A stretch of DNA of 64,000 nucleotides, taken from contig NC_015572.1 of NCBI RefSeq assembly GCF_000214665.1, forward strand, positions 3,038,001-3,102,000, in the 5' to 3' direction. This document shows positions 1-64,000 of this stretch, in pieces. The notes under the pieces are model-generated. The model saw nothing but the letters and a program-made list of their open reading frames with translations, was not told the origin of the DNA and made no database searches. The position numbers and the translations under genes are program-made. The DNA is from Methylomonas methanica MC09 (lineage in GTDB: Bacteria; Pseudomonadota; Gammaproteobacteria; Methylococcales; Methylomonadaceae). Every line of letters begins with the position of its first letter. Position 1 is the first letter of the stretch.

Positions 1-1883
1 GACAAGGGTTTTAACCTGACTTCGTACTCGCTGTAATGGCTGCCGTAAGTGTCCGCGCCCCGCTCCGCCCTACCCGCCCATTGCGATACCGATTCCACAC
101 CGTCGATAGTCAGAAAACGCTCAGTCAGCAAGCTGCCAATGCGTATCGATTCGCTCAACGAGGTACCCGGCACACTGGCTGTGTGCACGATAAAATGGCC
201 TTCGCGCAGCTCCGGCAAAAACTTGTGATCCAGGCGTAAAAAAGCCATCAGGCCCAGCACGAAAAGCACAACACAGCCCAAGGCAACCGCCTTGAAATCC
301 CGCATCACCCATTGCAATTGCCCGGCATACAGCGGTTTCAAGCGCTTGATCAGCGGCGGATCGATGTCTGGAGACAAGTTACGTTTAAGCAATAAATGGC
401 ACAAGGCCGGCGTCAGCGTCAGCGCCACCAGCAGCGACATCAGTATCGCCAGAATATAGGAATAACCCAAGGGCGCAAACAAGCGTCCGGCCACGCCGCT
501 CAAAGTCAATAAAGGTACGAAAACCAGGGCGACGATAAAACTGGCGTATACCACCGAACCGCGCACCTCCAGGGAAGCCTGCTGGATAACTTCGGCTACA
601 CCGGCCGGCCGGGGTTTAAGCTGGTTTTCCCGCAAACGGCGAAAGATGTTTTCGGTATCGATGATGGCGTCGTCCACCACTTCGCCCAGGGCAATCGCCA
701 AACCACCCAAGACCATAATATTCAGATTGACGCCCATTTCCAGCAGTACGATTACCGCCGACATCAAGGATAGCGGTATCGCCAGCGCGGCGATAAAAGC
801 GCTACGCATGTTGAATAAGAACAGGTATAAAATCACCACCACAAACAAGCCGCCGAACAGCAAATGGCCGGCCAGATTGTGTACCGAGGTTTCGATGTAA
901 TCGGCCGGCCGGAACAGGTGCGAGTAGAAATCCACCCCTTGCTGTTCAAACAAGGGCTCAAAGCCGGCCAAAACGGCTTCCACCTGCCGCGATACCGACA
1001 AGGTATTGGCGCCGAACTGACCGATCACCATCAGCACCACCCCGGGCTTGCCCATGATTTGCGCGGCGCTGATCGGCGGTGCGGCAGCGTATTGGATATC
1101 CGCCACGTCGTTTAACGTAATGCTGCTGCCGTTTTGGCGCTTGACCACCAGACTTTTATACTGCTCCGGATTGACCGGCTGGCCGCTGACCTGCAAGGTA
1201 AAGCGCTGATTGCTGTTTTCAATAAACCCGGCGCCGCTGATTTGCGCCGCTCCGGCGGCAGCGGCGACCACTTCGTCCAAGCTCAGATTAAAGCGTTGCA
1301 AAGCCTCCGGTTTTACCTGCACCTGCAATTGCTGCACATCGCCGCCGAACACATTCACATCCGCCACACCCGGCACGGCCAAAAGCCTCGGTGCCAGCGT
1401 CCAGTCCACCAGACTGCGTAATTCCATCAGAGACTGCGTGTCGGAACTCACACCTATCGTCAGCACGGTTGACGACGACGAAGATAGCGGCACGGCCACC
1501 GGCGTGCCGATGCCGGCGGGTAACTGCTGCCCCACGCTGGCCAGCCGTTCGCTGATCAATTGGCGGTTACGGTAAATATCGCTGTTTTCCGCAAAAGTGG
1601 CGGTAACGATGGACAAGCCCTGAATCGACTCGGAACGCAGGGTTTCCAAGCCGATCAAGGGGCGAACGGCGGTTTCAATGGGCAATGTCACCAGCACTTC
1701 CACCTGTTCGGCCGCCAAGCCGGGCGCTTCGGTTTGAATGATGACCCGCTTGGGGGCGAATTCCGGAAAAATATCCAGCCCGGCACTCATAAAACGGTAA
1801 ACGCCAAAGGCCATCAGCAATACAGCCAGAGCGACAACGACACCGGAATAGCGGATGGAAAAGCGAATCAGAGTAGCGAGCAT
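1..1883 (-). CDS. Heavy-metal-type RND efflux permease (CusA/CzcA family), 3' part outside window
   Basis: The reading frame opens at an ATG at 1883 and is still open at base 1, so about 627 N-terminal residues of a family usually near 1,030 aa are visible. The protein starts MLATLIRFSIRYSG, followed by the first membrane helix. Around residue 400 it has GEVVDDAIIDTENI, the charged helix-4 motif (VDDA..D.EN) typical of the metal-exporting HME branch, not the AcrB branch. The periplasmic porter domain lies between helix 1 and this block, and hydrophobic helices follow it. These proteins are inner-membrane proton antiporters that work with a membrane-fusion protein and an outer-membrane channel; neither partner is visible here. 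Substrate cannot be assigned from the sequence seen. The gene is divergent from the TPR protein at 2042. Confidence 0.9.
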   Translation of the reverse strand, partial: MLATLIRFSIRYSGVVVALAVLLMAFGVYRFMSAGLDIFPEFAPKRVIIQTEAPGLAAEQVEVLVTLPIETAVRPLIGLETLRSESIQGLSIVTATFAENSDIYRNRQLISERLASVGQQLPAGIGTPVAVPLSSSSSTVLTIGVSSDTQSLMELRSLVDWTLAPRLLAVPGVADVNVFGGDVQQLQVQVKPEALQRFNLSLDEVVAAAAGAAQISGAGFIENSNQRFTLQVSGQPVNPEQYKSLVVKRQNGSSITLNDVADIQYAAAPPISAAQIMGKPGVVLMVIGQFGANTLSVSRQVEAVLAGFEPLFEQQGVDFYSHLFRPADYIETSVHNLAGHLLFGGLFVVVILYLFLFNMRSAFIAALAIPLSLMSAVIVLLEMGVNLNIMVLGGLAIALGEVVDDAIIDTENIFRRLRENQLKPRPAGVAEVIQQASLEVRGSVVYASFIVALVFVPLLTLSGVAGRLFAPLGYSYILAILMSLLVALTLTPALCHLLLKRNLSPDIDPPLIKRLKPLYAGQLQWVMRDFKAVALGCVVLFVLGLMAFLRLDHKFLPELREGHFIVHTASVPGTSLSESIRIGSLLTERFLTIDGVESVSQWAGRAERGADTYGSHYSEYEVRLKPL

Positions 1884-2041
1884 CAATAAACCAAAAGGTA
1901 ACAATCAGCGTATATTGTGCCCTGTCGGACGGGTACGGGTCTATGTCGGCAAGTTAACGGCTTCGGATAATAGCCGCTTGGCGTTTAAAACAGCTTAGGT
2001 TATGCTGAAACAGTATCGTCAGTTTGTGGTCCATCGATTCA

Positions 2042-3637
2042 ATGAAGCCATTATCCAAACACCCTCAGCCCGCCGAATTGCAGGCCCTGCATCATTTATT
2101 TCAGACCGGCCAATTAGCGCTGGCGGAACATCAGTCCCTGGCGTTATCGACGCGCTACCCTAAATCGCCGGCGGTGTTGAATTTATTAGGCATGTGCCAG
2201 CAAGGCCAGGGCAAGCTGCGCGAGGCGGCCGCCACCTTTCGTAAAATTCTGACGCTGGACCCACGGATTGCCGAACTGCACTTCAATCTGGGTGCGATTT
2301 ACACCCAATTGAACGATAACAAAGCCGCCATGGCCAGTTACCGCAAAGCCGTGCAACTGAAGCCCGACTTTGCGATGGCCCATTTTAATCTGGGTGCATT
2401 GTTGCAACAGCAAGACCAGTTACCGGAAGCGGCCAAGCATTATGAACAGGCCGTACAGCAACAACCGGGCTTTTTTGAAGCCTGGGTCAACTGGGGGGCG
2501 GTTTTACAATTGCGCGGCGACCTGCAAGCCGCCGAGCAATGCTATCGCAAGGCCCTGGCACTGCATGACGACGCCCGCGGGCATTTCAATTTGGGTACGA
2601 CCCTATACGGGCAAGGCGAACATGCGGCTGCCTTGCGAGAATTCAAGGAAGCCTTGCGCTTGGACCCGCAGTTTGCCGATGCCTGGAACGATATCGGCGA
2701 AATTTACCGCGACCAGGGCGATATGGACGAAGCGGTGCGCAGTTACCGGCAAGCCCTAAAGGCGGAGCCCCGGCACGCCCGCGCTAATTACAACCTGGGC
2801 GAATGCTATTGCCTGGGCGGGCAACTCGAAGAGGCCGTGCCCTATTTCGCCGCCTCCGATTTTGCCGATGCCCGGGAGCGCGTGCTGCAATGCCTGTACA
2901 AAACCGGCCAATTCGAAACCTTTAAGCAGCGTTTGGACGAACTGGCAAAAACGACTCAGCACCACTCCATTCTGTTAGGCACCCTGTCCACCCATTACGC
3001 CATCAATTTTCAACAGGAAAACAACTATCGATTCTGCAAGAACCCGATGGATTTCGTGCAGCATACCCGCATTGAAGAACTCGCCACCCCGGACAGTCCG
3101 TTATTAAATGAGCTATTAAACGATATCACCCATCTGTCCATAGCCGAACGCAAGCAAGGCCGCCTGTATTACGGCAAGCAATCCGCGGGTAACTTGCTGC
3201 AACGGTCCGAGCCGTCGTTCCAAAAACTGGCCGCGTTGATACGCGCCAAAGTCAAAACCTATCAAAAACAGTTTGCCGCCAGTCAGGACGGTTTGATCCG
3301 GCTGTTCCCCAAACAGCTGGAGTTTGCCAGCTCCTGGTATTTGCGCATGCAGCAAGGCGGTTATCTGACGTCGCATATCCACGAAGAAGGCTGGATCAGC
3401 GGCTGCGTCTATCTGCAGTTGCCGGATAAGTGCGACAACCACGAAGGCAGTTTCGAATACGGCACCGACGGCGACGATTACCCGCGCATGCATGACGACT
3501 TTCCCAGCCAGATTGTCGACCAAGCTGTCGGCGATTTGGTGTTATTCCCCTCCTCCCTGTTCCACCGCACCATTCCGTTCCAATCGGATCAGGAACGGGT
3601 CTGCGTAGCCTTCGATATCAAGCCGCGCCTCGCATAG
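2042..3637 (+). CDS. TPR-repeat protein with C-terminal putative 2OG-Fe(II) oxygenase domain
   Basis: A 531-aa protein. I take the ATG at 2042 as start; an upstream in-frame TTG at 2024 would add six residues. The first ~300 residues are at least seven tetratricopeptide repeats with the usual W/LG/Y/A/P spacing (for example FNLGAIYTQLND and YNLGECYCLGGQ). The last ~200 residues look like the 2OG-FeII_Oxy_5 group: SSWYLRMQQGGYLTSHIHEEGW, then GDLVLFPSSLFHRTIPF, which supply candidate iron ligands (H.H/E and a distal H in FHRTIPF). No signal peptide is seen, so it is probably cytosolic. Family proteins are often annotated as sulfotransferase- or hydroxylase-like TPR proteins; the substrate is unknown. 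It stands alone, with 264 bp before the next gene. Confidence 0.85.
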   Translation: MKPLSKHPQPAELQALHHLFQTGQLALAEHQSLALSTRYPKSPAVLNLLGMCQQGQGKLREAAATFRKILTLDPRIAELHFNLGAIYTQLNDNKAAMASYRKAVQLKPDFAMAHFNLGALLQQQDQLPEAAKHYEQAVQQQPGFFEAWVNWGAVLQLRGDLQAAEQCYRKALALHDDARGHFNLGTTLYGQGEHAAALREFKEALRLDPQFADAWNDIGEIYRDQGDMDEAVRSYRQALKAEPRHARANYNLGECYCLGGQLEEAVPYFAASDFADARERVLQCLYKTGQFETFKQRLDELAKTTQHHSILLGTLSTHYAINFQQENNYRFCKNPMDFVQHTRIEELATPDSPLLNELLNDITHLSIAERKQGRLYYGKQSAGNLLQRSEPSFQKLAALIRAKVKTYQKQFAASQDGLIRLFPKQLEFASSWYLRMQQGGYLTSHIHEEGWISGCVYLQLPDKCDNHEGSFEYGTDGDDYPRMHDDFPSQIVDQAVGDLVLFPSSLFHRTIPFQSDQERVCVAFDIKPRLA

Positions 3638-3901
3638 CCGGGTTTTTGCTGCCGCCTTACAAAAACCGGTCGGCTTAGCAAGCGTCTTCGGCGGAATCCG
3701 AGAAACCGTCATACCCGCCCCGCAGCCAACTTGCCGAGCAAGCTTGTTACAACCGAAGACGTTTTTTAACTCTGCTAACCGTTTAACACGGGCGATACCA
3801 TGCCCTTTTTTAACAGCTTGTGCGGCAACCGATAACCATACCGATAGTAATCTTTAACCTACATGTTATGATCGAAGTTTGCTTATTATTTCAACATCCC
3901 T

Positions 3902-5197
3902 ATGCCCGCCATTAAGATTAACGTTTTAATTGTCGAAAACACAAAATTATTCAGAGAGATGTTGACTGAACTAATGCAAAGTCACCATAGCGATACCGTT
4001 ACTTGTTCGTCGGGCGCGGCGGCAATTGAGACCACCAAACACCGCAATTTTAATCTTATTTGTATCGCCTACCATTTACCCGATATGACCGGCGATGTGC
4101 TGTGCCAGCAACTGCGCAGCAAACCGCAATTAAAAAACAGCCGCATCATTTTGTTTACCTGCGAAGATAACGTCGAATTGCTCAAAGGCGCATTGCTGGC
4201 GGGCGCCACGGATATTTATAACAAAAACGATTTTGCCCAGTTTCAGACTTATATTGAGCGTTACGCCAATTTAGTTAAAAGTAATTTAGTCGGGCAGGCC
4301 TTGTTGATTGAAGATTCGCCGTCCCAACTGAAATGGCTGAAAATGCACTTGGAATGCACGGGACTGGATGTCGATACCTTTTTAACCGCTGAAGCCGCAT
4401 TGGATGCCTTTTTGGAAAATCAATACGATATCGTCATCACCGACATGGTGCTCGCCGGGAAGATGTCGGGGTTAAACTTAGTTAGAAACATACGCCGTCT
4501 GCCTTCGGACAAAGGCTTGACGCCTATTTTCGCCATCACCGCCTACGACGAAATCTCTCGCCGCATAGAGCTGTTTCAAGTCGGCGTCAGCGATTACATG
4601 GCCAAACCGCTCAATCCGGAAGAATTGCTGTTTCGCGTGTCCAATCTGATAAAACAACGTCAGCTCTATTACGAATTGGCTAACGAACGCAAAGTATTGC
4701 GGGAAATGACCTTATTGGACCCGTTAACCAATTTATACAACCGTATGGCTTTAAACCAACTCCTGCCTAAAGCTATCGCCAATGCAAAACGCGACAAAAC
4801 CGCCGTCAGCTTAGTCCTTATGGACCTGGATTTTTTTAAGCGGATTAATGATGACTACGGCCACGATCAAGGCGATCAGGTTTTGATTGAAACCAGTAAC
4901 TGGCTGCGCAATGCGTTCCGGCAAGGGGATTTGGTATTTCGCTGGGGCGGCGAGGAATTTGTGATTTTCTTAAATAAATGTACTTTAGCGGAAGCCAAAG
5001 TGTTAATGGAAAAACAAAGAGAGCGCTTCGAGCGGCATCGCGTCGCCGGCCATGCTATTACCGCCAGCTTCGGCATTAGCGGTTTTGAAGACTTTAACGC
5101 GGAGACCGGTTACGGAGAATTATTCAAACAGGCCGACAAAGCTGTGTATAAGGCCAAACAAAGCGGCCGAAATTGCGTCGTCTGCGCCGAAGGCTAA
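3902..5197 (+). CDS. PleD-like response regulator: two receiver domains and GGDEF diguanylate cyclase
   Basis: A 431-aa protein. Residues ~6-125 form a first receiver domain in which the usual phospho-acceptor Asp is replaced: the motif reads LICIAYHLPDMTG, with Ala where Asp is expected. Residues ~135-255 form a second receiver with intact EDS acidic residues, VITDMVLAG carrying the acceptor Asp, and a conserved K in MAKPLNP. Residues ~265-430 are a GGDEF domain with an active GGEEF signature and, five residues before it, RQGD, which fits the RxxD allosteric inhibition site. It should make cyclic di-GMP, be switched by phosphorylation of receiver 2 only, and be feedback-inhibited. The HD-GYP gene follows 85 bp downstream on the same strand. 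No cognate kinase is adjacent. Confidence 0.92.
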   Translation: MPAIKINVLIVENTKLFREMLTELMQSHHSDTVTCSSGAAAIETTKHRNFNLICIAYHLPDMTGDVLCQQLRSKPQLKNSRIILFTCEDNVELLKGALLAGATDIYNKNDFAQFQTYIERYANLVKSNLVGQALLIEDSPSQLKWLKMHLECTGLDVDTFLTAEAALDAFLENQYDIVITDMVLAGKMSGLNLVRNIRRLPSDKGLTPIFAITAYDEISRRIELFQVGVSDYMAKPLNPEELLFRVSNLIKQRQLYYELANERKVLREMTLLDPLTNLYNRMALNQLLPKAIANAKRDKTAVSLVLMDLDFFKRINDDYGHDQGDQVLIETSNWLRNAFRQGDLVFRWGGEEFVIFLNKCTLAEAKVLMEKQRERFERHRVAGHAITASFGISGFEDFNAETGYGELFKQADKAVYKAKQSGRNCVVCAEG

Positions 5198-5282
5198 ACC
5201 CTGTTCCCTATGTTAACCTTCCGGCTCTTCAATAAAGTCCCGATCACGCATTGCCCGCTTCATGCCTAAGGAAACCTTACCC

Positions 5283-6509
5283 ATGAGTCACGAAACTATC
5301 GATTTACATAGCGCCATCACCGCGTTGAGTTGTTCGCTGGATTTGGTGGGCATAGACGAAATCAAGCACGGCAAACGCGTGGCCATGATGGCCTATCATA
5401 TTGCCGCGGAACTGAACTGGCCCGAATCCGAACGGCTCGGCATTTTGCATGCAGGCATGCTGCACGATTGCGGAGTCGCCCAAATTCGCGAGCACCGCCA
5501 ATTGACGGAAACGCTGGAATGGGATGGCGCGGAAGCGCATGCGGAACGCGGCGCCGACTATTTAACCGCCTGCCCGTTACTGGCGCATCTGGCGCCGGAA
5601 ATTCGCTACCACCACAGCCGTTGGGAACGCTTGTTGCAATTGCCGATGGATCAACGCACCCGTCTGCGCGCCAATTTACTGTATCTGGCCGACCGTATCG
5701 ATGTGCTGCAAGTGCCTTATTTAAACAGCGAACAAATTTTGACGGCCGCGCCGGACATCGTCGCCCGCCTGCAGGCTTTGTCCGGCACGCTGTTTGCCCC
5801 GGAATTACTGGATGCCTTCGCCCGGGTAGCCGACAGCCAGGCCTTCTGGCTGGCGATGGACCCGGACTATTTAGATGAGGATTTACGCGCCCTGGGGAAA
5901 AATGTCGCGCCCGTGGCGCTGGACTATACGGCTCAACGCGAACTGGCCAGATTGTTTTCCCGAGTGGTGGATGCCAAGAGCGCCTATACCGAGCAACACT
6001 CGGAACGGGTGGCTTTGGTAGCCCGGCAACTGGCGGCGGACTTCGGCATTACCGGCCGGGAACTGGAACAAGTGGAAATTGCCGGCTTACTGCACGACCT
6101 CGGAAAACTGCGAGTCTCGGAAGACATCATCGATAAACCCGGCAAATTAACCCATAGCGAACGCGCCTGCATGCAACGGCACAGTTACGATACCTATCGC
6201 ATCCTGCAGCGAGTATTTGCCGACAGCAAAATCCCGGTTTGGGCCGGTTTTCACCACGAAAACCTGCGCGGCGAAGGCTACCCGTTTAAATCCAGCGGCG
6301 CCGCGCAGGATCTGGAGTGCCGTATCATCAGCGTGGCGGATATTTTTCAGGCCCTGGCGCAAGACCGCCCCTACCGGGACAGCATGGCCTTACCGGACAT
6401 ATTGGACGATTTACACCGCCGCGTCAGCGTCGGTGAATTGGATGCCTCGGTGGTCGACAAACTGACCGAACATGCCGACGATTATTACGCGTTGGCTCGC
6501 GGCGGCTAA
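5283..6509 (+). CDS. Tandem HD / HD-GYP domain protein, probable c-di-GMP phosphodiesterase
   Basis: 408 aa from the ATG at 5283, chosen because AAGGAAA lies eight bases upstream; an ATG at 5262 is in frame but has no such site. The N-terminal half carries an HD-like domain with HAGMLHDCGVAQI and RYHHSRWERL. The C-terminal half is a full HD-GYP domain: H..R.A.YTEQHSERVA, GLLHDLGKLRV, GFHHENLRGEGYP and SVADIFQALAQDRPYR, so HD, HHE and GYP signatures are all present. Family members hydrolyse cyclic di-GMP to pGpG or GMP. Its position directly after a diguanylate cyclase suggests opposing enzymes in one circuit (inference). No receiver or membrane segment is attached, so input must come through the first HD domain or a partner. 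Confidence 0.9.
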   Translation: MSHETIDLHSAITALSCSLDLVGIDEIKHGKRVAMMAYHIAAELNWPESERLGILHAGMLHDCGVAQIREHRQLTETLEWDGAEAHAERGADYLTACPLLAHLAPEIRYHHSRWERLLQLPMDQRTRLRANLLYLADRIDVLQVPYLNSEQILTAAPDIVARLQALSGTLFAPELLDAFARVADSQAFWLAMDPDYLDEDLRALGKNVAPVALDYTAQRELARLFSRVVDAKSAYTEQHSERVALVARQLAADFGITGRELEQVEIAGLLHDLGKLRVSEDIIDKPGKLTHSERACMQRHSYDTYRILQRVFADSKIPVWAGFHHENLRGEGYPFKSSGAAQDLECRIISVADIFQALAQDRPYRDSMALPDILDDLHRRVSVGELDASVVDKLTEHADDYYALARGG

Positions 6510-6588
6510 CGCGCGGCCGTAAATTCGCCGGCCCGATGCGTTATAATTGCCGGCTTGCCGTTAACCATCGCTTTTGCTTAAGCCGCCG

Positions 6589-7983
6589 ATGTCCGAAGAC
6601 TATTATTTCACCCCCGACCTCGCTGTCGATTCCCTGAAAGTACCCCCGCATTCCATCCAGGCCGAACAGTCGGTATTGGGTGGTTTAATGCTGGACAACC
6701 AGACCTGGGATTCGGTCGCCGATAAAGTCATCGAAACCGATTTCTATCGCCGCGACCATCAACTGATTTTCCGCGCTATCGCGCAATTGGCCGAAAAGCA
6801 GGAACCCTTCGACGTGGTAACCCTGTCCGAAATCCTTGAAGGGACCGGCGAACTGAAAGACGTGGGCGGGCTGGCGTATCTGGGCATGCTGGCCAAAGAC
6901 ACGCCCAGCGCAGCCAACATTGTCGCTTACGCCAACATTGTCCGCGACCGCTCGGTATTGCGTCAGCTGATTCATATCGGTACCGAGATTTCCGACTCCG
7001 CCTTCAGCACCGAAGGCCGGGAAACCGCCGATTTGCTGGAAAACGCCGAACGCAAGGTATTCGAAATCGCCGAACAGCGCCAGCGCGGCCAAGGTGGCTT
7101 CAGTTCCATCAAATCCCTGCTGGCCAAGGCCGTCGATAAGATCGAAATGCTCTACGAGCAGGACGGCGACATCACCGGCGCCAGCACCGGCTTTACCGAC
7201 CTGGACGAAAAAACCTCCGGCCTGCAGCCGGCAGATTTGATTATCGTGGCCGGCCGGCCGTCGATGGGTAAGACCACCATCGCCATGAACATGGCCGAAA
7301 ACGTGGCTTTAAAAAGCGGCATGCCGGTGGCGGTGTTCAGTATGGAGATGCCGGGCGAAGCCCTGGCCATGCGGATGATGTCGTCGCTGGGCCGCATCGA
7401 CCAGCATAAGGTTAGGACCGGCAAACTGGACGACGACGATTGGCCGCGGCTGACCTCGGCCATCAATTTATTGGCCGAAACCAAGTTGTTCATCGACGAC
7501 ACCCCAGCGCTGACGCCGACCGAAGTACGCTCCCGGGCCCGCCGCCTGACCCGCGAACACGGCCAACTGGGCTTGATCGTGCTGGACTATTTACAGCTGA
7601 TGCAATCGCCCAGTAGCGGCGACAACCGCGTGCAGCAGATTTCCGATATTTCCCGCGGCCTGAAAGCATTGGCCAAGGAAATGAACGTACCGGTGATCGC
7701 TTTATCGCAGTTGAACCGAAATCTGGAGCAACGCCCCAACAAGCGCCCGGTGATGTCGGACTTGCGGGAATCCGGGGCGATCGAGCAGGACGCGGATTTG
7801 ATCATCTTCGTCTACCGCGACGAAGTGTATAACGAAGACAGCCCGGACAAAGGTATCGCCGAAGTCATCATCGGCAAGCAACGGAACGGTCCGCTAGGCA
7901 CCGTGCGCCTGACCTTTTTGGGCCAATTCACCCGCTTCGAGAACTTCGCCGGCACCTATTCCGGTAGCGACGATTACGAATGA
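6589..7983 (+). CDS. dnaB: Replicative DNA helicase DnaB
   Basis: 464 aa from the ATG at 6589 (a start 15 bases upstream is also possible). The N-terminal domain (residues ~20-120, PPHSIQAEQSVLGGLMLDN) is the primase-interacting bundle. The RecA-like C-terminal domain has the Walker A GRPSMGKT near residue 222, FSMEMP, the Walker B LIVLDYLQLM, SQLNRNLEQRPNKRP and the ESGAIEQDADLI arginine-finger region. It is the hexameric helicase that unwinds DNA ahead of the fork. Length and motifs are normal and there is no intein. The stop overlaps the start of alr by four bases (ATGA), a common dnaB-alr arrangement in gammaproteobacteria. Confidence 0.97.
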   Translation: MSEDYYFTPDLAVDSLKVPPHSIQAEQSVLGGLMLDNQTWDSVADKVIETDFYRRDHQLIFRAIAQLAEKQEPFDVVTLSEILEGTGELKDVGGLAYLGMLAKDTPSAANIVAYANIVRDRSVLRQLIHIGTEISDSAFSTEGRETADLLENAERKVFEIAEQRQRGQGGFSSIKSLLAKAVDKIEMLYEQDGDITGASTGFTDLDEKTSGLQPADLIIVAGRPSMGKTTIAMNMAENVALKSGMPVAVFSMEMPGEALAMRMMSSLGRIDQHKVRTGKLDDDDWPRLTSAINLLAETKLFIDDTPALTPTEVRSRARRLTREHGQLGLIVLDYLQLMQSPSSGDNRVQQISDISRGLKALAKEMNVPVIALSQLNRNLEQRPNKRPVMSDLRESGAIEQDADLIIFVYRDEVYNEDSPDKGIAEVIIGKQRNGPLGTVRLTFLGQFTRFENFAGTYSGSDDYE

Positions 7984-9062
7984 CACCGGCAGCTTACGTA
8001 CATCTGGATTTGGACGCCGTGCGGCATAATCTGGCCCAGGCCAAACGCTACGCGCCGAACAACAAAATCATGGCGGTCATCAAGGCCAACGGCTACGGCC
8101 ACGGCATCACCCGCGTCGCCAAAGCCTTGGAACAAGCCGACGGCTTGGCGGTGGCCCGCGTAGACGAAGGCGTACGCTTGCGCAAAGCCGGCTTTAGCCA
8201 GCCGATTACCGTGCTGCAGGGCTTCGTCTGTATCGACGAATTGCACCTAATGCTGCAGCACCAGCTGGATGCGGTCATCCACACCCCGCAGCAAATCAGC
8301 CTGCTGCAACAACAAACCGGCTTGCAAGCGGCGTTATCCGTCTGGCTGAAAATGGACACCGGCATGAACCGGCTGGGCTTCAAAGGCGCCGATTTTAATG
8401 CCGCCTACCAGCAGTTGCTGAATTGCCCGCTGGTGAAGCAACCCATCAACCTGATCACCCACTTCGCCAACGCCGACGATTTGCTGGACGATAAAACCCG
8501 CAAGCAAATCGACCTGTTCAACGATGCCGTGCAAGGCTATCCCGGCCAGCGCAGCATCGCCAACTCGGCCGGCATCATAGGCTGGCCCAATGTGGTCAGC
8601 GACTGGGTTAGACCGGGGCTGATGCTGTACGGCTGCTCGCCGTTCGCCGGCAAAACCGGCGCCGACTTCGGCTTGCGTCCGGTGATGAGCCTGCATTCGC
8701 GTTTGATCGCCGTCAAAAACGTCGCCGCCGGCGAAACGGTCGGCTACAGCGGCACTTGGCAATGCCAAACCGACACGCGGCTGGGCGTGATATCGATCGG
8801 CTACGGCGACGGCTACCACCGGCATACCAGAGCCGGCGCGCCGGTGTTGGTCAACGGCCGGCGAGCGCCGCTGATCGGCCGGGTCTCCATGGACATGATC
8901 ACCATCGACCTCAACAGCCAACCCGCCGCCCAACCCGGCGACCCGGTCACCCTATGGGGCGACGGCCTGCCGGTGGAAGAGATCGCCCGCCATGCCGACA
9001 CCATTCCGTACACTTTGCTGTGCGGGATTACGCAGCGGGTGCAGATTGTGGAGCAGGCATGA
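7980..9062 (+). CDS. alr: Alanine racemase
   Basis: 360 aa, translationally coupled to dnaB. It interconverts L- and D-alanine with pyridoxal phosphate to supply D-Ala for peptidoglycan. Lys35 in MAVIKANGYGHG is the PLP-binding lysine, and Tyr275 in GVISIGYGDGYHR is the opposite-face catalytic base. KMDTGMNRLGF and PYTLLCGI are further family blocks. The TIM-barrel N-terminal and beta C-terminal domains are both complete. Directly after its stop the first of three palindromic repeats begins, so the usual alr-radA adjacency is broken by inserted material. Confidence 0.96.
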   Translation: MTPAAYVHLDLDAVRHNLAQAKRYAPNNKIMAVIKANGYGHGITRVAKALEQADGLAVARVDEGVRLRKAGFSQPITVLQGFVCIDELHLMLQHQLDAVIHTPQQISLLQQQTGLQAALSVWLKMDTGMNRLGFKGADFNAAYQQLLNCPLVKQPINLITHFANADDLLDDKTRKQIDLFNDAVQGYPGQRSIANSAGIIGWPNVVSDWVRPGLMLYGCSPFAGKTGADFGLRPVMSLHSRLIAVKNVAAGETVGYSGTWQCQTDTRLGVISIGYGDGYHRHTRAGAPVLVNGRRAPLIGRVSMDMITIDLNSQPAAQPGDPVTLWGDGLPVEEIARHADTIPYTLLCGITQRVQIVEQA

Positions 9063-9092
9063 CAACACGGAAATTTGCAAGGTAAAATAGAA

Positions 9093-9172
9093 CCGATTAG
9101 CGATAGCGTAATCGGACGCATGTTAAATCTTTGTTCATCAGATTACGCTGCGCTAATCGGAGCTACACGGGC
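9093..9172. repeat. Palindromic intergenic repeat, copy 1 of 3
   Basis: About 80 bp running from CCGATTAGCGATAGCGTAAT to GCTACACGGGCT. The left arm CCGATTAGCG..GCGTAATCGG and the right arm (A/C)GATTACGCTGCGCTAATCGG can fold on themselves and against each other, with ACGCATGTTAAATC between. Copies 2 and 3 at 9787 and 10474 have the same order and orientation. It behaves like a REP/BIME-type element; no transposase is near. Confidence 0.85.
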
Positions 9173-9191
9173 TGATAGAGGGGATATACCA

Positions 9192-9800
9192 ATGGAAGAA
9201 CCAAAACGGCACGTTATTAACCTCGATGCATTGCCGAAGATGTACCCTACCCATAGCCACGAGCCGATATTCTGGGAGAGCCTAGGCAGAGTCGTAGCCA
9301 CATTTGGCTTCCTCGAAGAAACCCTTACCAAAGCAATTTTTGCATTTACAGGCACAAAACCTTATAGCGAAGAGGAAGTCCAAAAGGCCCTTGACAACTG
9401 GGAACGGAAGCTTCAAAAGGCGTTATCTGATCAACTTTGTAATCTGATCGACACGTATGGAAAAGCTGTGCGCGAACACCCAGACGCGACGATCTCGAAC
9501 CTTGATAAACTTCTTGAGCAATTGAAAGAAGCATCAAAAATGCGAAACGTGATTTGTCATGGCTCGTGGAGGACTCCAAATTCCGAAGGTGCTTCAGTTC
9601 CATTCTTCGTCAATCGCCAACAGGAGAAGTTTGACACTGCGATTGACGTTGATTACTTACTCCAACTGCAGAAAAGCGTTTCAGAATTGATCTGCGCTGT
9701 TATTGATACCGTTACCCACATGGGTTGGCAGTTTCCAGGATCGAGTGGCCCAGGAAGAATCATCTGGGAATCGCAGGACCATAGGTCCGATTTGCGATAG
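9192..9800 (+). CDS. Hypothetical protein, orphan gene between repeats
   Basis: A 202-aa protein that I do not recognise. The ATG at 9192 is chosen because AGAGGGG lies about eight bases upstream; earlier in-frame starts fall inside the repeat. The sequence is soluble and mostly helical, with WESLGRVVATFGFLEETLTKAIF near residue 30 and RNVICHGSWRTP near residue 120. That pattern (an N-terminal helix, then an R..xCHGxW motif) resembles cytosolic helical proteins of the MAE_28990/HEPN-like kind, but the resemblance is weak and no function is claimed. The last six codons and the stop run into repeat copy 2. Lower GC than alr and radA suggests acquisition (inference). Confidence 0.6.
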   Translation: MEEPKRHVINLDALPKMYPTHSHEPIFWESLGRVVATFGFLEETLTKAIFAFTGTKPYSEEEVQKALDNWERKLQKALSDQLCNLIDTYGKAVREHPDATISNLDKLLEQLKEASKMRNVICHGSWRTPNSEGASVPFFVNRQQEKFDTAIDVDYLLQLQKSVSELICAVIDTVTHMGWQFPGSSGPGRIIWESQDHRSDLR

Positions 9801-9867
9801 CGTAATCGGACGCATGTTAAATCTTCGTTCCTCCGATTACGCTGCGCTAATCGGAGCTACGCGGGCT
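9787..9867. repeat. Palindromic intergenic repeat, copy 2 of 3
   Basis: The second ~80-bp copy, nearly identical to copy 1 (CCGATTTGCGATAGCGTAAT ... CTACGCGGGCT). It overlaps the end of the upstream orphan gene and supplies its stop codon. It is followed by CTAAAC...GTTTAG and GCGGGC...GCCCCGC pairings before the next gene. Confidence 0.85.
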
Positions 9868-9930
9868 AAACGATGGTAAGCCCCGCGCAGCGGTTTAGTT
9901 CAATAGCTTAATAACTTGTTAGGCACACGA

Positions 9931-10434
9931 ATGATCAAGAACTGGAGTAGCCTGCTAGAAATATTTGGAACAGATGATGGTTCCTTGCCAGATATTGAGA
10001 TAGATAATCTTTCTGGTGACGAAGTGATTAGTGGTTATGATTTCATTAGGAATCATGCAGAGCGAATATCTTCAAAAGAACCAAGTTACTGGTCTACATC
10101 GAAAGACTGCGATGTAACGTTTAAATATGAAGATAATCCAGCTTGCCAGGTTGTGTCTGGAGAAGCTGAATCGTTTCATTTGTGTTTCGACGGTCTTAAA
10201 AGCCCAAGTGGCAAGAAAATTCCAGAATTAGGGTTATTCGTTTTTTCTGATTGCTTGTCTTTTGATTACCGTATGGGGGCGCAGTGGGACGAACAAGCGG
10301 TCAAGGGATTATTTGAGCTTATTTTATGCTTGTCTAAAGACTATGCAAACATGAAAATATGCCATAGAAATAACATTAACGACGATGATGGAACTATTTT
10401 TCAATCACATTGGGATGCGTACAAAAATGCCTAA
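9931..10434 (+). CDS. Hypothetical protein, second orphan gene between repeats
   Basis: A 167-aa protein that I do not recognise. The ATG at 9931 follows GTTAGGCACACGA; a TTG 15 bases earlier is in frame. The product is acidic and soluble (MIKNWSSLLEIFGTDDGSLP at the start), with no membrane segment or signal peptide. Codon use is AT-rich (many AAT, GAT, TTT codons) compared with flanking alr and radA, consistent with foreign origin. The stop TAA lies inside GCCTAAT, and a small CCTGAGGT...AACCTCCAGG hairpin follows. Function cannot be inferred. Confidence 0.6.
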   Translation: MIKNWSSLLEIFGTDDGSLPDIEIDNLSGDEVISGYDFIRNHAERISSKEPSYWSTSKDCDVTFKYEDNPACQVVSGEAESFHLCFDGLKSPSGKKIPELGLFVFSDCLSFDYRMGAQWDEQAVKGLFELILCLSKDYANMKICHRNNINDDDGTIFQSHWDAYKNA

Positions 10435-10473
10435 TCGGGTAGCCTGAGGTATTTAACCTCCAGGGCCGTAGGT

Positions 10474-10570
10474 CCGATTAGCGATAGCGTAATCGGACGC
10501 ATGTTTAAGATATTCCTTCCTCCGATTACGCTGCGCTTTTATGCCCTTTGAGTAAATCGGAGCGGGCGGG
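10474..10570. repeat. Palindromic intergenic repeat, copy 3 of 3
   Basis: The third copy, longer than the others because about 15 extra bases (TTTATGCCCTTTGAG) sit inside the right arm before AATCGGAGCGGGC. It ends about 90 bp before radA and is followed by a short GTGTCAAACCTAGGTTTGACAC palindrome (10570-10593). Confidence 0.8.
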
Positions 10571-10659
10571 AGTGTCAAACCTAGGTTTGACACTCCAAAA
10601 AAACGGCCTTTTCGCACAGACTGCTTATCGCGGGCTTTTATCAACAACCCCATTAAATC

Positions 10660-12030
10660 ATGGCTAAAAAACAAAAATCCGCTTTCGTCTGTACCGAGTG
10701 CGGCGCCGATTATGCCGGCTGGTCCGGTCAATGTAATCAATGCGGCGAATGGAACACCATCAAGGAAGTCAAGCTTGGCTCCGGCAAAGCGGCGGCGCGG
10801 GATAATAGCGGCTATGCCGGCGCCCGCAGCGAAGTACGCTTGCTGTCCGAGGTCAATCTGGCGCAGGCCGAGCGTATTTCCACCGGTCTGGCGGAATTCG
10901 ACCGGGTGCTGGGCGGCGGCATCGTCACCGGCAGCGTGGTGTTGATCGGCGGCGCGCCGGGGGCCGGCAAAAGCACCATCCTGCTGCAAGCTATCGCCCA
11001 TATCGCCGAGCGGCTGCCGGTGTTGTATGTGTCCGGCGAGGAATCCCTGCAGCAAATTGCCGAACGCGCCCAACGGCTGGGCCTGAAAACCGCCGGCATC
11101 AAAATGCTGGCGGAAACCTCGGTACAGCAGATTTGCCAGGTATTGGACGAGGAACAGCCCAAGGTGGTCATCATCGATTCGATTCAGGTGATGTATACCG
11201 CCGATTCGGATTCGGCGCCCGGCTCGGTGTCGCAAGTGCGGGAATCGGCCAGCTATTTGACCCAATACGCCAAACGCAGCGGCGTGTCGTTTTTCATGGT
11301 CGGCCACGTCACCAAGGACCAATCGCTGGCCGGGCCGATGACCTTGAGCCACATCGTCGATGCCCAGGTGGTATTGTCTTCCACGGACGATTCGCGTTTT
11401 CGGGTCTTGCGCGCCGACAAAAACCGTTTCGGCAGCGTCGGCGAACTGGGTTTTTTTGCGATGGAAAGCAGCGGCTTGAAAGAGGTGAAGAACCCGTCGG
11501 CGATGTTTTTGTCGCGTGCGGAAAAGCCCTCGCCAGGCAGCGTGGTCACCGTATTGTGGGAAGGCACCCGGCCGTTGCTGGTGGAAATTCAAGCGCTGGT
11601 CACCGAAAGCCAATACGGCAATCCTCGCCGGTTGGCGGTGGGTTTGGATCAGAACCGGCTGGCCATGCTACTGGCGGTGCTGTCGCGGCACGGCGGCATT
11701 TTCACCGGCAACGACGAGATTTACGCCAACGTGGTGGGCGGCATCAAGGTCTCAGAAACCAGTACCGATCTGGCGATTATGGTGGGCGTGGTATCCAGCC
11801 TGCGCGACCGTATCATTCCTTACGACTCGGTGTTTTTCGGCGAAGTGGGCTTAAACGGCGAGATTCGCCCGGTCGCCAACGGCCACGCCCGCCTCAACGA
11901 AGCCGCCAAACACGGCTTCAAGCGGGCCATCATTCCTAAAAGCAATAAGCCAAAAGAGCCGGTGAAAAATCTGCAGATTCATGCGGTGAGTAATATCCAG
12001 GAAGCTTTGGCGGTTTTAAACGACTTATAG
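10660..12030 (+). CDS. radA: DNA repair protein RadA
   Basis: 456 aa, full length. An N-terminal four-cysteine zinc finger (C11, C14, C25, C28) precedes a RecA-like ATPase with Walker A GGAPGAGKST near residue 97 and Walker B KVVIIDSIQV. The RadA-specific KNRFG motif is present in RADKNRFGSVGELG. The C-terminal ~170 residues are the Lon-protease-like domain, which lacks peptidase activity in this family. It is a branch-migration helicase for recombination intermediates. It converges on the membrane-synthase gene at 12041 with only ten bases between stops. Confidence 0.96.
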   Translation: MAKKQKSAFVCTECGADYAGWSGQCNQCGEWNTIKEVKLGSGKAAARDNSGYAGARSEVRLLSEVNLAQAERISTGLAEFDRVLGGGIVTGSVVLIGGAPGAGKSTILLQAIAHIAERLPVLYVSGEESLQQIAERAQRLGLKTAGIKMLAETSVQQICQVLDEEQPKVVIIDSIQVMYTADSDSAPGSVSQVRESASYLTQYAKRSGVSFFMVGHVTKDQSLAGPMTLSHIVDAQVVLSSTDDSRFRVLRADKNRFGSVGELGFFAMESSGLKEVKNPSAMFLSRAEKPSPGSVVTVLWEGTRPLLVEIQALVTESQYGNPRRLAVGLDQNRLAMLLAVLSRHGGIFTGNDEIYANVVGGIKVSETSTDLAIMVGVVSSLRDRIIPYDSVFFGEVGLNGEIRPVANGHARLNEAAKHGFKRAIIPKSNKPKEPVKNLQIHAVSNIQEALAVLNDL

Positions 12031-12040
12031 CAAACGCCGG

Positions 12041-13588
12041 TTATAGAAACAGCAATTCGGGATCGATGCGCTGCATAAAAACATCGCGATACGCCTCCGC
12101 TTTACGGAGTTGCATGCTTTCCAGGGGGTTGAAATCGTCGGTGATAACGATGCCTTGCCGGTCGTCAATGCTATAGGCGTGATCCAGCAACCATTGTACG
12201 CGTTGATCGGGGTTGCTCCGGTCCAACCCTATCGGTTTATTCGAGGCTAAAAAGATAAAATCGGTAAACTCCTCCTTGACGGTAATAAACACACGCACTT
12301 CCGGCAACACGCTTTTTAGCGTCTTGTACACGGAAGCCACGGCGTCGGCCCCTTCGCCCTGGGTAAAGCCGACATAATTCAGCGCCAAGACTCCTTGTTC
12401 CGTTAATAATCCGCTGAGTTCGCGCAACATTTCCGCCGTCAGCAGATGGGTAGGTTCGGAGCCGCCGGTAAAACAATCGTGAATAATGAAATCGTAATGC
12501 TTTTTTAGCTTGGTGATTTCGTAACGGGCGTCGCCGACGATAAAATCGCCGGTCGGCTTGAAATGAAAATAATCCAGCGCGGCCGAGGCGACGGCCGGGG
12601 CGATTTCTATGGTATCGGTCGTCAGGCCCTTGGCTTTTAAATCCAACGCCACGTGCCCGCCGCCCAAGCCTATCAACAAGGCATCCTTGGCTTGCGGCCG
12701 AAATAAGGGCAAACCGCCCAAAACCGCCTGATAGCTCAGCAAGCTGCGGCCGTGTTCGAGCTCGACAGCACTCAATACCGACGAATCGGACAGCAACAGG
12801 CGATGACCATGGCGCAAATCGTCGACCACCCGCACCCAACCGTAGACACTCTCCTCTTCATGAACCAGTTTAAACGCCTTACCCGAGGTGTGCGGCGTGG
12901 CATAGCCATTGATGCTCAGCAAACCGACCACCGCGCCGGCAACCCACAGCGGCAGACTGGCCGCCGCTTGCTTAAAACCGGCTTTATCCCGCCACATTAA
13001 CGGCATGGCCCAGATAAATAGCAGCAAACTCAAGGAAAAAATGATGGACCGGGTACCGAACAACGGCAGCAAATAAAAACCGAGCAGCAGGGTCGCCAAC
13101 ACGCTACCCAGCGTGCTGACGGCGTATACCGAGCCAACCGCCCTGCCCACCCCGCGCAAATCCCGAGTGGCCAGCTTGATTGCAAAAGGGCCCACCATGG
13201 CCAAGACAGTCAACGGTACGCTGAATAACAACAAGGCGCTTAGGAAAGCGCCGGCACGCATACCCAAGGGATTGGTCAGCTGCATGACAGGGCCGCTGAT
13301 AAAAGGAATCAACACCGTGGTCAAGGAAGCCAGGGTAAATATATGCGCCAGCCGGATACGCGGGTAGCGGTCGGCCAGAAAGCCGCCCAGGTAGTAACCC
13401 GTGGCCAAGGCAATCATGGTTACCGCAATTAGCGACGACCAGACATACAGGCTAACACCATAAAACGGCGCAATTATCCGGGTACCCAGCAACTCCAGAA
13501 TCATCACGGCACCGCCGCTGCAAGCCACGGTAAGCAATAAGCCCAGTTTGCCGATGACCGGCGTTTGTGGAATGGATTTTTTAGACAT
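12041..13588 (-). CDS. Fused membrane / spermidine-synthase-like protein
   Basis: 515 aa from the ATG at 13588, where the product begins MSKKSIPQTPVIGKLG; a longer frame to 13711 would cross the upstream hairpin. The N-terminal ~210 residues contain about seven hydrophobic helices (for example LLLTVACSGGAVMILELLGTR without a signal cleavage site). The C-terminal half is a Rossmann methyltransferase-like fold of the spermidine synthase type: LLSDSSVLSAVELEHGRSL, LLIGLGGGHVALDL, IEIAPAVASAALDYF and FIIHDCFTGG. Such fused proteins are common in proteobacteria; few have a proven aminopropyltransferase activity, so the substrate is open. It converges on radA. A strong terminator-like hairpin sits just 23 bases before its start codon. 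Confidence 0.85.
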   Translation of the reverse strand: MSKKSIPQTPVIGKLGLLLTVACSGGAVMILELLGTRIIAPFYGVSLYVWSSLIAVTMIALATGYYLGGFLADRYPRIRLAHIFTLASLTTVLIPFISGPVMQLTNPLGMRAGAFLSALLLFSVPLTVLAMVGPFAIKLATRDLRGVGRAVGSVYAVSTLGSVLATLLLGFYLLPLFGTRSIIFSLSLLLFIWAMPLMWRDKAGFKQAAASLPLWVAGAVVGLLSINGYATPHTSGKAFKLVHEEESVYGWVRVVDDLRHGHRLLLSDSSVLSAVELEHGRSLLSYQAVLGGLPLFRPQAKDALLIGLGGGHVALDLKAKGLTTDTIEIAPAVASAALDYFHFKPTGDFIVGDARYEITKLKKHYDFIIHDCFTGGSEPTHLLTAEMLRELSGLLTEQGVLALNYVGFTQGEGADAVASVYKTLKSVLPEVRVFITVKEEFTDFIFLASNKPIGLDRSNPDQRVQWLLDHAYSIDDRQGIVITDDFNPLESMQLRKAEAYRDVFMQRIDPELLFL

Positions 13589-13610
13589 GTTTCTTTTTTG
13601 ATCCTGCAAC

Positions 13611-13651
13611 AAAAAAACCCCCGATACGCGTCCAGTTTGCGTTCCGGGGGT
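13611..13651 (-). terminator. Hairpin with U-tract between PEP-CTERM gene and synthase-like gene
   Basis: On the minus strand an ACCCCCGGAACGC ... GCGTATCGGGGGT stem is followed at once by seven T, so it fits an intrinsic terminator of the upstream PEP-CTERM gene. Because it ends 23 bases before the next start, it could also act as an attenuator for that gene. Confidence 0.75.
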
Positions 13652-13693
13652 AATTATTTTTGCATCCTTGCCTACGGATGTCCTTTTCCGCTT

Positions 13694-13742
13694 CCCGCCG
13701 CTGTCATCCATAATGACGGCGGGAACGTCCCCGCTAGCGGGG
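13694..13742. other. Two further stem-loops downstream of the first PEP-CTERM gene
   Basis: CCCGCCGCTGTCAT-ccata-ATGACGGCGGG (13694-13723) and the perfect 14-bp palindrome CCCCGCTAGCGGGG (13729-13742) lie between the PEP-CTERM stop and the U-tract terminator. Neither has its own T run. They may stabilise the 3' end of the transcript. Confidence 0.6.
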
Positions 13743-13762
13743 CTTCCATATACTCAAATCCG

Positions 13763-14575
13763 TTAGGCGGCAAGGCTTTTGCGGCGACCGAAACCGACAA
13801 AGCCGGCAAGTGCGCTACCGAATAACCAAACTGCACCTGGAACGGGTACGGGTTGAACTGCTGGTGTGGCCATGAAACTGGCAACAACGCCGTATGCGCC
13901 ATCGTTAAGCAGGGTGATGCCATCGGTATCGAACAACGGTTCCGAAGCGCCGCCTACCAACATCGTATAAATACCTTTGTTCAGGAAATAATTAGACAGC
14001 GATTCTGTCATGCCGCTTCCGTGCTGATTAACCGCAGTAATGAAGCTGATAGTACCGGTTTCACCGCTGCTGTTGGTTAAGGTATTGTCGCCGGCAAACA
14101 GGCTGGATGGCGAGTGTTGAATGCCGTCGGTAGTGATGCCCTGACCAACCACGTCAAACCCGCCTAAAATGGGGCTGCCATCCGGATTAGTGCCGGTACG
14201 AGTAAGGGACTCCACCGATGAAGCAGGCACTAGACCGTGGAATAAACTGAATGCCACATCCAAGTCGCCGACTGAAGTAAAACTGGAACCTGTACCACCG
14301 GTTACTGTTCTGCTGCTAGCGGTAAAGTCACCCGCGCCTAAGCTGGCTACACTGATATCGTAGTTACCAGCAGTTTCAATAGTAAAACTAAACCAACGCA
14401 AATGATGGCTGTTGGTTAGCGTTGGTTGCGTACCTTCGTACCAACCGAAGTCCGAAGTTACTGAATCCGTAAACGGACTGTTGACATCCAAACTTCTGTA
14501 ACCGACATGCGCGTTTGCCTGACTGGCAAACACCAACCCCACCAACACGACGACAGACGCGATAATTTTTTTCAT
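13763..14575 (-). CDS. PEP-CTERM (VPLPA-type) sorting-signal protein, paralog 1
   Basis: 270 aa. An N-terminal signal peptide (MKKIIASVVVLVGLVFASQA, cleavage after ANA) leads a mature protein rich in G, S, T and D. The C-terminus is the tripartite exosortase signal: PVPVPGAVWLFGSALAGF then basic GRRKSLAA. AGAGGA eight bases before the ATG is the ribosome site. Exosortase cleaves this tail so that the protein is released or anchored in the extracellular matrix; no exosortase is visible here. The next gene upstream (15155-15928) is a clear paralog: both mature proteins begin AHVxY, share DFxWYEGTQP and LxNSHxxRWFSF, and end alike. The function of the mature domain is unknown. Confidence 0.88.
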   Translation of the reverse strand: MKKIIASVVVLVGLVFASQANAHVGYRSLDVNSPFTDSVTSDFGWYEGTQPTLTNSHHLRWFSFTIETAGNYDISVASLGAGDFTASSRTVTGGTGSSFTSVGDLDVAFSLFHGLVPASSVESLTRTGTNPDGSPILGGFDVVGQGITTDGIQHSPSSLFAGDNTLTNSSGETGTISFITAVNQHGSGMTESLSNYFLNKGIYTMLVGGASEPLFDTDGITLLNDGAYGVVASFMATPAVQPVPVPGAVWLFGSALAGFVGFGRRKSLAA

Positions 14576-14683
14576 AAATTCAATCCTCTTGTTTACTGTT
14601 TAATTATTAATATTTAACAGCAATGCTCTCAGCGCTTCCTCAGAAATAGTGCAAATCGCTTCGATCCCTCCCCATCACTATAG

Positions 14684-14765
14684 GAGGCAGCCCGGCCTTC
14701 TTGTTTTTGTTGTTTCTCAAGAACCGTGGCTTTCCGGCCCCGCCTCGCAACGGGAGTGGCAAACG
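14684..14765 (-). promoter_or_regulatory. Candidate structured leader, GEMM-I (c-di-GMP riboswitch)-like, paralog 1
   Basis: Read on the minus strand about 110-190 bases before the PEP-CTERM ATG. It contains TGCGAGGCGGGG, then CGGAAAGCCACGG, a TTCTTG...CAAGAA stem with an A-rich loop, then AAGGCCGGGCTGCC. Known GEMM-I RNAs have GCAAAGCCACGG, a variable stem, then AGCCGGGUUGCC, so order and spacing agree and most core bases match. The GGCAAACC half of the first stem is not well conserved, so this may be a variant or a decayed copy. A covariance-model search (Rfam RF01051) would decide. Confidence 0.4.
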
Positions 14766-15017
14766 TTAAATTAGGTCAAGATAAACTCAAAAACCGGTCG
14801 ATATTTTGGGCGTTTAAATCGATTTAATTCGATTCCTAACTCAACTTAATAGCTACTAACAATATTGAGGCCATAATAAATTAAGCCTTAACAATTCAAT
14901 TTATTAAAACATTCACTAATATACTAAACCGCAAGCAGTTTAATTAAACTATGTTATTTACCGCATGCCAATTGTGCCATCTGCCCCTCTCTAAAGCAGC
15001 TTTTGATATGGATAGTA

Positions 15018-15053
15018 GCCCCCTGAACCGCAATCAACTTGCGTTTCGGGGGC
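15018..15053 (-). terminator. 3' hairpin of second PEP-CTERM gene
   Basis: On the minus strand GCCCCCGAAACGCAA-gttga-TTGCGGTTCAGGGGGC is a long stem about 100 bases after the stop. It has no T run. Its left arm closely matches that of the terminator at 13611-13651 (CCCCCGRAACGCAA), so the two probably derive from one duplicated 3' end. Confidence 0.6.
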
Positions 15054-15154
15054 CGGTTATTATCCAAGCGACCGAACGCCGCTTAGCCGGTGGTACCAGC
15101 CATAACGGCTTCGGAAACTACTTAAATCAGATAGATTTACAAAAATCAAAACGA

Positions 15155-15928
15155 CTATGCCGCACCTTTTTTACGGCGACCGAAACCGGCCAATCCGGCC
15201 ATTGCGCTGCCAAACAACCATACAGCCCCTGGCACAGGTACGGGCTGGACCGTCAGATTGGCAATCAGCCCGTAGGAACCGTCATTCAACAGCGTAATAC
15301 CATCCCCATCAAAAAGCGGTTGCGAAGCACCGCCAACCAACAATGTATAAGAACCTGCCTGCAGCAACCAGTTGTTCAACATCTCGGTCACGCCCGCGCC
15401 GCCGTTATTCACGTGAGTGATATAACCGATAGTCGCCCAATCCCCATCCGCATTACCCAGTGTTACATCGCCCGGACCCGCACCGACAAATGCACTGGCC
15501 GCGGTGGTTTGATCCTGGGTTGTCGCCACGCCTTGATCGTTAAAGCCCCCGAAACCGCCAAATCCGGTACCTGTCAGCGTATCGCTCTCAATCGACTCAA
15601 GCGGCACAACGCCACTATATAGCGTGAACCCCACATCTAAAGCGCCTACTGAAGAAACCGGCCCCTCATTACCAACAAAATCGCCCGCACCGGTAGCTGC
15701 CACACTGATGCTAACCTTGGATGTCCCGCTCAAATCGAAGCTAAACCAGCGAAAGTCATGGCTATTAGCCAAGCCGGGTTGGGTACCTTCATACCAGGCA
15801 AAATCGGTGAGGACGTCGGTGGTGAACGGGGTATCTTGCGGCAAAACGGTATAATCGACATGCGCATACGCTTGACCGGCAATGAGTAAACTCATTATAA
15901 AAATAACGGACGAAATTATTTTTTTCAT
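15155..15928 (-). CDS. PEP-CTERM (VPLPA-type) sorting-signal protein, paralog 2
   Basis: 257 aa. The signal peptide MKKIISSVIFIMSLLIAGQA ends near AYA, and the exosortase tail is PVPVPGAVWLFGSAMAGL plus basic GRRKKGAA. AGAGGA precedes the ATG as in paralog 1. The mature part is acidic and Gly/Thr-rich, with paired blocks shared with paralog 1 (YEGTQPxLxNSH, LLVGGASxPLFDxDGITLLNDG). It is expected to be exported and processed by an exosortase into the matrix or a surface layer. Same strand and tandem order indicate a local duplication of leader, gene and 3' hairpin together. Confidence 0.88.
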   Translation of the reverse strand: MKKIISSVIFIMSLLIAGQAYAHVDYTVLPQDTPFTTDVLTDFAWYEGTQPGLANSHDFRWFSFDLSGTSKVSISVAATGAGDFVGNEGPVSSVGALDVGFTLYSGVVPLESIESDTLTGTGFGGFGGFNDQGVATTQDQTTAASAFVGAGPGDVTLGNADGDWATIGYITHVNNGGAGVTEMLNNWLLQAGSYTLLVGGASQPLFDGDGITLLNDGSYGLIANLTVQPVPVPGAVWLFGSAMAGLAGFGRRKKGAA

Positions 15929-16029
15929 TGAAAATCCTCTTTATATTGTAATAAATAGTAATCGAACGCAATACTCGCCACCCTTTGACAATACCCGACT
16001 AAATCACCTTATAAATCCCGATTTTCGAG

Positions 16030-16115
16030 AAAGGTAATCCTGTGTTCGTATCCGTAACAAAACCACAAGAGCCGGGATGCTCGCGCCTTTTCTCGCAATG
16101 GAAGCGGTAATGCAG
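16030..16115 (-). promoter_or_regulatory. Candidate structured leader, GEMM-I-like, paralog 2
   Basis: On the minus strand CCGCTTCCATTGCGAGAAAA is followed by GGCGCGAGCATCCCGGCTCT, a variable segment, then ACACAGGATTACC. This follows the order of leader 1 (CCxCTyCC, TTGCGAG, GG, GC, CGGyTCTTG) and of GEMM-I RNAs, whose second half reads G(C/G)GGGUUACC. Conservation is weaker than in leader 1. The shared pattern ahead of both paralogs is the main support. Confidence 0.33.
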
Positions 16116-16284
16116 AAATAGGTTGAAATAAACCAGAATAGCAATTATTATCTCGTTACCCATTGGATAAAAATTAAAATCTAATTTATCCATACGAATT
16201 ACTATCACTTTCCGCACCAATATTCGTCAACACGTTACTATTCAATTAAATAAAACTTTGGAAAAAAATTAACATGGCGCGCAT

Positions 16285-16320
16285 AAAATTAAGCTATGTC
16301 ATATAACATAGCTTAATTTT
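16285..16320. other. Perfect 15-bp inverted repeat (possible bidirectional terminator)
   Basis: AAAATTAAGCTATGT-catata-ACATAGCTTAATTTT: 15 matched pairs around a six-base loop, A-rich on one side and T-rich on the other. It looks like a bidirectional intrinsic terminator, yet the flanking genes are transcribed away from it, so a regulator site is also possible. Confidence 0.6.
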
Positions 16321-16520
16321 TATAATTCCTGAGTTTTCCCTTTTCCCTGCTTGCAGCCACAGTCAAGGGCTGGTTGATTTCAACAGATACCGACTGAGAA
16401 GCTTCGCATTTATGTGTATAATTTCCACTGCTTGAGCGATCGACCGTAAAGTTCGATCTTCAGCGTACTGTATAACGCGGATCAACAGTTCAATTAATAT
16501 AATTATTGCAAGGAAAAAAC

Positions 16521-16814
16521 ATGCAAAAAGATTCCAATATGCCACTTTGGGTTTTTCTGGCACTTTCAAGCATCGAGAGTAGACGTGGAGCGTTAATATT
16601 AATATGGAGCAGTTTTTTATTTACTATTTACTGTATTCCTTGGGCCATTCTTTACGAAAACCCATGGATAAACAAACTGTTTTTAATTGATGATTGGGAA
16701 TGGTTTGCAATGATGGTGCCCATGACGCTTTGGTATTGGCTAAGCATGAAATGGGTGGATAAAAATCGTGGTTGGAATTTAAACGGAAACACAGAGAAAA
16801 ACAGTACCGACTAA
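16521..16814 (+). CDS. Small inner-membrane protein, unknown function
   Basis: 97 aa from the ATG at 16521, preceded by AAGGA ten bases upstream. Two hydrophobic helices are visible (ALILIWSSFLFTIYCIPWAI and EWFAMMVPMTLWYWLSM), with a short polar C-terminus (MKWVDKNRGWNLNG). The compact two-helix layout and the terminal WVDK motif are like a family of conserved hypothetical proteins in proteobacteria; no activity is known to me. An overlapping minus-strand frame (16363-16569) lacks a ribosome site and is rejected. It converges on the PilZ gene 33 bases away. Confidence 0.65.
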   Translation: MQKDSNMPLWVFLALSSIESRRGALILIWSSFLFTIYCIPWAILYENPWINKLFLIDDWEWFAMMVPMTLWYWLSMKWVDKNRGWNLNGNTEKNSTD

Positions 16815-16847
16815 CTCGATACCGCCTTTTCCCAATCTAAAACGAAC

Positions 16848-17225
16848 TTACTTTTCCGACAAACCGCACAGGGCATCCAGTTCACGACTGAGAATTTCGC
16901 TATCCCCTAAATTAAGTTCAACCAAGCGCCGTAGATTGGTAATACTGTCAATATCGATATGTTCGCATTTAAAGCCGACTTGAGTGTCGGAACCATGGCT
17001 GAATTTCAATACCATGGATATGGTCACTTCATTGGATAAAGTGAACCTCAAGGGATAACAGTTAACAGGGTTGCCCGGCCATTTGTTTTCAAAACCAAGC
17101 AAGCAACCTTTTAGCGATATATCGATTACCTTGCAGGCCATTTCGGTATCGCCATCGGTTAATACCGCATCGGTATTGTATAAAATACGTTGATAATGTC
17201 TTTTTTCCTGGTCGCTTTTTGTCAT
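16848..17225 (-). CDS. PilZ-domain protein, probable c-di-GMP receptor
   Basis: 125 aa. It opens with RHYQRILYNTDAVL, matching the RxxxR start of PilZ domains, and has VIDISLKGCLLGF, matching the (D/N)xSxxG part of the c-di-GMP-binding site. A beta-barrel-like stretch follows (NPVNCYPLRFTLSNEVTISM, VGFKCEHIDIDS) and then a C-terminal helix. There is no membrane segment. PilZ proteins bind cyclic di-GMP and relay it to motility or exopolysaccharide targets. The FHA gene lies six bases upstream on the same strand, so the two are probably cotranscribed. Confidence 0.85.
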   Translation of the reverse strand: MTKSDQEKRHYQRILYNTDAVLTDGDTEMACKVIDISLKGCLLGFENKWPGNPVNCYPLRFTLSNEVTISMVLKFSHGSDTQVGFKCEHIDIDSITNLRRLVELNLGDSEILSRELDALCGLSEK

Positions 17226-17231
17226 TAAGCT

Positions 17232-17879
17232 CTACTCCAAAAAAAACTGCATTGGGGTCTTGTCAATTTCAATGACATCATTATGTTGCAGCATAATGGT
17301 ATTTTCACCCAGGGGTTGCTTATTTACGGCCAAACCGTTATGACCTTGCAAGGCCGAAACGTAATAACCGTCCTTGCGGCGGGCGATTACCACTACACCA
17401 GCCCCGTCATGCCCCAAACGCGTCATGGCTTTCTTAAGCGGTAAAATACGGCCGATATGTGGACCGTCCATAATTTGCAGATTGGCTTCCTGCTGCTTGC
17501 CGGCTTGCTCGATTTTCTGGTTCAGAGCGACGACATCGGCGTCATGGGAAAAAGCGGGTGGCGGCGTGAATGGCTCGGCATCCAAAAAGGATTCGGTCAG
17601 CGTATAAACGATGTAATGTTTACCCACATTAATTACATCATTATTTTGCAGACTCCATTCCTTGGTGGCTTGATTGTTAATCAATAACGGGAATTTTTCA
17701 TTCAATTGCTTGACGACACAGCTCCCATCCTTGATAACAACCACGGCATGAGCAGGCGCGACAGCCAAACTGTCAACCACCAGCTCGTTCGTTTCATCCC
17801 GACCGATGTGTATCACTCCGGCATCGTAAATGCCTGAATGAATGGGTTTATCTTTAAAATAAAGGGTGAATTTTGCCAT
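17232..17879 (-). CDS. Protein with two FHA-like domains
   Basis: 215 aa. The first FHA domain (residues ~1-95) has GVIHIGRDETNELVVDSLAV, then PAHAVVV and a conserved INNQ turn. The second (~130-215) has GRILPLKKAMTRLGHDGAG and NGLAVNKQPLGENTIMLQHN. FHA domains bind phosphothreonine peptides; the second copy lacks an obvious SxxH and may not bind phosphate. No Ser/Thr kinase or phosphatase is adjacent. It sits directly upstream of the PilZ gene, suggesting a link between phosphoprotein and c-di-GMP signalling (inference). It is divergent from pta. Confidence 0.82.
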   Translation of the reverse strand: MAKFTLYFKDKPIHSGIYDAGVIHIGRDETNELVVDSLAVAPAHAVVVIKDGSCVVKQLNEKFPLLINNQATKEWSLQNNDVINVGKHYIVYTLTESFLDAEPFTPPPAFSHDADVVALNQKIEQAGKQQEANLQIMDGPHIGRILPLKKAMTRLGHDGAGVVVIARRKDGYYVSALQGHNGLAVNKQPLGENTIMLQHNDVIEIDKTPMQFFLE

Positions 17880-18094
17880 TACTGTTTTCTAAAAATCCCT
17901 ACGACCGGATTGTAGTATAGACGTTGCAACAGTACTTGCCGATTTCTCGGAATTTATTTTCGACGTCACAAATTTGGTGCCACTTTTAATTTCGTTCAAA
18001 TCAATTCCGGTCTTAGAGAACACTTCCGATCCATAATCATTTCGGCGTCACAAAATTACAGTAAAATCGAAACCAACACCACAGCCAAACAAAA
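17880..18094. promoter_or_regulatory. Divergent FHA / pta intergenic region with a direct repeat
   Basis: TTTCGACGTCACAAATTTGG (from 17948) and TTTCGGCGTCACAAAATTAC (from 18041) form a ~17-base direct repeat about 93 bases apart, one near each start. Together they could be sites for a shared regulator. No known box is recognised. Confidence 0.4.
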
Positions 18095-20227
18095 ATGATG
18101 AACGATTCCACTACCGCGCCTGAACAGCACGCATTAATATCGCAGAACATCTATATTACCGGCACCGATAGAAATAGCGGCAAATCGGTCATCATGCTGG
18201 CTGTCATGGAAATGCTGACCGGCCTCGCGGGTAAAGTGGGCTTTTTTCGCCCCATTATTCAATCCGGCGACAAAAAAGACGAATTGATCCAATTCATTCT
18301 ATACCGTTACCAATTGGATCTGCCTTACGAAGCCATGTACGGCTGTAAAAGCCACGAAGCCCGCGAATTATTGGCCAACGAGCAATACGATGAATTGCAC
18401 AAAATTATCCTGGCTAAATATCGCAGCTTAAAGGCCCGATGCGAACATGTGTTGTGCATTGGCTCCGACTACCGGCACGGCGACTCGATGTTTGAATTCG
18501 ATTTTAACGCTCAGGTGGCCAACAATCTGGATTGCCTGATGCTACCCGTGATGCCGGGCAGCGATCTGGACAATCTGCAGATATTAAACAATCTCTCCAG
18601 CCTGAAACACGAACTGCACGAGCACGATAACACGGTACTGGCCGTGGTGATTAACAGCGTACCGATAAAACAGATCGAAGCCCTGCGCGCTACGGTAAGC
18701 CACCCCGGCGGCTTCCCGATTTACGTAGTCCCTACAGAACCGTCTCTGGAAAAACCCACCATGGGCAACATTGCCCAAGCCTTAAATACCCGAATGTTTA
18801 CCTCCGACAACAACGCCCTGGGCCGGGAAGTTTACCAGTATAAAGTCGCCGCCATGCTGGTACCGGATTTTTTGGATTATGTTCAGGCCGGCGATTTGAT
18901 TATCACGCCCGGCGATCGCTCCGATATCATACTAGCGAGCCTGCTGACTTATCAATCGACCAACTACCCGCAAATTTCCGGTTTGTTACTGACCGGCCAC
19001 CAGGAACCCGGCCCACAGCTGCAAGCCTTAATGGACGGACTGAGCGAGATACCCTTCCCGGTATTGGGCGCGGACACCGATACCTTCACCACCGCCATGC
19101 AAGTCAGCCAAGTGTCGGCCCGACTGCATTCGCAGGACGACAGAAAAATCGCCAAAGCCTTGGGATTAGTGGAAAACAACATCGATATGAGCGAAATACG
19201 CCAGCGTCTGGTGAGTAAAGTCACTCATAAAATGACGCCGCTGATGTTCGAATACGATTTGCTGCAACGGGCCAAGGCCAAAAAGCAACACATCGTATTA
19301 CCGGAAGGCACCGAGGAACGCATTTTAAGAGCCGCGGAAATTTTATTACTGCGCGACGTGGTCAGAATTACGCTGCTCGGTAACGAGGCCGAGATCCGCC
19401 AAAAAATCCAGGCCCTGGCCTTGAAACTGACTGATGTCGATATCATCGACCCGATGACATCCGAGCTGCGGCCACTGTTTGCTCAAGCCTATTTCGAAGC
19501 CCGTAAACACAAAAATATTATTTACGACACCGCCTTCGATCTGATGGGCGATGTCAGTTATTTCGGCACCTTGATGATCCATTTGGGTTTCGCCAACGGC
19601 ATGGTCTCCGGTGCCGTGCATTCAACCCAGCATACCATTCGGCCGGCGTTTGAGATTATCAAAACCAAACCCGGGGCCTCTATCGTCTCCAGCGTATTTT
19701 TCATGTGTCTTGAAGACCGGGTTTTGGTGTATGGCGATTGCGCCGTCAACCCCAACCCCAATGCGGAAGAGTTGGCGGCCATTGCGGTCAGCGCGGCCGA
19801 TACCGCCAAAATGTTCAATATTGAGCCCTTCGTCGCCATGCTATCGTATTCGACCGGCGATTCCGGCAAGGGCGAAGCCGTCGACAAGGTGCGGGAGGCG
19901 GTCAAAATCGCCCACGCCCTGCGTCCGGATTTAAAACTGGAAGGCCCCATGCAATACGACGCCGCCGTCGACTTCGGCGTTGCCAAAACCAAGCTGCCGG
20001 GGAGCGAAGTAGCCGGCCAGGCGACTGTTTTCATCTTTCCCGACCTCAATACCGGCAACAATACTTACAAAGCCGTGCAACGCTCGTCCGGCGCCATCGC
20101 GGTGGGTCCGATACTGCAAGGTCTGAATAAACCGGTCAACGACTTGAGCCGCGGCTGTACGGTACCCGACATCGTCAATACCGTCATCATCACTGCGATA
20201 CAGGCTCAGGAGGTTGACAGTCCATGA
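18095..20227 (+). CDS. pta: Phosphate acetyltransferase (long form with DRTGG domain)
   Basis: 710 aa. It converts acetyl-CoA and phosphate to acetyl-phosphate and CoA. The N-terminal ~230 residues are a dethiobiotin-synthase-like P-loop domain (YITGTDRNSGKSV), the middle ~120 the DRTGG regulatory domain (GDLIITPGDRSDIIL), and the C-terminal ~330 the catalytic PTA_PTB domain (IVLPEGTEERILRAAEIL, MLSYSTGDSGKGEAVDKV, GPMQYDAAVDFGVA). The length is normal for the long proteobacterial form. Two adjacent ATG codons (18095, 18098) could start it. The next gene overlaps it by four bases (ATGA), and ackA follows, so it sits in a pta-x-ackA operon. Confidence 0.96.
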   Translation: MMNDSTTAPEQHALISQNIYITGTDRNSGKSVIMLAVMEMLTGLAGKVGFFRPIIQSGDKKDELIQFILYRYQLDLPYEAMYGCKSHEARELLANEQYDELHKIILAKYRSLKARCEHVLCIGSDYRHGDSMFEFDFNAQVANNLDCLMLPVMPGSDLDNLQILNNLSSLKHELHEHDNTVLAVVINSVPIKQIEALRATVSHPGGFPIYVVPTEPSLEKPTMGNIAQALNTRMFTSDNNALGREVYQYKVAAMLVPDFLDYVQAGDLIITPGDRSDIILASLLTYQSTNYPQISGLLLTGHQEPGPQLQALMDGLSEIPFPVLGADTDTFTTAMQVSQVSARLHSQDDRKIAKALGLVENNIDMSEIRQRLVSKVTHKMTPLMFEYDLLQRAKAKKQHIVLPEGTEERILRAAEILLLRDVVRITLLGNEAEIRQKIQALALKLTDVDIIDPMTSELRPLFAQAYFEARKHKNIIYDTAFDLMGDVSYFGTLMIHLGFANGMVSGAVHSTQHTIRPAFEIIKTKPGASIVSSVFFMCLEDRVLVYGDCAVNPNPNAEELAAIAVSAADTAKMFNIEPFVAMLSYSTGDSGKGEAVDKVREAVKIAHALRPDLKLEGPMQYDAAVDFGVAKTKLPGSEVAGQATVFIFPDLNTGNNTYKAVQRSSGAIAVGPILQGLNKPVNDLSRGCTVPDIVNTVIITAIQAQEVDSP

Positions 20228-20751
20228 CGGTACGCACATTATTTGGCTTGCTTTTCGGCCTGATGAGCTTAAATTCGCCGGCGGAAACGCGTATCGCCAT
20301 TCTAAATTTTGAACTCAAGGATCTCACGCTAGCACCCGGCATACCGGCCGAAATCAAACGCACCCGCTCCATCCGGCCTTTATTGGCCGGCGAGTTGGCA
20401 TCCGCCGGTTACACTATCGTCGACATTCCGCCGGCCGCGCAACAAGCCGCCGACGGCGGCGTGGGGTATTTGTTCGATCATACCGACGCGGCAGCCGAGC
20501 TGGGCCGGCAATTCGGTGCAGATTACGTATTGGTCGGACGTCTGCACAAACCCAGCTTCTTGTTTGCTTATTTAATGGGACATTTGGTTCGGGTCGAGAA
20601 TCAAACTTTAATCGGCAACATAATTACCGAATCCAAAGGACCGAATGCCCAACTGGTTCGCAAGGCAGCGGAAAGTATGGCCGATAAAATCGACGGTTTG
20701 CTGGACAACCGTTACGACCCGCCACCCCCCGGCAAATCAAAACCTCATTAA
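20224..20751 (+). CDS. Exported DUF2380/DUF3280-type protein within the pta-ackA operon
   Basis: 175 aa. A short signal peptide (LFGLLFGLMSLNSPAETR) leads a mature domain that starts with RIAILNFELKDLTL and contains YTIVDIPPAAQQAAD and LGRQFGADYVLVGRLHKPSF. This resembles small periplasmic proteins labelled DUF2380 or DUF3280, which share the beta-alpha layout of TolB N-terminal-like domains; the assignment is by recall of pattern only. Its ATG overlaps the pta stop, so translation is coupled. Why an exported protein lies between two cytosolic acetate enzymes is not explained. The C-terminus is Pro/Lys-rich (DPPPPGKSKPH). Confidence 0.75.
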   Translation: MTVRTLFGLLFGLMSLNSPAETRIAILNFELKDLTLAPGIPAEIKRTRSIRPLLAGELASAGYTIVDIPPAAQQAADGGVGYLFDHTDAAAELGRQFGADYVLVGRLHKPSFLFAYLMGHLVRVENQTLIGNIITESKGPNAQLVRKAAESMADKIDGLLDNRYDPPPPGKSKPH

Positions 20752-20799
20752 CACCTGGCGGTATTCAATTAAGCACACCCCTACAGATATCGAAACCGC

Positions 20800-21993
20800 A
20801 TGAAAATTCTTGTTCTTAACGCCGGCAGTTCTTCCATCAAATACAGCTTGTTTGCCATGAACGACCGCCGGGTCTTGCTAAACGGCATTCTGGAACGTAT
20901 TGGCGAATCCATCGCCATACACCGTTACCATGTGCAGGATGCGGAGCCGGTTAACTTGGAAATACCGCTAGCCAATCACCAGCAAGCGTTACAAACGCTG
21001 TTTTCCACGCTGGCCGATAGCGGCGCCATCCGCAACGGCGAATTGGCCTGCATCGGCCACCGGGTGGTGCATGGCGGCGAGCTGTTTAAGCAACCGGCCG
21101 TCATTACTGCAGAAGTGATAGAACAAATCGCTGGCGTGATCCCATTAGCCCCCTTGCATAATCCCGCCAATTTGCAGGGTATAAAAGAATCCATGCGCTT
21201 GATGGGAAATGTGCCGCAAGTAGCCGTCTTCGATACCGCGTTTCATCAAACACTGCCCGATTACGCCTACCGCTACCCGTTACCAGCCGATCTTTATATC
21301 GACCACGGCGTGCGCCGCTATGGCTTTCATGGCACATCGCACGGCTACGTGGCCAAACAAGCCGCGGATTTTTTAGGCAAACCCCTGACGGAATTGAACC
21401 TGATTACCTTGCATTTGGGCAACGGCGCCAGCGCCTGCGCTATTGAAAACGGCCGTAGCGTCGATACCTCCATGGGCATGACCCCGCTGGAAGGCTTGAT
21501 GATGGGCACCCGTTGCGGGGATATAGACCCTGCCCTGCATTTTTATCTAAGCCGTAGTGTCGGCCTATCTTTAGAGGCTATCGAAACCTTGCTGAATAAG
21601 CAGAGCGGCTGTAAAGGTGTGTGCGGGGAAAACGACATGCGTATCCTTCACGACATGGCGGATGCTGGCGATCAAACTGCCAAACTAGCTCTTTCGATGT
21701 ATGCTTATCGCCTGAAAAAATATATCGGCGCTTACGTTGCGGTACTGGGCAGAGTCGATGCAATCGTGTTTACCGGCGGCATCGGCGAGAACGATAGCCG
21801 GTTAAGACGACAATGTTGCGAAGGGCTTTCCGCTCTGGGTATCGTTATCGACCCGGATCAAAATCAAGCCCCCGACCAAACCTGTTCAGCGATCCACTCC
21901 ACTGACTCAACAGTGAAAATATTAGTCATTAACACTCAGGAAGAACTTGAAATTGCCGTTCAGGCCGAGACCTGTCTCGACGCATTACGTTAA
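20800..21993 (+). CDS. ackA: Acetate kinase
   Basis: 397 aa, full length. It interconverts acetyl-phosphate plus ADP and acetate plus ATP, completing the route from acetyl-CoA with pta. Family blocks: VLNAGSSSIKYSLF at the N-terminus, CIGHRVVHGGELF, FHGTSHGYV, LITLHLGNGASACAI, MTPLEGLMMGTRCGDIDP and FTGGIGEN. Catalytic Asn, Arg, Asp and Glu positions are in these blocks. It starts 48 bases after the exported protein and is probably cotranscribed. Together with nifJ at 27-31 kb it supports acetate excretion when oxygen is limiting (inference). Confidence 0.96.
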   Translation: MKILVLNAGSSSIKYSLFAMNDRRVLLNGILERIGESIAIHRYHVQDAEPVNLEIPLANHQQALQTLFSTLADSGAIRNGELACIGHRVVHGGELFKQPAVITAEVIEQIAGVIPLAPLHNPANLQGIKESMRLMGNVPQVAVFDTAFHQTLPDYAYRYPLPADLYIDHGVRRYGFHGTSHGYVAKQAADFLGKPLTELNLITLHLGNGASACAIENGRSVDTSMGMTPLEGLMMGTRCGDIDPALHFYLSRSVGLSLEAIETLLNKQSGCKGVCGENDMRILHDMADAGDQTAKLALSMYAYRLKKYIGAYVAVLGRVDAIVFTGGIGENDSRLRRQCCEGLSALGIVIDPDQNQAPDQTCSAIHSTDSTVKILVINTQEELEIAVQAETCLDALR

Positions 21994-22023
21994 ATTTTTC
22001 CGATCACCCCAAAATCCTAGTTT

Positions 22024-22890
22024 ATGCCCAAGAATCAAATCATCACTAACGAAACCACCCAAAAGCTATTGAAAGGCATCACCATTCCACCTCAACCGCA
22101 AATTATGGTGGATTTACAAATGGAAATGGCCATGCCGGAACCCAGTTTCGCCACCATGACTAAAATCATCACCAAGGATGTCGGCATATCCGGTTCCATT
22201 TTGAAAGTCATCAACAGTCCGTTTTTTCAATTGCGCAATCAAGTTACCTCAATTGGACAAGCGTTAAATCTGCTGGGGTTTAAAAATGTCGTCAACATCG
22301 TCAACTCGTTATCCATTCGTAGCTCGCTATCCGACAACGCCATTACCGGGTTAACTCAGTTTTGGGACAACGCCCAGGACGTGGCCATGGCCGCCGCGGC
22401 CATCTCAAAACTCACCGGCGTGGCGTCGCCCGACGAAGCCTACACATTAGGCTTATTCCACAATAGCGGCATTCCGTTACTGATGCAAAAATTCGAGCAA
22501 TACCCCTCCGTCCTTAAGCGCGCCTACGCAGAAACCGACAAATTGATCACCGACATAGAAAACGAAATGATAGCCAGCAACCACTCGGTTGTCGGCTACT
22601 ATGTCGCCAAAGCCTGGAAATTGCCTAGCTATATCGCCCAAGCCATTGCGGATCACCATAAAGTTGCGCCGATATTTGCCGATAAAATCGCTTGCGACCC
22701 CTCGGAAAAGAATCTGCTTGCCCTATTGAAACTGGCTGAAACCACGTGCAAAACCTATAAGATGCTGGGAAATGCCGCCGTGGACCATGAGTTTTACAGA
22801 ATCAAAACCGATCTACTGATATACATCGGCTTGAGCGAATACGACTTTGAAGATTTGCAAGCGGAAGTGATTGAAATGGGGCTGCATTGA
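22024..22890 (+). CDS. HDOD-domain protein
   Basis: 288 aa, nearly all one HDOD domain. The start is IPPQPQIMVDLQMEMAMPEP, then ITKDVGISGSILKVINSPFF, the conserved SIGQALNLLGFKNVVNIV block and LGLFHNSGIPLL. HDOD domains are HD-fold proteins without the full metal site and act as signalling scaffolds. No output domain is attached. It lies 30 bases after ackA on the same strand and may share its transcript. A second, distinct HDOD gene is at 35760. Confidence 0.85.
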   Translation: MPKNQIITNETTQKLLKGITIPPQPQIMVDLQMEMAMPEPSFATMTKIITKDVGISGSILKVINSPFFQLRNQVTSIGQALNLLGFKNVVNIVNSLSIRSSLSDNAITGLTQFWDNAQDVAMAAAAISKLTGVASPDEAYTLGLFHNSGIPLLMQKFEQYPSVLKRAYAETDKLITDIENEMIASNHSVVGYYVAKAWKLPSYIAQAIADHHKVAPIFADKIACDPSEKNLLALLKLAETTCKTYKMLGNAAVDHEFYRIKTDLLIYIGLSEYDFEDLQAEVIEMGLH

Positions 22891-22980
22891 TCGGGTTTCA
22901 CATCAAATAAGCCACCCTGCCCAGTATTCGCTTACTCGCCTAAACCGTCAAATACCCGACTTTTTTAAAGCTGGGCGTTA

Positions 22981-23223
22981 ATGCTGCATCCCCTAGCCGC
23001 AGTCACCGCCCCCACCGCTTCCATTCCAGACGCTGAAATCGAAGCCGTGACGGTCACAGCGCCGCCACTCGTCAGCAAGCCCATGGGATACCTGTCGCCT
23101 GTAACGATACTAAGCGAAGAGGAGCTAGCTATGAAAGCAGGCTGTAGCATATATTGCACGCGTTCGGCGAGCTCATCGATAAATCCTCGTTGCGGTTACA
23201 TTCCCGAAGTTAGCGGATTATGA
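22981..23223 (+). pseudogene. Possible remnant of a TonB-dependent receptor N-terminus
   Basis: An 80-codon open frame. VTVTAPPLVSKPMGYLSPVT then ILSEEELAMKAGCSI resembles the start of a TonB-dependent receptor plug (V(V/T)TAxxx...L.PVT.LsgeEL..K...S). After that point the similarity stops, there is no signal peptide, and the frame ends within 45 codons, next to a gene on the other strand. It may be a decayed fragment or chance. Confidence 0.3.
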
Positions 23224-23227
23224 CCGA

Positions 23228-23725
23228 CTACTCGCCAGACGGCTCAGAGTCACTCTTTTCCACAACTTTTTTGGTCACCGTTTCGGAAAACACAAAGCCC
23301 TGATCCATGCGTTCCATTTCCTTCATCACTTTTTCGAACAATACGTCCAGGCTTTCGCTGCTGAAAATTACATGCCGCATCAGATTTTCGGTGTGTGTCT
23401 GGCGTTTTTTATAGTGGCTGTACAAGGCAAACAACAAGGCCGCCAGACCGGTTACCGATGTTTGCACAATAGCGCTGTATCCGACACCCAAACTATCCAG
23501 TTTGAAGGCGATGACCGGCCAGACTAATAAGGCGATACCGGCCCCCAGAGCCAGCCAGAAAAAAACTTTATTCAAAATACCGTAGCTGCGAGCTTTAATG
23601 AATAGATCGAACACCATTAAATAGCGCAATTTCAGCGGCTCGGACGGACTTTTACCCCAGGTATCCGCAGCAAAATCCACCAATAGCCGTGCGCTGGTTT
23701 TATTGGGACTGAACAGGGTACGCAT
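23228..23725 (-). CDS. Two-helix membrane protein, unknown function
   Basis: 165 aa. An amphipathic start (KTSARLLVDFAADTWGKSPS) precedes two hydrophobic helices at about residues 55-72 and 80-102 (FFWLALGAGIALLVWPVIAF, YSAIVQTSVTGLAALLFALY). A charged C-terminal tail follows that could form a coiled coil (SSESLDVLFEKVMKEMERMD). I do not recognise a family. It is divergent from regB and alone on its strand. Confidence 0.7.
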   Translation of the reverse strand: MRTLFSPNKTSARLLVDFAADTWGKSPSEPLKLRYLMVFDLFIKARSYGILNKVFFWLALGAGIALLVWPVIAFKLDSLGVGYSAIVQTSVTGLAALLFALYSHYKKRQTHTENLMRHVIFSSESLDVLFEKVMKEMERMDQGFVFSETVTKKVVEKSDSEPSGE

Positions 23726-23846
23726 GATTTTCTCCCGAAAGACCGATAAGCCGAAAGTAACTTATAAACCAGATTTTATGTTGAAATTTTATACCTCAAC
23801 CGCAAACAGCGTTACCATAAGCGCGATTATTTAGCCTTGGTCCATC

Positions 23847-25220
23847 ATGCTTTCACATATCCTGCCTAAAGCCGAAATCTCCATCCGCGAAAATCTCACC
23901 TGGCTCTACATTCTGCGAAACCTGATGTTGTTTGCCGTGGTTATATCGGTATTTATAGCGGTACACGGTCTAAACATAGAGCTGCCGATGAACCAGCTAT
24001 GGCTGGCCATTTTTGCGATTTCCATCCTGAATCTTTACACCTGGCTACGCCTGCGCACTCCGGAACCGGTGACCGAGCATGAGATTTTTTCGCAAATCTG
24101 CATGGATGTGCTGGCATTGGCCTATTTGCTGTATCTGACCGGCGGGGCCTCCAACCCAATTATCTGGGTATTTTTGTTGCCGCTGATCGTCACCGCCATC
24201 ATGCTGCCGCAATCGTACGCCTGGAACATGGTGATCATTACCTCCTGTATTTACACGGTATTGATCGCTTATAACATCCCTCTGCCGGCCTTGGCACCGC
24301 ATGCCGACCATCACGGCATGATTAACATGACGCCGGAAATGAGCCTGCGTATGCAGTTATTGGAAGACCGGCGCTATTTCAACCTGCATGTGTTCGGCAT
24401 GTGGTTCGGATTTGTGTTTAGCGCCGGCTTGGTGGCATTTTTTATTATCGCGCTGGCCAAAACCCTGAAGGAACGCGAGCGCAGCTTGGCCGAGGCCCGC
24501 GAAAGCGCACTGCGCGACGAACGAGTGGTTTCGCTGGGCACCCTGGCGGCCAGCGCCGCGCATGACATGGGGACTCCGCTGGGCACCATTGCCATCATCG
24601 TGCATGAAATGGCCGAGGAATTACCCGAGCACCGCTTTCCCGAGTGTCATCAAAAGCTACTGATCCTGCAGCAGCAGCTGGATCGCTGCAAACAGGCCTT
24701 ATCGGTGATGTCGGCGTCCGCCGGAGAAATGCGTGCGGAATCAGGCCAGATAATGCCGGTCGCCGATTACATCGACCAAGTGCTGAATCAATGGCGCACC
24801 CATAAGTCCAGCACCAAGCTGAATCTGTTCATCTCCGGCCATGTGGATACGGACGCCAATATCATTGCCGAACGCACCCTGACTCATTCGCTGATTAATA
24901 TTCTGAATAACGCCGCCGAAGCCACCGACAGCCAAGCCGGCATCGAGTTTCATGCCCATTGGGACCACTTTATCCTGAATTTAAAAATCCGCGACTTCGG
25001 CCCCGGCCTGCCGCCGGAATTTGTCGACTTTGCCGGCCAAAAACCGGTCAAAAGCAATAAACAGGGCATGGGGGTCGGATTATTCTTAACCTATACCACC
25101 ATCAAACGCTTGGGCGGTACAATACACTTTAATAACCTCGATTCCGGCGGCGCCTGTGTGGAAATCAGTCTGCCCATATTAACTAAGGAGAGTGCGAATG
25201 ACAGATACACCTATGGATAA
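23847..25220 (+). CDS. regB: Redox-sensing histidine kinase of the RegB/PrrB/ActS family
   Basis: 457 aa. About six N-terminal membrane helices contain LTGGASNPIIWVFLLPL near residue 98, matching the quinone-binding GGxxNPF region of RegB apart from Phe to Ile. The H-box is ASAAHDMGTPLGTIAI with His239, and it differs slightly from the AAAHELGTPL of RegB. Cys281 in LQQQLDRCKQAL fits the redox-active cysteine of the family. N, G1 and G2 boxes follow (LINILNNAAEAT, FGPGLPPEF, GMGVGLFLTYTTIKRLGG). The response-regulator gene overlaps its 3' end by 23 bases. Such pairs switch aerobic to micro-oxic or fermentative metabolism. Confidence 0.93.
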   Translation: MLSHILPKAEISIRENLTWLYILRNLMLFAVVISVFIAVHGLNIELPMNQLWLAIFAISILNLYTWLRLRTPEPVTEHEIFSQICMDVLALAYLLYLTGGASNPIIWVFLLPLIVTAIMLPQSYAWNMVIITSCIYTVLIAYNIPLPALAPHADHHGMINMTPEMSLRMQLLEDRRYFNLHVFGMWFGFVFSAGLVAFFIIALAKTLKERERSLAEARESALRDERVVSLGTLAASAAHDMGTPLGTIAIIVHEMAEELPEHRFPECHQKLLILQQQLDRCKQALSVMSASAGEMRAESGQIMPVADYIDQVLNQWRTHKSSTKLNLFISGHVDTDANIIAERTLTHSLINILNNAAEATDSQAGIEFHAHWDHFILNLKIRDFGPGLPPEFVDFAGQKPVKSNKQGMGVGLFLTYTTIKRLGGTIHFNNLDSGGACVEISLPILTKESANDRYTYG

Positions 25221-25746
25221 ACCCAACCTGCTGCTGGTTGACGACGACGTCACCTTTTGTTCGGTACTGAAACCTGCCTTGGAAAAACGCAGTTTCCAAG
25301 TCACGGTGGCAAACGACGTCAACACAGCCATGCAGTTAGCCGAGCAAACCGAACCCGAATACGCAGTAATAGACCTGCGCATCGGCTACGACTCCGGCCT
25401 GGAAATGGTGAAAAAACTGATCTCGCTGGACAGCAATACCCAGATCGTCATGCTAACCGGTTTTGCCAGCATTGCCACGGCAGTGGAAGCCATTAAATTG
25501 GGCGCCATACATTATCTGACCAAACCGGCCAGCCCGGATGAAATCGTCAACGCCTTGCACAAAAATGAAGGCGATGCCAGCGTGGCCATCAACGATAACC
25601 CGCTGTCGGTGAAACGCCTGGAGTGGGAGCATTTGCAAAAAGTCTTGATGCAGCACGACGGCAATATTTCCGCGGCCGCCCGCGCCCTAAACATGCACCG
25701 GCGTACCTTGCAAAGAAAACTGGAAAAGCGTCCGGTTAGAGAGTAA
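25198..25746 (+). CDS. regA: Response regulator of the RegA/PrrA/ActR family
   Basis: 182 aa from the ATG at 25198, which has AAGGAG seven bases upstream; a GTG six bases earlier is less likely. The receiver has LLLVDDDVTFC and the acceptor Asp59 in YAVIDLRIGYDSG, with LTKPASPDE later. The C-terminus is the Fis-type helix-turn-helix that is almost invariant in RegA proteins (DGNISAAARALNMHRRTLQR then KLEKRPVRE). It is cotranscribed with and overlaps regB. Targets are not known here; nifJ and pta-ackA nearby are natural candidates (inference). Confidence 0.95.
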   Translation: MTDTPMDKPNLLLVDDDVTFCSVLKPALEKRSFQVTVANDVNTAMQLAEQTEPEYAVIDLRIGYDSGLEMVKKLISLDSNTQIVMLTGFASIATAVEAIKLGAIHYLTKPASPDEIVNALHKNEGDASVAINDNPLSVKRLEWEHLQKVLMQHDGNISAAARALNMHRRTLQRKLEKRPVRE

Positions 25747-25773
25747 TTCCTTTTTTACAACCATCAATTTGTC

Positions 25774-26154
25774 ATGCTGATAAAAAAAATTTTTGACTGG
25801 TCGGCCTTACTGGCTTATTGCGGCTGGGTTTTCTGGTTATCGAGTCAGGAAACCCTGCCGATGCCTCCCCTGTTTGAGTTCCAGGATAAACTCATGCATT
25901 TCGGCGCCTATTTTCTGATGGCGGCGTTTAGCTGGCGCGCCCTCCGGCATCAAGGGCACACGGGAAACAAGCTGGCACTGGCGGTCTGGTTATTCTGCTG
26001 CGTTTACGGCCTGTCGGACGAATGGCACCAGTCGTTCGTGCCCGGCAGAACCAGCAGCGGCTGGGATTGGCTAGCCGATAGTTTAGGGGCCGCCGCCGCT
26101 GCATGGTTACTATTGACCTTAAAACAGAGGCAGCAGCACTGTAAGTCAGCTTAA
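25774..26154 (+). CDS. VanZ-like membrane protein
   Basis: 126 aa. Four hydrophobic helices with family blocks: WVFWLSSQETLPMP, DKLMHFGAYFLMA and GLSDEWHQSFVPGRTSSGWD. The conserved H, E and Q..F.PGR residues are present. VanZ-type proteins are small integral membrane proteins; one confers teicoplanin resistance, most have no known role. It starts 27 bases after regA and may be in the same operon. Confidence 0.85.
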   Translation: MLIKKIFDWSALLAYCGWVFWLSSQETLPMPPLFEFQDKLMHFGAYFLMAAFSWRALRHQGHTGNKLALAVWLFCCVYGLSDEWHQSFVPGRTSSGWDWLADSLGAAAAAWLLLTLKQRQQHCKSA

Positions 26155-26321
26155 AATATTGTATCAAGCGGGAGCATCCGCAAGTTCAGGCCGATTTAAT
26201 GCGGCTTAGAACGGTTCCGACGGCCGCTCCCCCCGGCGTGTAAACCGTCGCGCCGTTTCGTCAGGTTGCCGGCGTTTTGGCGATCGAATAAAACCCCGTA
26301 TAGCCGATAAGCCACATCACT

Positions 26322-27335
26322 TTATCGCAAAACGCCGCTGGCCGGCGTGTAACTATCCAGCACCTGCACGTAATTGGCGCGTTCGTATAAGCTCGGATCG
26401 ATAGAGTGCTGCTGGCTTACACTGCCTTTTAACTGGCGGATAGACTGGTATTCGTGGGCTTCCAGCCAATCGGACAATTCGGCGTGTATTTCGGATAAAC
26501 GGCCAATACCTCTTTCCAACAGCACGCTGCAAAGATGCACCACATCCGCGCCGGCCAGCAAAGCTTTGACGACATCGGCAGTCTCATGAAAACCGCCGGT
26601 CACCGCCAAGGACAACTTTACCCGGCCGTACAGCAAGGCGGTCCAACGAATACGCAACAGGGCCTCCTGAGCGGTTGACAGTTCGAGTTTTGGCACTACC
26701 TGCAAGGTTTCCAGATCGATATCGGGTTGATAAAAACGGTTGAATATGGCAATTCCGTCGGCGCCGGCAGACTGTAAACGCTGGGCAAAATGCAGCGGCG
26801 AACTGAATTGCGGCGACAGCTTTAAGGTAAGCGGAATGCTGACTTGGCTTTTTAATTCGCGCAAAATAGCCAGATAGCGGTTTTCCACCGTTTCGCTATC
26901 CTCATCAATATTGGCGGCCAAATGGTAGATGTTCAGCTCCAGCGCGTCGGCACCGGCTTGTTGCAATGCCACGCCGTATTCGATCCAACCACCCAGCGAA
27001 GTACCGTTCAAGCTGGCAATCACCGGTATCTTCAGCGCATTTTTGATTTGCTGCAAGTGCTCCAGATATTGCTCCTGATAAGTCAGAATCTGGTCGGGTA
27101 CCGGATGAAACGAATCCGCTTCGCCGTAACCAATGGCCTGACCGTAAAAAAAACGCGCCATTTGCGCCTGTTCAGCTTCGATTTTTTCTTCAAACAAAGA
27201 TGGCAAGACCAAGGCCGAAGCGCCGGCATCTTCCAGCATACGAGCGCTATCCAGATTTTTGCCGAGCGGGGACGCTGAAGGTACCAAAGGATGGGCCAGC
27301 TTCAGGCCTAAGTAATCCGTTGTTAAATCAACCAT
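26322..27335 (-). CDS. Dihydroorotate-dehydrogenase-like flavoprotein paired with nifJ
   Basis: 337 aa. It begins LTTDYLGLKLAHPLVPSASP and has the FMN-barrel pattern of class 1 DHODs (IPVIASLNGTSLGGWIEYGV, ALELNIYHLA, PLTLKLSPQF, ADGIAIFNRF, LAVTGGFHETADVVKALLAG). The start overlaps the nifJ stop by eight bases, so the two are one operon. The same partnership occurs in cyanobacteria and other nifJ carriers. It is probably not the pyrimidine pathway enzyme; an electron-transfer or dehydrogenase role with NifJ is an inference. Confidence 0.88.
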   Translation of the reverse strand: MVDLTTDYLGLKLAHPLVPSASPLGKNLDSARMLEDAGASALVLPSLFEEKIEAEQAQMARFFYGQAIGYGEADSFHPVPDQILTYQEQYLEHLQQIKNALKIPVIASLNGTSLGGWIEYGVALQQAGADALELNIYHLAANIDEDSETVENRYLAILRELKSQVSIPLTLKLSPQFSSPLHFAQRLQSAGADGIAIFNRFYQPDIDLETLQVVPKLELSTAQEALLRIRWTALLYGRVKLSLAVTGGFHETADVVKALLAGADVVHLCSVLLERGIGRLSEIHAELSDWLEAHEYQSIRQLKGSVSQQHSIDPSLYERANYVQVLDSYTPASGVLR

Positions 27336-30300
27336 GTTGAGTCTCCTTGGCAGTCTCGGTAGTCAGTTGGGCTTTTACGGCTGAAACACTGGTGGCATCG
27401 TTCCATTCCAGCTCGGACAATTGCTTGTAATAACGGTAACGGTTTTTGACATCCTGCTGGGCACGCTTTAAAAAGTTTTCCGCATCGTCCGGATGCGATT
27501 GCCAGAGCATGCTGAAGCGGGTCTCGCTCATGACAAACTCGCGATACGGAATGGAGGGCTCGGCCGAATCCAGTTGCATCGGGTTTTTACCTTGTTTGAT
27601 CCGGTTGGGATTAAACCGGAACAACGGCCAATGCCCGCTTTTTACGGCCAGATTTTGTTGGCGGTGGTTGTTGGACATATCCACGCCGTGTGCAATGCAA
27701 GGCGCATAGGCAATGATGATAGAGGGGCCGTCATGCGCTTCAGCCTCGATAAAGGCATTCAGAGTCTGGATATCCTTGCCGGCATAGGCTACATGCGCCA
27801 CATAAACATTGCCGTAATCCATCGCCAGCAAACCTAAATCTTTTTTGGCCACGGCCTTACCACCGGAGGCAAATTTGGCCACGGCGCCCAGCGGCGTGGC
27901 TTTCGACATCTGTCCGCCGGTGTTGGAATAAACTTCGGTGTCCAGCACCAGAATATTCACATTGCGCCCGCTAGCCAACACGTGGTCCAAACCACCGTAG
28001 CCGATATCATAGGCCCAGCCGTCGCCGCCGATGATCCAGACGCTTTTTTTGCATAAATAATCGGCCAGTTCCATCAAGCTCTTGGCGGCGGGCTCCGACA
28101 ACGCTTGCAGACGCAGTTTTAATTCCGCCACGCGTTGGCGTTGCTCGTATAAGCCCGCTTCGTCGGACTGGTCGGCCTGTAAAATCGCATCCACCGTTTC
28201 GTCACCTAGCGGCCCGCGTAAACTGGACAATAACTCCTGGGCAAACACCGTTTGTTTATCGATCGACACCCGCATACCCAAACCAAATTCGGCATTGTCT
28301 TCAAACAAGGAATTGCTCCACGCAGGCCCCCGGCCTTCTTTGTTTTTGGTCCAAGGTGTAGTAGGCAAATTACCGCCGTAGATCGAGGAACAACCGGTTG
28401 CATTGGCCACGACCATGCGGTCGCCGAATAATTGCGAAGCCAGTTTTACATAAGGTGTTTCGCCGCAACCGACACAGGCGCCGGAAAATTCGAATAAAGG
28501 TTGCAACACCATCGCACCCTTGATGGTGTTGAGTTTCAGATGCCGTCTATCGTATTCCGGCAGGGACAGGAAAAAATCCCAGTTTTCCCGTTCAGGCTCG
28601 CGCAAAGGCGCTTGCGGATGCATATTCAAGGCTTTGCGGCTGGCATTAGACTTATCCCGTATCGGACAGATGTCTACGCACAAGCTACAGCCAGTACAAT
28701 CTTCCGCAGCTACTTGATACGTCATAGCCAGACCGGCTGGAAAATCCTTGCCTAGCATAGGCGCATGTTTAAACGTCTCCGGCGCATTTTCCAGTGCGTC
28801 GACCGGATAGATCTTACTGCGGATCGCCGCATGCGGGCATACCATGGCGCACTTGCCGCATTCGGTGCATAAATCGGTTTCCCATACCGGAATCTCCAGC
28901 GCCAGATTGCGCTTTTCGTAAGCCGTGGTGCCGGTTGGGAAGGTACCGTCCACCGGCATGGCACTGACCGGCAACAGATCGCCGCGACCTGCAATGATTT
29001 CCGCAGTCACGCGTTTGACAAACTCGGGCGCCGATTCGTCAATACGCCCCTTGATGTCAAAGCTGCTGGTACTTTGTTTGGGCAATGCCACTTGATGCAA
29101 ACCGGCCAGAGTGTCGTCAATTGCCTTGAAATTGAGTTCGACAATGCGGCGACCTTTTTTACCGTAGGTTTTTTCCACCGCATGTTTAATGGCGTCGACG
29201 GCTTGTTCCTGCGGCAATACCCCGGAAATGGCGAAAAAGCAGGTCTGCATGATGGTGTTGATGCGTTTGCCCATGCCGCATTTTTCCGCCACCGCGTAAC
29301 CGTCGATCACGTAAAAACGGATGCTTTTTGCCAGCATTTGTTGCTGCATGATTGTTGGCAGGCTATCCCACACCTTGTCGGCCGGCTCCGGCGTATTCAA
29401 CAAAAACACCGCGTTATCGGCGGCATTAATCAACATGTCGTAGCGCTCAAGGAAAATGGTTTGATGGCAGCCGATGAAATTAGCATCGCCTTCACCAATC
29501 AGATAAGTGGACTTAATCGGTTTGGGGCCAAAGCGCAAATGCGACACCGTGATCGCACCGGATTTTTTGGAGTCGTAAACGAAATATCCCTGGGCGAAAT
29601 CCGTGGTCTCTTCGCCGATAATTTTGATGGTGTTTTTGTTGGCGCCGACCGTACCATCACTGCCCAACCCGTAAAACATGGCCTGGAAAATGCCCTTATG
29701 CATGTCGGTTCTAAAACCGGCATCCCAGGGTAGGCTAGTCAACGATACATCGTCGTTGATACCGATGGTGAACTGATTTTTCGGTTGATCATGCTTCAGT
29801 TCGTCGAAAACCGCCTTGATCATGCCCGGCGTAAATTCCTTGGATGACAAACCGTATCGCCCGCCCACCACTTTGGGTATGGCGCCGAATTTACTGTTAG
29901 CGCCGCAAACGTGCTGGGCAATGGCGCCCAATACATCCTTATATAAAGGTTCGCCATCGGAGCCGGGTTCCTTGGTACGGTCCAACACTGCAATCTTGCG
30001 GCAAGTGGCAGGTAATGCGGCGATTAAATGTTCCGCGGAAAAGGGCCTATATAAACGCACCTTCAACAAGCCAACCGATTCGCCTTGCCGATTCAGATAA
30101 TCCAAGGTCTCTTCCGCAGCCTCGGCGCCCGAGCCCATCAGTATCATTACCCGTTCGGCATCGGCGGCTCCCAAGTAATCGAACAGTTTGTATTGACGAC
30201 CGGTCAGTTGCGCGAAACGATCCATGGCGTTCTGTACGATATCGGGCAACGCCTGATAAAAAGGATTAACCGCTTCTCTGGCTTGAAAGTACACATCCGG

Positions 30301-30966
30301 ATTTTGCGCGGTACCGCGTAATACCGGGTTATCGGGGGTCAGGGCCCGGCTACGAAAAGCATTGACCCATTCCTGCTGAATCATGCCGCGTAACACATCA
30401 TCGTCAATGGTGACCAGCTTTGCCACTTCGTGCGAAGTACGGAAACCGTCGAAAAAGTGCATGAAGGGAATCCGGCCTTCCAAACTCGCGGCATGGGCAA
30501 GCAGAGCAAAGTCCTGCACCTCTTGCGGAGAATTGGAACACAGCATGGCAAAACCGGTCATGCGCGCCGACATCACGTCGGAATGGTCTCCGAAAATAGA
30601 CAGCGCCTGACAAGCCAGCGAGCGAGCGGCAATATGAAACACCGCCGGACTCAATTCGCCGGCAATCTTGTACATGTTCGGCAACATCAGCAACAAGCCT
30701 TGCGACGCGGTAAACGTTGTCGCCAGAGTGCCTGCCTGCAAGGCACCGTGAATGGCACCGGCCGCCCCTGCCTCGCTTTGCATCTCCACAACCTGCGGCA
30801 CCGTACCCCACAGATTAACCTGCCCGCGAGACGACCATTCGTCGGCCCATTCACCCATCGGCGAAGAAGGCGTTATTGGATAAATGGCAATCACTTCATT
30901 TAATTTGTGTGCGACACTCGCAGCCGCTTGATTACCGTCAATGGTAAGTGTTTGCTGATTTTGCAT
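27328..30966 (-). CDS. nifJ: Pyruvate:ferredoxin (flavodoxin) oxidoreductase
   Basis: 1,212 aa, a single-chain enzyme of usual length. It oxidises pyruvate with CoA to acetyl-CoA, CO2 and reduced ferredoxin or flavodoxin. The N-terminal pyruvate-binding domain has AIYPITPSSPMGE. Two [4Fe-4S] sites are seen mid-chain (CTECGKCAMVCP near residue 690 and CTGCSLCVDICP near 745). The C-terminal thiamine-diphosphate domain has CVGCGETPYVK, NATGCSSIYGGN, GGDGWAYDIGYGG and DTEVYSNTGGQMSKATP. No nif genes are adjacent, so a fermentative or anaplerotic role is more likely than nitrogen fixation. It is oxygen-sensitive in other organisms. A 557-bp region lies upstream. Confidence 0.97.
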   Translation of the reverse strand: MQNQQTLTIDGNQAAASVAHKLNEVIAIYPITPSSPMGEWADEWSSRGQVNLWGTVPQVVEMQSEAGAAGAIHGALQAGTLATTFTASQGLLLMLPNMYKIAGELSPAVFHIAARSLACQALSIFGDHSDVMSARMTGFAMLCSNSPQEVQDFALLAHAASLEGRIPFMHFFDGFRTSHEVAKLVTIDDDVLRGMIQQEWVNAFRSRALTPDNPVLRGTAQNPDVYFQAREAVNPFYQALPDIVQNAMDRFAQLTGRQYKLFDYLGAADAERVMILMGSGAEAAEETLDYLNRQGESVGLLKVRLYRPFSAEHLIAALPATCRKIAVLDRTKEPGSDGEPLYKDVLGAIAQHVCGANSKFGAIPKVVGGRYGLSSKEFTPGMIKAVFDELKHDQPKNQFTIGINDDVSLTSLPWDAGFRTDMHKGIFQAMFYGLGSDGTVGANKNTIKIIGEETTDFAQGYFVYDSKKSGAITVSHLRFGPKPIKSTYLIGEGDANFIGCHQTIFLERYDMLINAADNAVFLLNTPEPADKVWDSLPTIMQQQMLAKSIRFYVIDGYAVAEKCGMGKRINTIMQTCFFAISGVLPQEQAVDAIKHAVEKTYGKKGRRIVELNFKAIDDTLAGLHQVALPKQSTSSFDIKGRIDESAPEFVKRVTAEIIAGRGDLLPVSAMPVDGTFPTGTTAYEKRNLALEIPVWETDLCTECGKCAMVCPHAAIRSKIYPVDALENAPETFKHAPMLGKDFPAGLAMTYQVAAEDCTGCSLCVDICPIRDKSNASRKALNMHPQAPLREPERENWDFFLSLPEYDRRHLKLNTIKGAMVLQPLFEFSGACVGCGETPYVKLASQLFGDRMVVANATGCSSIYGGNLPTTPWTKNKEGRGPAWSNSLFEDNAEFGLGMRVSIDKQTVFAQELLSSLRGPLGDETVDAILQADQSDEAGLYEQRQRVAELKLRLQALSEPAAKSLMELADYLCKKSVWIIGGDGWAYDIGYGGLDHVLASGRNVNILVLDTEVYSNTGGQMSKATPLGAVAKFASGGKAVAKKDLGLLAMDYGNVYVAHVAYAGKDIQTLNAFIEAEAHDGPSIIIAYAPCIAHGVDMSNNHRQQNLAVKSGHWPLFRFNPNRIKQGKNPMQLDSAEPSIPYREFVMSETRFSMLWQSHPDDAENFLKRAQQDVKNRYRYYKQLSELEWNDATSVSAVKAQLTTETAKETQHG

Positions 30967-31523
30967 ATAACAACCTTTTAACTGAGAAAAGACCGACCCG
31001 ATATCAGTGCTTCAAAAATCTACATCCCTTTTTACTCTTAATTAAAGACTCGTGCAAAGGACAACCGATACGGACAAGCAGACGAATTGCACTCTACACG
31101 CTTCAGGATCAATCTTAAATTATTATCCATAGCGAAATAAAGGCTATTAAGCCAAAATAGCCGATATCCCGTCCAGTCTCTTGTATATTCAACGCATATA
31201 ACCCACGCGTAAAGGTACAGGAATGCTTGGGAATTAAGGCTTTATAGTGGGGGCAAGTTACCCACAAAAACTGTGGATAACTCTGTGTATTAAATGTCGA
31301 GAATGGACGACAGGCCCTGATTTTACTGGTCCAGGGTTAAATTGGATTAAACTTTACCACAAACAATTAATCATTAACTATCAATGACTTACATATTTTT
31401 TACTAAAATTCAATAAGTTGCCTTGTCAAGCACTTTTTAGACGATAGACAAAATTAGTGTTTGTGCATAACCTAAAATATAAACAGCAATGTCAACAACA
31501 AATACGGCATAGCCGGCAAAAAA
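30967..31523. promoter_or_regulatory. 557-bp region upstream of nifJ, with a DnaA-box pair at 31258-31280
   Basis: TTACCCACA (31258-31266) faces TGTGGATAA (31272-31280, a perfect DnaA box on the other strand); a further TGTGTATTA follows at 31284. The rest is AT-rich and has no coding sequence. No convincing sigma-54 -24/-12 site is visible upstream of nifJ. Confidence 0.5.
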
Positions 31524-32219
31524 TTACCACGGCAGCTCGCTAGCATCAAACTTTAGGAAACTTCCGGATTGCGCCGAAGAAAATGCGTCGATACACCGGC
31601 GCATACCGGTAACACTTTCTTCAACATCAATTAACGCATTTTGGCCCCCCATATCGGTCCTGACCCAACCCGGATGTAATACTAAAACCCCTATATTTTC
31701 AGAACCTAAATCGATTGCCAAACTTTTCATGGCTGCGTTTAATCCGGCTTTGCTGGACCGATATTGCAAACTGCCGCCACTCGTGTTGTCCGTCATGCTA
31801 CCCATAAGGCTACTGATAGCAACGATCAGCTTTTTTGAGCTACGTTTAATTTGCGGTAAAAACGCCTCGGCCAGTTTTACCGGCGCGATGCTATTCACCC
31901 AAAACGCTGAAGACCAAGCTTGATAATCCAACTGCCCAAAACCTTTTCCCGATATATCGGTGTAGATACCGGCATTATTTATTAACACATCGATGCTTGA
32001 ATCGCTCAATGCCCGGCTTAGCGCATCGATTTGAGAAAAGTCGGATACATCTAAACCGTAAACTTGTAAATGCGCATAACGCAGCGCCAATTCATGTAAT
32101 CCGTTTGCTTCGTCAGGACAACGACAGGTTGCAATCACCCGCCATCCCGCTTCCGCGTATTGTTTGCAAAACCCTAACCCGAGCCCTCGGTTGGCACCGG
32201 TTATCAACACTGTCTGCAT
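31524..32219 (-). CDS. Short-chain dehydrogenase/reductase
   Basis: 231 aa. The NAD(P)-binding start is TVLITGANRGLGLGFCKQYA (TGxxxGxG), the second block VLINNAGIY (NNAG), then VAISSLMGSMTD and the active-site YRSSKAGLNAAMKSLAIDL (Y and K four apart). It is a cytosolic classical SDR with an Arg after the first strand (TCRCPDEA), which suggests NADPH use. Substrate unknown. A 44-aa membrane protein gene lies 15 bases upstream on the same strand. Confidence 0.88.
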   Translation of the reverse strand: MQTVLITGANRGLGLGFCKQYAEAGWRVIATCRCPDEANGLHELALRYAHLQVYGLDVSDFSQIDALSRALSDSSIDVLINNAGIYTDISGKGFGQLDYQAWSSAFWVNSIAPVKLAEAFLPQIKRSSKKLIVAISSLMGSMTDNTSGGSLQYRSSKAGLNAAMKSLAIDLGSENIGVLVLHPGWVRTDMGGQNALIDVEESVTGMRRCIDAFSSAQSGSFLKFDASELPW

Positions 32220-32234
32220 GCGGTTATCTCTACG

Positions 32235-32369
32235 CTAACGTAATTCCGGCTTTTTACCGAGTTTGTACCACCAACTACCGGCAATGGCAGCGACGCCCGC
32301 CATCATTGCCAACATCATAATTGGATTTTGATATAGAGCATCAAAAAACGCCCCGATGAATTTTGGCAT
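32235..32369 (-). CDS. Very small membrane protein (44 aa)
   Basis: Translates as MPKFIGAFFDALYQNPIMML... with a single hydrophobic helix (MLAMMAGVAAIAGSWWYKL) and a basic C-terminus (GKKPELR). An in-frame ATG 21 bases upstream (32390) would add MDTCNRR. It is 15 bases before the SDR gene, so cotranscription is likely. No family is recognised; the single-helix, basic-tail layout is that of small membrane regulators. Confidence 0.5.
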   Translation of the reverse strand: MPKFIGAFFDALYQNPIMMLAMMAGVAAIAGSWWYKLGKKPELR

Positions 32370-32390
32370 ACGGCGATTACAAGTATCCAT

Positions 32391-32748
32391 GCGCCACTCC
32401 CATGAATCCATAAAACGCGCATAGCTTATTTCTGAACAATACGCTTGTCCAGTTCAATTCCATATTTCGGAAGACCGGAAAAAACCAACAGAATAAAAGT
32501 GCACGGACGAATCTACAAGGCGAATCAAGATAGAGACTTACCTGATAAAACCACCCGTTTAGACCAATCAGCGGATTGAAACCACGCAAACGACTGAAAT
32601 CATGAAAAACTAATAACCATTAATTTAAATACGTTAAACATCTTAATTAATGTAAAAAATAGCTACAGTTCAAGTGATTTATCATGCAACACCAGGAGTT
32701 TCCCGTGAAACATAAATAGGCTGAATCTACCATCAACAGCTTAGAATA
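32391..32748. other. 358-bp region without a supported gene
   Basis: A minus-strand open frame (32377-32589) has no ribosome site and mixed composition. The stretch 32600-32700 is AT-rich and may hold the promoter of the small membrane protein and SDR. Nothing else is seen. Confidence 0.4.
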
Positions 32749-33435
32749 TTAATCCCCCCCGCAACCGCCGCCGCATCCGGCATCGCCGCCGGAATCCGAA
32801 CTGGAATCGCCGTCGAAAAAACCGTCGGTCGAGCCATCAAAGCCTGTACTGGAAAAATCACCTCCGCAATACACTGTAGCGGATTCGCTACCCATTTTTC
32901 GAAAATGACGACAGTCGGCGGTATAAACAAAGCCATCCGGTATATTGAAACGGCTATCCAAAGCAAACAAAAGCGGTAAACGGCTAGGTTTTTTAGGATC
33001 AATACCCTCCTCACGACAGCAAAACCACCAGATTCGACGCAAACCCTTATTATTCTGGCGGTTTTTTCCCAGCACGACAGCAGGGGTATGATGAAAGAAT
33101 CGGCCGAATGCTTTACGGCAAAACATTTCATAATGTCGTGTATACAAAATAAACTCGTGCCAATAATCATCGGCTAACTTGGACGGCATGGAAACAAACC
33201 GGCAACCGCCTTGCAGGTAGGCCAGAAAAAATTGCCGCAGGGCACGCGTAATCAAGTCGGAATCGTTTGCGGATAACAGCGGATAACGGCGTATTAACTT
33301 TTCGTCCAATCCCGGCGGAAATTGATAGCGTCGTATGAAATTAGCACGTTTTTCCATCCGCAAATATCGCCAACGCCTTACGACAACCAGCAAAATAATC
33401 AAACACATTACTATAAAAAAAATCGTTATATACAT
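32749..33435 (-). CDS. Glycine-rich-domain (GRDP-like) membrane-anchored protein
   Basis: 228 aa from the ATG at 33435 (a TTG 30 bases upstream is in frame). One N-terminal membrane helix (ITIFFIVMCLIILLVVV) is followed by a soluble domain with FVSMPSKLADDYWHEFILYT and FCRKAFGRFFHHTPA. This W-H-E-F..T..Y..FC..AFGRF.HHTP pattern is typical of bacterial proteins with a glycine-rich C-terminus. That tail here reads DGFFDGDSSSDSGGDAGCGG and ends in a Cys/Gly cluster. The conserved His residues may bind metal (inference). Function unknown. Confidence 0.7.
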   Translation of the reverse strand: MYITIFFIVMCLIILLVVVRRWRYLRMEKRANFIRRYQFPPGLDEKLIRRYPLLSANDSDLITRALRQFFLAYLQGGCRFVSMPSKLADDYWHEFILYTRHYEMFCRKAFGRFFHHTPAVVLGKNRQNNKGLRRIWWFCCREEGIDPKKPSRLPLLFALDSRFNIPDGFVYTADCRHFRKMGSESATVYCGGDFSSTGFDGSTDGFFDGDSSSDSGGDAGCGGGCGGD

Positions 33436-33586
33436 GATATTTAATTGCTTATTTACAAAAATCAAGTATGGATTGTACTGATTATTTCACCTTAATCCCG
33501 GCAAATAAACCTTTTAAGCACTACGTTTTTTAACCGCCAAGGCGTACACTAACGTTACCAAGATCACAGGTTAATGAGGTTACATA

Positions 33587-33859
33587 ATGAATAAGCGGCA
33601 TAGTTTGCAGTATATGTGCTTGGTTTTACTGGCAAGTTCGGTATGCATCGCCCCCGCAACGTTTGGTGGGGAAAAATCGGACAAAGCACATTCCAAGCCT
33701 GGTTACTCGGTGGATGGCCGTACCTCGGCATCTGTTCTAGCGGCCAAAAGAAGCCATGAAGTGTCAAAAGAAGACGAGATTGGTTTATCGGTGTTTTCCG
33801 GGCTATTTGTGATTGCCTTGATCGGCTTTTTTTCGCAAAAATTATTCGAGAAGAAATAA
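33587..33859 (+). CDS. Small exported or membrane protein (90 aa)
   Basis: GAGG eight bases before the ATG supports the start. A signal-like N-terminal helix (YMCLVLLASSVCIAPATFGG) and a C-terminal helix (IGLSVFSGLFVIALIGFFSQ, then KLFEKK) flank a polar middle (KAHSKPGYSVDGRTSASVL). The C-terminal helix with basic end recalls a tail anchor. No family recognised. Confidence 0.6.
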   Translation: MNKRHSLQYMCLVLLASSVCIAPATFGGEKSDKAHSKPGYSVDGRTSASVLAAKRSHEVSKEDEIGLSVFSGLFVIALIGFFSQKLFEKK

Positions 33860-33880
33860 GTTCTCGTACTGTGGCGGGGG

Positions 33881-34045
33881 CTATTGGGTTGGCCCGGCTA
33901 TATTCGAATCTTGCGCAGAGACAGTGTCGTTTTGCTGCTGGTGCAGATAAGTACCGCCTACCACGAATGCCAGCATTAATAAGTACAACACAGCAGCAAT
34001 ATTTTTGACCCGCTTGCTAATGTCAATATTGTTTGTCGTTGTCAC
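33881..34045 (-). CDS. Small membrane protein (54 aa), GTG start
   Basis: A GTG start at 34045 is preferred because GGGGGGG lies about seven bases upstream; the frame remains open to 34120, but that part does not look like a protein terminus. One helix (IAAVLYLLMLAFVVGGTYL) and a polar tail (QQQNDTVSAQDSNIAGPTQ). No family recognised. Confidence 0.45.
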   Translation of the reverse strand: MTTTNNIDISKRVKNIAAVLYLLMLAFVVGGTYLHQQQNDTVSAQDSNIAGPTQ

Positions 34046-34213
34046 CTCTATCCCCCCCGCAAAAAATACTGGTATTTTAAAGACATACGCCTTACACAAC
34101 AAGTTGTGTAACTTAGTCACTGATATTTTATCAGCCTATCTTTATATTCTAAACCGCCTCTAACCAACTGTAGGTTTAGCTGGCCAACTCAACAATAAAA
34201 AAGGTAGGAAATC

Positions 34214-34393
34214 ATGTTAGATTTAATTTTTAACTTCGCCTCGGGCATTTTACACATGAACCTGAGAGACCCGCACGATATCCCATTTGCACTACCCCTG
34301 GTGTTCTCAGCCGTATTAGGCTTCATTATGGGCTTTATCATGCTGCATTATATCGGCAATGAACATAAATCCGAAAAAGAACGAAACGACTAA
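34214..34393 (+). CDS. Small membrane protein (59 aa)
   Basis: Starts MLDLIFNFASGILHMNLRD with AGGTAGGA six bases before the ATG. A central helix (FALPLVFSAVLGFIMGFIML) ends with HYIGNEHKSEKERND. The stop overlaps the end of the opposite-strand Crp/Fnr gene by four bases. No family is recognised. It is one of four small membrane-protein genes within 2.2 kb (with 32235, 33587 and 33881). Confidence 0.6.
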   Translation: MLDLIFNFASGILHMNLRDPHDIPFALPLVFSAVLGFIMGFIMLHYIGNEHKSEKERND

Positions 34394-35064
34394 GATTCGT
34401 AGGTGCCGTCGATAACTTGCCCTAACGCCTCGGCGTCGATAATTTCGATAGTGCCACGTTTCATGCTCAACCAGCCAGAACTTTCAAACCGCTTTAAATG
34501 ACGGGAAACCACTTCACGAACTGAGCCCATTTCCAGAGCCAGTTCGTGATGGGTTTTATGAATGGTTTGCGATCGATCAGCTAACAACACTTTGGCTAAT
34601 TTTTGATCGACCGACCCAAAACTCAGTGCTTCCATACGCTTAATCACATCAGCCAATCGAGAGGAGAAGCTACGGAATACGAATTCGCGAAAAAAAGCCG
34701 AATATCCCAAACAACGATGAAAAACCGGAGCCGGAATGGCAAACGCTTTAACTTCAGTTTCCGTAAATCCTTCCGCGGGATAGCGATTATCCCCGAGCAG
34801 ACAGGACGTAGTCAGCACACACGAATCTCCCGCTCGCACATGGTAAAGTAAAACTTCTCGACCATCTGCGGACATAATTTGCGCTTTGACACTGCCGGAA
34901 AGCATCAACAGGTAGCTTTCACAGATTTTTCCAGGATAAAACACTTGCTGACCGGCGGGCAGATTTACCAGCATGGCCGACTCCATCAGTTGTTCAAGAA
35001 CCTTGTCGTTCTGGTTAACAAATTCCGGGAAGTGTTGTTTCCATAATGCCAGCTGTGCGACCAT
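34390..35064 (-). CDS. Crp/Fnr-family transcription regulator
   Basis: 224 aa. An N-terminal cyclic-nucleotide-binding fold (QVFYPGKICESYLLMLSGSV, GDSCVLTTSCLLG) is followed by a dimer helix and a C-terminal winged helix whose recognition helix is HELALEMGSVREVVSRHLKR. The four-cysteine Fe-S signature of FNR is absent. The ligand is unknown. A two-CBS-domain gene lies 27 bases upstream on the same strand, so they are probably coexpressed. No target site can be named. Confidence 0.9.
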   Translation of the reverse strand: MVAQLALWKQHFPEFVNQNDKVLEQLMESAMLVNLPAGQQVFYPGKICESYLLMLSGSVKAQIMSADGREVLLYHVRAGDSCVLTTSCLLGDNRYPAEGFTETEVKAFAIPAPVFHRCLGYSAFFREFVFRSFSSRLADVIKRMEALSFGSVDQKLAKVLLADRSQTIHKTHHELALEMGSVREVVSRHLKRFESSGWLSMKRGTIEIIDAEALGQVIDGTYES

Positions 35065-35091
35065 CGCCGAATCTCAATCAAGACCTTACAT

Positions 35092-35487
35092 TTACTGGGC
35101 GGAAACCAATGCTCTTAAAACATCGACCCGGCTAATCATTCCCACCATAGCGCCTTCTTGAAAGACTGGAAAACTTCTGATTGGTGAGTTTTGAAACTTG
35201 GCTGCGACATCGACCAAACTTTCCTCGACATCAACGACCATGGGCGCGGCGGTCATAAACTCACTCACCTTACCCGTCATACTTTGATTATAGGCGGACT
35301 CCAGAACAATCTTCATACCATCTTTTTCGGAAAATATACCTACTAGCTTACCGTGACCATCCACTACCGGCACGCTAGTAATTTTATGATCCAACATCTT
35401 CTTAAACGCCGCCGACACTTCGGTATCAGGACTCACGGTTACAGGATGTCTGGACATATAATCGGCTACAGCAATTTTAGCTAGCAT
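35092..35487 (-). CDS. Two-CBS-domain protein
   Basis: 131 aa made of a CBS pair. The first has MSRHPVTVSPDTEVSAAFKK and ITSVPVVDGHGKLVGIFSEK; the second has MTAAPMVVDVEESLVDVAAK and IRSFPVFQEGAMVGMISRVD. CBS pairs bind adenine nucleotides or S-adenosylmethionine and report energy status. GAGGTGA before the ATG is the ribosome site. It precedes a Crp/Fnr regulator in the same orientation. Confidence 0.9.
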   Translation of the reverse strand: MLAKIAVADYMSRHPVTVSPDTEVSAAFKKMLDHKITSVPVVDGHGKLVGIFSEKDGMKIVLESAYNQSMTGKVSEFMTAAPMVVDVEESLVDVAAKFQNSPIRSFPVFQEGAMVGMISRVDVLRALVSAQ

Positions 35488-35759
35488 GGTATCACCTCAT
35501 TGTGGTTATTATTGTTAGGCGGAAAACCCACAGAGACATAAATCGCCTGTTGTTTCTGCCGTTCTGATTATTATAAAAATCCTCACCAGTATCCAGTTAT
35601 ATCGACATTTAGTCTGCAATAAACTCAATTATTCCGTCGTTTTGCTTTCGCCCAAGACCCAATAGCCTTTTGAGCGTTTTTTAGGCGCTTTTTTATTGCC
35701 GCCCGTATGGAATCGACTAGACTGATAGCGATTTCTCACTTTTCAAGGATGCTCTCTAT

Positions 35760-36593
35760 ATGCCGATTCAAATGACCCAGTTGTTCGACAACATTCCCAA
35801 GCTACCGCAAATTCCGGAAGTCGTTAGGACGATCATTAACCAACTAAACGATCCTCACGCGGAAATGCTGGACATAGCCAAAAATGTTGAAAAAGAACAA
35901 GTTATTTCACTGAAAATTTTACGTCTGGTCAACTCGGCGCATTTCGGCTTGTCGCGAAAAATTTCTTCGATCGATGAAGCCACCGTCATGCTGGGCATGA
36001 ACCAATTAAAAACCCTGGTAATCGCCTCCGGCATCGTATCGTCCATACCGAATATCGCAAATTTTGACATCAAAAAATTCTGGAACAACTGTTTTCGGAC
36101 GGCGGTTTACGCCAAATGGTTTGCCGAACACACGCATGAATCCGGCGACATTGCCTATACCGCGGGTTTAATCGGTAATCTTGGCAATCTTTTGATTCAT
36201 ATGGGCTTACCGAGCGAAGCCAACGAAATCGACCAGCACGCCAGAGCCGGTCATTCTTCTCGCGCCAAGTTTGAAAGAACCTGTTTGGGCTTTACCAATC
36301 AGGAAGTCTGTGCGGAATTGTGCCGTCGCTGGAAATTCGGCGACGAGCTGGTGCAAGCGATTCAACAATCCGGCGAGCCCTTGTCTTTCGACGCGCCCTC
36401 GCCTATCGCGTGCTGCCTGCATCTTGCTCAATTTATCAGCGATGCGGTAGACAGAGGCAAAACCGAGGCAGAAATCCTGGCCGCGCTTCCTTATCCGGTC
36501 ACAGAAAAAATCGGCTTGTCCGAAGGTTTTTTCAACGCCAATCTCGCCGAACTGTTGAGCATGAAATCCAATCTGGAAGGCTTGGCGGACTGA
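35760..36593 (+). CDS. HDOD-domain protein
   Basis: 277 aa, one HDOD domain: LPQIPEVVRTIINQLNDPH, EKEQVISLKILRLVNSAHFG, LSRKISSIDEATVMLGMNQL, KTLVIASGIVS and AYTAGLIGNLGNLLIHM. It is distinct in sequence from the HDOD protein at 22024. There is no output domain. It is likely a signalling scaffold; no partner is adjacent. Confidence 0.85.
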   Translation: MPIQMTQLFDNIPKLPQIPEVVRTIINQLNDPHAEMLDIAKNVEKEQVISLKILRLVNSAHFGLSRKISSIDEATVMLGMNQLKTLVIASGIVSSIPNIANFDIKKFWNNCFRTAVYAKWFAEHTHESGDIAYTAGLIGNLGNLLIHMGLPSEANEIDQHARAGHSSRAKFERTCLGFTNQEVCAELCRRWKFGDELVQAIQQSGEPLSFDAPSPIACCLHLAQFISDAVDRGKTEAEILAALPYPVTEKIGLSEGFFNANLAELLSMKSNLEGLAD

Positions 36594-36628
36594 AAACCGC
36601 CGGTATGAGTCCCTCCGGTACGGGCTTT

Positions 36629-37339
36629 TCAAGGTTGCGATACCGGAGAGGGTGCCGGCAAACGATTAGGGTTAGCGGTTGAAATGTCTTTTAACAATGG
36701 ATTGGTTTCGTCGACTATTACCGTCAGCATATGTCCGGTATTCTTACCGAGATTGGGCTGCATGGCCGTCACCATATAAGGAAAGATCAGCCTAAGATCG
36801 TTGCTCTGACCTCGGCTTTGCACACTGACTTTCCATAATTGTATCGGAGTTTTTTGCTGTAAATACGCCGTCATATCATAAGCTTCAAGTGTCAAATAGC
36901 GCTTATAAACCGTATAGGTTTCGATATGTTGCGTATAGCCGTAAGCCATGCCGGAATAGTACCGGTAAGGGCGGTAGTACGAATAATAGCCGAAATTATT
37001 CATTACCGGCACGTCGTAGCTGTATTGTTGAAGCTGCGGCTCTCCGGTGCCGTAATTCAAAAACAGCACCACATCGCCATCCTGCAACTGCTCGACCTTG
37101 ATAAAACCGCGGTTAAGCAAAGATTTTTCGATATAGCCTTTGAACTCTAAAAATTGTAAATCCTGCGGGTTAATGTCTTTATTACCAGGCAATAGTACAA
37201 AGCGCCGCTTGCTTTGGGCCTCACTTATCGCTAATGCATCCACGTCGGCACGAATTTGCAATCGCTGCGGCCCCGAGGCGCAAGCAGACAACGTCGTTAA
37301 CGCAATACACAGAGCGATGCGTCTAAGGCGTTTAATCAT
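36629..37339 (-). CDS. Lipoprotein, third gene of an unknown operon
   Basis: 236 aa from the ATG at 37339; a longer frame lacks a ribosome site. The lipobox is TTLSAC with Cys20. The mature part has a DUF4136-like beta pattern (RFVLLPGNKDINPQDLQFLE, DVVLFLNYGTGEPQLQQ), a Tyr-rich stretch (NNFGYYSYYRPYRYYSGMAY) and MVTAMQPNLGKNTGHMLTV. A DUF4136 link is tentative. It overlaps the coiled-coil gene upstream by eight bases and ends the operon. Confidence 0.75.
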   Translation of the reverse strand: MIKRLRRIALCIALTTLSACASGPQRLQIRADVDALAISEAQSKRRFVLLPGNKDINPQDLQFLEFKGYIEKSLLNRGFIKVEQLQDGDVVLFLNYGTGEPQLQQYSYDVPVMNNFGYYSYYRPYRYYSGMAYGYTQHIETYTVYKRYLTLEAYDMTAYLQQKTPIQLWKVSVQSRGQSNDLRLIFPYMVTAMQPNLGKNTGHMLTVIVDETNPLLKDISTANPNRLPAPSPVSQP

Positions 37340-38390
37340 CTGCAGTCTCGTGACTGTCTCCGCCATTCTCCGCTTCACGCCAACGTTTTTGGGCTGCCTC
37401 GCGCCGCTGAATTTCCGCCAGCGTCTGTTTATCCGCCAACAAGGCCTCATGCGCTAAACGCTCCGCGACCTGCTGGGCTTCCATCGATCTTTGTCTGGCT
37501 TCGAGCGCTTGCGTCGAACGCAATTCAATCTCGAAACTCATTTCCTTAAGGTGCTGCTCGTGACTCGTCTGCGCGGCATGTAAACGTGTCTCAACCTCAA
37601 GCCGCTGTGCAAGCTGTTGTTCCTTATCCTGTAACAATTGAATTTGCGCTTCGGCTTCGACCAGCTGAATCTGGCGTTGCATTTCAGCCAGCTGTTTCAG
37701 ATGCTCCATTTCCTGCTGTTTTGCCAACAAAGCTTGCTGTTCGTTATGCCGTTGTTGGCGTTGATGTTCCCGGTTTTTTTCTTCGTTTAATTCAAAGGTC
37801 CTTTTCAGCACATGCAGATAAACACTATCCTTGCCTAATTGAACCTCGGGGAAGTCCACAAAAGCAACCGTCATATGGCAAATCGCTTCGGCCTGTATCT
37901 GTTGCTGTGTCAACACTTCGCACACAGTGATGGCTATCCGCTTTTCATGCTCGGCCAGCCCTTTTTGCACCCAGCTGCCATCAGCCAGCTTACTCAATTC
38001 CTGATTGATTTTGTCTTCGATAACAGGCGAGTAAAGCCCTTGAATATGCTGATTAATGCTATCCAGTATTTCCGGGTTTTTCTGCACATAATTCAAAGTC
38101 GCCTGAAAACGCACATCCAGCGCAATATCGACCGTACAAAAATCTTCGAATAATTTTACTTGCTGCCTGTAAGGCCAGGTTTCTATTCTTAATGGGTATA
38201 ACTGATGATAAAAACGCTTGGTAAACTTGCCGGGCCGTAAAAACAGGCGTTGAAACGGTCCTATTTTCAGCAATACCAATTGCCGATCCGCATCGAACCC
38301 TGCCACCCACTGCTCGGGATCGGGCAGCATTTGTTCGAAGAGGTCCTCTCCAGCCAACCAGGCGTCCAGCTCGGAATTAGCGTTATTCAT
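37332..38390 (-). CDS. SPFH-like protein with long coiled coil
   Basis: 352 aa. Residues ~35-190 are compatible with an SPFH/Band-7-like fold (VLLKIGPFQRLFLRPGKFTK, VDIALDVRFQATLNYVQKNP, IKNQEL-type segment EDKINQELSKLADG). Residues ~195-340 are an almost continuous coiled coil rich in Q, E, A and L (QQALLAKQQEMEHLKQLAEM, LQDKEQQLAQRLEVETRLHA), as in flotillins. There is no membrane helix of its own. It overlaps the genes on both sides (ATGA upstream, eight bases downstream), so one transcript encodes all three. No established family match. Confidence 0.7.
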   Translation of the reverse strand: MNNANSELDAWLAGEDLFEQMLPDPEQWVAGFDADRQLVLLKIGPFQRLFLRPGKFTKRFYHQLYPLRIETWPYRQQVKLFEDFCTVDIALDVRFQATLNYVQKNPEILDSINQHIQGLYSPVIEDKINQELSKLADGSWVQKGLAEHEKRIAITVCEVLTQQQIQAEAICHMTVAFVDFPEVQLGKDSVYLHVLKRTFELNEEKNREHQRQQRHNEQQALLAKQQEMEHLKQLAEMQRQIQLVEAEAQIQLLQDKEQQLAQRLEVETRLHAAQTSHEQHLKEMSFEIELRSTQALEARQRSMEAQQVAERLAHEALLADKQTLAEIQRREAAQKRWREAENGGDSHETADD

Positions 38391-39640
38391 GATTCTTCGG
38401 CCGATTGCTTAACCAGCGCTCTGGCTTTCAGAATCGCTATCTTGTCCGACATTTTTTCGGCAATTAGCGGATAAAGGCTAGGTGCGAACTCAACGGTTCT
38501 GGCATCCACTTTTCTTAAAAATCCTCTGCTCAACAATAAGCCGACCACAAACATCCGCGACCAGTCGGAGTAACGGCGGGCCTTTTCCAGCTCCGACTTT
38601 TCGATGATCATTTCCAGCTCATCGTTTTGATTGATGCGAAATTCGGAAAATTGCCGCAAACATTCAAACACCAATTCCTCCTCCTGCACCGTTAATGGGC
38701 CGGGGGCGGTAAATTCCAAGCGATACGACAGCAACACGGTAAAAAAGTCCACCATGGCTGCGCAAGCGAAAGCAAACCAGGAAAAACCCTGCCACATGGC
38801 GAAAGACGGTTTGACCTCTTCCACAAACTGCTTATAGGTCATCAGCATCGGCGCGTCCGGTAATTGCAAGCCGGCGCTACTGGACAGTTGATTCACAATC
38901 AGCTGTATATCCTGATAGTTTTTCAACATCTGATAGTAGGCCGTCTCCTGATTTTGGGCGACATCCAAATCCCCCAAACTGGTTTGTAACTGGCGAATTT
39001 TAGTATCCAAATCCAGAAAGGCCTGCTCTTGCACCTGAAACGCCTGCTTTTTTTCCTGGTAAATCTGATTGTAATGCCGCCAAAAAGGCCCTTCACCCAC
39101 TTGATTTTTATAACCCGGCGCAATTTGTTCGTGGGTGCCGAAATAAGCTTGAGAGACATCGGCGGAAGCTTTATCCAGCGCCTGTTGATGTTGTTGCAGC
39201 AATTGGCTTTTGTGCTCGAGAACGCTGCCGAGGTAGGACTTAAGGTCTTGCCTGATCTGCTGTACCCGATCGATATGCAGGGTTTCCTGTTCGGATATTT
39301 CGTAGAACTTAAAGTAGGAAAAAGTGATCGATGCCGTCAAGGCGATACACAGCGAGGTGGCCACGGAAAAATAGCGGGTGCGATTGGCTGCCCAATGTAT
39401 CCCGGCCATTTCCAGGGAGCAGATTACGATAATGGATTGAATAGCAACGGTAATGATTAACGCAATCCAGGGTGTAATAAAGTGCGACAGCCCATAATAG
39501 GTGGTAAACCCCGACGACACGCTCAGCATCAACACGATCGGAATCGTCCAGATACGCAGCATACTGACAAACAGGGTCTGGATACGGTTGATCAGATAAC
39601 CCAACCCGGCTGAGCGCAGTTTAATTCTCGAGTCTTTCAT
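38387..39640 (-). CDS. Multi-helix membrane protein with coiled-coil domain, first gene of unknown operon
   Basis: 417 aa from the ATG at 39640 (a GTG at 39652 is in frame). Three N-terminal helices (IPIVLMLSVSSGFTTYYGL, ITPWIALIITVAIQSIIVIC, FSVATSLCIALTASITFSY) are followed by ~150 residues of coiled coil (LHIDRVQQIRQDLKSYLGSV, QQHQQALDKASADVSQ, KQAFQVQEQAFLDLD) and then a further helix (FSWFAFACAAMVDFFTVLLS). The C-terminal ~110 residues are soluble. I do not recognise a family. The next gene overlaps by four bases. Confidence 0.7.
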   Translation of the reverse strand: MKDSRIKLRSAGLGYLINRIQTLFVSMLRIWTIPIVLMLSVSSGFTTYYGLSHFITPWIALIITVAIQSIIVICSLEMAGIHWAANRTRYFSVATSLCIALTASITFSYFKFYEISEQETLHIDRVQQIRQDLKSYLGSVLEHKSQLLQQHQQALDKASADVSQAYFGTHEQIAPGYKNQVGEGPFWRHYNQIYQEKKQAFQVQEQAFLDLDTKIRQLQTSLGDLDVAQNQETAYYQMLKNYQDIQLIVNQLSSSAGLQLPDAPMLMTYKQFVEEVKPSFAMWQGFSWFAFACAAMVDFFTVLLSYRLEFTAPGPLTVQEEELVFECLRQFSEFRINQNDELEMIIEKSELEKARRYSDWSRMFVVGLLLSRGFLRKVDARTVEFAPSLYPLIAEKMSDKIAILKARALVKQSAEES

Positions 39641-39671
39641 TCGGCGGAACACAAATACAAAAGCCGCGATT

Positions 39672-40577
39672 TTAACTCATGCTCAAATAACGCTCACCTG
39701 TATCATGAACGATAGTCACCACGGTTTTGCCGACGCCTAAGCGGGCCGCGACACGCAATGCCGCGCAAACACTGGCACCGGAAGAGATTCCGACCATAAT
39801 CCCCTCTTCCTGAATCAAGCGTTTACGCATGGCAAAGGCTTCTTCGGTACTGACCAGCTCTATACCGTCCAACAAATCCACATCCAGGTTTTTGGGGACG
39901 AAACCCGCGCCGATGCCTTGTATTTTATGCGGGCTATGTACGCCGCCGGATATAACCGGGGACTCGGCGGGCTCCACTGCAATCGCCTTGAAATCAGGAT
40001 TCCGGTTTTTTATTACATCGGCGACACCGGTAATCGTGCCCCCGGTTCCCACGCCGCAGACAAATGCATCGATCTGACCGTCAGTGCCCGACCAGATTTC
40101 CTGGGCGGTGGTCTGACGATGCACTTCGGGATTCGCTGGATTTTCAAATTGTTGCGGCATGAAGGCGCCTGTTTCAGCCGCAATGTCATGCGCCTTGCTT
40201 ATCGCCCCTTTCATACCTTCGCTACCCGGCGTCAGCACAATCTCGGCACCGTACAGGGCCAACAGCTGCCGCCTTTCGATCGACATGGTGTCAGGCATCA
40301 CCAAGGTACAACGATAGCCGCGCGCGGCGGCTATCATGGCTAACGCGATACCGGTATTGCCGGAGGTAGGCTCAACAATGCTGCCGCCGGCTTTTAAATA
40401 TCCGGATTTCTCGGCTGCTTGAATCATGGCCAGGCCAATCCGATCCTTTACAGACCCACCCGGATTTCTGGACTCCAGTTTAACCAGCACGTTAGCCGAG
40501 TCATCCGGCACAATCCTATGCAGTTTGACTAACGGCGTATTACCAATTAATTGCGTAATGTTGATTGCGTTAGCCAT
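39672..40577 (-). CDS. cysK: Cysteine synthase A (O-acetylserine sulfhydrylase)
   Basis: 301 aa from the ATG at 40577 (a TTG six bases earlier is in frame). It makes cysteine from O-acetylserine and sulfide with PLP. Lys in [14 protein letters not shown] forms the PLP Schiff base; [11 protein letters not shown] binds the substrate carboxylate; [11 protein letters not shown] binds the PLP phosphate. It lies 14 bases after mucD on the same strand and ends the sigma-E operon, an unusual last member. Confidence 0.94.
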
Positions 40578-40591
40578 ATGCAAAGTACCCC

Positions 40592-41989
40592 TTATTTATC
40601 TATCTTGAATGCTAAAAACACCGGACTGCCGTTACGCTGAATCAGCATGGCAATGGATTTCTCTACCGGCAGTTTAGCAACAATTTTATTAAAGTCCGCA
40701 ACATCTTTTACCGGTGCGTTTTGCACCCGCAAAATAACGTCTCCGGGTTGAATACCCGCATCCAAGGCAATACCTTTGCTGACTTTTTGCACCAGCACGC
40801 CGTATTTTTCAACTTGCAGCTGTTCGCGCTGTTCCTCGGTCAGGTCGGTCACACCCAATCCGAGCCTATTTACAGTGATCTCGGGCATCGAACTTGGCGC
40901 CAATTGCGCTGCTTGAGCCGGAAGCAAACCGATTTTTGCAATCAAATCTTCGTTGTCACCCTGGCGAATGATTTTTAGCGTGGCCTTTTCATCAACCGGC
41001 GTCATACCGACAATCGGCGGCAGTTCGCCGGAGGTCTCTATCACATGACCATCGAATTCCACAATAATATCACCCACTTGCAAACCGGCTTTTTCGGCCG
41101 GCCCGCCCGGTACGACTTTGGCAACCAAGGCCCCGTGCGGTCTGTCCATGCCGAACGATTCGGCCAATTGCCGGGTAACATCCTGTATTTGCACACCCAG
41201 CCAACCGCGAGAAACCTTACCTTTGGTTTTGATTTGTTCGGCGACATTCATGGCCACATCGATAGGAATCGCAAACGACAAGCCCATATAGCCCCCCGAG
41301 CGGCTATAAATTTGCGAATTGATACCTACCACCTTGCCCTGCATGTTAAATAACGGACCACCGGAATTGCCGGGGTTAATGGCTACGTCGGTTTGGATAA
41401 ACGGCACATAGTTACCGTCCGGCAAACTGCGGCCCTTGGCACTGACAATACCCGCAGTCACGGACTGCTCGAAACCGAACGGCGTGCCTATGGCCAGCAC
41501 CCATTCCCCAACTTGCAATTGTTCCGGCGAACCGATTTGCACCACGGGCAAATCAGTGGCATCCACTTTCAGCAACGCCACATCGGTGCTCTCGTCCGAT
41601 CCCACCAATTTAGCCAGCAACTCGCGCCGGTCTTTCAGCTTAACCACGATTTCAGAAGCGTTGTTCACCACATGATGGTTCGTCAAAATGTAACCGTCCT
41701 TGGAAATTACAAAGCCTGAGCCCAGAGAACTCGTCTCTCTGGGCACGTAGCCACGGCCGGGCCCCTGAAAGAAATGCCGGAAAAAATCTTCCAGTTCAGG
41801 CGGTATGTCTTGAGGAATTTGTTGCTGATCGGAATCCATCTGCAGTTCCGGCGCTTTTTGAGTGGTGCTGATATTGACCACGGCATCGCCGTTGTTTTTT
41901 ACCATTTCGGTAAAATCGGGTAATTGAGCAAAAGCTACCGAGGTCATTACCATCAATAGCCACAGGCTATTTACAAATTTATTAAACAT
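40592..41989 (-). CDS. mucD: Periplasmic serine protease MucD/DegP
   Basis: 465 aa from the ATG at 41989 (GGAG nine bases upstream). Signal peptide ([14 protein letters not shown]). Protease domain with His in LTNHHVVNN, Asp in [11 protein letters not shown] and the active Ser in [10 protein letters not shown]. Two PDZ domains follow ([20 protein letters not shown] and [15 protein letters not shown]). It degrades or refolds misfolded envelope proteins. Its place after rseB in an rpoE operon is the pseudomonad algU-mucABD layout. It is probably controlled by sigma-E. Confidence 0.95.
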
Positions 41990-42033
41990 GCATACTCCAT
42001 TCATACATTTTTATTTAAAAAACGATTATTGTT

Positions 42034-42978
42034 TCAACGCAATGATACGCCCTTAGCAACCAGTTCCACGGTTTGCACGGGCACTTCTCCCAACGCGGTG
42101 ATTTGCAAGTCGTCTATCACGCGGCTGTAGGAATTAACGGGCCCAAGAGTTCGAAGCCCTTCAATATTTTTTTCACCTTTGGCTTCGAAATAAACCGAAA
42201 CGCTGGAAAATCCATCGCTAATCAGCAGATGATCCACGGTTTTCTTAGACTTCTGCATGGTATTGCGGATGAAAAAAACTTTTTCAAACCCAGCGGGCCA
42301 CACTTTTAGTTCAAATGGCGATTTTTCAAATGCTTCGGCTTGCGAAACATGCTGATGGTGTTTGTGTTCTTCGTCGGCTGCCATTTGATCCGCGTCGGCA
42401 TGCGTATTTATCAAATCCACATTCAAGTCTGTAAACAAAACTTGCTCCAGCACTTTACCATCTTGCCCGTAAACCTCCACTTTAAGCGGCAGGAGACTGG
42501 CGGTATCGATCCAAAGTTTACGCGCGTAACGTAAGTCGTCCTTGGGCAAAACGGCAATGATTTGTGCGGGGCGCATGGCGATCATTTCCTGACCGGCCAC
42601 AGCAAATAAATACTCATCGTGTAACCGTTCCGGTTTTAATGGCAAATTGACGATGAAGGAACGATCTATCGGGTGTTGAGTTTCGACTTTTTGTTTACTT
42701 TCCTTGTACAAACAGCTGATCTCATTGGATTGGCGCGTGACTTCCCGCAAAGGGGAATTCAGCGAAGTCAAGCGTTCGGTTTCAACGCCGTTTTCAAAGG
42801 TATGCTGGTAATGCATGGTATCGACTTGACCATGTTTCATAAAGACCACGGTGCCGTGGTAGTCCAGCGTTTTCATGGCATGGTTAACGTTCTCCAGCCA
42901 TTGCTGACCGTTTAAAGCCGGATCGTCGTTCGCAAATGCGTAGGATACAAAAAGCAGAAAAACAAATAAAAATCGCAT
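42034..42978 (-). CDS. rseB: Sigma-E regulatory protein RseB/MucB
   Basis: 314 aa. Signal peptide (FLFVFLLFVSYAFA). The mature start, ALNGQQWLENVNHAMKTLDY and HGTVVFMKHGQVDTMHYQH, is the MucB/RseB N-terminal lipid-sensing domain, with LPKDDLRYARKLWID and LLPLKVEVYGQDGKVLEQ next. It is periplasmic and binds RseA to protect it from cleavage until stress. It lies eight bases from rseA. Confidence 0.92.
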   Translation of the reverse strand: MRFLFVFLLFVSYAFANDDPALNGQQWLENVNHAMKTLDYHGTVVFMKHGQVDTMHYQHTFENGVETERLTSLNSPLREVTRQSNEISCLYKESKQKVETQHPIDRSFIVNLPLKPERLHDEYLFAVAGQEMIAMRPAQIIAVLPKDDLRYARKLWIDTASLLPLKVEVYGQDGKVLEQVLFTDLNVDLINTHADADQMAADEEHKHHQHVSQAEAFEKSPFELKVWPAGFEKVFFIRNTMQKSKKTVDHLLISDGFSSVSVYFEAKGEKNIEGLRTLGPVNSYSRVIDDLQITALGEVPVQTVELVAKGVSLR

Positions 42979-42986
42979 CTACAGGC

Positions 42987-43490
42987 TTATTTGGGTTGGT
43001 AACTGGCCAAGCGCGCATAAGATTTGACGCCGGCATTGTTGTTGACGTACCAAACGTTGTCGTGGGCTTGTAAATAATCCTTAAACTGCGCATTCATTTG
43101 TTCCGCCGGTATCTGCCGCTCCGCGACGGTGGTGATCCGCGAAAAAGGTTGCGCCTGGTTTTGCGTTTTTCCGGCATAAAATCCGACCACCGCCAACACT
43201 ATCGACGCCGCTAGCGCCAAAGAGGTCTTTTTAAGGTGATCGTCGGACTTTTTCCGCGGCAAAAAGTAAACCGGTTCCGATTTCAATTGCTGTTTGACCT
43301 TTTCGGCAAAATCCAAGCCGGCAACCGAGCCTTGTTCAGCTTTTAGTGCCTGACTAATCAGCGCATAGCGTTGCAGCTTGGCTTGCAGTTCGGGGTCGCG
43401 TTGCACGGACTTTAGCATCGCAATAGCCCGTGCATTCGCGAGTTGATCGTCAACCAGTAACGAGAGTTTTTCAAGTTGTTGTTCTTGCAT
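42987..43490 (-). CDS. rseA: Anti-sigma-E factor RseA/MucA
   Basis: 167 aa. N-terminal cytoplasmic sigma-binding domain (KLSLLVDDQLANARAIAML, RDPELQAKLQRYALISQALK), one membrane helix near residue 95 (LALAASIVLAVVGFYAG) and a periplasmic C-terminal part. It holds sigma-E inactive at the membrane until regulated proteolysis. Ten bases after rpoE. Confidence 0.92.
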   Translation of the reverse strand: MQEQQLEKLSLLVDDQLANARAIAMLKSVQRDPELQAKLQRYALISQALKAEQGSVAGLDFAEKVKQQLKSEPVYFLPRKKSDDHLKKTSLALAASIVLAVVGFYAGKTQNQAQPFSRITTVAERQIPAEQMNAQFKDYLQAHDNVWYVNNNAGVKSYARLASYQPK

Positions 43491-43500
43491 GGTAATACCT

Positions 43501-44091
43501 TTAACCCAACAAGGGGTTTAATTTTTCGTCGATAGCCTCGCGGGCTCTAAATATCCGAGAGCGCACGGTCCCAATCGGGCAATCCATGGCTTCGGCAATC
43601 TCTTCATAGCTCATGCCTTCAAACTCCCGCAGGGTTATGGCAATGCGCATTTCTTCGGGCAATTTCTCGATGGCCGATTTGATTACCGCAATAATCTGAT
43701 CGTTCATCAATTGGTGCTCCGGTGTTTCTATATCCTTTAACTGCGGCGCGTTCTCGGTTTGTTCGGCATCCTGCATATCCACTTCGTAGTCGGAATGCCG
43801 CCTGGAACGCGACAGCAGATAGTTCTTAGCGGTATTAATCGCTATTCGATATAACCAAGTGTAAAAAGCGCTATCGCCTCTAAAATCACCCAAGGCTTTA
43901 TAGGCTTTGATAAAAGAATCCTGCGCCACGTCCTGCGCTTCGCTGGGGTCTTTTACGTACCGGTTGACCAGGTGCACAATCCTGTGTTGATACTTGATAA
44001 CGAGAAGATCGAAGGCCGATTTGTCGCCTTGCTGGACTCTTCGCACCAAGTCCTGATCTAAATCTTCGGAGAGCCTTGTTGATTCGTTCAC
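43501..44091 (-). CDS. rpoE: RNA polymerase sigma-E factor
   Basis: 196 aa, GTG start at 44091 (no ATG fits). Region 2 has DLVRRVQQGDKSAFDLLVIK, DVAQDSFIKAYKAL and FYTWLYRIAINTAKNYL; region 4 has LPEEMRIAITLREFEGMSYE and AMDCPIGTVRSRIFRAR. It is the ECF sigma factor for envelope stress. The order rpoE-rseA-rseB-mucD is complete. It is divergent from nadB, a conserved neighbour in gammaproteobacteria; the 137-bp region between carries both promoters. Confidence 0.96.
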   Translation of the reverse strand: MNESTRLSEDLDQDLVRRVQQGDKSAFDLLVIKYQHRIVHLVNRYVKDPSEAQDVAQDSFIKAYKALGDFRGDSAFYTWLYRIAINTAKNYLLSRSRRHSDYEVDMQDAEQTENAPQLKDIETPEHQLMNDQIIAVIKSAIEKLPEEMRIAITLREFEGMSYEEIAEAMDCPIGTVRSRIFRAREAIDEKLNPLLG

Positions 44092-44228
44092 TGAGCTATT
44101 ACGATGTAAGAATGGACAGAATTAAACATCATTAGTTCTGGCAATACAAAAAAAATTACCGCTGCGCTAAAACACGTTATGATTTTCCTTCACCGTAATA
44201 AAACCTTCATATTCTTAAATAGACCACA

Positions 44229-45863
44229 TTGACAGCGCATTCCAACCTACATTATGACGTATTGATCGCCGGCAGCGGCGGCGCGGGCCTTAGTTTGGCG
44301 CTGCATTTGGCGGACACATACAGAGTCGCGGTATTGGCCAAATTCGCACTGACCGAGTGCAGCACCTACTATGCTCAAGGCGGCATTTCAGCCGTATTCG
44401 ACGAAGAGTACGATTCCATCGAATCGCACATCGAAGACACCTTAATTGCCGGAGCCGGCCTTTGCGACCCGGACACCGTAAAACTCACGGTATCCAAGGG
44501 CCGCGAAAGCATCGAATGGCTGCGTGCCCAAGGCGTCAATTTTACCGAAGAAAAAGGCGCGGACGGCAACAAACAGCTGCATTTAAACCGGGAAGGCGGC
44601 CATTCGCATCGCCGTATCGTACATACCGACGACGCCACCGGCAAAGCGGTTTCCCTGTCGCTGATCGACCGCGCGCAACTACATCCTAACATCGACCTAT
44701 TGGAACATCATAATGTAGTTGAACTGATCACCGCGGAAAAACTGGGCCTGTCCCCACAGCGCATCTGCGGTGCTTATGTGCTGGACAGCAAAGCCGACAC
44801 CATCAAAACCATCGCCGCGAAAGTCGTGGTGCTGGCCACCGGCGGTGCCAATAAAGTGTATCTGTATTCCACCAATCCGCATATTTCCAGCGGCGACGGC
44901 ATCGCGCTAGCCTGGAGAGCCGGATGCCGGGTCGGTAATATGGAGTTCATGCAGTTCCACCCCACCTGCCTTTATCACCCCTCCGCCCGCTCATTTTTAA
45001 TCAGCGAAGCGGTGCGCGGCGAAGGCGGCCATTTGATCCTACCGAACGGCGAACGCTTTATGCGCCGCTACGACGAACGCATGGAACTGGCGCCGCGCGA
45101 CATCGTCGCCCGCGCCATCGACAGCGAAATCAAAAAACACGGTATCGATTGCGTGTATCTGGACATTAGCCATAAACCCAAGGAATTCATTCAAAAGCAC
45201 TTCCCCACCATTTACAGCCAATGCCTGCAAGTGGACATAGACATCACCCGGCAACCGATTCCGGTGGTGCCGGCCGCACACTATACTTGCGGCGGCGTGT
45301 TGACCGACCGGGACGCCAGAACCGACATTCCCGGCCTGTACGCCATCGGCGAAGTAGCCTGCACAGGCTTGCACGGCGCCAATCGCATGGCCAGCAACTC
45401 GTTACTGGAGTGCCTGGTATTCGCCGAACAAGCCAATCAGGACATACGGCGCCAATATACCAGCCTGCCGGAGCCTCCGCTATTGCCGGCCTGGGACGAA
45501 TCGCGGGTCAGCGACTCGGATGAAGAAGTGGTAATTGCCCACAACTGGGACGAACTGCGCCGCTTTATGTGGGACTATGTCGGCATCGTCCGCACCAACA
45601 AACGGCTGGAACGAGCCATGAACCGGCTGGTGTTGCTGAAAGACGAAATCAGCGAATATTACGGCAAATTCCGTATCAGCAGCGATTTGCTGGAACTGCG
45701 CAATCTGGTCATCGTTGCCGAGCTGATCATCCGCAGCGCCCAGCAACGCAAGGAAAGCCGCGGGCTACACTACACCAAGGATTATCCGGTTCCAGACAAC
45801 AGCCGCCCGCCGCAAAATACCGTATTGGTGCCGGAACTGAAATCCCCAAAAACCGTTAAATAA
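44229..45863 (+). CDS. nadB: L-aspartate oxidase
   Basis: 544 aa from a TTG at 44229; no in-frame ATG fits before the FAD site, so a TTG start is assumed. It oxidises L-aspartate to iminoaspartate for NAD synthesis. FAD-binding [20 protein letters not shown] is at the N-terminus. Other blocks are [62 protein letters not shown] and [16 protein letters not shown]. The C-terminal helical domain is complete. Confidence 0.95.
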
Positions 45864-45879
45864 CAGCACCATAAAAATC

Positions 45880-45961
45880 GTAGGTCAGGGTGCGCGACAG
45901 CGTTCCCTGACAAACGTCAGCGCATTTGTCACGTAACCGCTATCGCGGCAACGTGACCTAC
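45880..45961. repeat. Inverted repeat after nadB
   Basis: GTAGGTCAgggtgcgcgacagcg ... cgcggcaacgTGACCTAC, about 82 bp. It is one of two adjacent palindromic units between convergent nadB and gspD. It may act as a transcript end. Confidence 0.6.
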
Positions 45962-46022
45962 CAAACTGAGCGATAAGTTCATATCACCGGGTAGCTCTCG
46001 ATCATCTTGAACGCCGATAAAT

Positions 46023-46107
46023 GTAGGGTGGGCACGTGCTTTTCGTACCCACCACTGGGAGGCAATAGCTTCGATTCGCGTGGGCACAAAAAGCGTGCCC
46101 ACCCTAC
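46023..46107. repeat. Long inverted repeat of the GTAGGGTGGGCACG type
   Basis: An 85-bp unit whose arms GTAGGGTGGGCACG..TGCTTTT and AAAAAGCGTGCCCACCCTAC pair over ~20 bases. Such GTAGGGTGGGCAC palindromes are common dispersed intergenic repeats in bacteria. It ends 13 bases past the gspD stop. Confidence 0.75.
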
Positions 46108-46119
46108 CCGATTACCCGC

Positions 46120-48405
46120 CTACTGAACCGCTGTATCGACTTCTATCACCGGCGCCGGAATTTCATAAATCGATGACAGCTTACGGCGGAATTCGTCTGT
46201 AATCAGCGACGCATCTTGTCGGCTATTGACGACGCGAGGTGTGATCAACACCACCAGTTCGCTCTTATCTTTGTTGCGCGTGGTACCGCCGAACAATGGG
46301 CCGATTATCGGTATCTCGTGTAACAGCGGCACGCCATCGCGCTTATAGTCGTTATTTTCCTTAATCAAGCCGCCCAGTACGATGGTTTCGCCGCTTTGCA
46401 CGGCAACGCTACTTTCGATTTCCCTTTTTTGTATGGTCGGAGAGTCGATAGTTTGGCTCGTAGTGGTGGTTACCGCTTGATTGACGCTTTGCAAAATATC
46501 CATTATCACCAAGCCCCCAGCGTTGACTCTTGGCCTGACCGATAAATTAACGCCGGTATCCACCATCTGAATCGAGCTGGTTTGCACGATACCGGTTGTC
46601 GTGGTGTTGCTGGTGTTACTGGTGACCGAAGAACGAATCGGCACGGAATCACCCACTTTTATAGTGGCTTCCTGATTATTGAGCACCATTAACGACGGCG
46701 ATGAAATGACATTGATATTATTTTTTGTGGCGCTGGCATTTAACACAGCCTGAATATCCTTGGAGCCGCTGGAAAACGCATAGGAAAAACCACCGGTACT
46801 AAAGGTTTTTGCTGCCTCATTGGTCAAACTAATTAAGTCTATACCCTGGGCCGACCCGCCATTTATATGATTAATCCCACCGTTATTATGACTAAAGTAC
46901 CATTGAATACCGTATTTCAAGTCGTTGTTTAAAGTAACCTCAACAATGGTCGCATCGATCAACACCTGCAACGGCAACACATCCAGCTCTTTCAGAATCC
47001 GCTGAATTTTGGCGTACTCCTCCGAATTAGCCACGATGATCAAGGCATTGTTACCTTCATCGGGAATTATTCGGACTTTTGCCATTTCGGAGTTATTGTT
47101 GACACCGCCGGTGCCGAAGCTATTGCTGGTTATACTGTTGGAACCACTACTGCCGCCCTGCTTTCTATCGCTTAGCGTTCTATCCGATCCGCTGCTGCCC
47201 GTTGCCCCAGCTGCACTCGTCCCGGACGATGAAGACGATGACGATGAGGAGGAACTGTTATTGCTGCTACCGCCGCTCGAACTGTTACTGGCCGACATGG
47301 ACCTGCGTCCCGATGCGATCGACGCGGAACGACTGCCACGCCCGGTACCGGTGCCGAAAATATTGCTTAAGGTATTGGCCAAGTCCACCGCGCTAACATG
47401 CTGGGCCCGATAGACGTTCACGCCGCCGCTGGCCTCCGGGTTGGTCCTATCCAGCCGAAATACCCAGCTTTCGATATCCTGCAAATATTTGGCGTTGTGG
47501 GTAATAGCCAACACCGCGTTCATGCGCTCGATTTCGATAAACCTGAAAAAACTGTTTTCGTCGGTTCTACCTTCGCCGGATGTACGGTTAAAAATTTGCT
47601 GCAGCTCTTCGATAATCTTGCCGGCATCGACGTGGGCGGGAGTAAACAACGCAAACGAACGCCCCCGCAGCACATCGATGTCAAAGGTCCGCACCACATC
47701 CAGAATTCGGCTCAATTCCCCCGCAGAACCGGACACCAGTAAGATGTTGCGGTTCGGGTCGGCGTATAACTGCGATTTTTCCGGTAGAAGCGGTTTCAAT
47801 ATGTCGGCGATTTCGCTCGCGGCCACGTTGTGTACCGGAATCACGCGGGTCTGATAACCGGATGGCAAATTGGACGAACCCAGGGTCTTGAAAGAACTGC
47901 TGTACATGGCCTCATTGGAAGGCTTGATCAAATACATACCGGACTCGACCACCAAGGCGGCATTATTGACGCTTAACAGCATTTCCAAAGTGGGGATCAA
48001 ATCGTCTTTAGTCAAAGGCTGAGTGGTTTGCAGGGTGACTTTGCCGGTGACTTGCGGGCTTAGGGTGTAGTTTTTACCCAGAATATCGCTCAGTATCACT
48101 TTGGCCACTTCGCCCAAATCGGCATCGTCGAAATTCAAACTGTATTCGCCCTTACCCGAGCCCTTCGGCGCTGAGGAACCGCTTCTGCCGGCATTGAAGG
48201 TGGACTCGGTATTAGGGAAAATTTCGACCTTGGCGGTTTTCGAACTGCCGTCATCGCTTTCCGGCACGGCGAATTGTTCGTCCCGAATCGGTGCCGCTTG
48301 CGGGAGCGGCATTTTTTCATGCAGCTGCGGGCCGATATATTCACAGGCCGTCATCGACAAGGCCAGCACCAAAATTCGCGGCGCTATGCGGGTTTTATCT
48401 GTCAT
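46120..48405 (-). CDS. gspD: Type II secretion secretin GspD
   Basis: 761 aa. It forms the outer-membrane channel. It carries a lipobox (LSMTAC, Cys21), which is less usual for GspD, so it may reach the outer membrane without a separate pilotin (inference). N0-N3 domains include YSLNFDDADLGEVAKVILSD and YQTRVIPVHNVAASEIADIL. A very Ser/Gly-rich insertion follows N3 strand VNVYRAQHVSAVDLANTLSN (residues ~360-430). The secretin core has VIVEVTLNNDLKYGIQW, SSPSLMVLNNQEATIKVGDS, VPIRSSVTS, ESSVAVQSGETIVLGGLIKE and VPLLHEIPIIGPLFGG. It is the last gene of the operon. Confidence 0.95.
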   Translation of the reverse strand: MTDKTRIAPRILVLALSMTACEYIGPQLHEKMPLPQAAPIRDEQFAVPESDDGSSKTAKVEIFPNTESTFNAGRSGSSAPKGSGKGEYSLNFDDADLGEVAKVILSDILGKNYTLSPQVTGKVTLQTTQPLTKDDLIPTLEMLLSVNNAALVVESGMYLIKPSNEAMYSSSFKTLGSSNLPSGYQTRVIPVHNVAASEIADILKPLLPEKSQLYADPNRNILLVSGSAGELSRILDVVRTFDIDVLRGRSFALFTPAHVDAGKIIEELQQIFNRTSGEGRTDENSFFRFIEIERMNAVLAITHNAKYLQDIESWVFRLDRTNPEASGGVNVYRAQHVSAVDLANTLSNIFGTGTGRGSRSASIASGRRSMSASNSSSGGSSNNSSSSSSSSSSSGTSAAGATGSSGSDRTLSDRKQGGSSGSNSITSNSFGTGGVNNNSEMAKVRIIPDEGNNALIIVANSEEYAKIQRILKELDVLPLQVLIDATIVEVTLNNDLKYGIQWYFSHNNGGINHINGGSAQGIDLISLTNEAAKTFSTGGFSYAFSSGSKDIQAVLNASATKNNINVISSPSLMVLNNQEATIKVGDSVPIRSSVTSNTSNTTTTGIVQTSSIQMVDTGVNLSVRPRVNAGGLVIMDILQSVNQAVTTTTSQTIDSPTIQKREIESSVAVQSGETIVLGGLIKENNDYKRDGVPLLHEIPIIGPLFGGTTRNKDKSELVVLITPRVVNSRQDASLITDEFRRKLSSIYEIPAPVIEVDTAVQ

Positions 48406-48997
48406 TGTTGGTATTCTCTGAAGAATTATTATAAATCGGTGCTACCGGGGCTCTGGGTTTTGCCGGAACGACGGGTCTTCTGGATGGCGTGACCACGGGC
48501 GCAGCCACTCGCGGCTTTCTAAGCATTATGGACTTTTGCTGCCCGCCTTGTTGCAACACCACCCGGTCGCTCTGAATTTGTTTAAGCTGCCAACTGGTGA
48601 TCATTTCGGTTTCGTAGCGTTTTACAAACGTTTTAGCTTCGTTTTGTTTGCGAAACAACGCCAGTTTTCGGCTGCCTTTATTGTAAATTCCGATTAACTG
48701 CCAGTCATCCAGCTGGCCGTTATCCAGGGTTTCCGGTCCCTCGACCTCCTGCTCGGGTAAAGGCCTGCGGCCTTCGATAAACAAGGGCCGTTCGACTATC
48801 TCATTCATACTTTCGTTAAAGGGCTTTGGAGGGTTCAAGGTTGGCATGGGTTCGGCCTGATATTCGCTCTGGATAGTTCTATCCAGGAGTGTTTGTAAGT
48901 GACTACGCTGGCTTTCGCCAATGGCCCATTCGGCCAGCAAGATCACGGTCAAGCAGGCCGAAGCGATTAATTGCCATTTAATAATGCGGCTATTCAT
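48395..48997 (-). CDS. GspC-like (HR-domain) type II secretion protein
   Basis: 200 aa. One N-terminal membrane helix (LIASACLTVILLAEWAIG) is followed by an HR-like segment: VERPLFIEGRRPLPEQE, WQLIGIYNKGSRKLALFRK and SWQLKQIQSDRVVLQQGGQQ. This is the homology region by which GspC contacts the secretin. The C-terminus is a Pro/Arg-rich tail (VTPSRRPVVPAKPRAPVAP) instead of a PDZ or coiled-coil end. It overlaps gspM and gspD by eight and 11 bases. GspN-type naming is possible; GspC by function is preferred. Confidence 0.75.
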   Translation of the reverse strand: MNSRIIKWQLIASACLTVILLAEWAIGESQRSHLQTLLDRTIQSEYQAEPMPTLNPPKPFNESMNEIVERPLFIEGRRPLPEQEVEGPETLDNGQLDDWQLIGIYNKGSRKLALFRKQNEAKTFVKRYETEMITSWQLKQIQSDRVVLQQGGQQKSIMLRKPRVAAPVVTPSRRPVVPAKPRAPVAPIYNNSSENTNNDR

Positions 48998-49571
48998 GGG
49001 CTTGGCTCCGCAGAAAGCTCACCACTTGAAAGCTGACATTCAATTGATCGCTGGGCTCGATTTTATTGGTTTTGCGGTTTCGTGCGCCGCGCACCGGATT
49101 GATGTCCAGTTGGTCGACGAGCAAAACCGGCACGGCGGTTTCGATACTGTGCAACACCCCGACTAACGCTTCCATACTACCCGTCATTCTGACTTTCACG
49201 GCAACCCGAAAAAATCCATCCGCTTCCTTACCCGGCAAGCCCTGGGTACTGGTTAATTGTCCGCCGGCATCGGCCACGGCGGTTTTAACGATATTTTGCA
49301 GCTCGGCGGAGGCTAACGCTTCGGTGGTACTGGTACTAAAGTAGCCTTGTTCGGAAAATTGCTGCTTAATCTGTTCCAACGCCGCCGCCACCTGGGTTTC
49401 GCGGCCGGCTATGGTTTGCTGGCGTTGCAATCTAAACAGTAAATCTTTTTTTTCTTCGTGATAAGCCAAACCGGTGCTGACTAACGGCAGCAAAACAGCG
49501 AACACCACCGCCGACACGACCAATAGCAAAAGACCGACAGCCAGCCAACGCTGCCAACGCACATTATTCAT
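48990..49571 (-). CDS. gspM: Type II secretion protein GspM-like
   Basis: 193 aa from the ATG at 49571; a longer frame to 49673 overlaps gspL and lacks a ribosome site. One membrane helix (WLAVGLLLLVVSAVVFAVLL) then a periplasmic ferredoxin-like domain (SAELQNIVKTAVADAGGQLT, MTGSMEALVGVLHSIETAVP, VLLVDQLDINPVRG). It overlaps gspL (eight bases) and the GspC-like gene. It is the inner-membrane platform partner of GspL. Confidence 0.85.
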   Translation of the reverse strand: MNNVRWQRWLAVGLLLLVVSAVVFAVLLPLVSTGLAYHEEKKDLLFRLQRQQTIAGRETQVAAALEQIKQQFSEQGYFSTSTTEALASAELQNIVKTAVADAGGQLTSTQGLPGKEADGFFRVAVKVRMTGSMEALVGVLHSIETAVPVLLVDQLDINPVRGARNRKTNKIEPSDQLNVSFQVVSFLRSQAHE

Positions 49572-50772
49572 CGCCCGGTTCCTCGGCATTGTCCTGTTGC
49601 TCGGTTTCGGGCATCTGCTGCGGCTCGCCGTCAAGATTTTCAGGATCCGGCTGGGGGGCGGGAACGGCACCATCGGCTTGCAGCATGCTAACCGGCGTAT
49701 CGACCGTCATACTAATCTGAAAGCGCTCGCGTCCACTGGTTTTGTCCTGCGTCAACGGCGAAACGAAACTGACATTGCTGAAAACCTCGGCCGCCTCCAG
49801 GGTACTGATTAACGCCGAGGCAGCCGGCGATTGGCCTTGGATCTGCATATGGTTATCGGAAAAATGTAAATGCGTCAGCCAGGTTTCATCATTTAACAGC
49901 CGACTCAGTTCGTTTAATACCGTCAATAAAGCCGGCGACTGCTGCTTGATGTCGATTAACTTTTGGGTTTCCGCGTGCAGCGCGTCAATTTCGCGCTGTT
50001 GCTCGTCTACGACCCGATTTTGTTTTTCCAGTTGTTTAATACGGGTTTGCAGGCTTTCAACCGCCTGGCCCTCCAGCCAGACCGGCCACACCATTACGGC
50101 CAGCAGCAACAGCAACAATACCGTACTGACCAACCATTGCAGCGATTGCGTCAATTTACTGCCCTGCCGCCTGAAGCGATCCGGCAACAAATTGTAAGCG
50201 TTGCCGGCTTGCGGAAATTCAGTTATTGCCGGCGCAAAATCCACTTTATGCGGCAGTACCCCCAGCGATGCCAGATTGGCTAATTGTTCGTCCAGGCGCG
50301 ACTTAGGCACAGCAATCAATAATACGCGAAGTTGCGCATGCTCTGTGTTGCCCAAGGGTACCAGCGCGAAATAGACCTGTTCGGCATTAAAAGGCGTGTA
50401 TCGGTCCAATTCGAAACCCACGACCTGCTGCAAATTTTCCTGCGCGGCCACGGGTAAATAAAGCTGTTTATGCAAGGCCTGCCCGGCCGACAGCCGCAAG
50501 ACCAAGTCGGCTTTTTCCATAGCCGGATATTGGTTATTAAGCTGCCGAAAACTGTCGGGTTGATTTAGATCGACACTGCGCCGAACGATGAGGTTGTCTT
50601 CATCGTCCAGAAAATCCACTGCAAAACCTTGCGCCAAGGGGGTAAAAATTACGCTGCCATGCCGTTCCCGCAGGTGTTGCCGCAAACTTTTCGGCACCAA
50701 AAACGCCAGCTCGCCGGCCCACCATTGAAAAAATCCTTTTAAATCAAAGTCAATCGTCGTATCTAAATTCAT
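49564..50772 (-). CDS. gspL: Type II secretion protein GspL
   Basis: 402 aa. The N-terminal cytoplasmic part has the actin-like PilM-type pattern (LVLRLSAGQALHKQLYLPVA, VVGFELDRYTPFNAEQVYFA). A membrane helix near residue 215 (TVLLLLLLAVMVWPVWLEG) precedes a PilN-like periplasmic domain with coiled coil (VESLQTRIKQLEKQNRVVDE, LLTVLNELSRLLNDETWLTH). The tail is Pro/Glu/Gln-rich (PEQ...). It anchors the ATPase GspE, which is not encoded here. Overlaps gspM and gspK. Confidence 0.9.
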   Translation of the reverse strand: MNLDTTIDFDLKGFFQWWAGELAFLVPKSLRQHLRERHGSVIFTPLAQGFAVDFLDDEDNLIVRRSVDLNQPDSFRQLNNQYPAMEKADLVLRLSAGQALHKQLYLPVAAQENLQQVVGFELDRYTPFNAEQVYFALVPLGNTEHAQLRVLLIAVPKSRLDEQLANLASLGVLPHKVDFAPAITEFPQAGNAYNLLPDRFRRQGSKLTQSLQWLVSTVLLLLLLAVMVWPVWLEGQAVESLQTRIKQLEKQNRVVDEQQREIDALHAETQKLIDIKQQSPALLTVLNELSRLLNDETWLTHLHFSDNHMQIQGQSPAASALISTLEAAEVFSNVSFVSPLTQDKTSGRERFQISMTVDTPVSMLQADGAVPAPQPDPENLDGEPQQMPETEQQDNAEEPGDE

Positions 50773-51739
50773 CTTGAATCGTAATTACTGAATATTCCAT
50801 TGCGTTGTTAAATAACGACGAAGTTTGTAAATTTTGTTTCCAATCCAACGTATCAAAGGGGGTAGCGCCGCCGTTGCCTTGAGATTGCACCACCACCTCC
50901 AGACCCGCCGAAGCCGCTTCTCGAATTTCCACTTCAACTATAATAGTATACGTTTGATTTTCTCCGGTAAATGCCTGCTCAAAATCGGCCGACGCATTTC
51001 CGGCCTTATCCGCTTCGGTTACGCTATTTTGCAACGCCGCATCCTGAATACCCCGGTCTTTCAGATCGGCTGCCAGAATATTCAGCAATTCGGGCGAAGC
51101 ATCGCGCAGACTGGGCTCGGCGGCGGACGAATAGACGGTAAGATAGGGCTGAATGGCGTTATATATACCCTCATTCATACCCAAAACCAACTGCAGCCCC
51201 TCCAGGCTTTGAAAAGCGGCATTAGTGGGCCCGTAGGACAATCCGGCCGATTTATATTGGCGTTTTTCGGCGCCTTGGGTACGGGTATCGTCATCGGCAT
51301 CCCGCCAATCCAAAATAGCATTCAACAAATGCTGGCGCTCCCAATCATCGGGCAATACCGACTTTAAAACCGCCGCCAGTGGCTCTTCACCCGCCATATT
51401 GATGTCGACTTTGCCGGCTTCGGAAAAAACCCGTATCCGCAGGCGGCTTTCCTGACCAATGATTTCGTAAATCGTGCCATTCGCCAGCCAACGCTGTTCA
51501 GGGTCGGCTTGGCTGAGATAAAACTCCGCCAAATAGAGTCCGCTTTCGGCCAATGCCAGGGCCTTGGCATTCTCGGTAATGGCGTAACTGACACTGCTTT
51601 CCCGGCGCATGCTCAAGGCAAAACTACCCGCCATCAAGGTCAGCAAGGTCAAAATCCAAATCACAATCACCAAAGCCAAGCCTTGCTGGCGGGTACTTAA
51701 CGACGACGGAAATTTAACGTTGGCCGGTGTCATCATCAA
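50750..51739 (-). CDS. gspK: Type II secretion minor pseudopilin GspK
   Basis: 329 aa; three ATG codons in a row (51739, 51736, 51733) could start it. Prepilin-like GLALVIVIWILTLLTLMAGS follows a basic leader. The large globular domain with DWRDADDDTRTQGAEKRQYK and LQLVLGMNEGIYNAIQPYLT is typical of GspK, the tip protein. Overlaps gspJ by 26 bases and gspL by 23. Confidence 0.9.
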   Translation of the reverse strand: MMMTPANVKFPSSLSTRQQGLALVIVIWILTLLTLMAGSFALSMRRESSVSYAITENAKALALAESGLYLAEFYLSQADPEQRWLANGTIYEIIGQESRLRIRVFSEAGKVDINMAGEEPLAAVLKSVLPDDWERQHLLNAILDWRDADDDTRTQGAEKRQYKSAGLSYGPTNAAFQSLEGLQLVLGMNEGIYNAIQPYLTVYSSAAEPSLRDASPELLNILAADLKDRGIQDAALQNSVTEADKAGNASADFEQAFTGENQTYTIIVEVEIREAASAGLEVVVQSQGNGGATPFDTLDWKQNLQTSSLFNNAMEYSVITIQDEFRYDD

Positions 51740-52391
51740 TCTGGCCGTCGTCGGCTATGTTTTGAGTATTGGCCGCTCGGGATATTTTCAACGGGAAAAC
51801 CATATCCGGCCAGTAACTGCCATCCCGTAAAGCGATGGTCACTCTTATTAAACTGGGCAAACGTTCGGCAACCGCCCATTCCTCCTGCCATTGCGGTTCG
51901 GCAAACTCCTCTATCCTGCCGAAATAAGCAAATTTCAAACCGGCGATATTGTCCAGTAACACCTCCGGTTTTACCGGTTCCTGGTCGGCCTCGGTCAATC
52001 GATAAGGCGTTAAAGTCACCAACAAAATCGAACTGTTTTCCGGATCGAGACCAATGCTGAATATCTGCAATCCCTTGCGCGCGGAGCTGGCCGGCAAACC
52101 GGCCGCAAATCTTATACTTTGCGGAAAACCTTGAAAAACCGGCATCACGTCCAGGGAATAGGCGGATTCGGTAGTCAGCATCGGTACAGGCCGAATAGCG
52201 GTTAAATGCCTTTTGAAGAACTGGTATACCACGGCCTTTTGGTTCACCGCGGCCATTTTGTGTTCACCCGCATTCCAGCTCTGCGCGGCAATCCGCAGAC
52301 TGCTGAACAACAATATCACCATTACACCCAACAGCGTCATGGCAATCAACACTTCGATCAGGGTAAAACCGTTACGGCAAATAGGTTTCAC
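51714..52391 (-). CDS. gspJ: Type II secretion minor pseudopilin GspJ
   Basis: 225 aa, GTG start overlapping the gspI stop (GTGA). The prepilin motif is GFTLIEVLIAMTLLGVMVIL. The globular part (AAQSWNAGEHKMAAVNQKAV, FFKRHLTAIRPVPMLT, ILLVTLTPYRLTEA) fits GspJ, part of the tip complex with I and K. Confidence 0.9.
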   Translation of the reverse strand: MKPICRNGFTLIEVLIAMTLLGVMVILLFSSLRIAAQSWNAGEHKMAAVNQKAVVYQFFKRHLTAIRPVPMLTTESAYSLDVMPVFQGFPQSIRFAAGLPASSARKGLQIFSIGLDPENSSILLVTLTPYRLTEADQEPVKPEVLLDNIAGLKFAYFGRIEEFAEPQWQEEWAVAERLPSLIRVTIALRDGSYWPDMVFPLKISRAANTQNIADDGQIDDDTGQR

Positions 52392-52816
52392 GGAATGGCC
52401 TCCCGCACCATTCTCAAGCTATCCAATTGCACGCTGCGTTGCCTATCCGCCGCTTCACCCCAGCTTACCCGTACACTCACCTTCATTAATTTTTGGCTGG
52501 GTTGCGCGGTTTGATCCTGTTGGGATTGAAAACGGCGCCGGGTCACGGGCGGCTCGGCCACGGGCGTTATGCTAACCAGCCAATCATACTTATCCGCCTC
52601 GGTTCCAACGGTTTCGCCGGCCAGCAACGGCGTTTCCACACCGGTACGGGCTAATAGCGATTCGGCGATCTGCACGGCCAGATTGTATTCTTCGGATACG
52701 ACAGCCGTATTGACGCCGGAACCGAAGATGCGCAACACAATGGTCAAGGCCACGGCCATAATGGCAAACGCCACCAGTATCTCCAGCAGGGAAAAGCCCT
52801 TATGCCGCCGTATCAT
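52388..52816 (-). CDS. gspI: Type II secretion minor pseudopilin GspI
   Basis: 142 aa. Prepilin motif GFSLLEILVAFAIMAVALTI, then AVVSEEYNLAVQIAESLLAR and DKYDWLVSITPVAEP. The small size and strand pattern match GspI. It overlaps gspH by 17 bases and gspJ by four. Confidence 0.9.
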   Translation of the reverse strand: MIRRHKGFSLLEILVAFAIMAVALTIVLRIFGSGVNTAVVSEEYNLAVQIAESLLARTGVETPLLAGETVGTEADKYDWLVSITPVAEPPVTRRRFQSQQDQTAQPSQKLMKVSVRVSWGEAADRQRSVQLDSLRMVREAIP

Positions 52817-53261
52817 GTATCGCTACCGCGCCGGTAATCCAGTTCACATCGATGCGCCGCAATTGCTTGCCCAACTCCAAGGTAATCCGCCCGCCGGTAG
52901 ATGAGCCGTCGCCGAAAAACCGAATACCGGCCTGTTGCCCTTCGGCAAACTCCTCCTCGGCTACCGTAACGGAAATCTCGATTTCGTTATCCAAGCGATA
53001 CAGTTTGCCGCGATTGCCGATCGCATAACTGTTATCGCCCAGATTAACCGTAACACTGACCGGCTGGCGGGACATCAAGGCCTGACCATGCGCGTAACGC
53101 AAGGCGGAGGCAATATCCCGCGCCGCGGCCTGTATCCGGGTACTTTGGTTACCGGAAGAAATATTGCTGCCGACTACTGCAAAACCCAGCACACTGATCA
53201 GCAAAACGATAATCAGCTCCAGCAGAGTAAAGCCACGCGCGGAATTTACGGCAATCGGCAC
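52800..53261 (-). CDS. gspH: Type II secretion minor pseudopilin GspH
   Basis: 153 aa, GTG start. Prepilin motif GFTLLELIIVLLISVLGFAV, followed by AAARDIASALRYAHGQALMS and the VTVNLGDNSYAIG strand region typical of GspH. Six bases after gspG. Confidence 0.88.
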   Translation of the reverse strand: MPIAVNSARGFTLLELIIVLLISVLGFAVVGSNISSGNQSTRIQAAARDIASALRYAHGQALMSRQPVSVTVNLGDNSYAIGNRGKLYRLDNEIEISVTVAEEEFAEGQQAGIRFFGDGSSTGGRITLELGKQLRRIDVNWITGAVAIHDTAA

Positions 53262-53267
53262 AGCGGA

Positions 53268-53693
53268 TTATTCCCAGCTGTTGATGTCCTGGTCTTCGCC
53301 TTCGCCGCCTTCTTTTTCGTCGGCGCCGTAGCTGAATACATCGAAACTGCCGTGTTGGCCGGGGAATACATAGTGATATTCGTTCATCCAGGGGTCTTGC
53401 GGGACTTTTTCCTTACGTAAATAAGGGCCGTTCCAGCGCCTGGCATCGTTGGGTTTTTCGATCAAGGCCGTCAGCCCTTGTTGTTGGCTGGGATAACGCC
53501 CCTCGTCCAATTTGTACATATCCAGCGCCGCCGCCAGATCTTCTATCTGCACTTTGGCCGCCTTGGTTTTGGACGCCCCCATGTGCTTCATGACTTGCGG
53601 ACCGACGATACCGGCCAGCAAAGCGATAATCCCTAATACCACCAGCAGTTCCAACAAAGTAAAACCGCTTTGGCGGCGATATGTGTGTTGCAT
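53268..53693 (-). CDS. gspG: Type II secretion major pseudopilin GspG
   Basis: 141 aa from the ATG at 53693, which has AAGGAGGAG six bases upstream, the strongest ribosome site of the operon, as fits the most abundant subunit. Motif GFTLLELLVVLGIIALLAGI, then VQIEDLAAALDMYKLDEGRY and the Ca-binding C-terminal loop (PGQHGSFDVFSYGADEKEGG). Confidence 0.95.
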   Translation of the reverse strand: MQHTYRRQSGFTLLELLVVLGIIALLAGIVGPQVMKHMGASKTKAAKVQIEDLAAALDMYKLDEGRYPSQQQGLTALIEKPNDARRWNGPYLRKEKVPQDPWMNEYHYVFPGQHGSFDVFSYGADEKEGGEGEDQDINSWE

Positions 53694-53706
53694 GATTGCT
53701 CCTCCT

Positions 53707-54924
53707 TTAAACAGCAAGATCGTTGACACTTAAAATAGCTAACAAAATCGAGACAATGATACCGGCTATCATTAGCCCCAAGGAAATAATCAAAGCCGGT
53801 TCCAACAAAGCCAGCATGCGCTGGATGGTGGTTTTCAGCTGCTTGTCGTAAATCACCGCGATACGCATCAGCATCTCTTCCAGCTTGCCGGTTTCCTCGC
53901 CCATTTTAATCATTTGCACCGCCAACTTGGGAAACAGGTTTTGTTTGGCCAGAGCCTCCGACATAGTACGGCCTTGTTTCAACTGTTCTTCCGCGTCCGC
54001 CAGCAATTCTTCCAGCACGGTGTTGGTGACGGTTTCCCGCACGATGCCCAACGATTTCAGAATGGACACCCCGTTACCCAACAAAGTGCCGAAGGTACGG
54101 CTGAAATTGGCGGTTTCCATATTGATGACAATCTCGCCGAACAACGGCGCGCTCAAAAAACGTCGGTCCCAGTCTTTTTTGCTAAGCGGATTACTTAATT
54201 GCGATTTCATGAACTGCACCGCGCCCAATACCGACAGCAGCAACACCCACCAATAGCTTTGCAAAAACTCCGCCAAGCCCACTACAATTTGGGTGGGCAC
54301 CGGTAACGACTGTCCGGCACTATCGAACATTTCCTTGAACTGCGGCACCACAAAGGTCAGCATCACAAATAAGGACGCAAACGACATGACCAGCAAAATA
54401 GCCGGATAAATCAACGCCGTACTGACGGTGTCTTTCAGCTCCTGACTGCGTTCCATGTATTCGCTGAGCCGTTGCAGCACCCCGCCCAGATTGCCGCCCA
54501 TTTCGCCGGCGCGGATCATGTTCAGATAAAATTTGGAAAACACTCCGCTCTGGCTTTCCAACGCATCGGCCAGCGCCTTACCGGCCTTGACCTTCTCCAG
54601 CACGTTAGCCACCAGTTTATTCAATTTGGGATTGTCTTCGGTCAGCTGCAGCAATATCGTCAACGAACGATCCAGCGGCAGGCCGGATTCCAGCAGCGTC
54701 GCCAGTTCGCCGGTCAACATGCCGATTTCTTTATTGGACAAGCGCACGGCGGCCGATTTAAGCCGAATGCCCAGAAAAGTTTTGTCCTTGGCCGGTTCGA
54801 TGCGGATGGGAATCAAGCCCTGGTTTTGCAGCTCCAGCAATAGCGTCGGCTCGTCCTTGGCGTCGCGTACGCCTTCTTCGGTCTGGCCTTGGTTGTTAAC
54901 TACCTTGTAGGAAAATAGTGGCAT
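53707..54924 (-). CDS. gspF: Type II secretion inner-membrane protein GspF
   Basis: 405 aa. Two GspF domains: GELATLLESGLPLDRSLTIL and FSRTFGTLLGNGVSILKSLG, with three membrane helices (AILLVMSFASLFVMLTFVVP, SYWWVLLLSVLGAVQF, ALLEPALIISLGLMIAGIIV). First visible gene of the operon. The usual gspE partner is not upstream; instead 92 bp separate it from hflC. Confidence 0.94.
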   Translation of the reverse strand: MPLFSYKVVNNQGQTEEGVRDAKDEPTLLLELQNQGLIPIRIEPAKDKTFLGIRLKSAAVRLSNKEIGMLTGELATLLESGLPLDRSLTILLQLTEDNPKLNKLVANVLEKVKAGKALADALESQSGVFSKFYLNMIRAGEMGGNLGGVLQRLSEYMERSQELKDTVSTALIYPAILLVMSFASLFVMLTFVVPQFKEMFDSAGQSLPVPTQIVVGLAEFLQSYWWVLLLSVLGAVQFMKSQLSNPLSKKDWDRRFLSAPLFGEIVINMETANFSRTFGTLLGNGVSILKSLGIVRETVTNTVLEELLADAEEQLKQGRTMSEALAKQNLFPKLAVQMIKMGEETGKLEEMLMRIAVIYDKQLKTTIQRMLALLEPALIISLGLMIAGIIVSILLAILSVNDLAV

Positions 54925-55016
54925 GTATAAATAAATTACTAAGAAACGAACGGCATAAACATTAGCTCAAAATGCTTGCGACTCCATTTACCTCGATTTC
55001 ACGGAGGCTACATTAT

Positions 55017-55979
55017 TCAGTCGCCCTTTTCCACCCGCTTCAACAAGCCAAACAACTCACTATCGGTCGACAATACGACACTGGCATCGCTGTTGATAAC
55101 CTTGCGGTAGGTTTCCATGGTCTTTACGAACTTGTAAAACTTGGCCGCATCCGGTTTTTGCGCATAGGCTTTGGCGTAAATCTCGGTGGCTTTGGCGTCG
55201 GCTTCGCCTTGGATTTCCTGCACCCGCTTGTAGGCGGTGGACTGAATTTCGTTGAGGTCGCGTTCCTTATTGCCTTTGATACGGGCCGCTTCGCCCTCGC
55301 CTTCCGAGCGGAAGCGTTGGGCGATTTGCAGGCGCTCGCTGATCATGCGCTGATAAATCCGCTCCAGCACCTGCTGGTTGTAATTGATACGTTTGAAGCG
55401 TACGTCCAACAATTCGATACCGAACTCTTCCAGCTTGGGCGCTGCGGCGTCGAAAACGTGCTTTTCGATAGCCACCCGACCCACCCGAATCGGCCGCAAC
55501 ACGCCCAAGGTGCCTTCGCCGGCCAAATCGCCCAGCGTTTCATCGATAAACGGTTTGCGCTCCTTGTCGGTGCGTACCACTTCGATCAGCTCATGGCGAG
55601 CGATGGCGGTGCGGGTTTCGCTACCCAGTATATCTTCCAAGCGGGATTGGGCGCTGCGTTCGTCCCGCAAACGCAAGTAGTAACGCATCGGATCGGTGAT
55701 GCGCCAGCGGGCGAAGGTATCGACCTGCACATAGGTTTTGTCCTTGGTCGACATTTCCACCATGGGCCCGTCCCAGGCCAGATAGCGCTTATCGAAACTG
55801 TTGACCTGTTGCACGAACGGCAATTTAAAGTGTAAGCCCGGCTCGGTAACCGGATCGCCGATAGGTCGGCCGAATTGGGTGATTATGACCTGCTCGGCCT
55901 GGTTCACCGTAAAGGCGGATAGATACAAGGCGATAGCCAGCACCGCAATCATGAGACCTGCTTTTCCGGAAAAACTCAT
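55017..55979 (-). CDS. hflC: HflC, modulator of FtsH protease
   Basis: 320 aa. N-terminal membrane anchor (GLMIAVLAIALYLSAFTVNQ), then the SPFH/Band-7 domain (EQVIITQFGRPIGDPVTEPG, VQVDTFARWRITDPMRYYLR, YAKAYAQKPDAAKFYKFVKT). HflC and HflK form a periplasmic-face complex that controls FtsH. It overlaps hflK by four bases. Confidence 0.94.
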   Translation of the reverse strand: MSFSGKAGLMIAVLAIALYLSAFTVNQAEQVIITQFGRPIGDPVTEPGLHFKLPFVQQVNSFDKRYLAWDGPMVEMSTKDKTYVQVDTFARWRITDPMRYYLRLRDERSAQSRLEDILGSETRTAIARHELIEVVRTDKERKPFIDETLGDLAGEGTLGVLRPIRVGRVAIEKHVFDAAAPKLEEFGIELLDVRFKRINYNQQVLERIYQRMISERLQIAQRFRSEGEGEAARIKGNKERDLNEIQSTAYKRVQEIQGEADAKATEIYAKAYAQKPDAAKFYKFVKTMETYRKVINSDASVVLSTDSELFGLLKRVEKGD

Positions 55980-56953
55980 GGCGCGGCCTCCAGCATTTTA
56001 TTGGTTAACGGCAGCATCGGCATGATTTGTTGCACAGTGTCATCGACGATGATCTGTTGTCTGGCTTGCGGCAATACATCGCCCAGGGTTTCCAGATAGA
56101 TTCGGGCGCGAGTGACGTCCGGGGCTTTTAGATACTGCTCCAGCACTTGCGTAAAGGCATAGGCATCGCCTTGCGCTTCGTTGATCCGTTTAAAGCGATA
56201 ACCCTCGGCGGCGCGGATTTTCTGATCGGCTTCGCCTCGAGCGCGCGGTACGGCCTTGTTATATTCGCCGTTGGCGATATTGATGACATTTTCCCTGTCT
56301 TGTTGGGCGCGGTTTACTTCGTTAAACGACGACTGCACCGGCACCGGCGGGTTAACGTTTTTCAGCTGTACCTGGTTGATGGTTACGCCCAGTTGATAGC
56401 GCTGGGCCAACTTGCGGGTACGCGCCAACACCGAATCCTCGATTTCCTGCCGGCCTATGGTGATGATTTCATCCACTGTGCGGTCGCCGACCACCTCGCG
56501 CATCACCGCTTCCGACAGGTCTCGCAAGGTAATACCGGGATCGCGCACGTCGAACAAATATTTCTCCGGATCGGTAATCCGGTATTGCACGATCCATTCC
56601 ACCAGCGCCGCATTCAGGTCGCCGGTCACCATGGATTTCTCCAGAGCCGGATCGCTGCCGATCTGGTCCGGATTGGTATAGCCCGGGGTGGCAAAACCGA
56701 ATTCCAGTTTTTGCTGCCGTTGCGTAGGCACTTCGATAACCTCATCAATCCCAAACGGCAATTTGCCATGCAGCCCGGACGGCACCTTATCGATGTATTT
56801 GCCAAAACGCAGCACAACGCCTTCCGATTCCGCGGGAATGGTATAAACCGACATATTGATGCCGGTCAACAGCAAGACTGCCAGTAACAGGATTTTTGGC
56901 GATAACGGCAGCTTGGCCGTTAAGCGTTGAAACAACGAACTCGGATCGGTCAC
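55976..56953 (-). CDS. hflK: HflK, modulator of FtsH protease
   Basis: 325 aa, GTG start. Membrane helix (ILLLAVLLLTGINMSVYTIP) and SPFH domain (EGVVLRFGKYIDKVPSGLHG, LNAALVEWIVQYRITDPEKY, NVNPPVPVQSSFNEVNRAQQ). The Gly/Pro-rich cytosolic N-terminus found in many HflK proteins is short here. It is the first gene of the hflKC pair. Confidence 0.93.
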   Translation of the reverse strand: MTDPSSLFQRLTAKLPLSPKILLLAVLLLTGINMSVYTIPAESEGVVLRFGKYIDKVPSGLHGKLPFGIDEVIEVPTQRQQKLEFGFATPGYTNPDQIGSDPALEKSMVTGDLNAALVEWIVQYRITDPEKYLFDVRDPGITLRDLSEAVMREVVGDRTVDEIITIGRQEIEDSVLARTRKLAQRYQLGVTINQVQLKNVNPPVPVQSSFNEVNRAQQDRENVINIANGEYNKAVPRARGEADQKIRAAEGYRFKRINEAQGDAYAFTQVLEQYLKAPDVTRARIYLETLGDVLPQARQQIIVDDTVQQIMPMLPLTNKMLEAAP

Positions 56954-57115
56954 GCAAACCTCCAGAACTGAAAAGATGGCTGGTAAAACGCTTTTAGATC
57001 AACCAGTCTGTTTTATCGATGGCAAAACAGCATCGGCTTTGCGATTGATTTTCCAAGCTCGGTGCCGGGAAAAATAGTCGAGGGCAGCTTTAAGCCCGCC
57101 CTCATCCATTATTGC

Positions 57116-57592
57116 TTAATGATTACAGCCCGCGCCATGCACATGACCGTGAGCCATTTCATCGTCGGTAGCGGGTCTGACGTCGACCACTTCCACGTCG
57201 AAAATCAAGGTTTCGCCGGCCAAGGGATGATTGCCGTCTATGGTCACGTCGTCGCCGTCGATTTCGGTAATGGTGATGATGCCGGAACCATGGCTGACAT
57301 CGGCATGAAACTGCATGCCGACTTCCACATCCATGCCCTCGAACATTTTTTTGGAAACCACTTGCACCATTTCCGGCGCCAATTCGCCGTAGCCGTCCTC
57401 GGGCGGAATGGTGACGCTGAAGCTGTCGCCCGTCGATTTTCCGGCCAATGCCGCTTCCAACCCCGCAATAATGTTGCCCGCACCATGCAAATATAACAAC
57501 GGCTCTTCACCACGCGAACTGTCCAGTTGCTCGCCGCTGGGATTGGTTAGGGTATAATGAAATGAAACAGCTGTTTTATCAGTAATTTGCAT
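57116..57592 (-). CDS. slyD: FKBP-type peptidyl-prolyl isomerase, SlyD-like
   Basis: 158 aa. The FKBP domain has VSFHYTLTNPSGEQLDSSRG and PLLYLHGAGNIIAGLEAALA, with the inserted IF chaperone domain (PEMVQVVSKKMFEGMDVEVG) and NHPLAGETLIFDVEVVDVRP. The C-terminal tail is short and His-rich (HGHVHGAGCNH), so it may bind nickel or zinc. It is cytosolic and acts in prolyl isomerisation and metal delivery. Divergent from greB. Confidence 0.93.
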   Translation of the reverse strand: MQITDKTAVSFHYTLTNPSGEQLDSSRGEEPLLYLHGAGNIIAGLEAALAGKSTGDSFSVTIPPEDGYGELAPEMVQVVSKKMFEGMDVEVGMQFHADVSHGSGIITITEIDGDDVTIDGNHPLAGETLIFDVEVVDVRPATDDEMAHGHVHGAGCNH

Positions 57593-57645
57593 GACTGCCT
57601 TGTAGATTGAATTAAATTGCCATTATAACCATATCCCGGAACAGC

Positions 57646-57822
57646 ATGTCACGTTGGAGACCCCCCCGACCAAAATCTTCTCCGTATATCACCCAGGCGG
57701 GCTACAAAACCCTGGAACAGGAATTGGCCGGGCTTTGGGACAGGCGTAAGCACGTCACCGCCGCATTATCGGCCGCCGCCGCGGAAGGCGACCGCTCCGA
57801 AAACGCCGAATTGGCTAAGTAA
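57646..57822 (+). pseudogene. greB: Truncated transcription elongation factor GreB
   Basis: 58 codons survive. [20 protein letters not shown] then [13 protein letters not shown] is the diagnostic GreB N-terminal coiled coil (the family continues EYIYRKKQLREID). After the GAA at about 57810 the match stops and a TAA follows four codons later, where AT-rich unrelated DNA begins. The C-terminal domain is not in the rest of the window. So the accessory island starts inside greB; either the 3' end lies beyond base 64000 or it is lost. Confidence 0.85.
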
Positions 57823-58473
57823 CCCCAAATCACGTACTATATCTATATAACACTATGATATATTTTATAAAACGTAATAGTATATGTACTATTTTTATGT
57901 ACTATTAGTACATTTCACGCATATTGCTTTCCATTTTTGAGCTAGGTAGGATTGGTTAATTTGTAAAGTAAGAGCAACGGATAGTCGAGCCTTGCAAAGG
58001 CTGAGTGCCAGAAAGTTTGCGATTTTTTACTTTGTTCTAGAAAAGTAATGACTATCTGGAGTGCATGTTCCTCTGCAAATTAGCTATTCATAACGATTCT
58101 AACCAAGCCATCTATTCCGATATGATTACGCCAGCGTTGAATGACAGGTTTTGGAACTGACGAAAAGGAGCAACCGACCGATTCTGTTGAAAAAGTCCCT
58201 TTTTGGGAAAATCAGGTTAAGCTGTAAAATATAATTTCAATAAAAACAATAACTTAAAGGCTTTAAAAACAGCCAGATTAGCCAAGTTTCGAGGAAAACC
58301 GACTTTTTCAACACAATCAGCCGAACCCGACCATTCAAACTTACAATATTCCATCGGTGCGTTTAGTGGTTTCTCCATGGAATGCTTAGCTCGCTATTTG
58401 AAAATTGGAATAGGCGGCAAAATTCATTGGAATACACAAATTTCCATGGTGTGAGGACGCATACGATTGCACT
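57811..58473. other. Left part of accessory island, non-coding
   Basis: AT-rich DNA beginning with short TACTAT/TAGTACAT runs (57840-57915). No gene is supported. It contains the MITE-like element at 58178-58320. Confidence 0.6.
58178..58320. mobile_element. MITE-like element (143 bp)
   Basis: CCGATTCTGTTGAAAAAGTC (58179-58198) and its inverse GACTTTTTCAACACAATCAG (58301-58320) form ~20-base terminal inverted repeats with two mismatches. The inside is AT-rich and non-coding. The TGTTGAAAAAGTC terminus is of the kind seen at IS ends, so this looks like a non-autonomous derivative. No target duplication is clear. Confidence 0.55.
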
Positions 58474-58693
58474 TTATGTATAGGATGCTGGAAGATAAGC
58501 TGGGGAGTCGTGTATTGTGATTTTCGATAGCCAACGATCGATAACCTCGGTTGCCGTGAGACTATGCCAATTGAAATGGCCGTCTATGAAATTGCGGGAT
58601 ACCAAAGCCTCCAAATTAGAAGTAAAAACGGGTTCAGGCAGTGTTCGGGTGAAACTTAACTCCCACCCTCTCTCCTCAACAGTTTGAATATAA
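58474..58693 (-). pseudogene. 3' fragment of zinc-ribbon gene split by IS1380-type element
   Basis: Minus-strand codons run from the target duplication to a TAA at 58474-58476 and read (YIQ)TVEERGWELSFTRTLPEP ... ending SPAYLPASYT. They continue in frame from residue 352 of the gene at 60388-61449 once the element and one copy of TATAA are removed. It is not separately translated here, since no start is present. Confidence 0.85.
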
Positions 58694-60392
58694 CCTTAGT
58701 CCGTGTTCATACGCGCTAATATTAATGTAAAGCGATGATAGATATAGGATAATTATCATTTTCTTGTTCACCCAAACTGACCATGGCCCGCTTCAAACTG
58801 AAAGCTTCAAAAAAGGAATTTACCTCGTATGCCGGACTGGCCTTGGTCGGCCAATGTATGGATATTATCAACGTCGAAGCGGTCGTCGATGGACGAATAC
58901 CGGTCTCGCAAGGTATCAAGACTTCCGACGTCGTGAAATCGGCGACCGGCCTGCTTAGTATCGGCAAGAGTGACTTCGAGGCGATTGAGCCGTTTCGGGA
59001 AGATCGGTTTTTCAAGCAGGCGCTGAACCTGCGCAAAGTGCCTGGCAGTGTTTGGCTGCGGCAACGCCTGGACCGCGTCAGTGACAAGCTGCGCGAACCG
59101 CTAGACGAGATGTCGGTCCGTCTGATTGAACGTGCCGACGCACCGATCACCGCGCACAAAGGCTACGTCTGTCTGGACATGGATACCTTTGTGATGGATC
59201 AAAGCGGCAGCAAGAAAGAAGACGTCGGTCGCACCTACCAAGGCGTGGATGGTTATACACCGGTGGCGGCCTATCTGGGCAACGAAGGCTGGTGTATTGG
59301 TCTGGAGCTGCGCCCCGGGCGCTGGCATTCGTCGCTGGAGATTGAGTATTTTCTGGAGCGACTGTTACCGCGCGTCGAGCGCTTGGTGCCGACGGATCAA
59401 GCGGTACTGATGCGCAAGGATTCCGGTTTCGATAGCGCCAAACTGCTGTTTGCGGTGGCGGCTGAAAAAGAGCGCTGGGCCGCCGTGGATCGGAGCTTCG
59501 AGTACCTGGTGAAATGGAACCCGCGCCGTCAGGACAAAGACCATTGGGTCGCGCAAGCCGAGGCCGCAGGTAGCTTTGTCGAAAAACGACCCGGCAAACG
59601 CGAGGCGCTGTTTTCGATGAGCGTCGAACGTGCCTTCGGCAAACAAACCCGACGCTTCCGGCTGGTGATTCGACTGATCGAGCGCACCATCACCCGGCAC
59701 GGACAACACCTGCTGATGCCTGACATCGAGCTGGAAGGCTGGTGGACCAGTCTGGACGACGAGGAAGCCCTGGTGATCGAACGTTATCGCGACCACGGCA
59801 CCCACGAACAATTCCACTCCGAATTCAAGACCGATCTTGACCTGGAACGCCTGCCATCCGGCAAATTCGACACCAATGACGTCATCCTGCGCTTGGGCAT
59901 GCTGGCTTACAACTGCCTGCGGTTGCTCGGGCAATTAGGCCTGCTCGGCGACTTGGCGCCGATCCGACACCCAGCCAAGCGGCGGCGGATCAGAACCGTG
60001 TTACAGGAAATCATGTATCGCGCCGCGCAGGTGATTCATAAAGCTCGCCAGTGGTGGCTGGATTTGGGGCAAGCATCGCCGGTTGCCAGACTGTTTGAGT
60101 ATTTGCAGCATCGTTTGGTGGTGCAGCCGAAAGCCGCGCCTGGGTAAACACCGGCGAAAACACCGTGTTCCACGTACTCGCCCTCCCTGCCGATCAGGCC
60201 GGGCTGCCAGGCATTTGCCGGTTGTCGGCCAAACGTACAAAAAATGCGATGACACAAGGCGATGCCAAGTTTTTTTAGGATAAATTCGACGGTAGGGACG
60301 CTAAAAACAACACGATGATGGTTCAGTCGACCGAAAAAAATGCGCGTATGCGTAGTCGGGGGCGTTTCAGCTACCGGGAGCACGGATTCAGG
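58694..60392 (+). mobile_element. IS1380-family insertion sequence, 1,699 bp, with 5-bp target duplication
   Basis: The left end CCTTAGTCCGTGTTC (58694) matches the inverse of the right end GAGCACGGATTCAGG (60392) at 12 of 15 positions. TATAA flanks both sides (58689-58693 and 60393-60397). One transposase gene occupies most of the element. Ends, size and duplication length all fit the family. No frameshift is seen, so it may be active. Confidence 0.9.
58783..60147 (+). CDS. IS1380-family transposase
   Basis: 454 aa, complete. It starts MARFKLKASKKEFTSYAGLA. The DDE-type domain has YVCLDMDTFVMDQSG, LMRKDSGFDSAKLLFAVAAE, and the C-terminal HEQFHSEFKTDLDLERLPSG with the catalytic Glu, characteristic of IS1380. 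It catalyses cut-and-paste movement. GC-rich codon use differs from the AT-rich gene it interrupts. Confidence 0.93.
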   Translation: MARFKLKASKKEFTSYAGLALVGQCMDIINVEAVVDGRIPVSQGIKTSDVVKSATGLLSIGKSDFEAIEPFREDRFFKQALNLRKVPGSVWLRQRLDRVSDKLREPLDEMSVRLIERADAPITAHKGYVCLDMDTFVMDQSGSKKEDVGRTYQGVDGYTPVAAYLGNEGWCIGLELRPGRWHSSLEIEYFLERLLPRVERLVPTDQAVLMRKDSGFDSAKLLFAVAAEKERWAAVDRSFEYLVKWNPRRQDKDHWVAQAEAAGSFVEKRPGKREALFSMSVERAFGKQTRRFRLVIRLIERTITRHGQHLLMPDIELEGWWTSLDDEEALVIERYRDHGTHEQFHSEFKTDLDLERLPSGKFDTNDVILRLGMLAYNCLRLLGQLGLLGDLAPIRHPAKRRRIRTVLQEIMYRAAQVIHKARQWWLDLGQASPVARLFEYLQHRLVVQPKAAPG

Positions 60393-61449
60393 TATAATTG
60401 CTGACGAACTTAGTAAATAAATGACACCTGGAATATGAAGGTGGATCATTCTTATGCATATATAAAACAACCTCTTTTGCATAACGATGAAACGTATAAT
60501 AGCACTTGGTAATCGGGTAGCGTTCAGCCAAGTGGCTTAAGAGCGCGCTAAGGGGAACACTATTAGATATCTCTAGATTAAAGTCGTGAGCAATATGATC
60601 AATTAACCGGTAGAAATTCTCGATCCTCATATCGATAACCATCCTCTTTAAATCTGTTACTTCGTTAGCGGCTATTCCGCCACTCACAATATCATTATAA
60701 ATTTTTTCAATGAATTCAGCTGAATTATTGAAGCCTAGAGGTAAGGAAAAATAAATTCCTCTCTCTATGGCGAATTGATTTCGCTGCGATCTTGGCATAT
60801 ATCTGTTTCGGCGCAACCTAGAAACAGTAGTTAACGAAGACTCATGAAATTTTGTTTCTGCGTGTGCCACTTCCTCCGGAAGATCAACAATTTTTACTAA
60901 AGCACCTATTTTCACTAACCGGGATAGTGCTGGTATATCAACATTCTCCGAACCAGTTATATTTAACCTAGCATCACTGGAAATAATTGGCTTTTTCTCT
61001 TGATAATTATCAAACAGCATTGTCAGAAGGATAAGCTTATCAATATATGAAAGTCTGTGAAAATAATCAGTTTTTTTCAGTGCGTCACTAATGAAGTTCC
61101 TGAGAATTTTAATGCTTTCTTCTCTTAGAACGCTAATTTGTTTCTGCTCGCATTCTTGACACTGAAAAGAACTAAGTCTTAATCTTGCCATTAATTCGGT
61201 GCGATTTTTGACGGGCTTTGCTTGTTTGCATACTTTACAAAAAAAAGCTGGGTTATTTATAAGGCATGAAGATTTATTAACTAGTACACTCACACGCGAA
61301 CACTTTGGGTCACGTTGCTCATCGATCTGCGTTAATGTATATTTGAATTCATTCTTGTTGCTATCATTCAAAGTCCAATATTTGTTGATCGAAATAATCT
61401 CATCATCTGAAAGAGATTTGAGATAACAAATAATCGCTCCAACACTCAT
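60388..61449 (-). pseudogene. 5' part of an unrecognised zinc-ribbon protein, interrupted by the IS
   Basis: As it stands the frame gives 353 aa and stops at a TGA in the IS end; 352 residues are native. Rejoined with 58474-58693 it would be 423 aa. Near residue 70 it has a zinc-ribbon pattern (FFCKVCKQAKP ... FQCQECEQKQ, two CxxC pairs). The rest is mixed alpha-beta with SYIDKLILLTMLFDNYQEKK and a Lys/Arg-rich segment (RLRRNRYMPRSQRNQFAIER). No family is recognised. Codons are AT-rich. Zinc ribbons plus a basic region suggest nucleic-acid binding (inference). The truncated product might still be made. Confidence 0.7.
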
Positions 61450-61882
61450 TTTATTCCCATTAAAAATGTTATTTCATAATGTAATGCAACTGGCATCTTG
61501 TCCGGCTGAAAGTCATCAAGTGCTCCTATCAAATGTCGGCAAATACTTCTAATTGTGTAAACCACAGTCGTTCTATTTGAAAACCTATTAGTCTAACGGA
61601 TATTATCACGGGTTGTTAGATGGAGCTGCAGTTTTTTATGATCAAATGTTAGCTGTGACAGAACTGCTATCTAACAATTTTCATCCTTTTTGCGGTGACT
61701 GAAGTAACGCAATTACAGCATTTTACCCTTAGTTATTGGTTTGCAAGATATGGTCATACAATATGACGCTGATCATACTGCGCGGGTAATTGACATTTCG
61801 AAGCAGCGATTGCAAATCCCAGTTTTCTTTTCAAGCTTCGAGCATGTAGTTGGCTGCCATTTTCGGCGTTAATGAATGCCGA
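61450..61882. other. 433-bp intergenic region with an inverted repeat at 61613-61677
   Basis: TTGTTAGAT (61613) and ATCTAACAA (61669-61677) are perfect nine-base arms, with more pairing inside (GCAGTT/AACTGC). No T run follows. No gene is supported. The promoter for the zinc-ribbon gene should lie at its left end. Confidence 0.5.
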
Positions 61883-62839
61883 TCAGCCACCTTGTAAATC
61901 AAAGAATTTTGCGCGGTGGTAGTCAAGGTAAAGCAAATGCCGATCAGCAATCCAGCGCAAACACAGATCATCGTTTAGCCCCAGAATATCCCGCTGATTT
62001 TGACTTAATTTCGGTGAAATCAGCATTTGTCCCTTATCGTCAAAACTAATCAGAAATCGGTCGAATAGCGCATCCAAATGGGCACAGAGTAGGAAACCGT
62101 TAAAAACGTCCAGGCGTTCTGTATCGGACTTACATTCGGCCCATGGTTTGGCGTGGCTAGCCCGTAGCACCTCCGTCACATCGACACCCGTCACTGCGCA
62201 AGCGCCGCCCCAGTATTGCAGCATTCCGTCTCTAAATTTTTGCTGCCCGATACGCTGGCGTACTATCCGTTCGATTTCAGTGGCTTTGGTTTCGGCATCT
62301 GCGAAATGGGTTAACTCTTCGGTTACCTGCTTGTCATAATCGACGGCTAATTGATTTGGCAGGGATTGAGCTAGTTTGGATGCTCGTCGCAGGAAAATAG
62401 CTAGATCATTGATTTGTAGCAGAACAAACTTACGATCCGGACGAGTCGCATTTGGAAAACACCGAGTCAACTCGGAATAGAGATACTTGGAGACCTCTGA
62501 ATGAATATCGACAATCCATCGGTAATTGTCTTCGGCAATCAACGCTTGAATACCGTGCAGGGCTGATCCTAACAAAACCCCGTCATCATGGCTTGAAAGA
62601 ATATTTTCAAAGCCATTTTCGTGTCCTGTTTTTTCAATTAAAGCACGTTTCAGGATGTTCAAATTAGCAAGATAAGTCGTTGCGTATGTCTGTCGTAGAA
62701 TTCTGCGTGGAAAGCCTAATCCTTCTCGGCATTTGTAGTAACGTGCCTGTTCTGGGCAAACTGAACGGTTGGCAAAACCAGCCTGGGCAAATGCATCCTG
62801 GAGCACTGACTCATCAGAAATTCCCGCCAGTAAGGCCAA
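61883..62839 (-). CDS. HNH endonuclease
   Basis: Up to 318 aa; start uncertain. The C-terminal domain is a clear HNH nuclease: RIGQQKFRDGMLQYWGGACA, VTGVDVTEVLRASHAKPWAE, FNGFLLCAHLDALFDRFLIS. The N-terminal part (ILRQTYATTYLANLNILKRA, IQALIAEDNYRWIVDIHSEV) is helical. Start candidates are TTG 62839 and GTG 62806; both lie inside the secB-like gene in another frame, an overlap of up to 124 bases. This family is often found in restriction or defence loci. It is the last gene of the hicA-hicB-secB run. Confidence 0.8.
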   Translation of the reverse strand: MALLAGISDESVLQDAFAQAGFANRSVCPEQARYYKCREGLGFPRRILRQTYATTYLANLNILKRALIEKTGHENGFENILSSHDDGVLLGSALHGIQALIAEDNYRWIVDIHSEVSKYLYSELTRCFPNATRPDRKFVLLQINDLAIFLRRASKLAQSLPNQLAVDYDKQVTEELTHFADAETKATEIERIVRQRIGQQKFRDGMLQYWGGACAVTGVDVTEVLRASHAKPWAECKSDTERLDVFNGFLLCAHLDALFDRFLISFDDKGQMLISPKLSQNQRDILGLNDDLCLRWIADRHLLYLDYHRAKFFDLQGG

Positions 62840-63201
62840 ACATGATAGCTGGCGTTTTTCAGGGCGTATTCGTCGATACAGGATTGCTCCAGTTGCTCAT
62901 CAATCGTATATTCCGCCACAAATTCGGCTTCGATAAAGGCTCGGACAGACTTATCTTCTTCCTCAATATTCGGATCAACAAGACGAATACCCAATTCAAT
63001 AAACACGCGCACTAGCCATTGGTTTTCGTCAACCATCGCCAACTGTGTTTGTCTAACGGTGTGCTTGGTTTGGGTTACCAATTTTTCAGTGTCTTGGTCA
63101 TACTTTGGCTCAAAGTCCCCAACACATTGCGCAACACTGCTTCTTTGATAAACGTCGTGGATTTTCAGTGTATCAATGGCTTTTTGTAGATTTGCGTTCA
63201 T
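62716..63201 (-). CDS. SecB-like chaperone of a toxin-antitoxin-chaperone module
   Basis: 161 aa; the ATG at 63201-63199 overlaps the hicB stop (TGATG). The protein starts MNANLQKAIDTLKIHDVYQR and has the SecB-like ending YALKNASYHVWPYWREFLMS then QCSRMHLPRLVLPTVQFAQ; the PYWREF..S..SRM.LP...LP..QF pattern is close to the C-terminal helix and strand of SecB. Central beta strands (VRVFIELGIRLVDPNIEEED, AFIEAEFVAEYTID) fit the fold. SecB-like chaperones beside toxin-antitoxin genes (Rv1957 type) stabilise the antitoxin. It follows hicA-hicB directly. Confidence 0.75.
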   Translation of the reverse strand: MNANLQKAIDTLKIHDVYQRSSVAQCVGDFEPKYDQDTEKLVTQTKHTVRQTQLAMVDENQWLVRVFIELGIRLVDPNIEEEDKSVRAFIEAEFVAEYTIDEQLEQSCIDEYALKNASYHVWPYWREFLMSQCSRMHLPRLVLPTVQFAQNRHVTTNAEKD

Positions 63202-63680
63202 CAGGCGTATTGTTTTTCTAACGCATTGGGTTCGGAAGTGCTGATTAACCGCAAATGCTTGTACTGCTTTTCGGTTTGACTCGCCAGTTGCCATGATGTG
63301 TTTTCACTACTATTTCGAGCTTCTAAACCCTGCGCATAACCGGCGTAATAATTCAGGATATTGGTCAGATGCTGATTCAAACTTACCCCTTCCATATCGG
63401 CAGCCTGAGCAAGCGAGCGATGTAAACTTTTAGCCAAACGTAACGTCACACGACCACTGTATTCGTCAGCCGGAATCATAGGTGATGGTATGGCTTTACC
63501 TTGAGCAGCCAACATTTCTGCTGTGACCTCAATGGTGTCGATAGCGAGAGCATAGGCTTCCTCAAAACTGTCTGCGTATTCTGCAACGTCAGGTAATTCC
63601 GCAACACGGGCCTCGTAACAATGTTCGCCATCGAACCAGCCTTTGCGCACGGTAATATTGTAATTTGAAGGATCTATCAT
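63201..63680 (-). CDS. hicB: HicB-family antitoxin with C-terminal extension
   Basis: 159 aa. The N-terminal HicB domain has YNITVRKGWFDGEHCYEARV, ELPDVAEYADSFEEAYALAI; the ribbon-helix-helix domain has GRVTLRLAKSLHRSLAQAAD and SLNQHLTNILNYYAG. About 40 extra residues follow (ARNSSENTSWQLASQTEK ... EPNALEKQYA), longer than plain HicB. Such tails make antitoxins depend on a SecB-like chaperone in known chaperone-linked systems. ATGA overlap with hicA. Confidence 0.85.
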   Translation of the reverse strand: MIDPSNYNITVRKGWFDGEHCYEARVAELPDVAEYADSFEEAYALAIDTIEVTAEMLAAQGKAIPSPMIPADEYSGRVTLRLAKSLHRSLAQAADMEGVSLNQHLTNILNYYAGYAQGLEARNSSENTSWQLASQTEKQYKHLRLISTSEPNALEKQYA

Positions 63681-63973
63681 GCTGTTTTCTCCAGATAAGC
63701 CTCAAGCTCATCGTTATACTGCCTGAGAACTTTAATAATCTTGCCTATGTAACCAGGTTTGATTTCGGGATTTTTGCCATGACCGCAGTTGAACGAACCG
63801 CTCATAAACGAAGGCAGTCCTGGATGGACAAAAATTTTATGCCCACCTTGCTTGCCGTCCCGCACTTCGAAACCTAAGTCTTGTAATAGGCTTTTCACTT
63901 CTTCACAGCACAAATTAGTCTTATGCTGCTGTAATGTTTCAATTGCCGATTGGATACGTAGTTTAGCACTCAT
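63677..63973 (-). CDS. hicA: HicA-family toxin
   Basis: 98 aa. The core has VKSLLQDLGFEVRDGKQGGH then KIFVHPGLPSFM; the conserved His in GGHKIFVHP fits the mRNA interferase active site. The dsRBD-like fold with its C-terminal helix (IKPGYIGKIIKVLRQYNDEL) is complete, and it is longer than the shortest HicA proteins. It is the first gene of the operon, immediately downstream of a palindrome. Confidence 0.85.
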   Translation of the reverse strand: MSAKLRIQSAIETLQQHKTNLCCEEVKSLLQDLGFEVRDGKQGGHKIFVHPGLPSFMSGSFNCGHGKNPEIKPGYIGKIIKVLRQYNDELEAYLEKTA

Positions 63974-63975
63974 TG

Positions 63976-63995
63976 TGACACCATATATAGTGTCA
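63976..63995. promoter_or_regulatory. Palindromic operator of the hicA operon
   Basis: TGACACCATATATAGTGTCA on the plus strand (63976-63995): six-base arms TGACAC/GTGTCA around an AT-rich centre, two bases upstream of the hicA ATG. On the minus strand it includes TTGACA at its start. It is probably bound by the ribbon-helix-helix part of HicB for autoregulation. Confidence 0.65.
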
Positions 63996-64000
63996 AGTTT

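Follow-up and report, generated by a model that had tools for sequence, protein, structure and literature searches.

The hicA, hicB and secB-like genes near the end of the window, by which we mean the whole 64,000-nucleotide stretch of Methylomonas methanica MC09 DNA analysed here, very probably form a type II toxin-antitoxin-chaperone (TAC) operon. We put the probability of this reading, in which a SecB-like chaperone bound to the tail of HicB would be needed for this antitoxin to inhibit HicA, at roughly 0.96. HicA-family toxins are mRNA-cleaving RNases. HicB would bind and inhibit HicA, its ribbon-helix-helix domain probably repressing the operon at a palindrome in front of hicA, while a 41-residue C-terminal tail would cause the antitoxin to fail unless the co-encoded SecB-like chaperone binds that tail. 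Because the tail would make HicB fail without its chaperone, loss or titration of the latter would free HicA, and phage or another stress may be what activates the system.

On sequence grounds, the locus is the “Mmet-TAC” of M. methanica MC09 (Metme_2813, Metme_2812 and the SecB-like gene) reported by Bordes et al. 2016 (PMC5105189), with no difference in its genes. The annealing parts of five primers printed in that paper match the window exactly, at 63952-63973, 63201-63224 (with a shorter form, 63201-63222), 63327-63348 and 63304-63326; the printed hicAB amplicon of 773 nt corresponds to the span 63201-63973, and the chimera primers meet at 63326/63327, which is where the chaperone-addiction (ChAD) tail starts. 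According to the text of that paper, Mmet-TAC was cloned and assayed in E. coli, where inhibition of the toxin needs the SecB-like chaperone. Grafting HicB residues 119-159 onto another antitoxin made it dependent on the Mmet chaperone, which also substitutes for E. coli SecB in a delta-secB cold-sensitivity test and cross-reacts with the V. cholerae chaperone of an MqsRA system (PMC5105189). Since the very locus was tested, the HicAB-SecB TAC finding is correct but already known, in the strongest sense, and the sequence-only reading, which had proposed a toxin-antitoxin-chaperone module with a chaperone-addiction tail, finds its support in print. The published assays are heterologous ones in E. 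coli, and the same function in M. methanica itself is presumed. A literature search on the organism, SecB and toxin-antitoxin systems returned nothing beyond Bordes 2016, the main text of which, its supplementary alignments aside, contains none of the terms HNH, defence, methylase, operator or palindrom-.

Genes, tail and operator

The features of the module are as follows.

63976-63995, minus strand: operator-like palindrome, 2 nt upstream of the hicA ATG
63677-63973, minus strand: hicA toxin gene, 98 aa, PF07927; Metme_2813 by primer match
63201-63680, minus strand: hicB antitoxin gene, 159 aa, PF05534; Metme_2812 by primer match; from N- to C-terminus an alpha/beta part, a ribbon-helix-helix domain and a C-terminal tail
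63204-63326, minus strand: ChAD tail of HicB, residues 119-159 (41 aa)
62716-63201, minus strand: gene of the SecB-like TAC chaperone, 161 aa, with a SecB fold; nearest solved relative Rv1957 with ChAD peptide (5mtw)
61883-62662, minus strand: HNH_2 endonuclease gene, 259 aa, TTG start, PF13391 at 49.6 bits, following secB

Gene order, overlaps and palindrome are all as the sequence-only reading had described them. The hicB ATG (63680) sits on the hicA TGA (63677-63679) in an ATGA overlap, the secB ATG (63201) sits on the hicB TGA (63201-63203) in a TGATG overlap, and the palindrome of the form TGACAC-N8-GTGTCA reads TGACAC-TATATATG-GTGTCA at 63976-63995 (full element TGACACTATATATGGTGTCA). 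HicA passes PF07927 (32.9 bits, cut-off 27) and HicB passes PF05534 (39.8 bits, cut-off 21), and by these two matches the pair is a HicAB, i.e., a HicA family toxin with a HicB that carries a ribbon-helix-helix DNA-binding domain; a profile of the HicB family (A2, 36 sequences) matched no PDB chain at E <= 0.01. Overlapping genes, Pfam matches and the SecB fold together show a type II toxin-antitoxin (TA) pair that shares its operon with a SecB homologue. A chance set of open reading frames is ruled out by the homologues, the conservation of the operator and the published work. The longer HNH frame, reaching to 62839 and overlapping secB by 124 nt, is an artefact of taking the first start codon; the start is placed at the TTG at 62662 because relatives begin at the matching residue. 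About 20 residues precede the Pfam domain in HicA; both TAC relatives and chaperone-less loci (L070-L072, for example) include HicA proteins of similar length (92-99 aa). A DDE transposase gene (PF13701, 58783-60147) downstream of the module is a sign of a mobile neighbourhood.

The proposal that the 161-aa protein is SecB-like stood as regards its fold and failed the Pfam check. Its score against PF02556 is 13.6 bits, under the cut-off of 26, whereas its family profile (A1, built from 24 sequences) has the Rv1957 SecB-like chaperone 5mtw as sole PDB match at E <= 0.01 (E 9e-5). A single-chain model (mean pLDDT 89.8) likewise finds 5mtw as its best PDB match in a structure search (E 1.4e-7), and the top 19 PDB hits are all chains of SecB or Rv1957 (E 1.4e-7 to 1.9e-5). 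The ordinary SecB of this genome lies elsewhere and, at 197.8 bits, is the sole PF02556 match genome-wide at E <= 0.001. On the strength of the low Pfam score one might take the 161-aa protein to be something other than a SecB relative, and the tail to be an ordinary HicB extension. We find this scarcely credible in view of the fold and profile matches and of the co-occurrence of tail and chaperone, and the published chaperone-dependence assay already refutes it (PMC5105189).

A related architecture is known from the Rv1955-Rv1957 HigBA1-SecB TAC (5mtw; PMC6377645), in which a TA pair, a SecB-like chaperone and a C-terminal ChAD on the antitoxin likewise occur together, the pair being HigBA there and HicAB in the window; the Mmet and Mtb chaperones are reported to be 17% identical (PMC5105189). 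The main ChAD contacts described for the Rv1957 structure are W, R and Y (PMC6377645), the same kinds of residue as in the window tail at another spacing: the Rv1957 ChAD is a short W-x-R-x3-Y peptide, while 28 residues run from the W to the last Y of the window tail.

That tail had been put at about 40 residues after the ribbon-helix-helix domain and measures 41. Most of the HicB body is modelled confidently and the tail poorly, with pLDDT below 50 at residues 128-140 and 157-159, and the low confidence across 119-159 is consistent with disorder. Comparison of sequences across the order shows that the tail accompanies the chaperone. HicB matches at E <= 1e-15 across 311 Methylococcales genomes gave 14 loci, five of which have a SecB-like gene in the examined flank by profile search (L067, L068, L069, L074 and L076); all five HicB proteins are tailed, the W being missing from the tails of L074 and L076. 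As the sequence-only reading had anticipated for HicB without a chaperone neighbour, none of the nine remaining loci carries the ChAD-type tail of the window, with the reservation that L080 has a short frame uninformative for the tail and that coverage downstream of L070 is 193 bases only. HicB stops soon after the ribbon-helix-helix domain in L070-L073, L075 and L079, and L077 and L078, which have no SecB neighbour, possess a different long C-terminus. The alignment thus yields what is expected of a TAC, an antitoxin C-terminal extension missing from chaperone-less homologues (5/5 vs 0/9).

The chaperone-less HicAB loci L070-L073 are 70-71% identical in DNA to the window over hicA and/or the hicB body, with an operator of the same kind in L070-L072; their HicB proteins, of 117-122 aa, end where the window ChAD would begin, and the bases examined (193 for L070) hold no secB. 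DNA homology between the window and L070-L073 and L079 stops at query position 665-672, and the ChAD starts at 675. As proof of a junction in the chaperone-less loci this border was dropped, since homology to the tailed, more distant L028, L085 and L086 stops at 672-674 too; how fast the tail diverges therefore accounts for the border as much as a missing tail does. A read-through match had hinted that L070 and L073 keep remains of a lost tail after their stops; this idea was likewise discarded, no ChAD-like stretch being visible by eye in frame after the stop. Among 120 listed of 369 matching HicB proteins, the neighbours of which are not known, 75 are at least 150 aa long, 9 have 131-149 aa and 36 have at most 130.

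The palindrome, one of six twenty-base palindromes in the window whose arms match at 9 or more of 10 positions, is more than chance, judging by its conservation. In 15 of 18 distinct hicA loci (the start codons of L028 and L086 being set by alignment), an element agreeing with it in 15 to 20 of 20 bases stands 1-4 nt before the start codon. It is identical to that of the window in L004 and L034, differs by one base in L038, L028, L031, L085, L086 and L087, and has lost half of its right arm in L075. L049 has the element too, bringing the count to 16 of 18, chaperone-less loci among them; L077 has a diverged element by eye, and none was found near the mechanical start of L050. Because the chaperone-less L070-L072 share it, the operator is a feature of HicAB rather than of the chaperone, and it is the presumed binding site of HicB. 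A promoter-like pair lies just upstream of the palindrome (L002 5996-6025), in a 401-base region with 4 promoter-like matches vs 1.2 in shuffles.

The surrounding defence-type operon

Upstream of hicA, beyond the window end (L002:6243-18988), are four defence-type genes on the strand of hicA, all in one direction.

Upstream of hicA, same strand: ATPase, best PADLOC match LmuB (79 bits)
Upstream of hicA, same strand: Eco57I/DrmMI-like methylase
Upstream of hicA, same strand: SNF2 helicase, DpdE-like (698 bits)
Upstream of hicA, same strand: helicase with an MZB zinc-binding domain, best PADLOC match DruE (169 bits)

We describe this operon as DISARM/Druantia-like by its apparent gene content, the best models coming from several systems, and claim no membership. 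Comparison among genomes shows the TAC, as far as such sequence matches define it, to sit in a helicase-methylase-ATPase-HNH defence-type operon, a setting for which we found no earlier print. The SNF2 gene was found at E <= 1e-150 in 18 of the 311 genomes, and the 12 with at least 76% identity were analysed. HicAB-SecB stands in the operon of the window, G159 and G072, and MqsRA-SecB in that of G026. In G046, a contig bearing MqsRA-SecB-HNH starts inside the methylase match and the SNF2 contig ends inside the methylase, from which we infer a single locus. Other TA pairs also occur: a PIN-type VapBC-like pair precedes HNH in G114 and G215, a VapBC-like pair lies between two frames each matching part of the methylase in G085 (L153:7956-13412), and a TacA-GNAT pair lies between SNF2 and methylase in G060, which has MqsRA-SecB-HNH on another contig. 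The operon of G184, of the same genus, has no TA pair, and the contigs of G171 and G267 end too early to decide. A TA pair is thus contained in 9 of 10 decidable operon copies, window included, and five of these pairs belong to a TAC (G046 by inference over two contigs); this is a raw count, uncorrected for general TA density.

The HNH gene has matches at E <= 1e-20 in 26 of the 311 genomes. Its 13 strong relatives (E <= 1e-60, window included) cover at least 251 of the 259 residues in 12 cases and 187 in G125; the gene before HNH is a TAC secB in six, a VapBC-like pair in five, the ATPase directly in one and another gene in one. In several loci the HNH_2 gene stays behind secB though the TA pair in front changes.

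What the module does in this operon can be read in more than one way. It may serve chiefly in phage defence, guarding or backing up the operon, such that phage attack on the chaperone or antitoxin would free HicA and lead to abortive infection; the defence-type genes upstream on the same strand and the recurrence of TA pairs and TACs in the operon copies argue for this, as do CmdTAC and the E. coli mqsRAC TAC, which are reported to defend against phage (PMC9519451, PMC11618068). These share the TAC architecture of the window with other toxins and antitoxins, and the window chaperone matches PADLOC PD-T4-9_C, the third part of CmdTAC (24 bits, E 8.1e-6); defence has been demonstrated for them, and for the module of the window it would be suggested by context. 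We hold this reading tentatively, as the palindrome and promoter-like site point to separate control of hicA, a literature search found no phage test of this locus, and the varying kinds and positions of the TA pairs, with none at all in G184, fit selfish or stabilising cargo equally well. On the other hand, the TA modules might be only stabilising (addiction) cargo, protecting the defence operon from loss with no phage sensing, a reading that we hold just as tentatively, at somewhat less than even odds. TA families that differ by place (ATPase/HNH, the two methylase frames of G085, SNF2/methylase in G060) and a TA-free operon within the genus are consistent with cargo; the persistence of HNH gene and chaperone side by side while the TA changes is not readily so, nor is the reported response of related TACs to phage (PMC9519451, PMC11618068). 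At the slot in the defence-type operon, the question of whether TACs are guards of defence systems or merely stabilise them can be put concretely.

A tail pattern common to HicB and MqsA

The bodies of HicB and MqsA belong to different families (PF05534 vs PF15731), and yet comparison shows their non-homologous proteins to end in tails that follow, at the level of sequence, a common W...LRVVxSS...Y pattern; in the HicB tail of the window the core reads LRLI. We found no earlier print of it, a literature search on a ChAD consensus across SecB, MqsA and HicB, including what could be consulted of PMC6377645, having turned up no such pattern. Such a pattern would matter because the published account of the tested ChADs finds no significant similarity among them (PMC5105189); with it, ChADs become findable by sequence and partner specificity testable residue by residue.

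Tail sets were drawn from 120 listed of 369 HicB matches and 120 listed of 1564 MqsA matches, plus loci. Length filters gave 90 HicB and 152 MqsA sequences, of which 52 and 98 were left at 60% tail identity; five loci (L037, L067, L075, L077 and L078) were excluded by name, and the length filter removed L050 and L076, which have 146 aa. Each family's tails are recognized by the profile of the other. With the profile of the 98 MqsA tails, 41 of 52 HicB tails score above the 99th percentile of 10400 shuffled tails and 29 exceed the highest shuffle (14.0 bits), window HicB reaching 17.8 bits. With the HicB-tail profile, 77 of 98 MqsA tails lie above the 99th percentile and 53 exceed the highest of 19600 shuffles (13.1 bits). 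The tails at or below the 99th percentile, 11 of 52 and 21 of 98, respectively, do not fit, and these counts are not independent because tails within a family are related by descent. A single profile-profile comparison of the two tail sets gives a probability of 95.4 (E 1.8e-8).

Control C-termini from 683 other reading frames of at least 100 aa (many of them not genes) reach maxima of 8.4 and 6.8 bits, and two of the three best controls for the MqsA profile are HTH-type antitoxins before a SecB-like gene (L060, L061). Among the 36 HicB proteins of at most 130 aa the top scores are 19.2 and 33.9 bits, these high values most likely coming from P0105, a 112-aa entry that is N-terminally cut with its tail present. 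The expression W...[LIVF]x[VLI][VI]x[ST]...[YW] is found in 31 of 52 HicB tails (shuffles: mean 0.05, highest 2) and in 52 of 98 MqsA tails (mean 0.12, highest 1); the cross-profile test is cleaner than this count because the expression was written after seeing the tails.

The core of the pattern occurs in none of seven HTH-type (HigA-like) TAC tails, for which 3, 33, 35, 65, 242, 391 and 935 of 2000 own shuffles score as high. The Methylococcales loci L052-L056, L060, L061 and L063 combine a short gene, a gene resembling HTH antitoxins and a more divergent SecB-like gene. They look HigBA-like by eye, some antitoxin tails having W and PxLxL[VI] stretches; in a Pfam search on L052 and L060, the short gene of L052 had no match.

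Tail and chaperone similarity are correlated across 377 HicB-MqsA locus pairs (13 by 29, after 17 loci were dropped as duplicates), with r = 0.42; none of 5000 permutations of rows and columns, a test that leaves phylogeny unmodelled, gave a value as high. Mean tail similarity over the pairs is only slightly higher than in shuffles (0.103 vs 0.086).

Toxin-antitoxin pairs in front of the resident chaperone

When 42 SecB-like proteins are placed on a tree, the HicAB/MqsRA label has to change 4 times, with at least two of the changes forced by well-supported branches, against 11.3 on average with shuffled labels; exchange of TA pairs is therefore real but not frequent. The clade of seven that includes the window (support 100/99) has three HicAB and four MqsRA members. 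For the MqsRA loci L003 (from Crenothrix, with a chaperone 78% identical to that of M. methanica), L005 and L042, DNA homology to the window starts at query position 791-798, and secB starts at 800. The simplest reading of these alignments is that in close relatives MqsRA stands in place of HicAB at the hicB/secB junction with secB kept, for which we found no earlier print: either TA pair and tail would have been swapped in front of a chaperone that remained in place, or the other way round. Joint movement of tail with chaperone from HicAB to MqsRA loci or back was considered as well, and the DNA comparison showed no such case; since tails diverge fast at the DNA level, travel of the tail with the chaperone is not strictly excluded. 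The pattern common to HicB and MqsA tails may thus reflect shared descent or convergence.

We lean slightly toward a broader reading, in which the ChAD would be a portable linear code, W...(R)P-x-L-R-V-V-x-S-S...Y/W, found in at least two non-homologous families, with TA pairs recombined at the antitoxin/secB junction and, in the Methylococcales, placed in the TA slot of the DISARM/Druantia-like operon. Whole TA pairs would be exchangeable because antitoxins of either family would present the resident SecB-like chaperone with one and the same code. If true, the portable code would account for the cross-talk that has been reported for the chaperones of Mmet-HicAB and Vcho-MqsRA (PMC5105189), and the common pattern suggests that nature repeatedly carried out the chaperone/TA exchange done in the laboratory.

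Several further loci deserve mention. The same MqsRA-SecB locus appears near both ends of one Halomonas ventosae record (L017 and L018), perhaps an assembly overlap of a circular chromosome, and in L032 a short contig assigned to an actinomycete (Nakamurella) carries an MqsRA-SecB TAC, possibly through contamination. Partial secB matches in which no TA pair was found occur in L029/L047 (query residues 80-158) and L048 (88-154, with an internal stop). An HNH fragment adjoins the partial secB in L029/L047, and these partial-secB loci look like decayed TACs.
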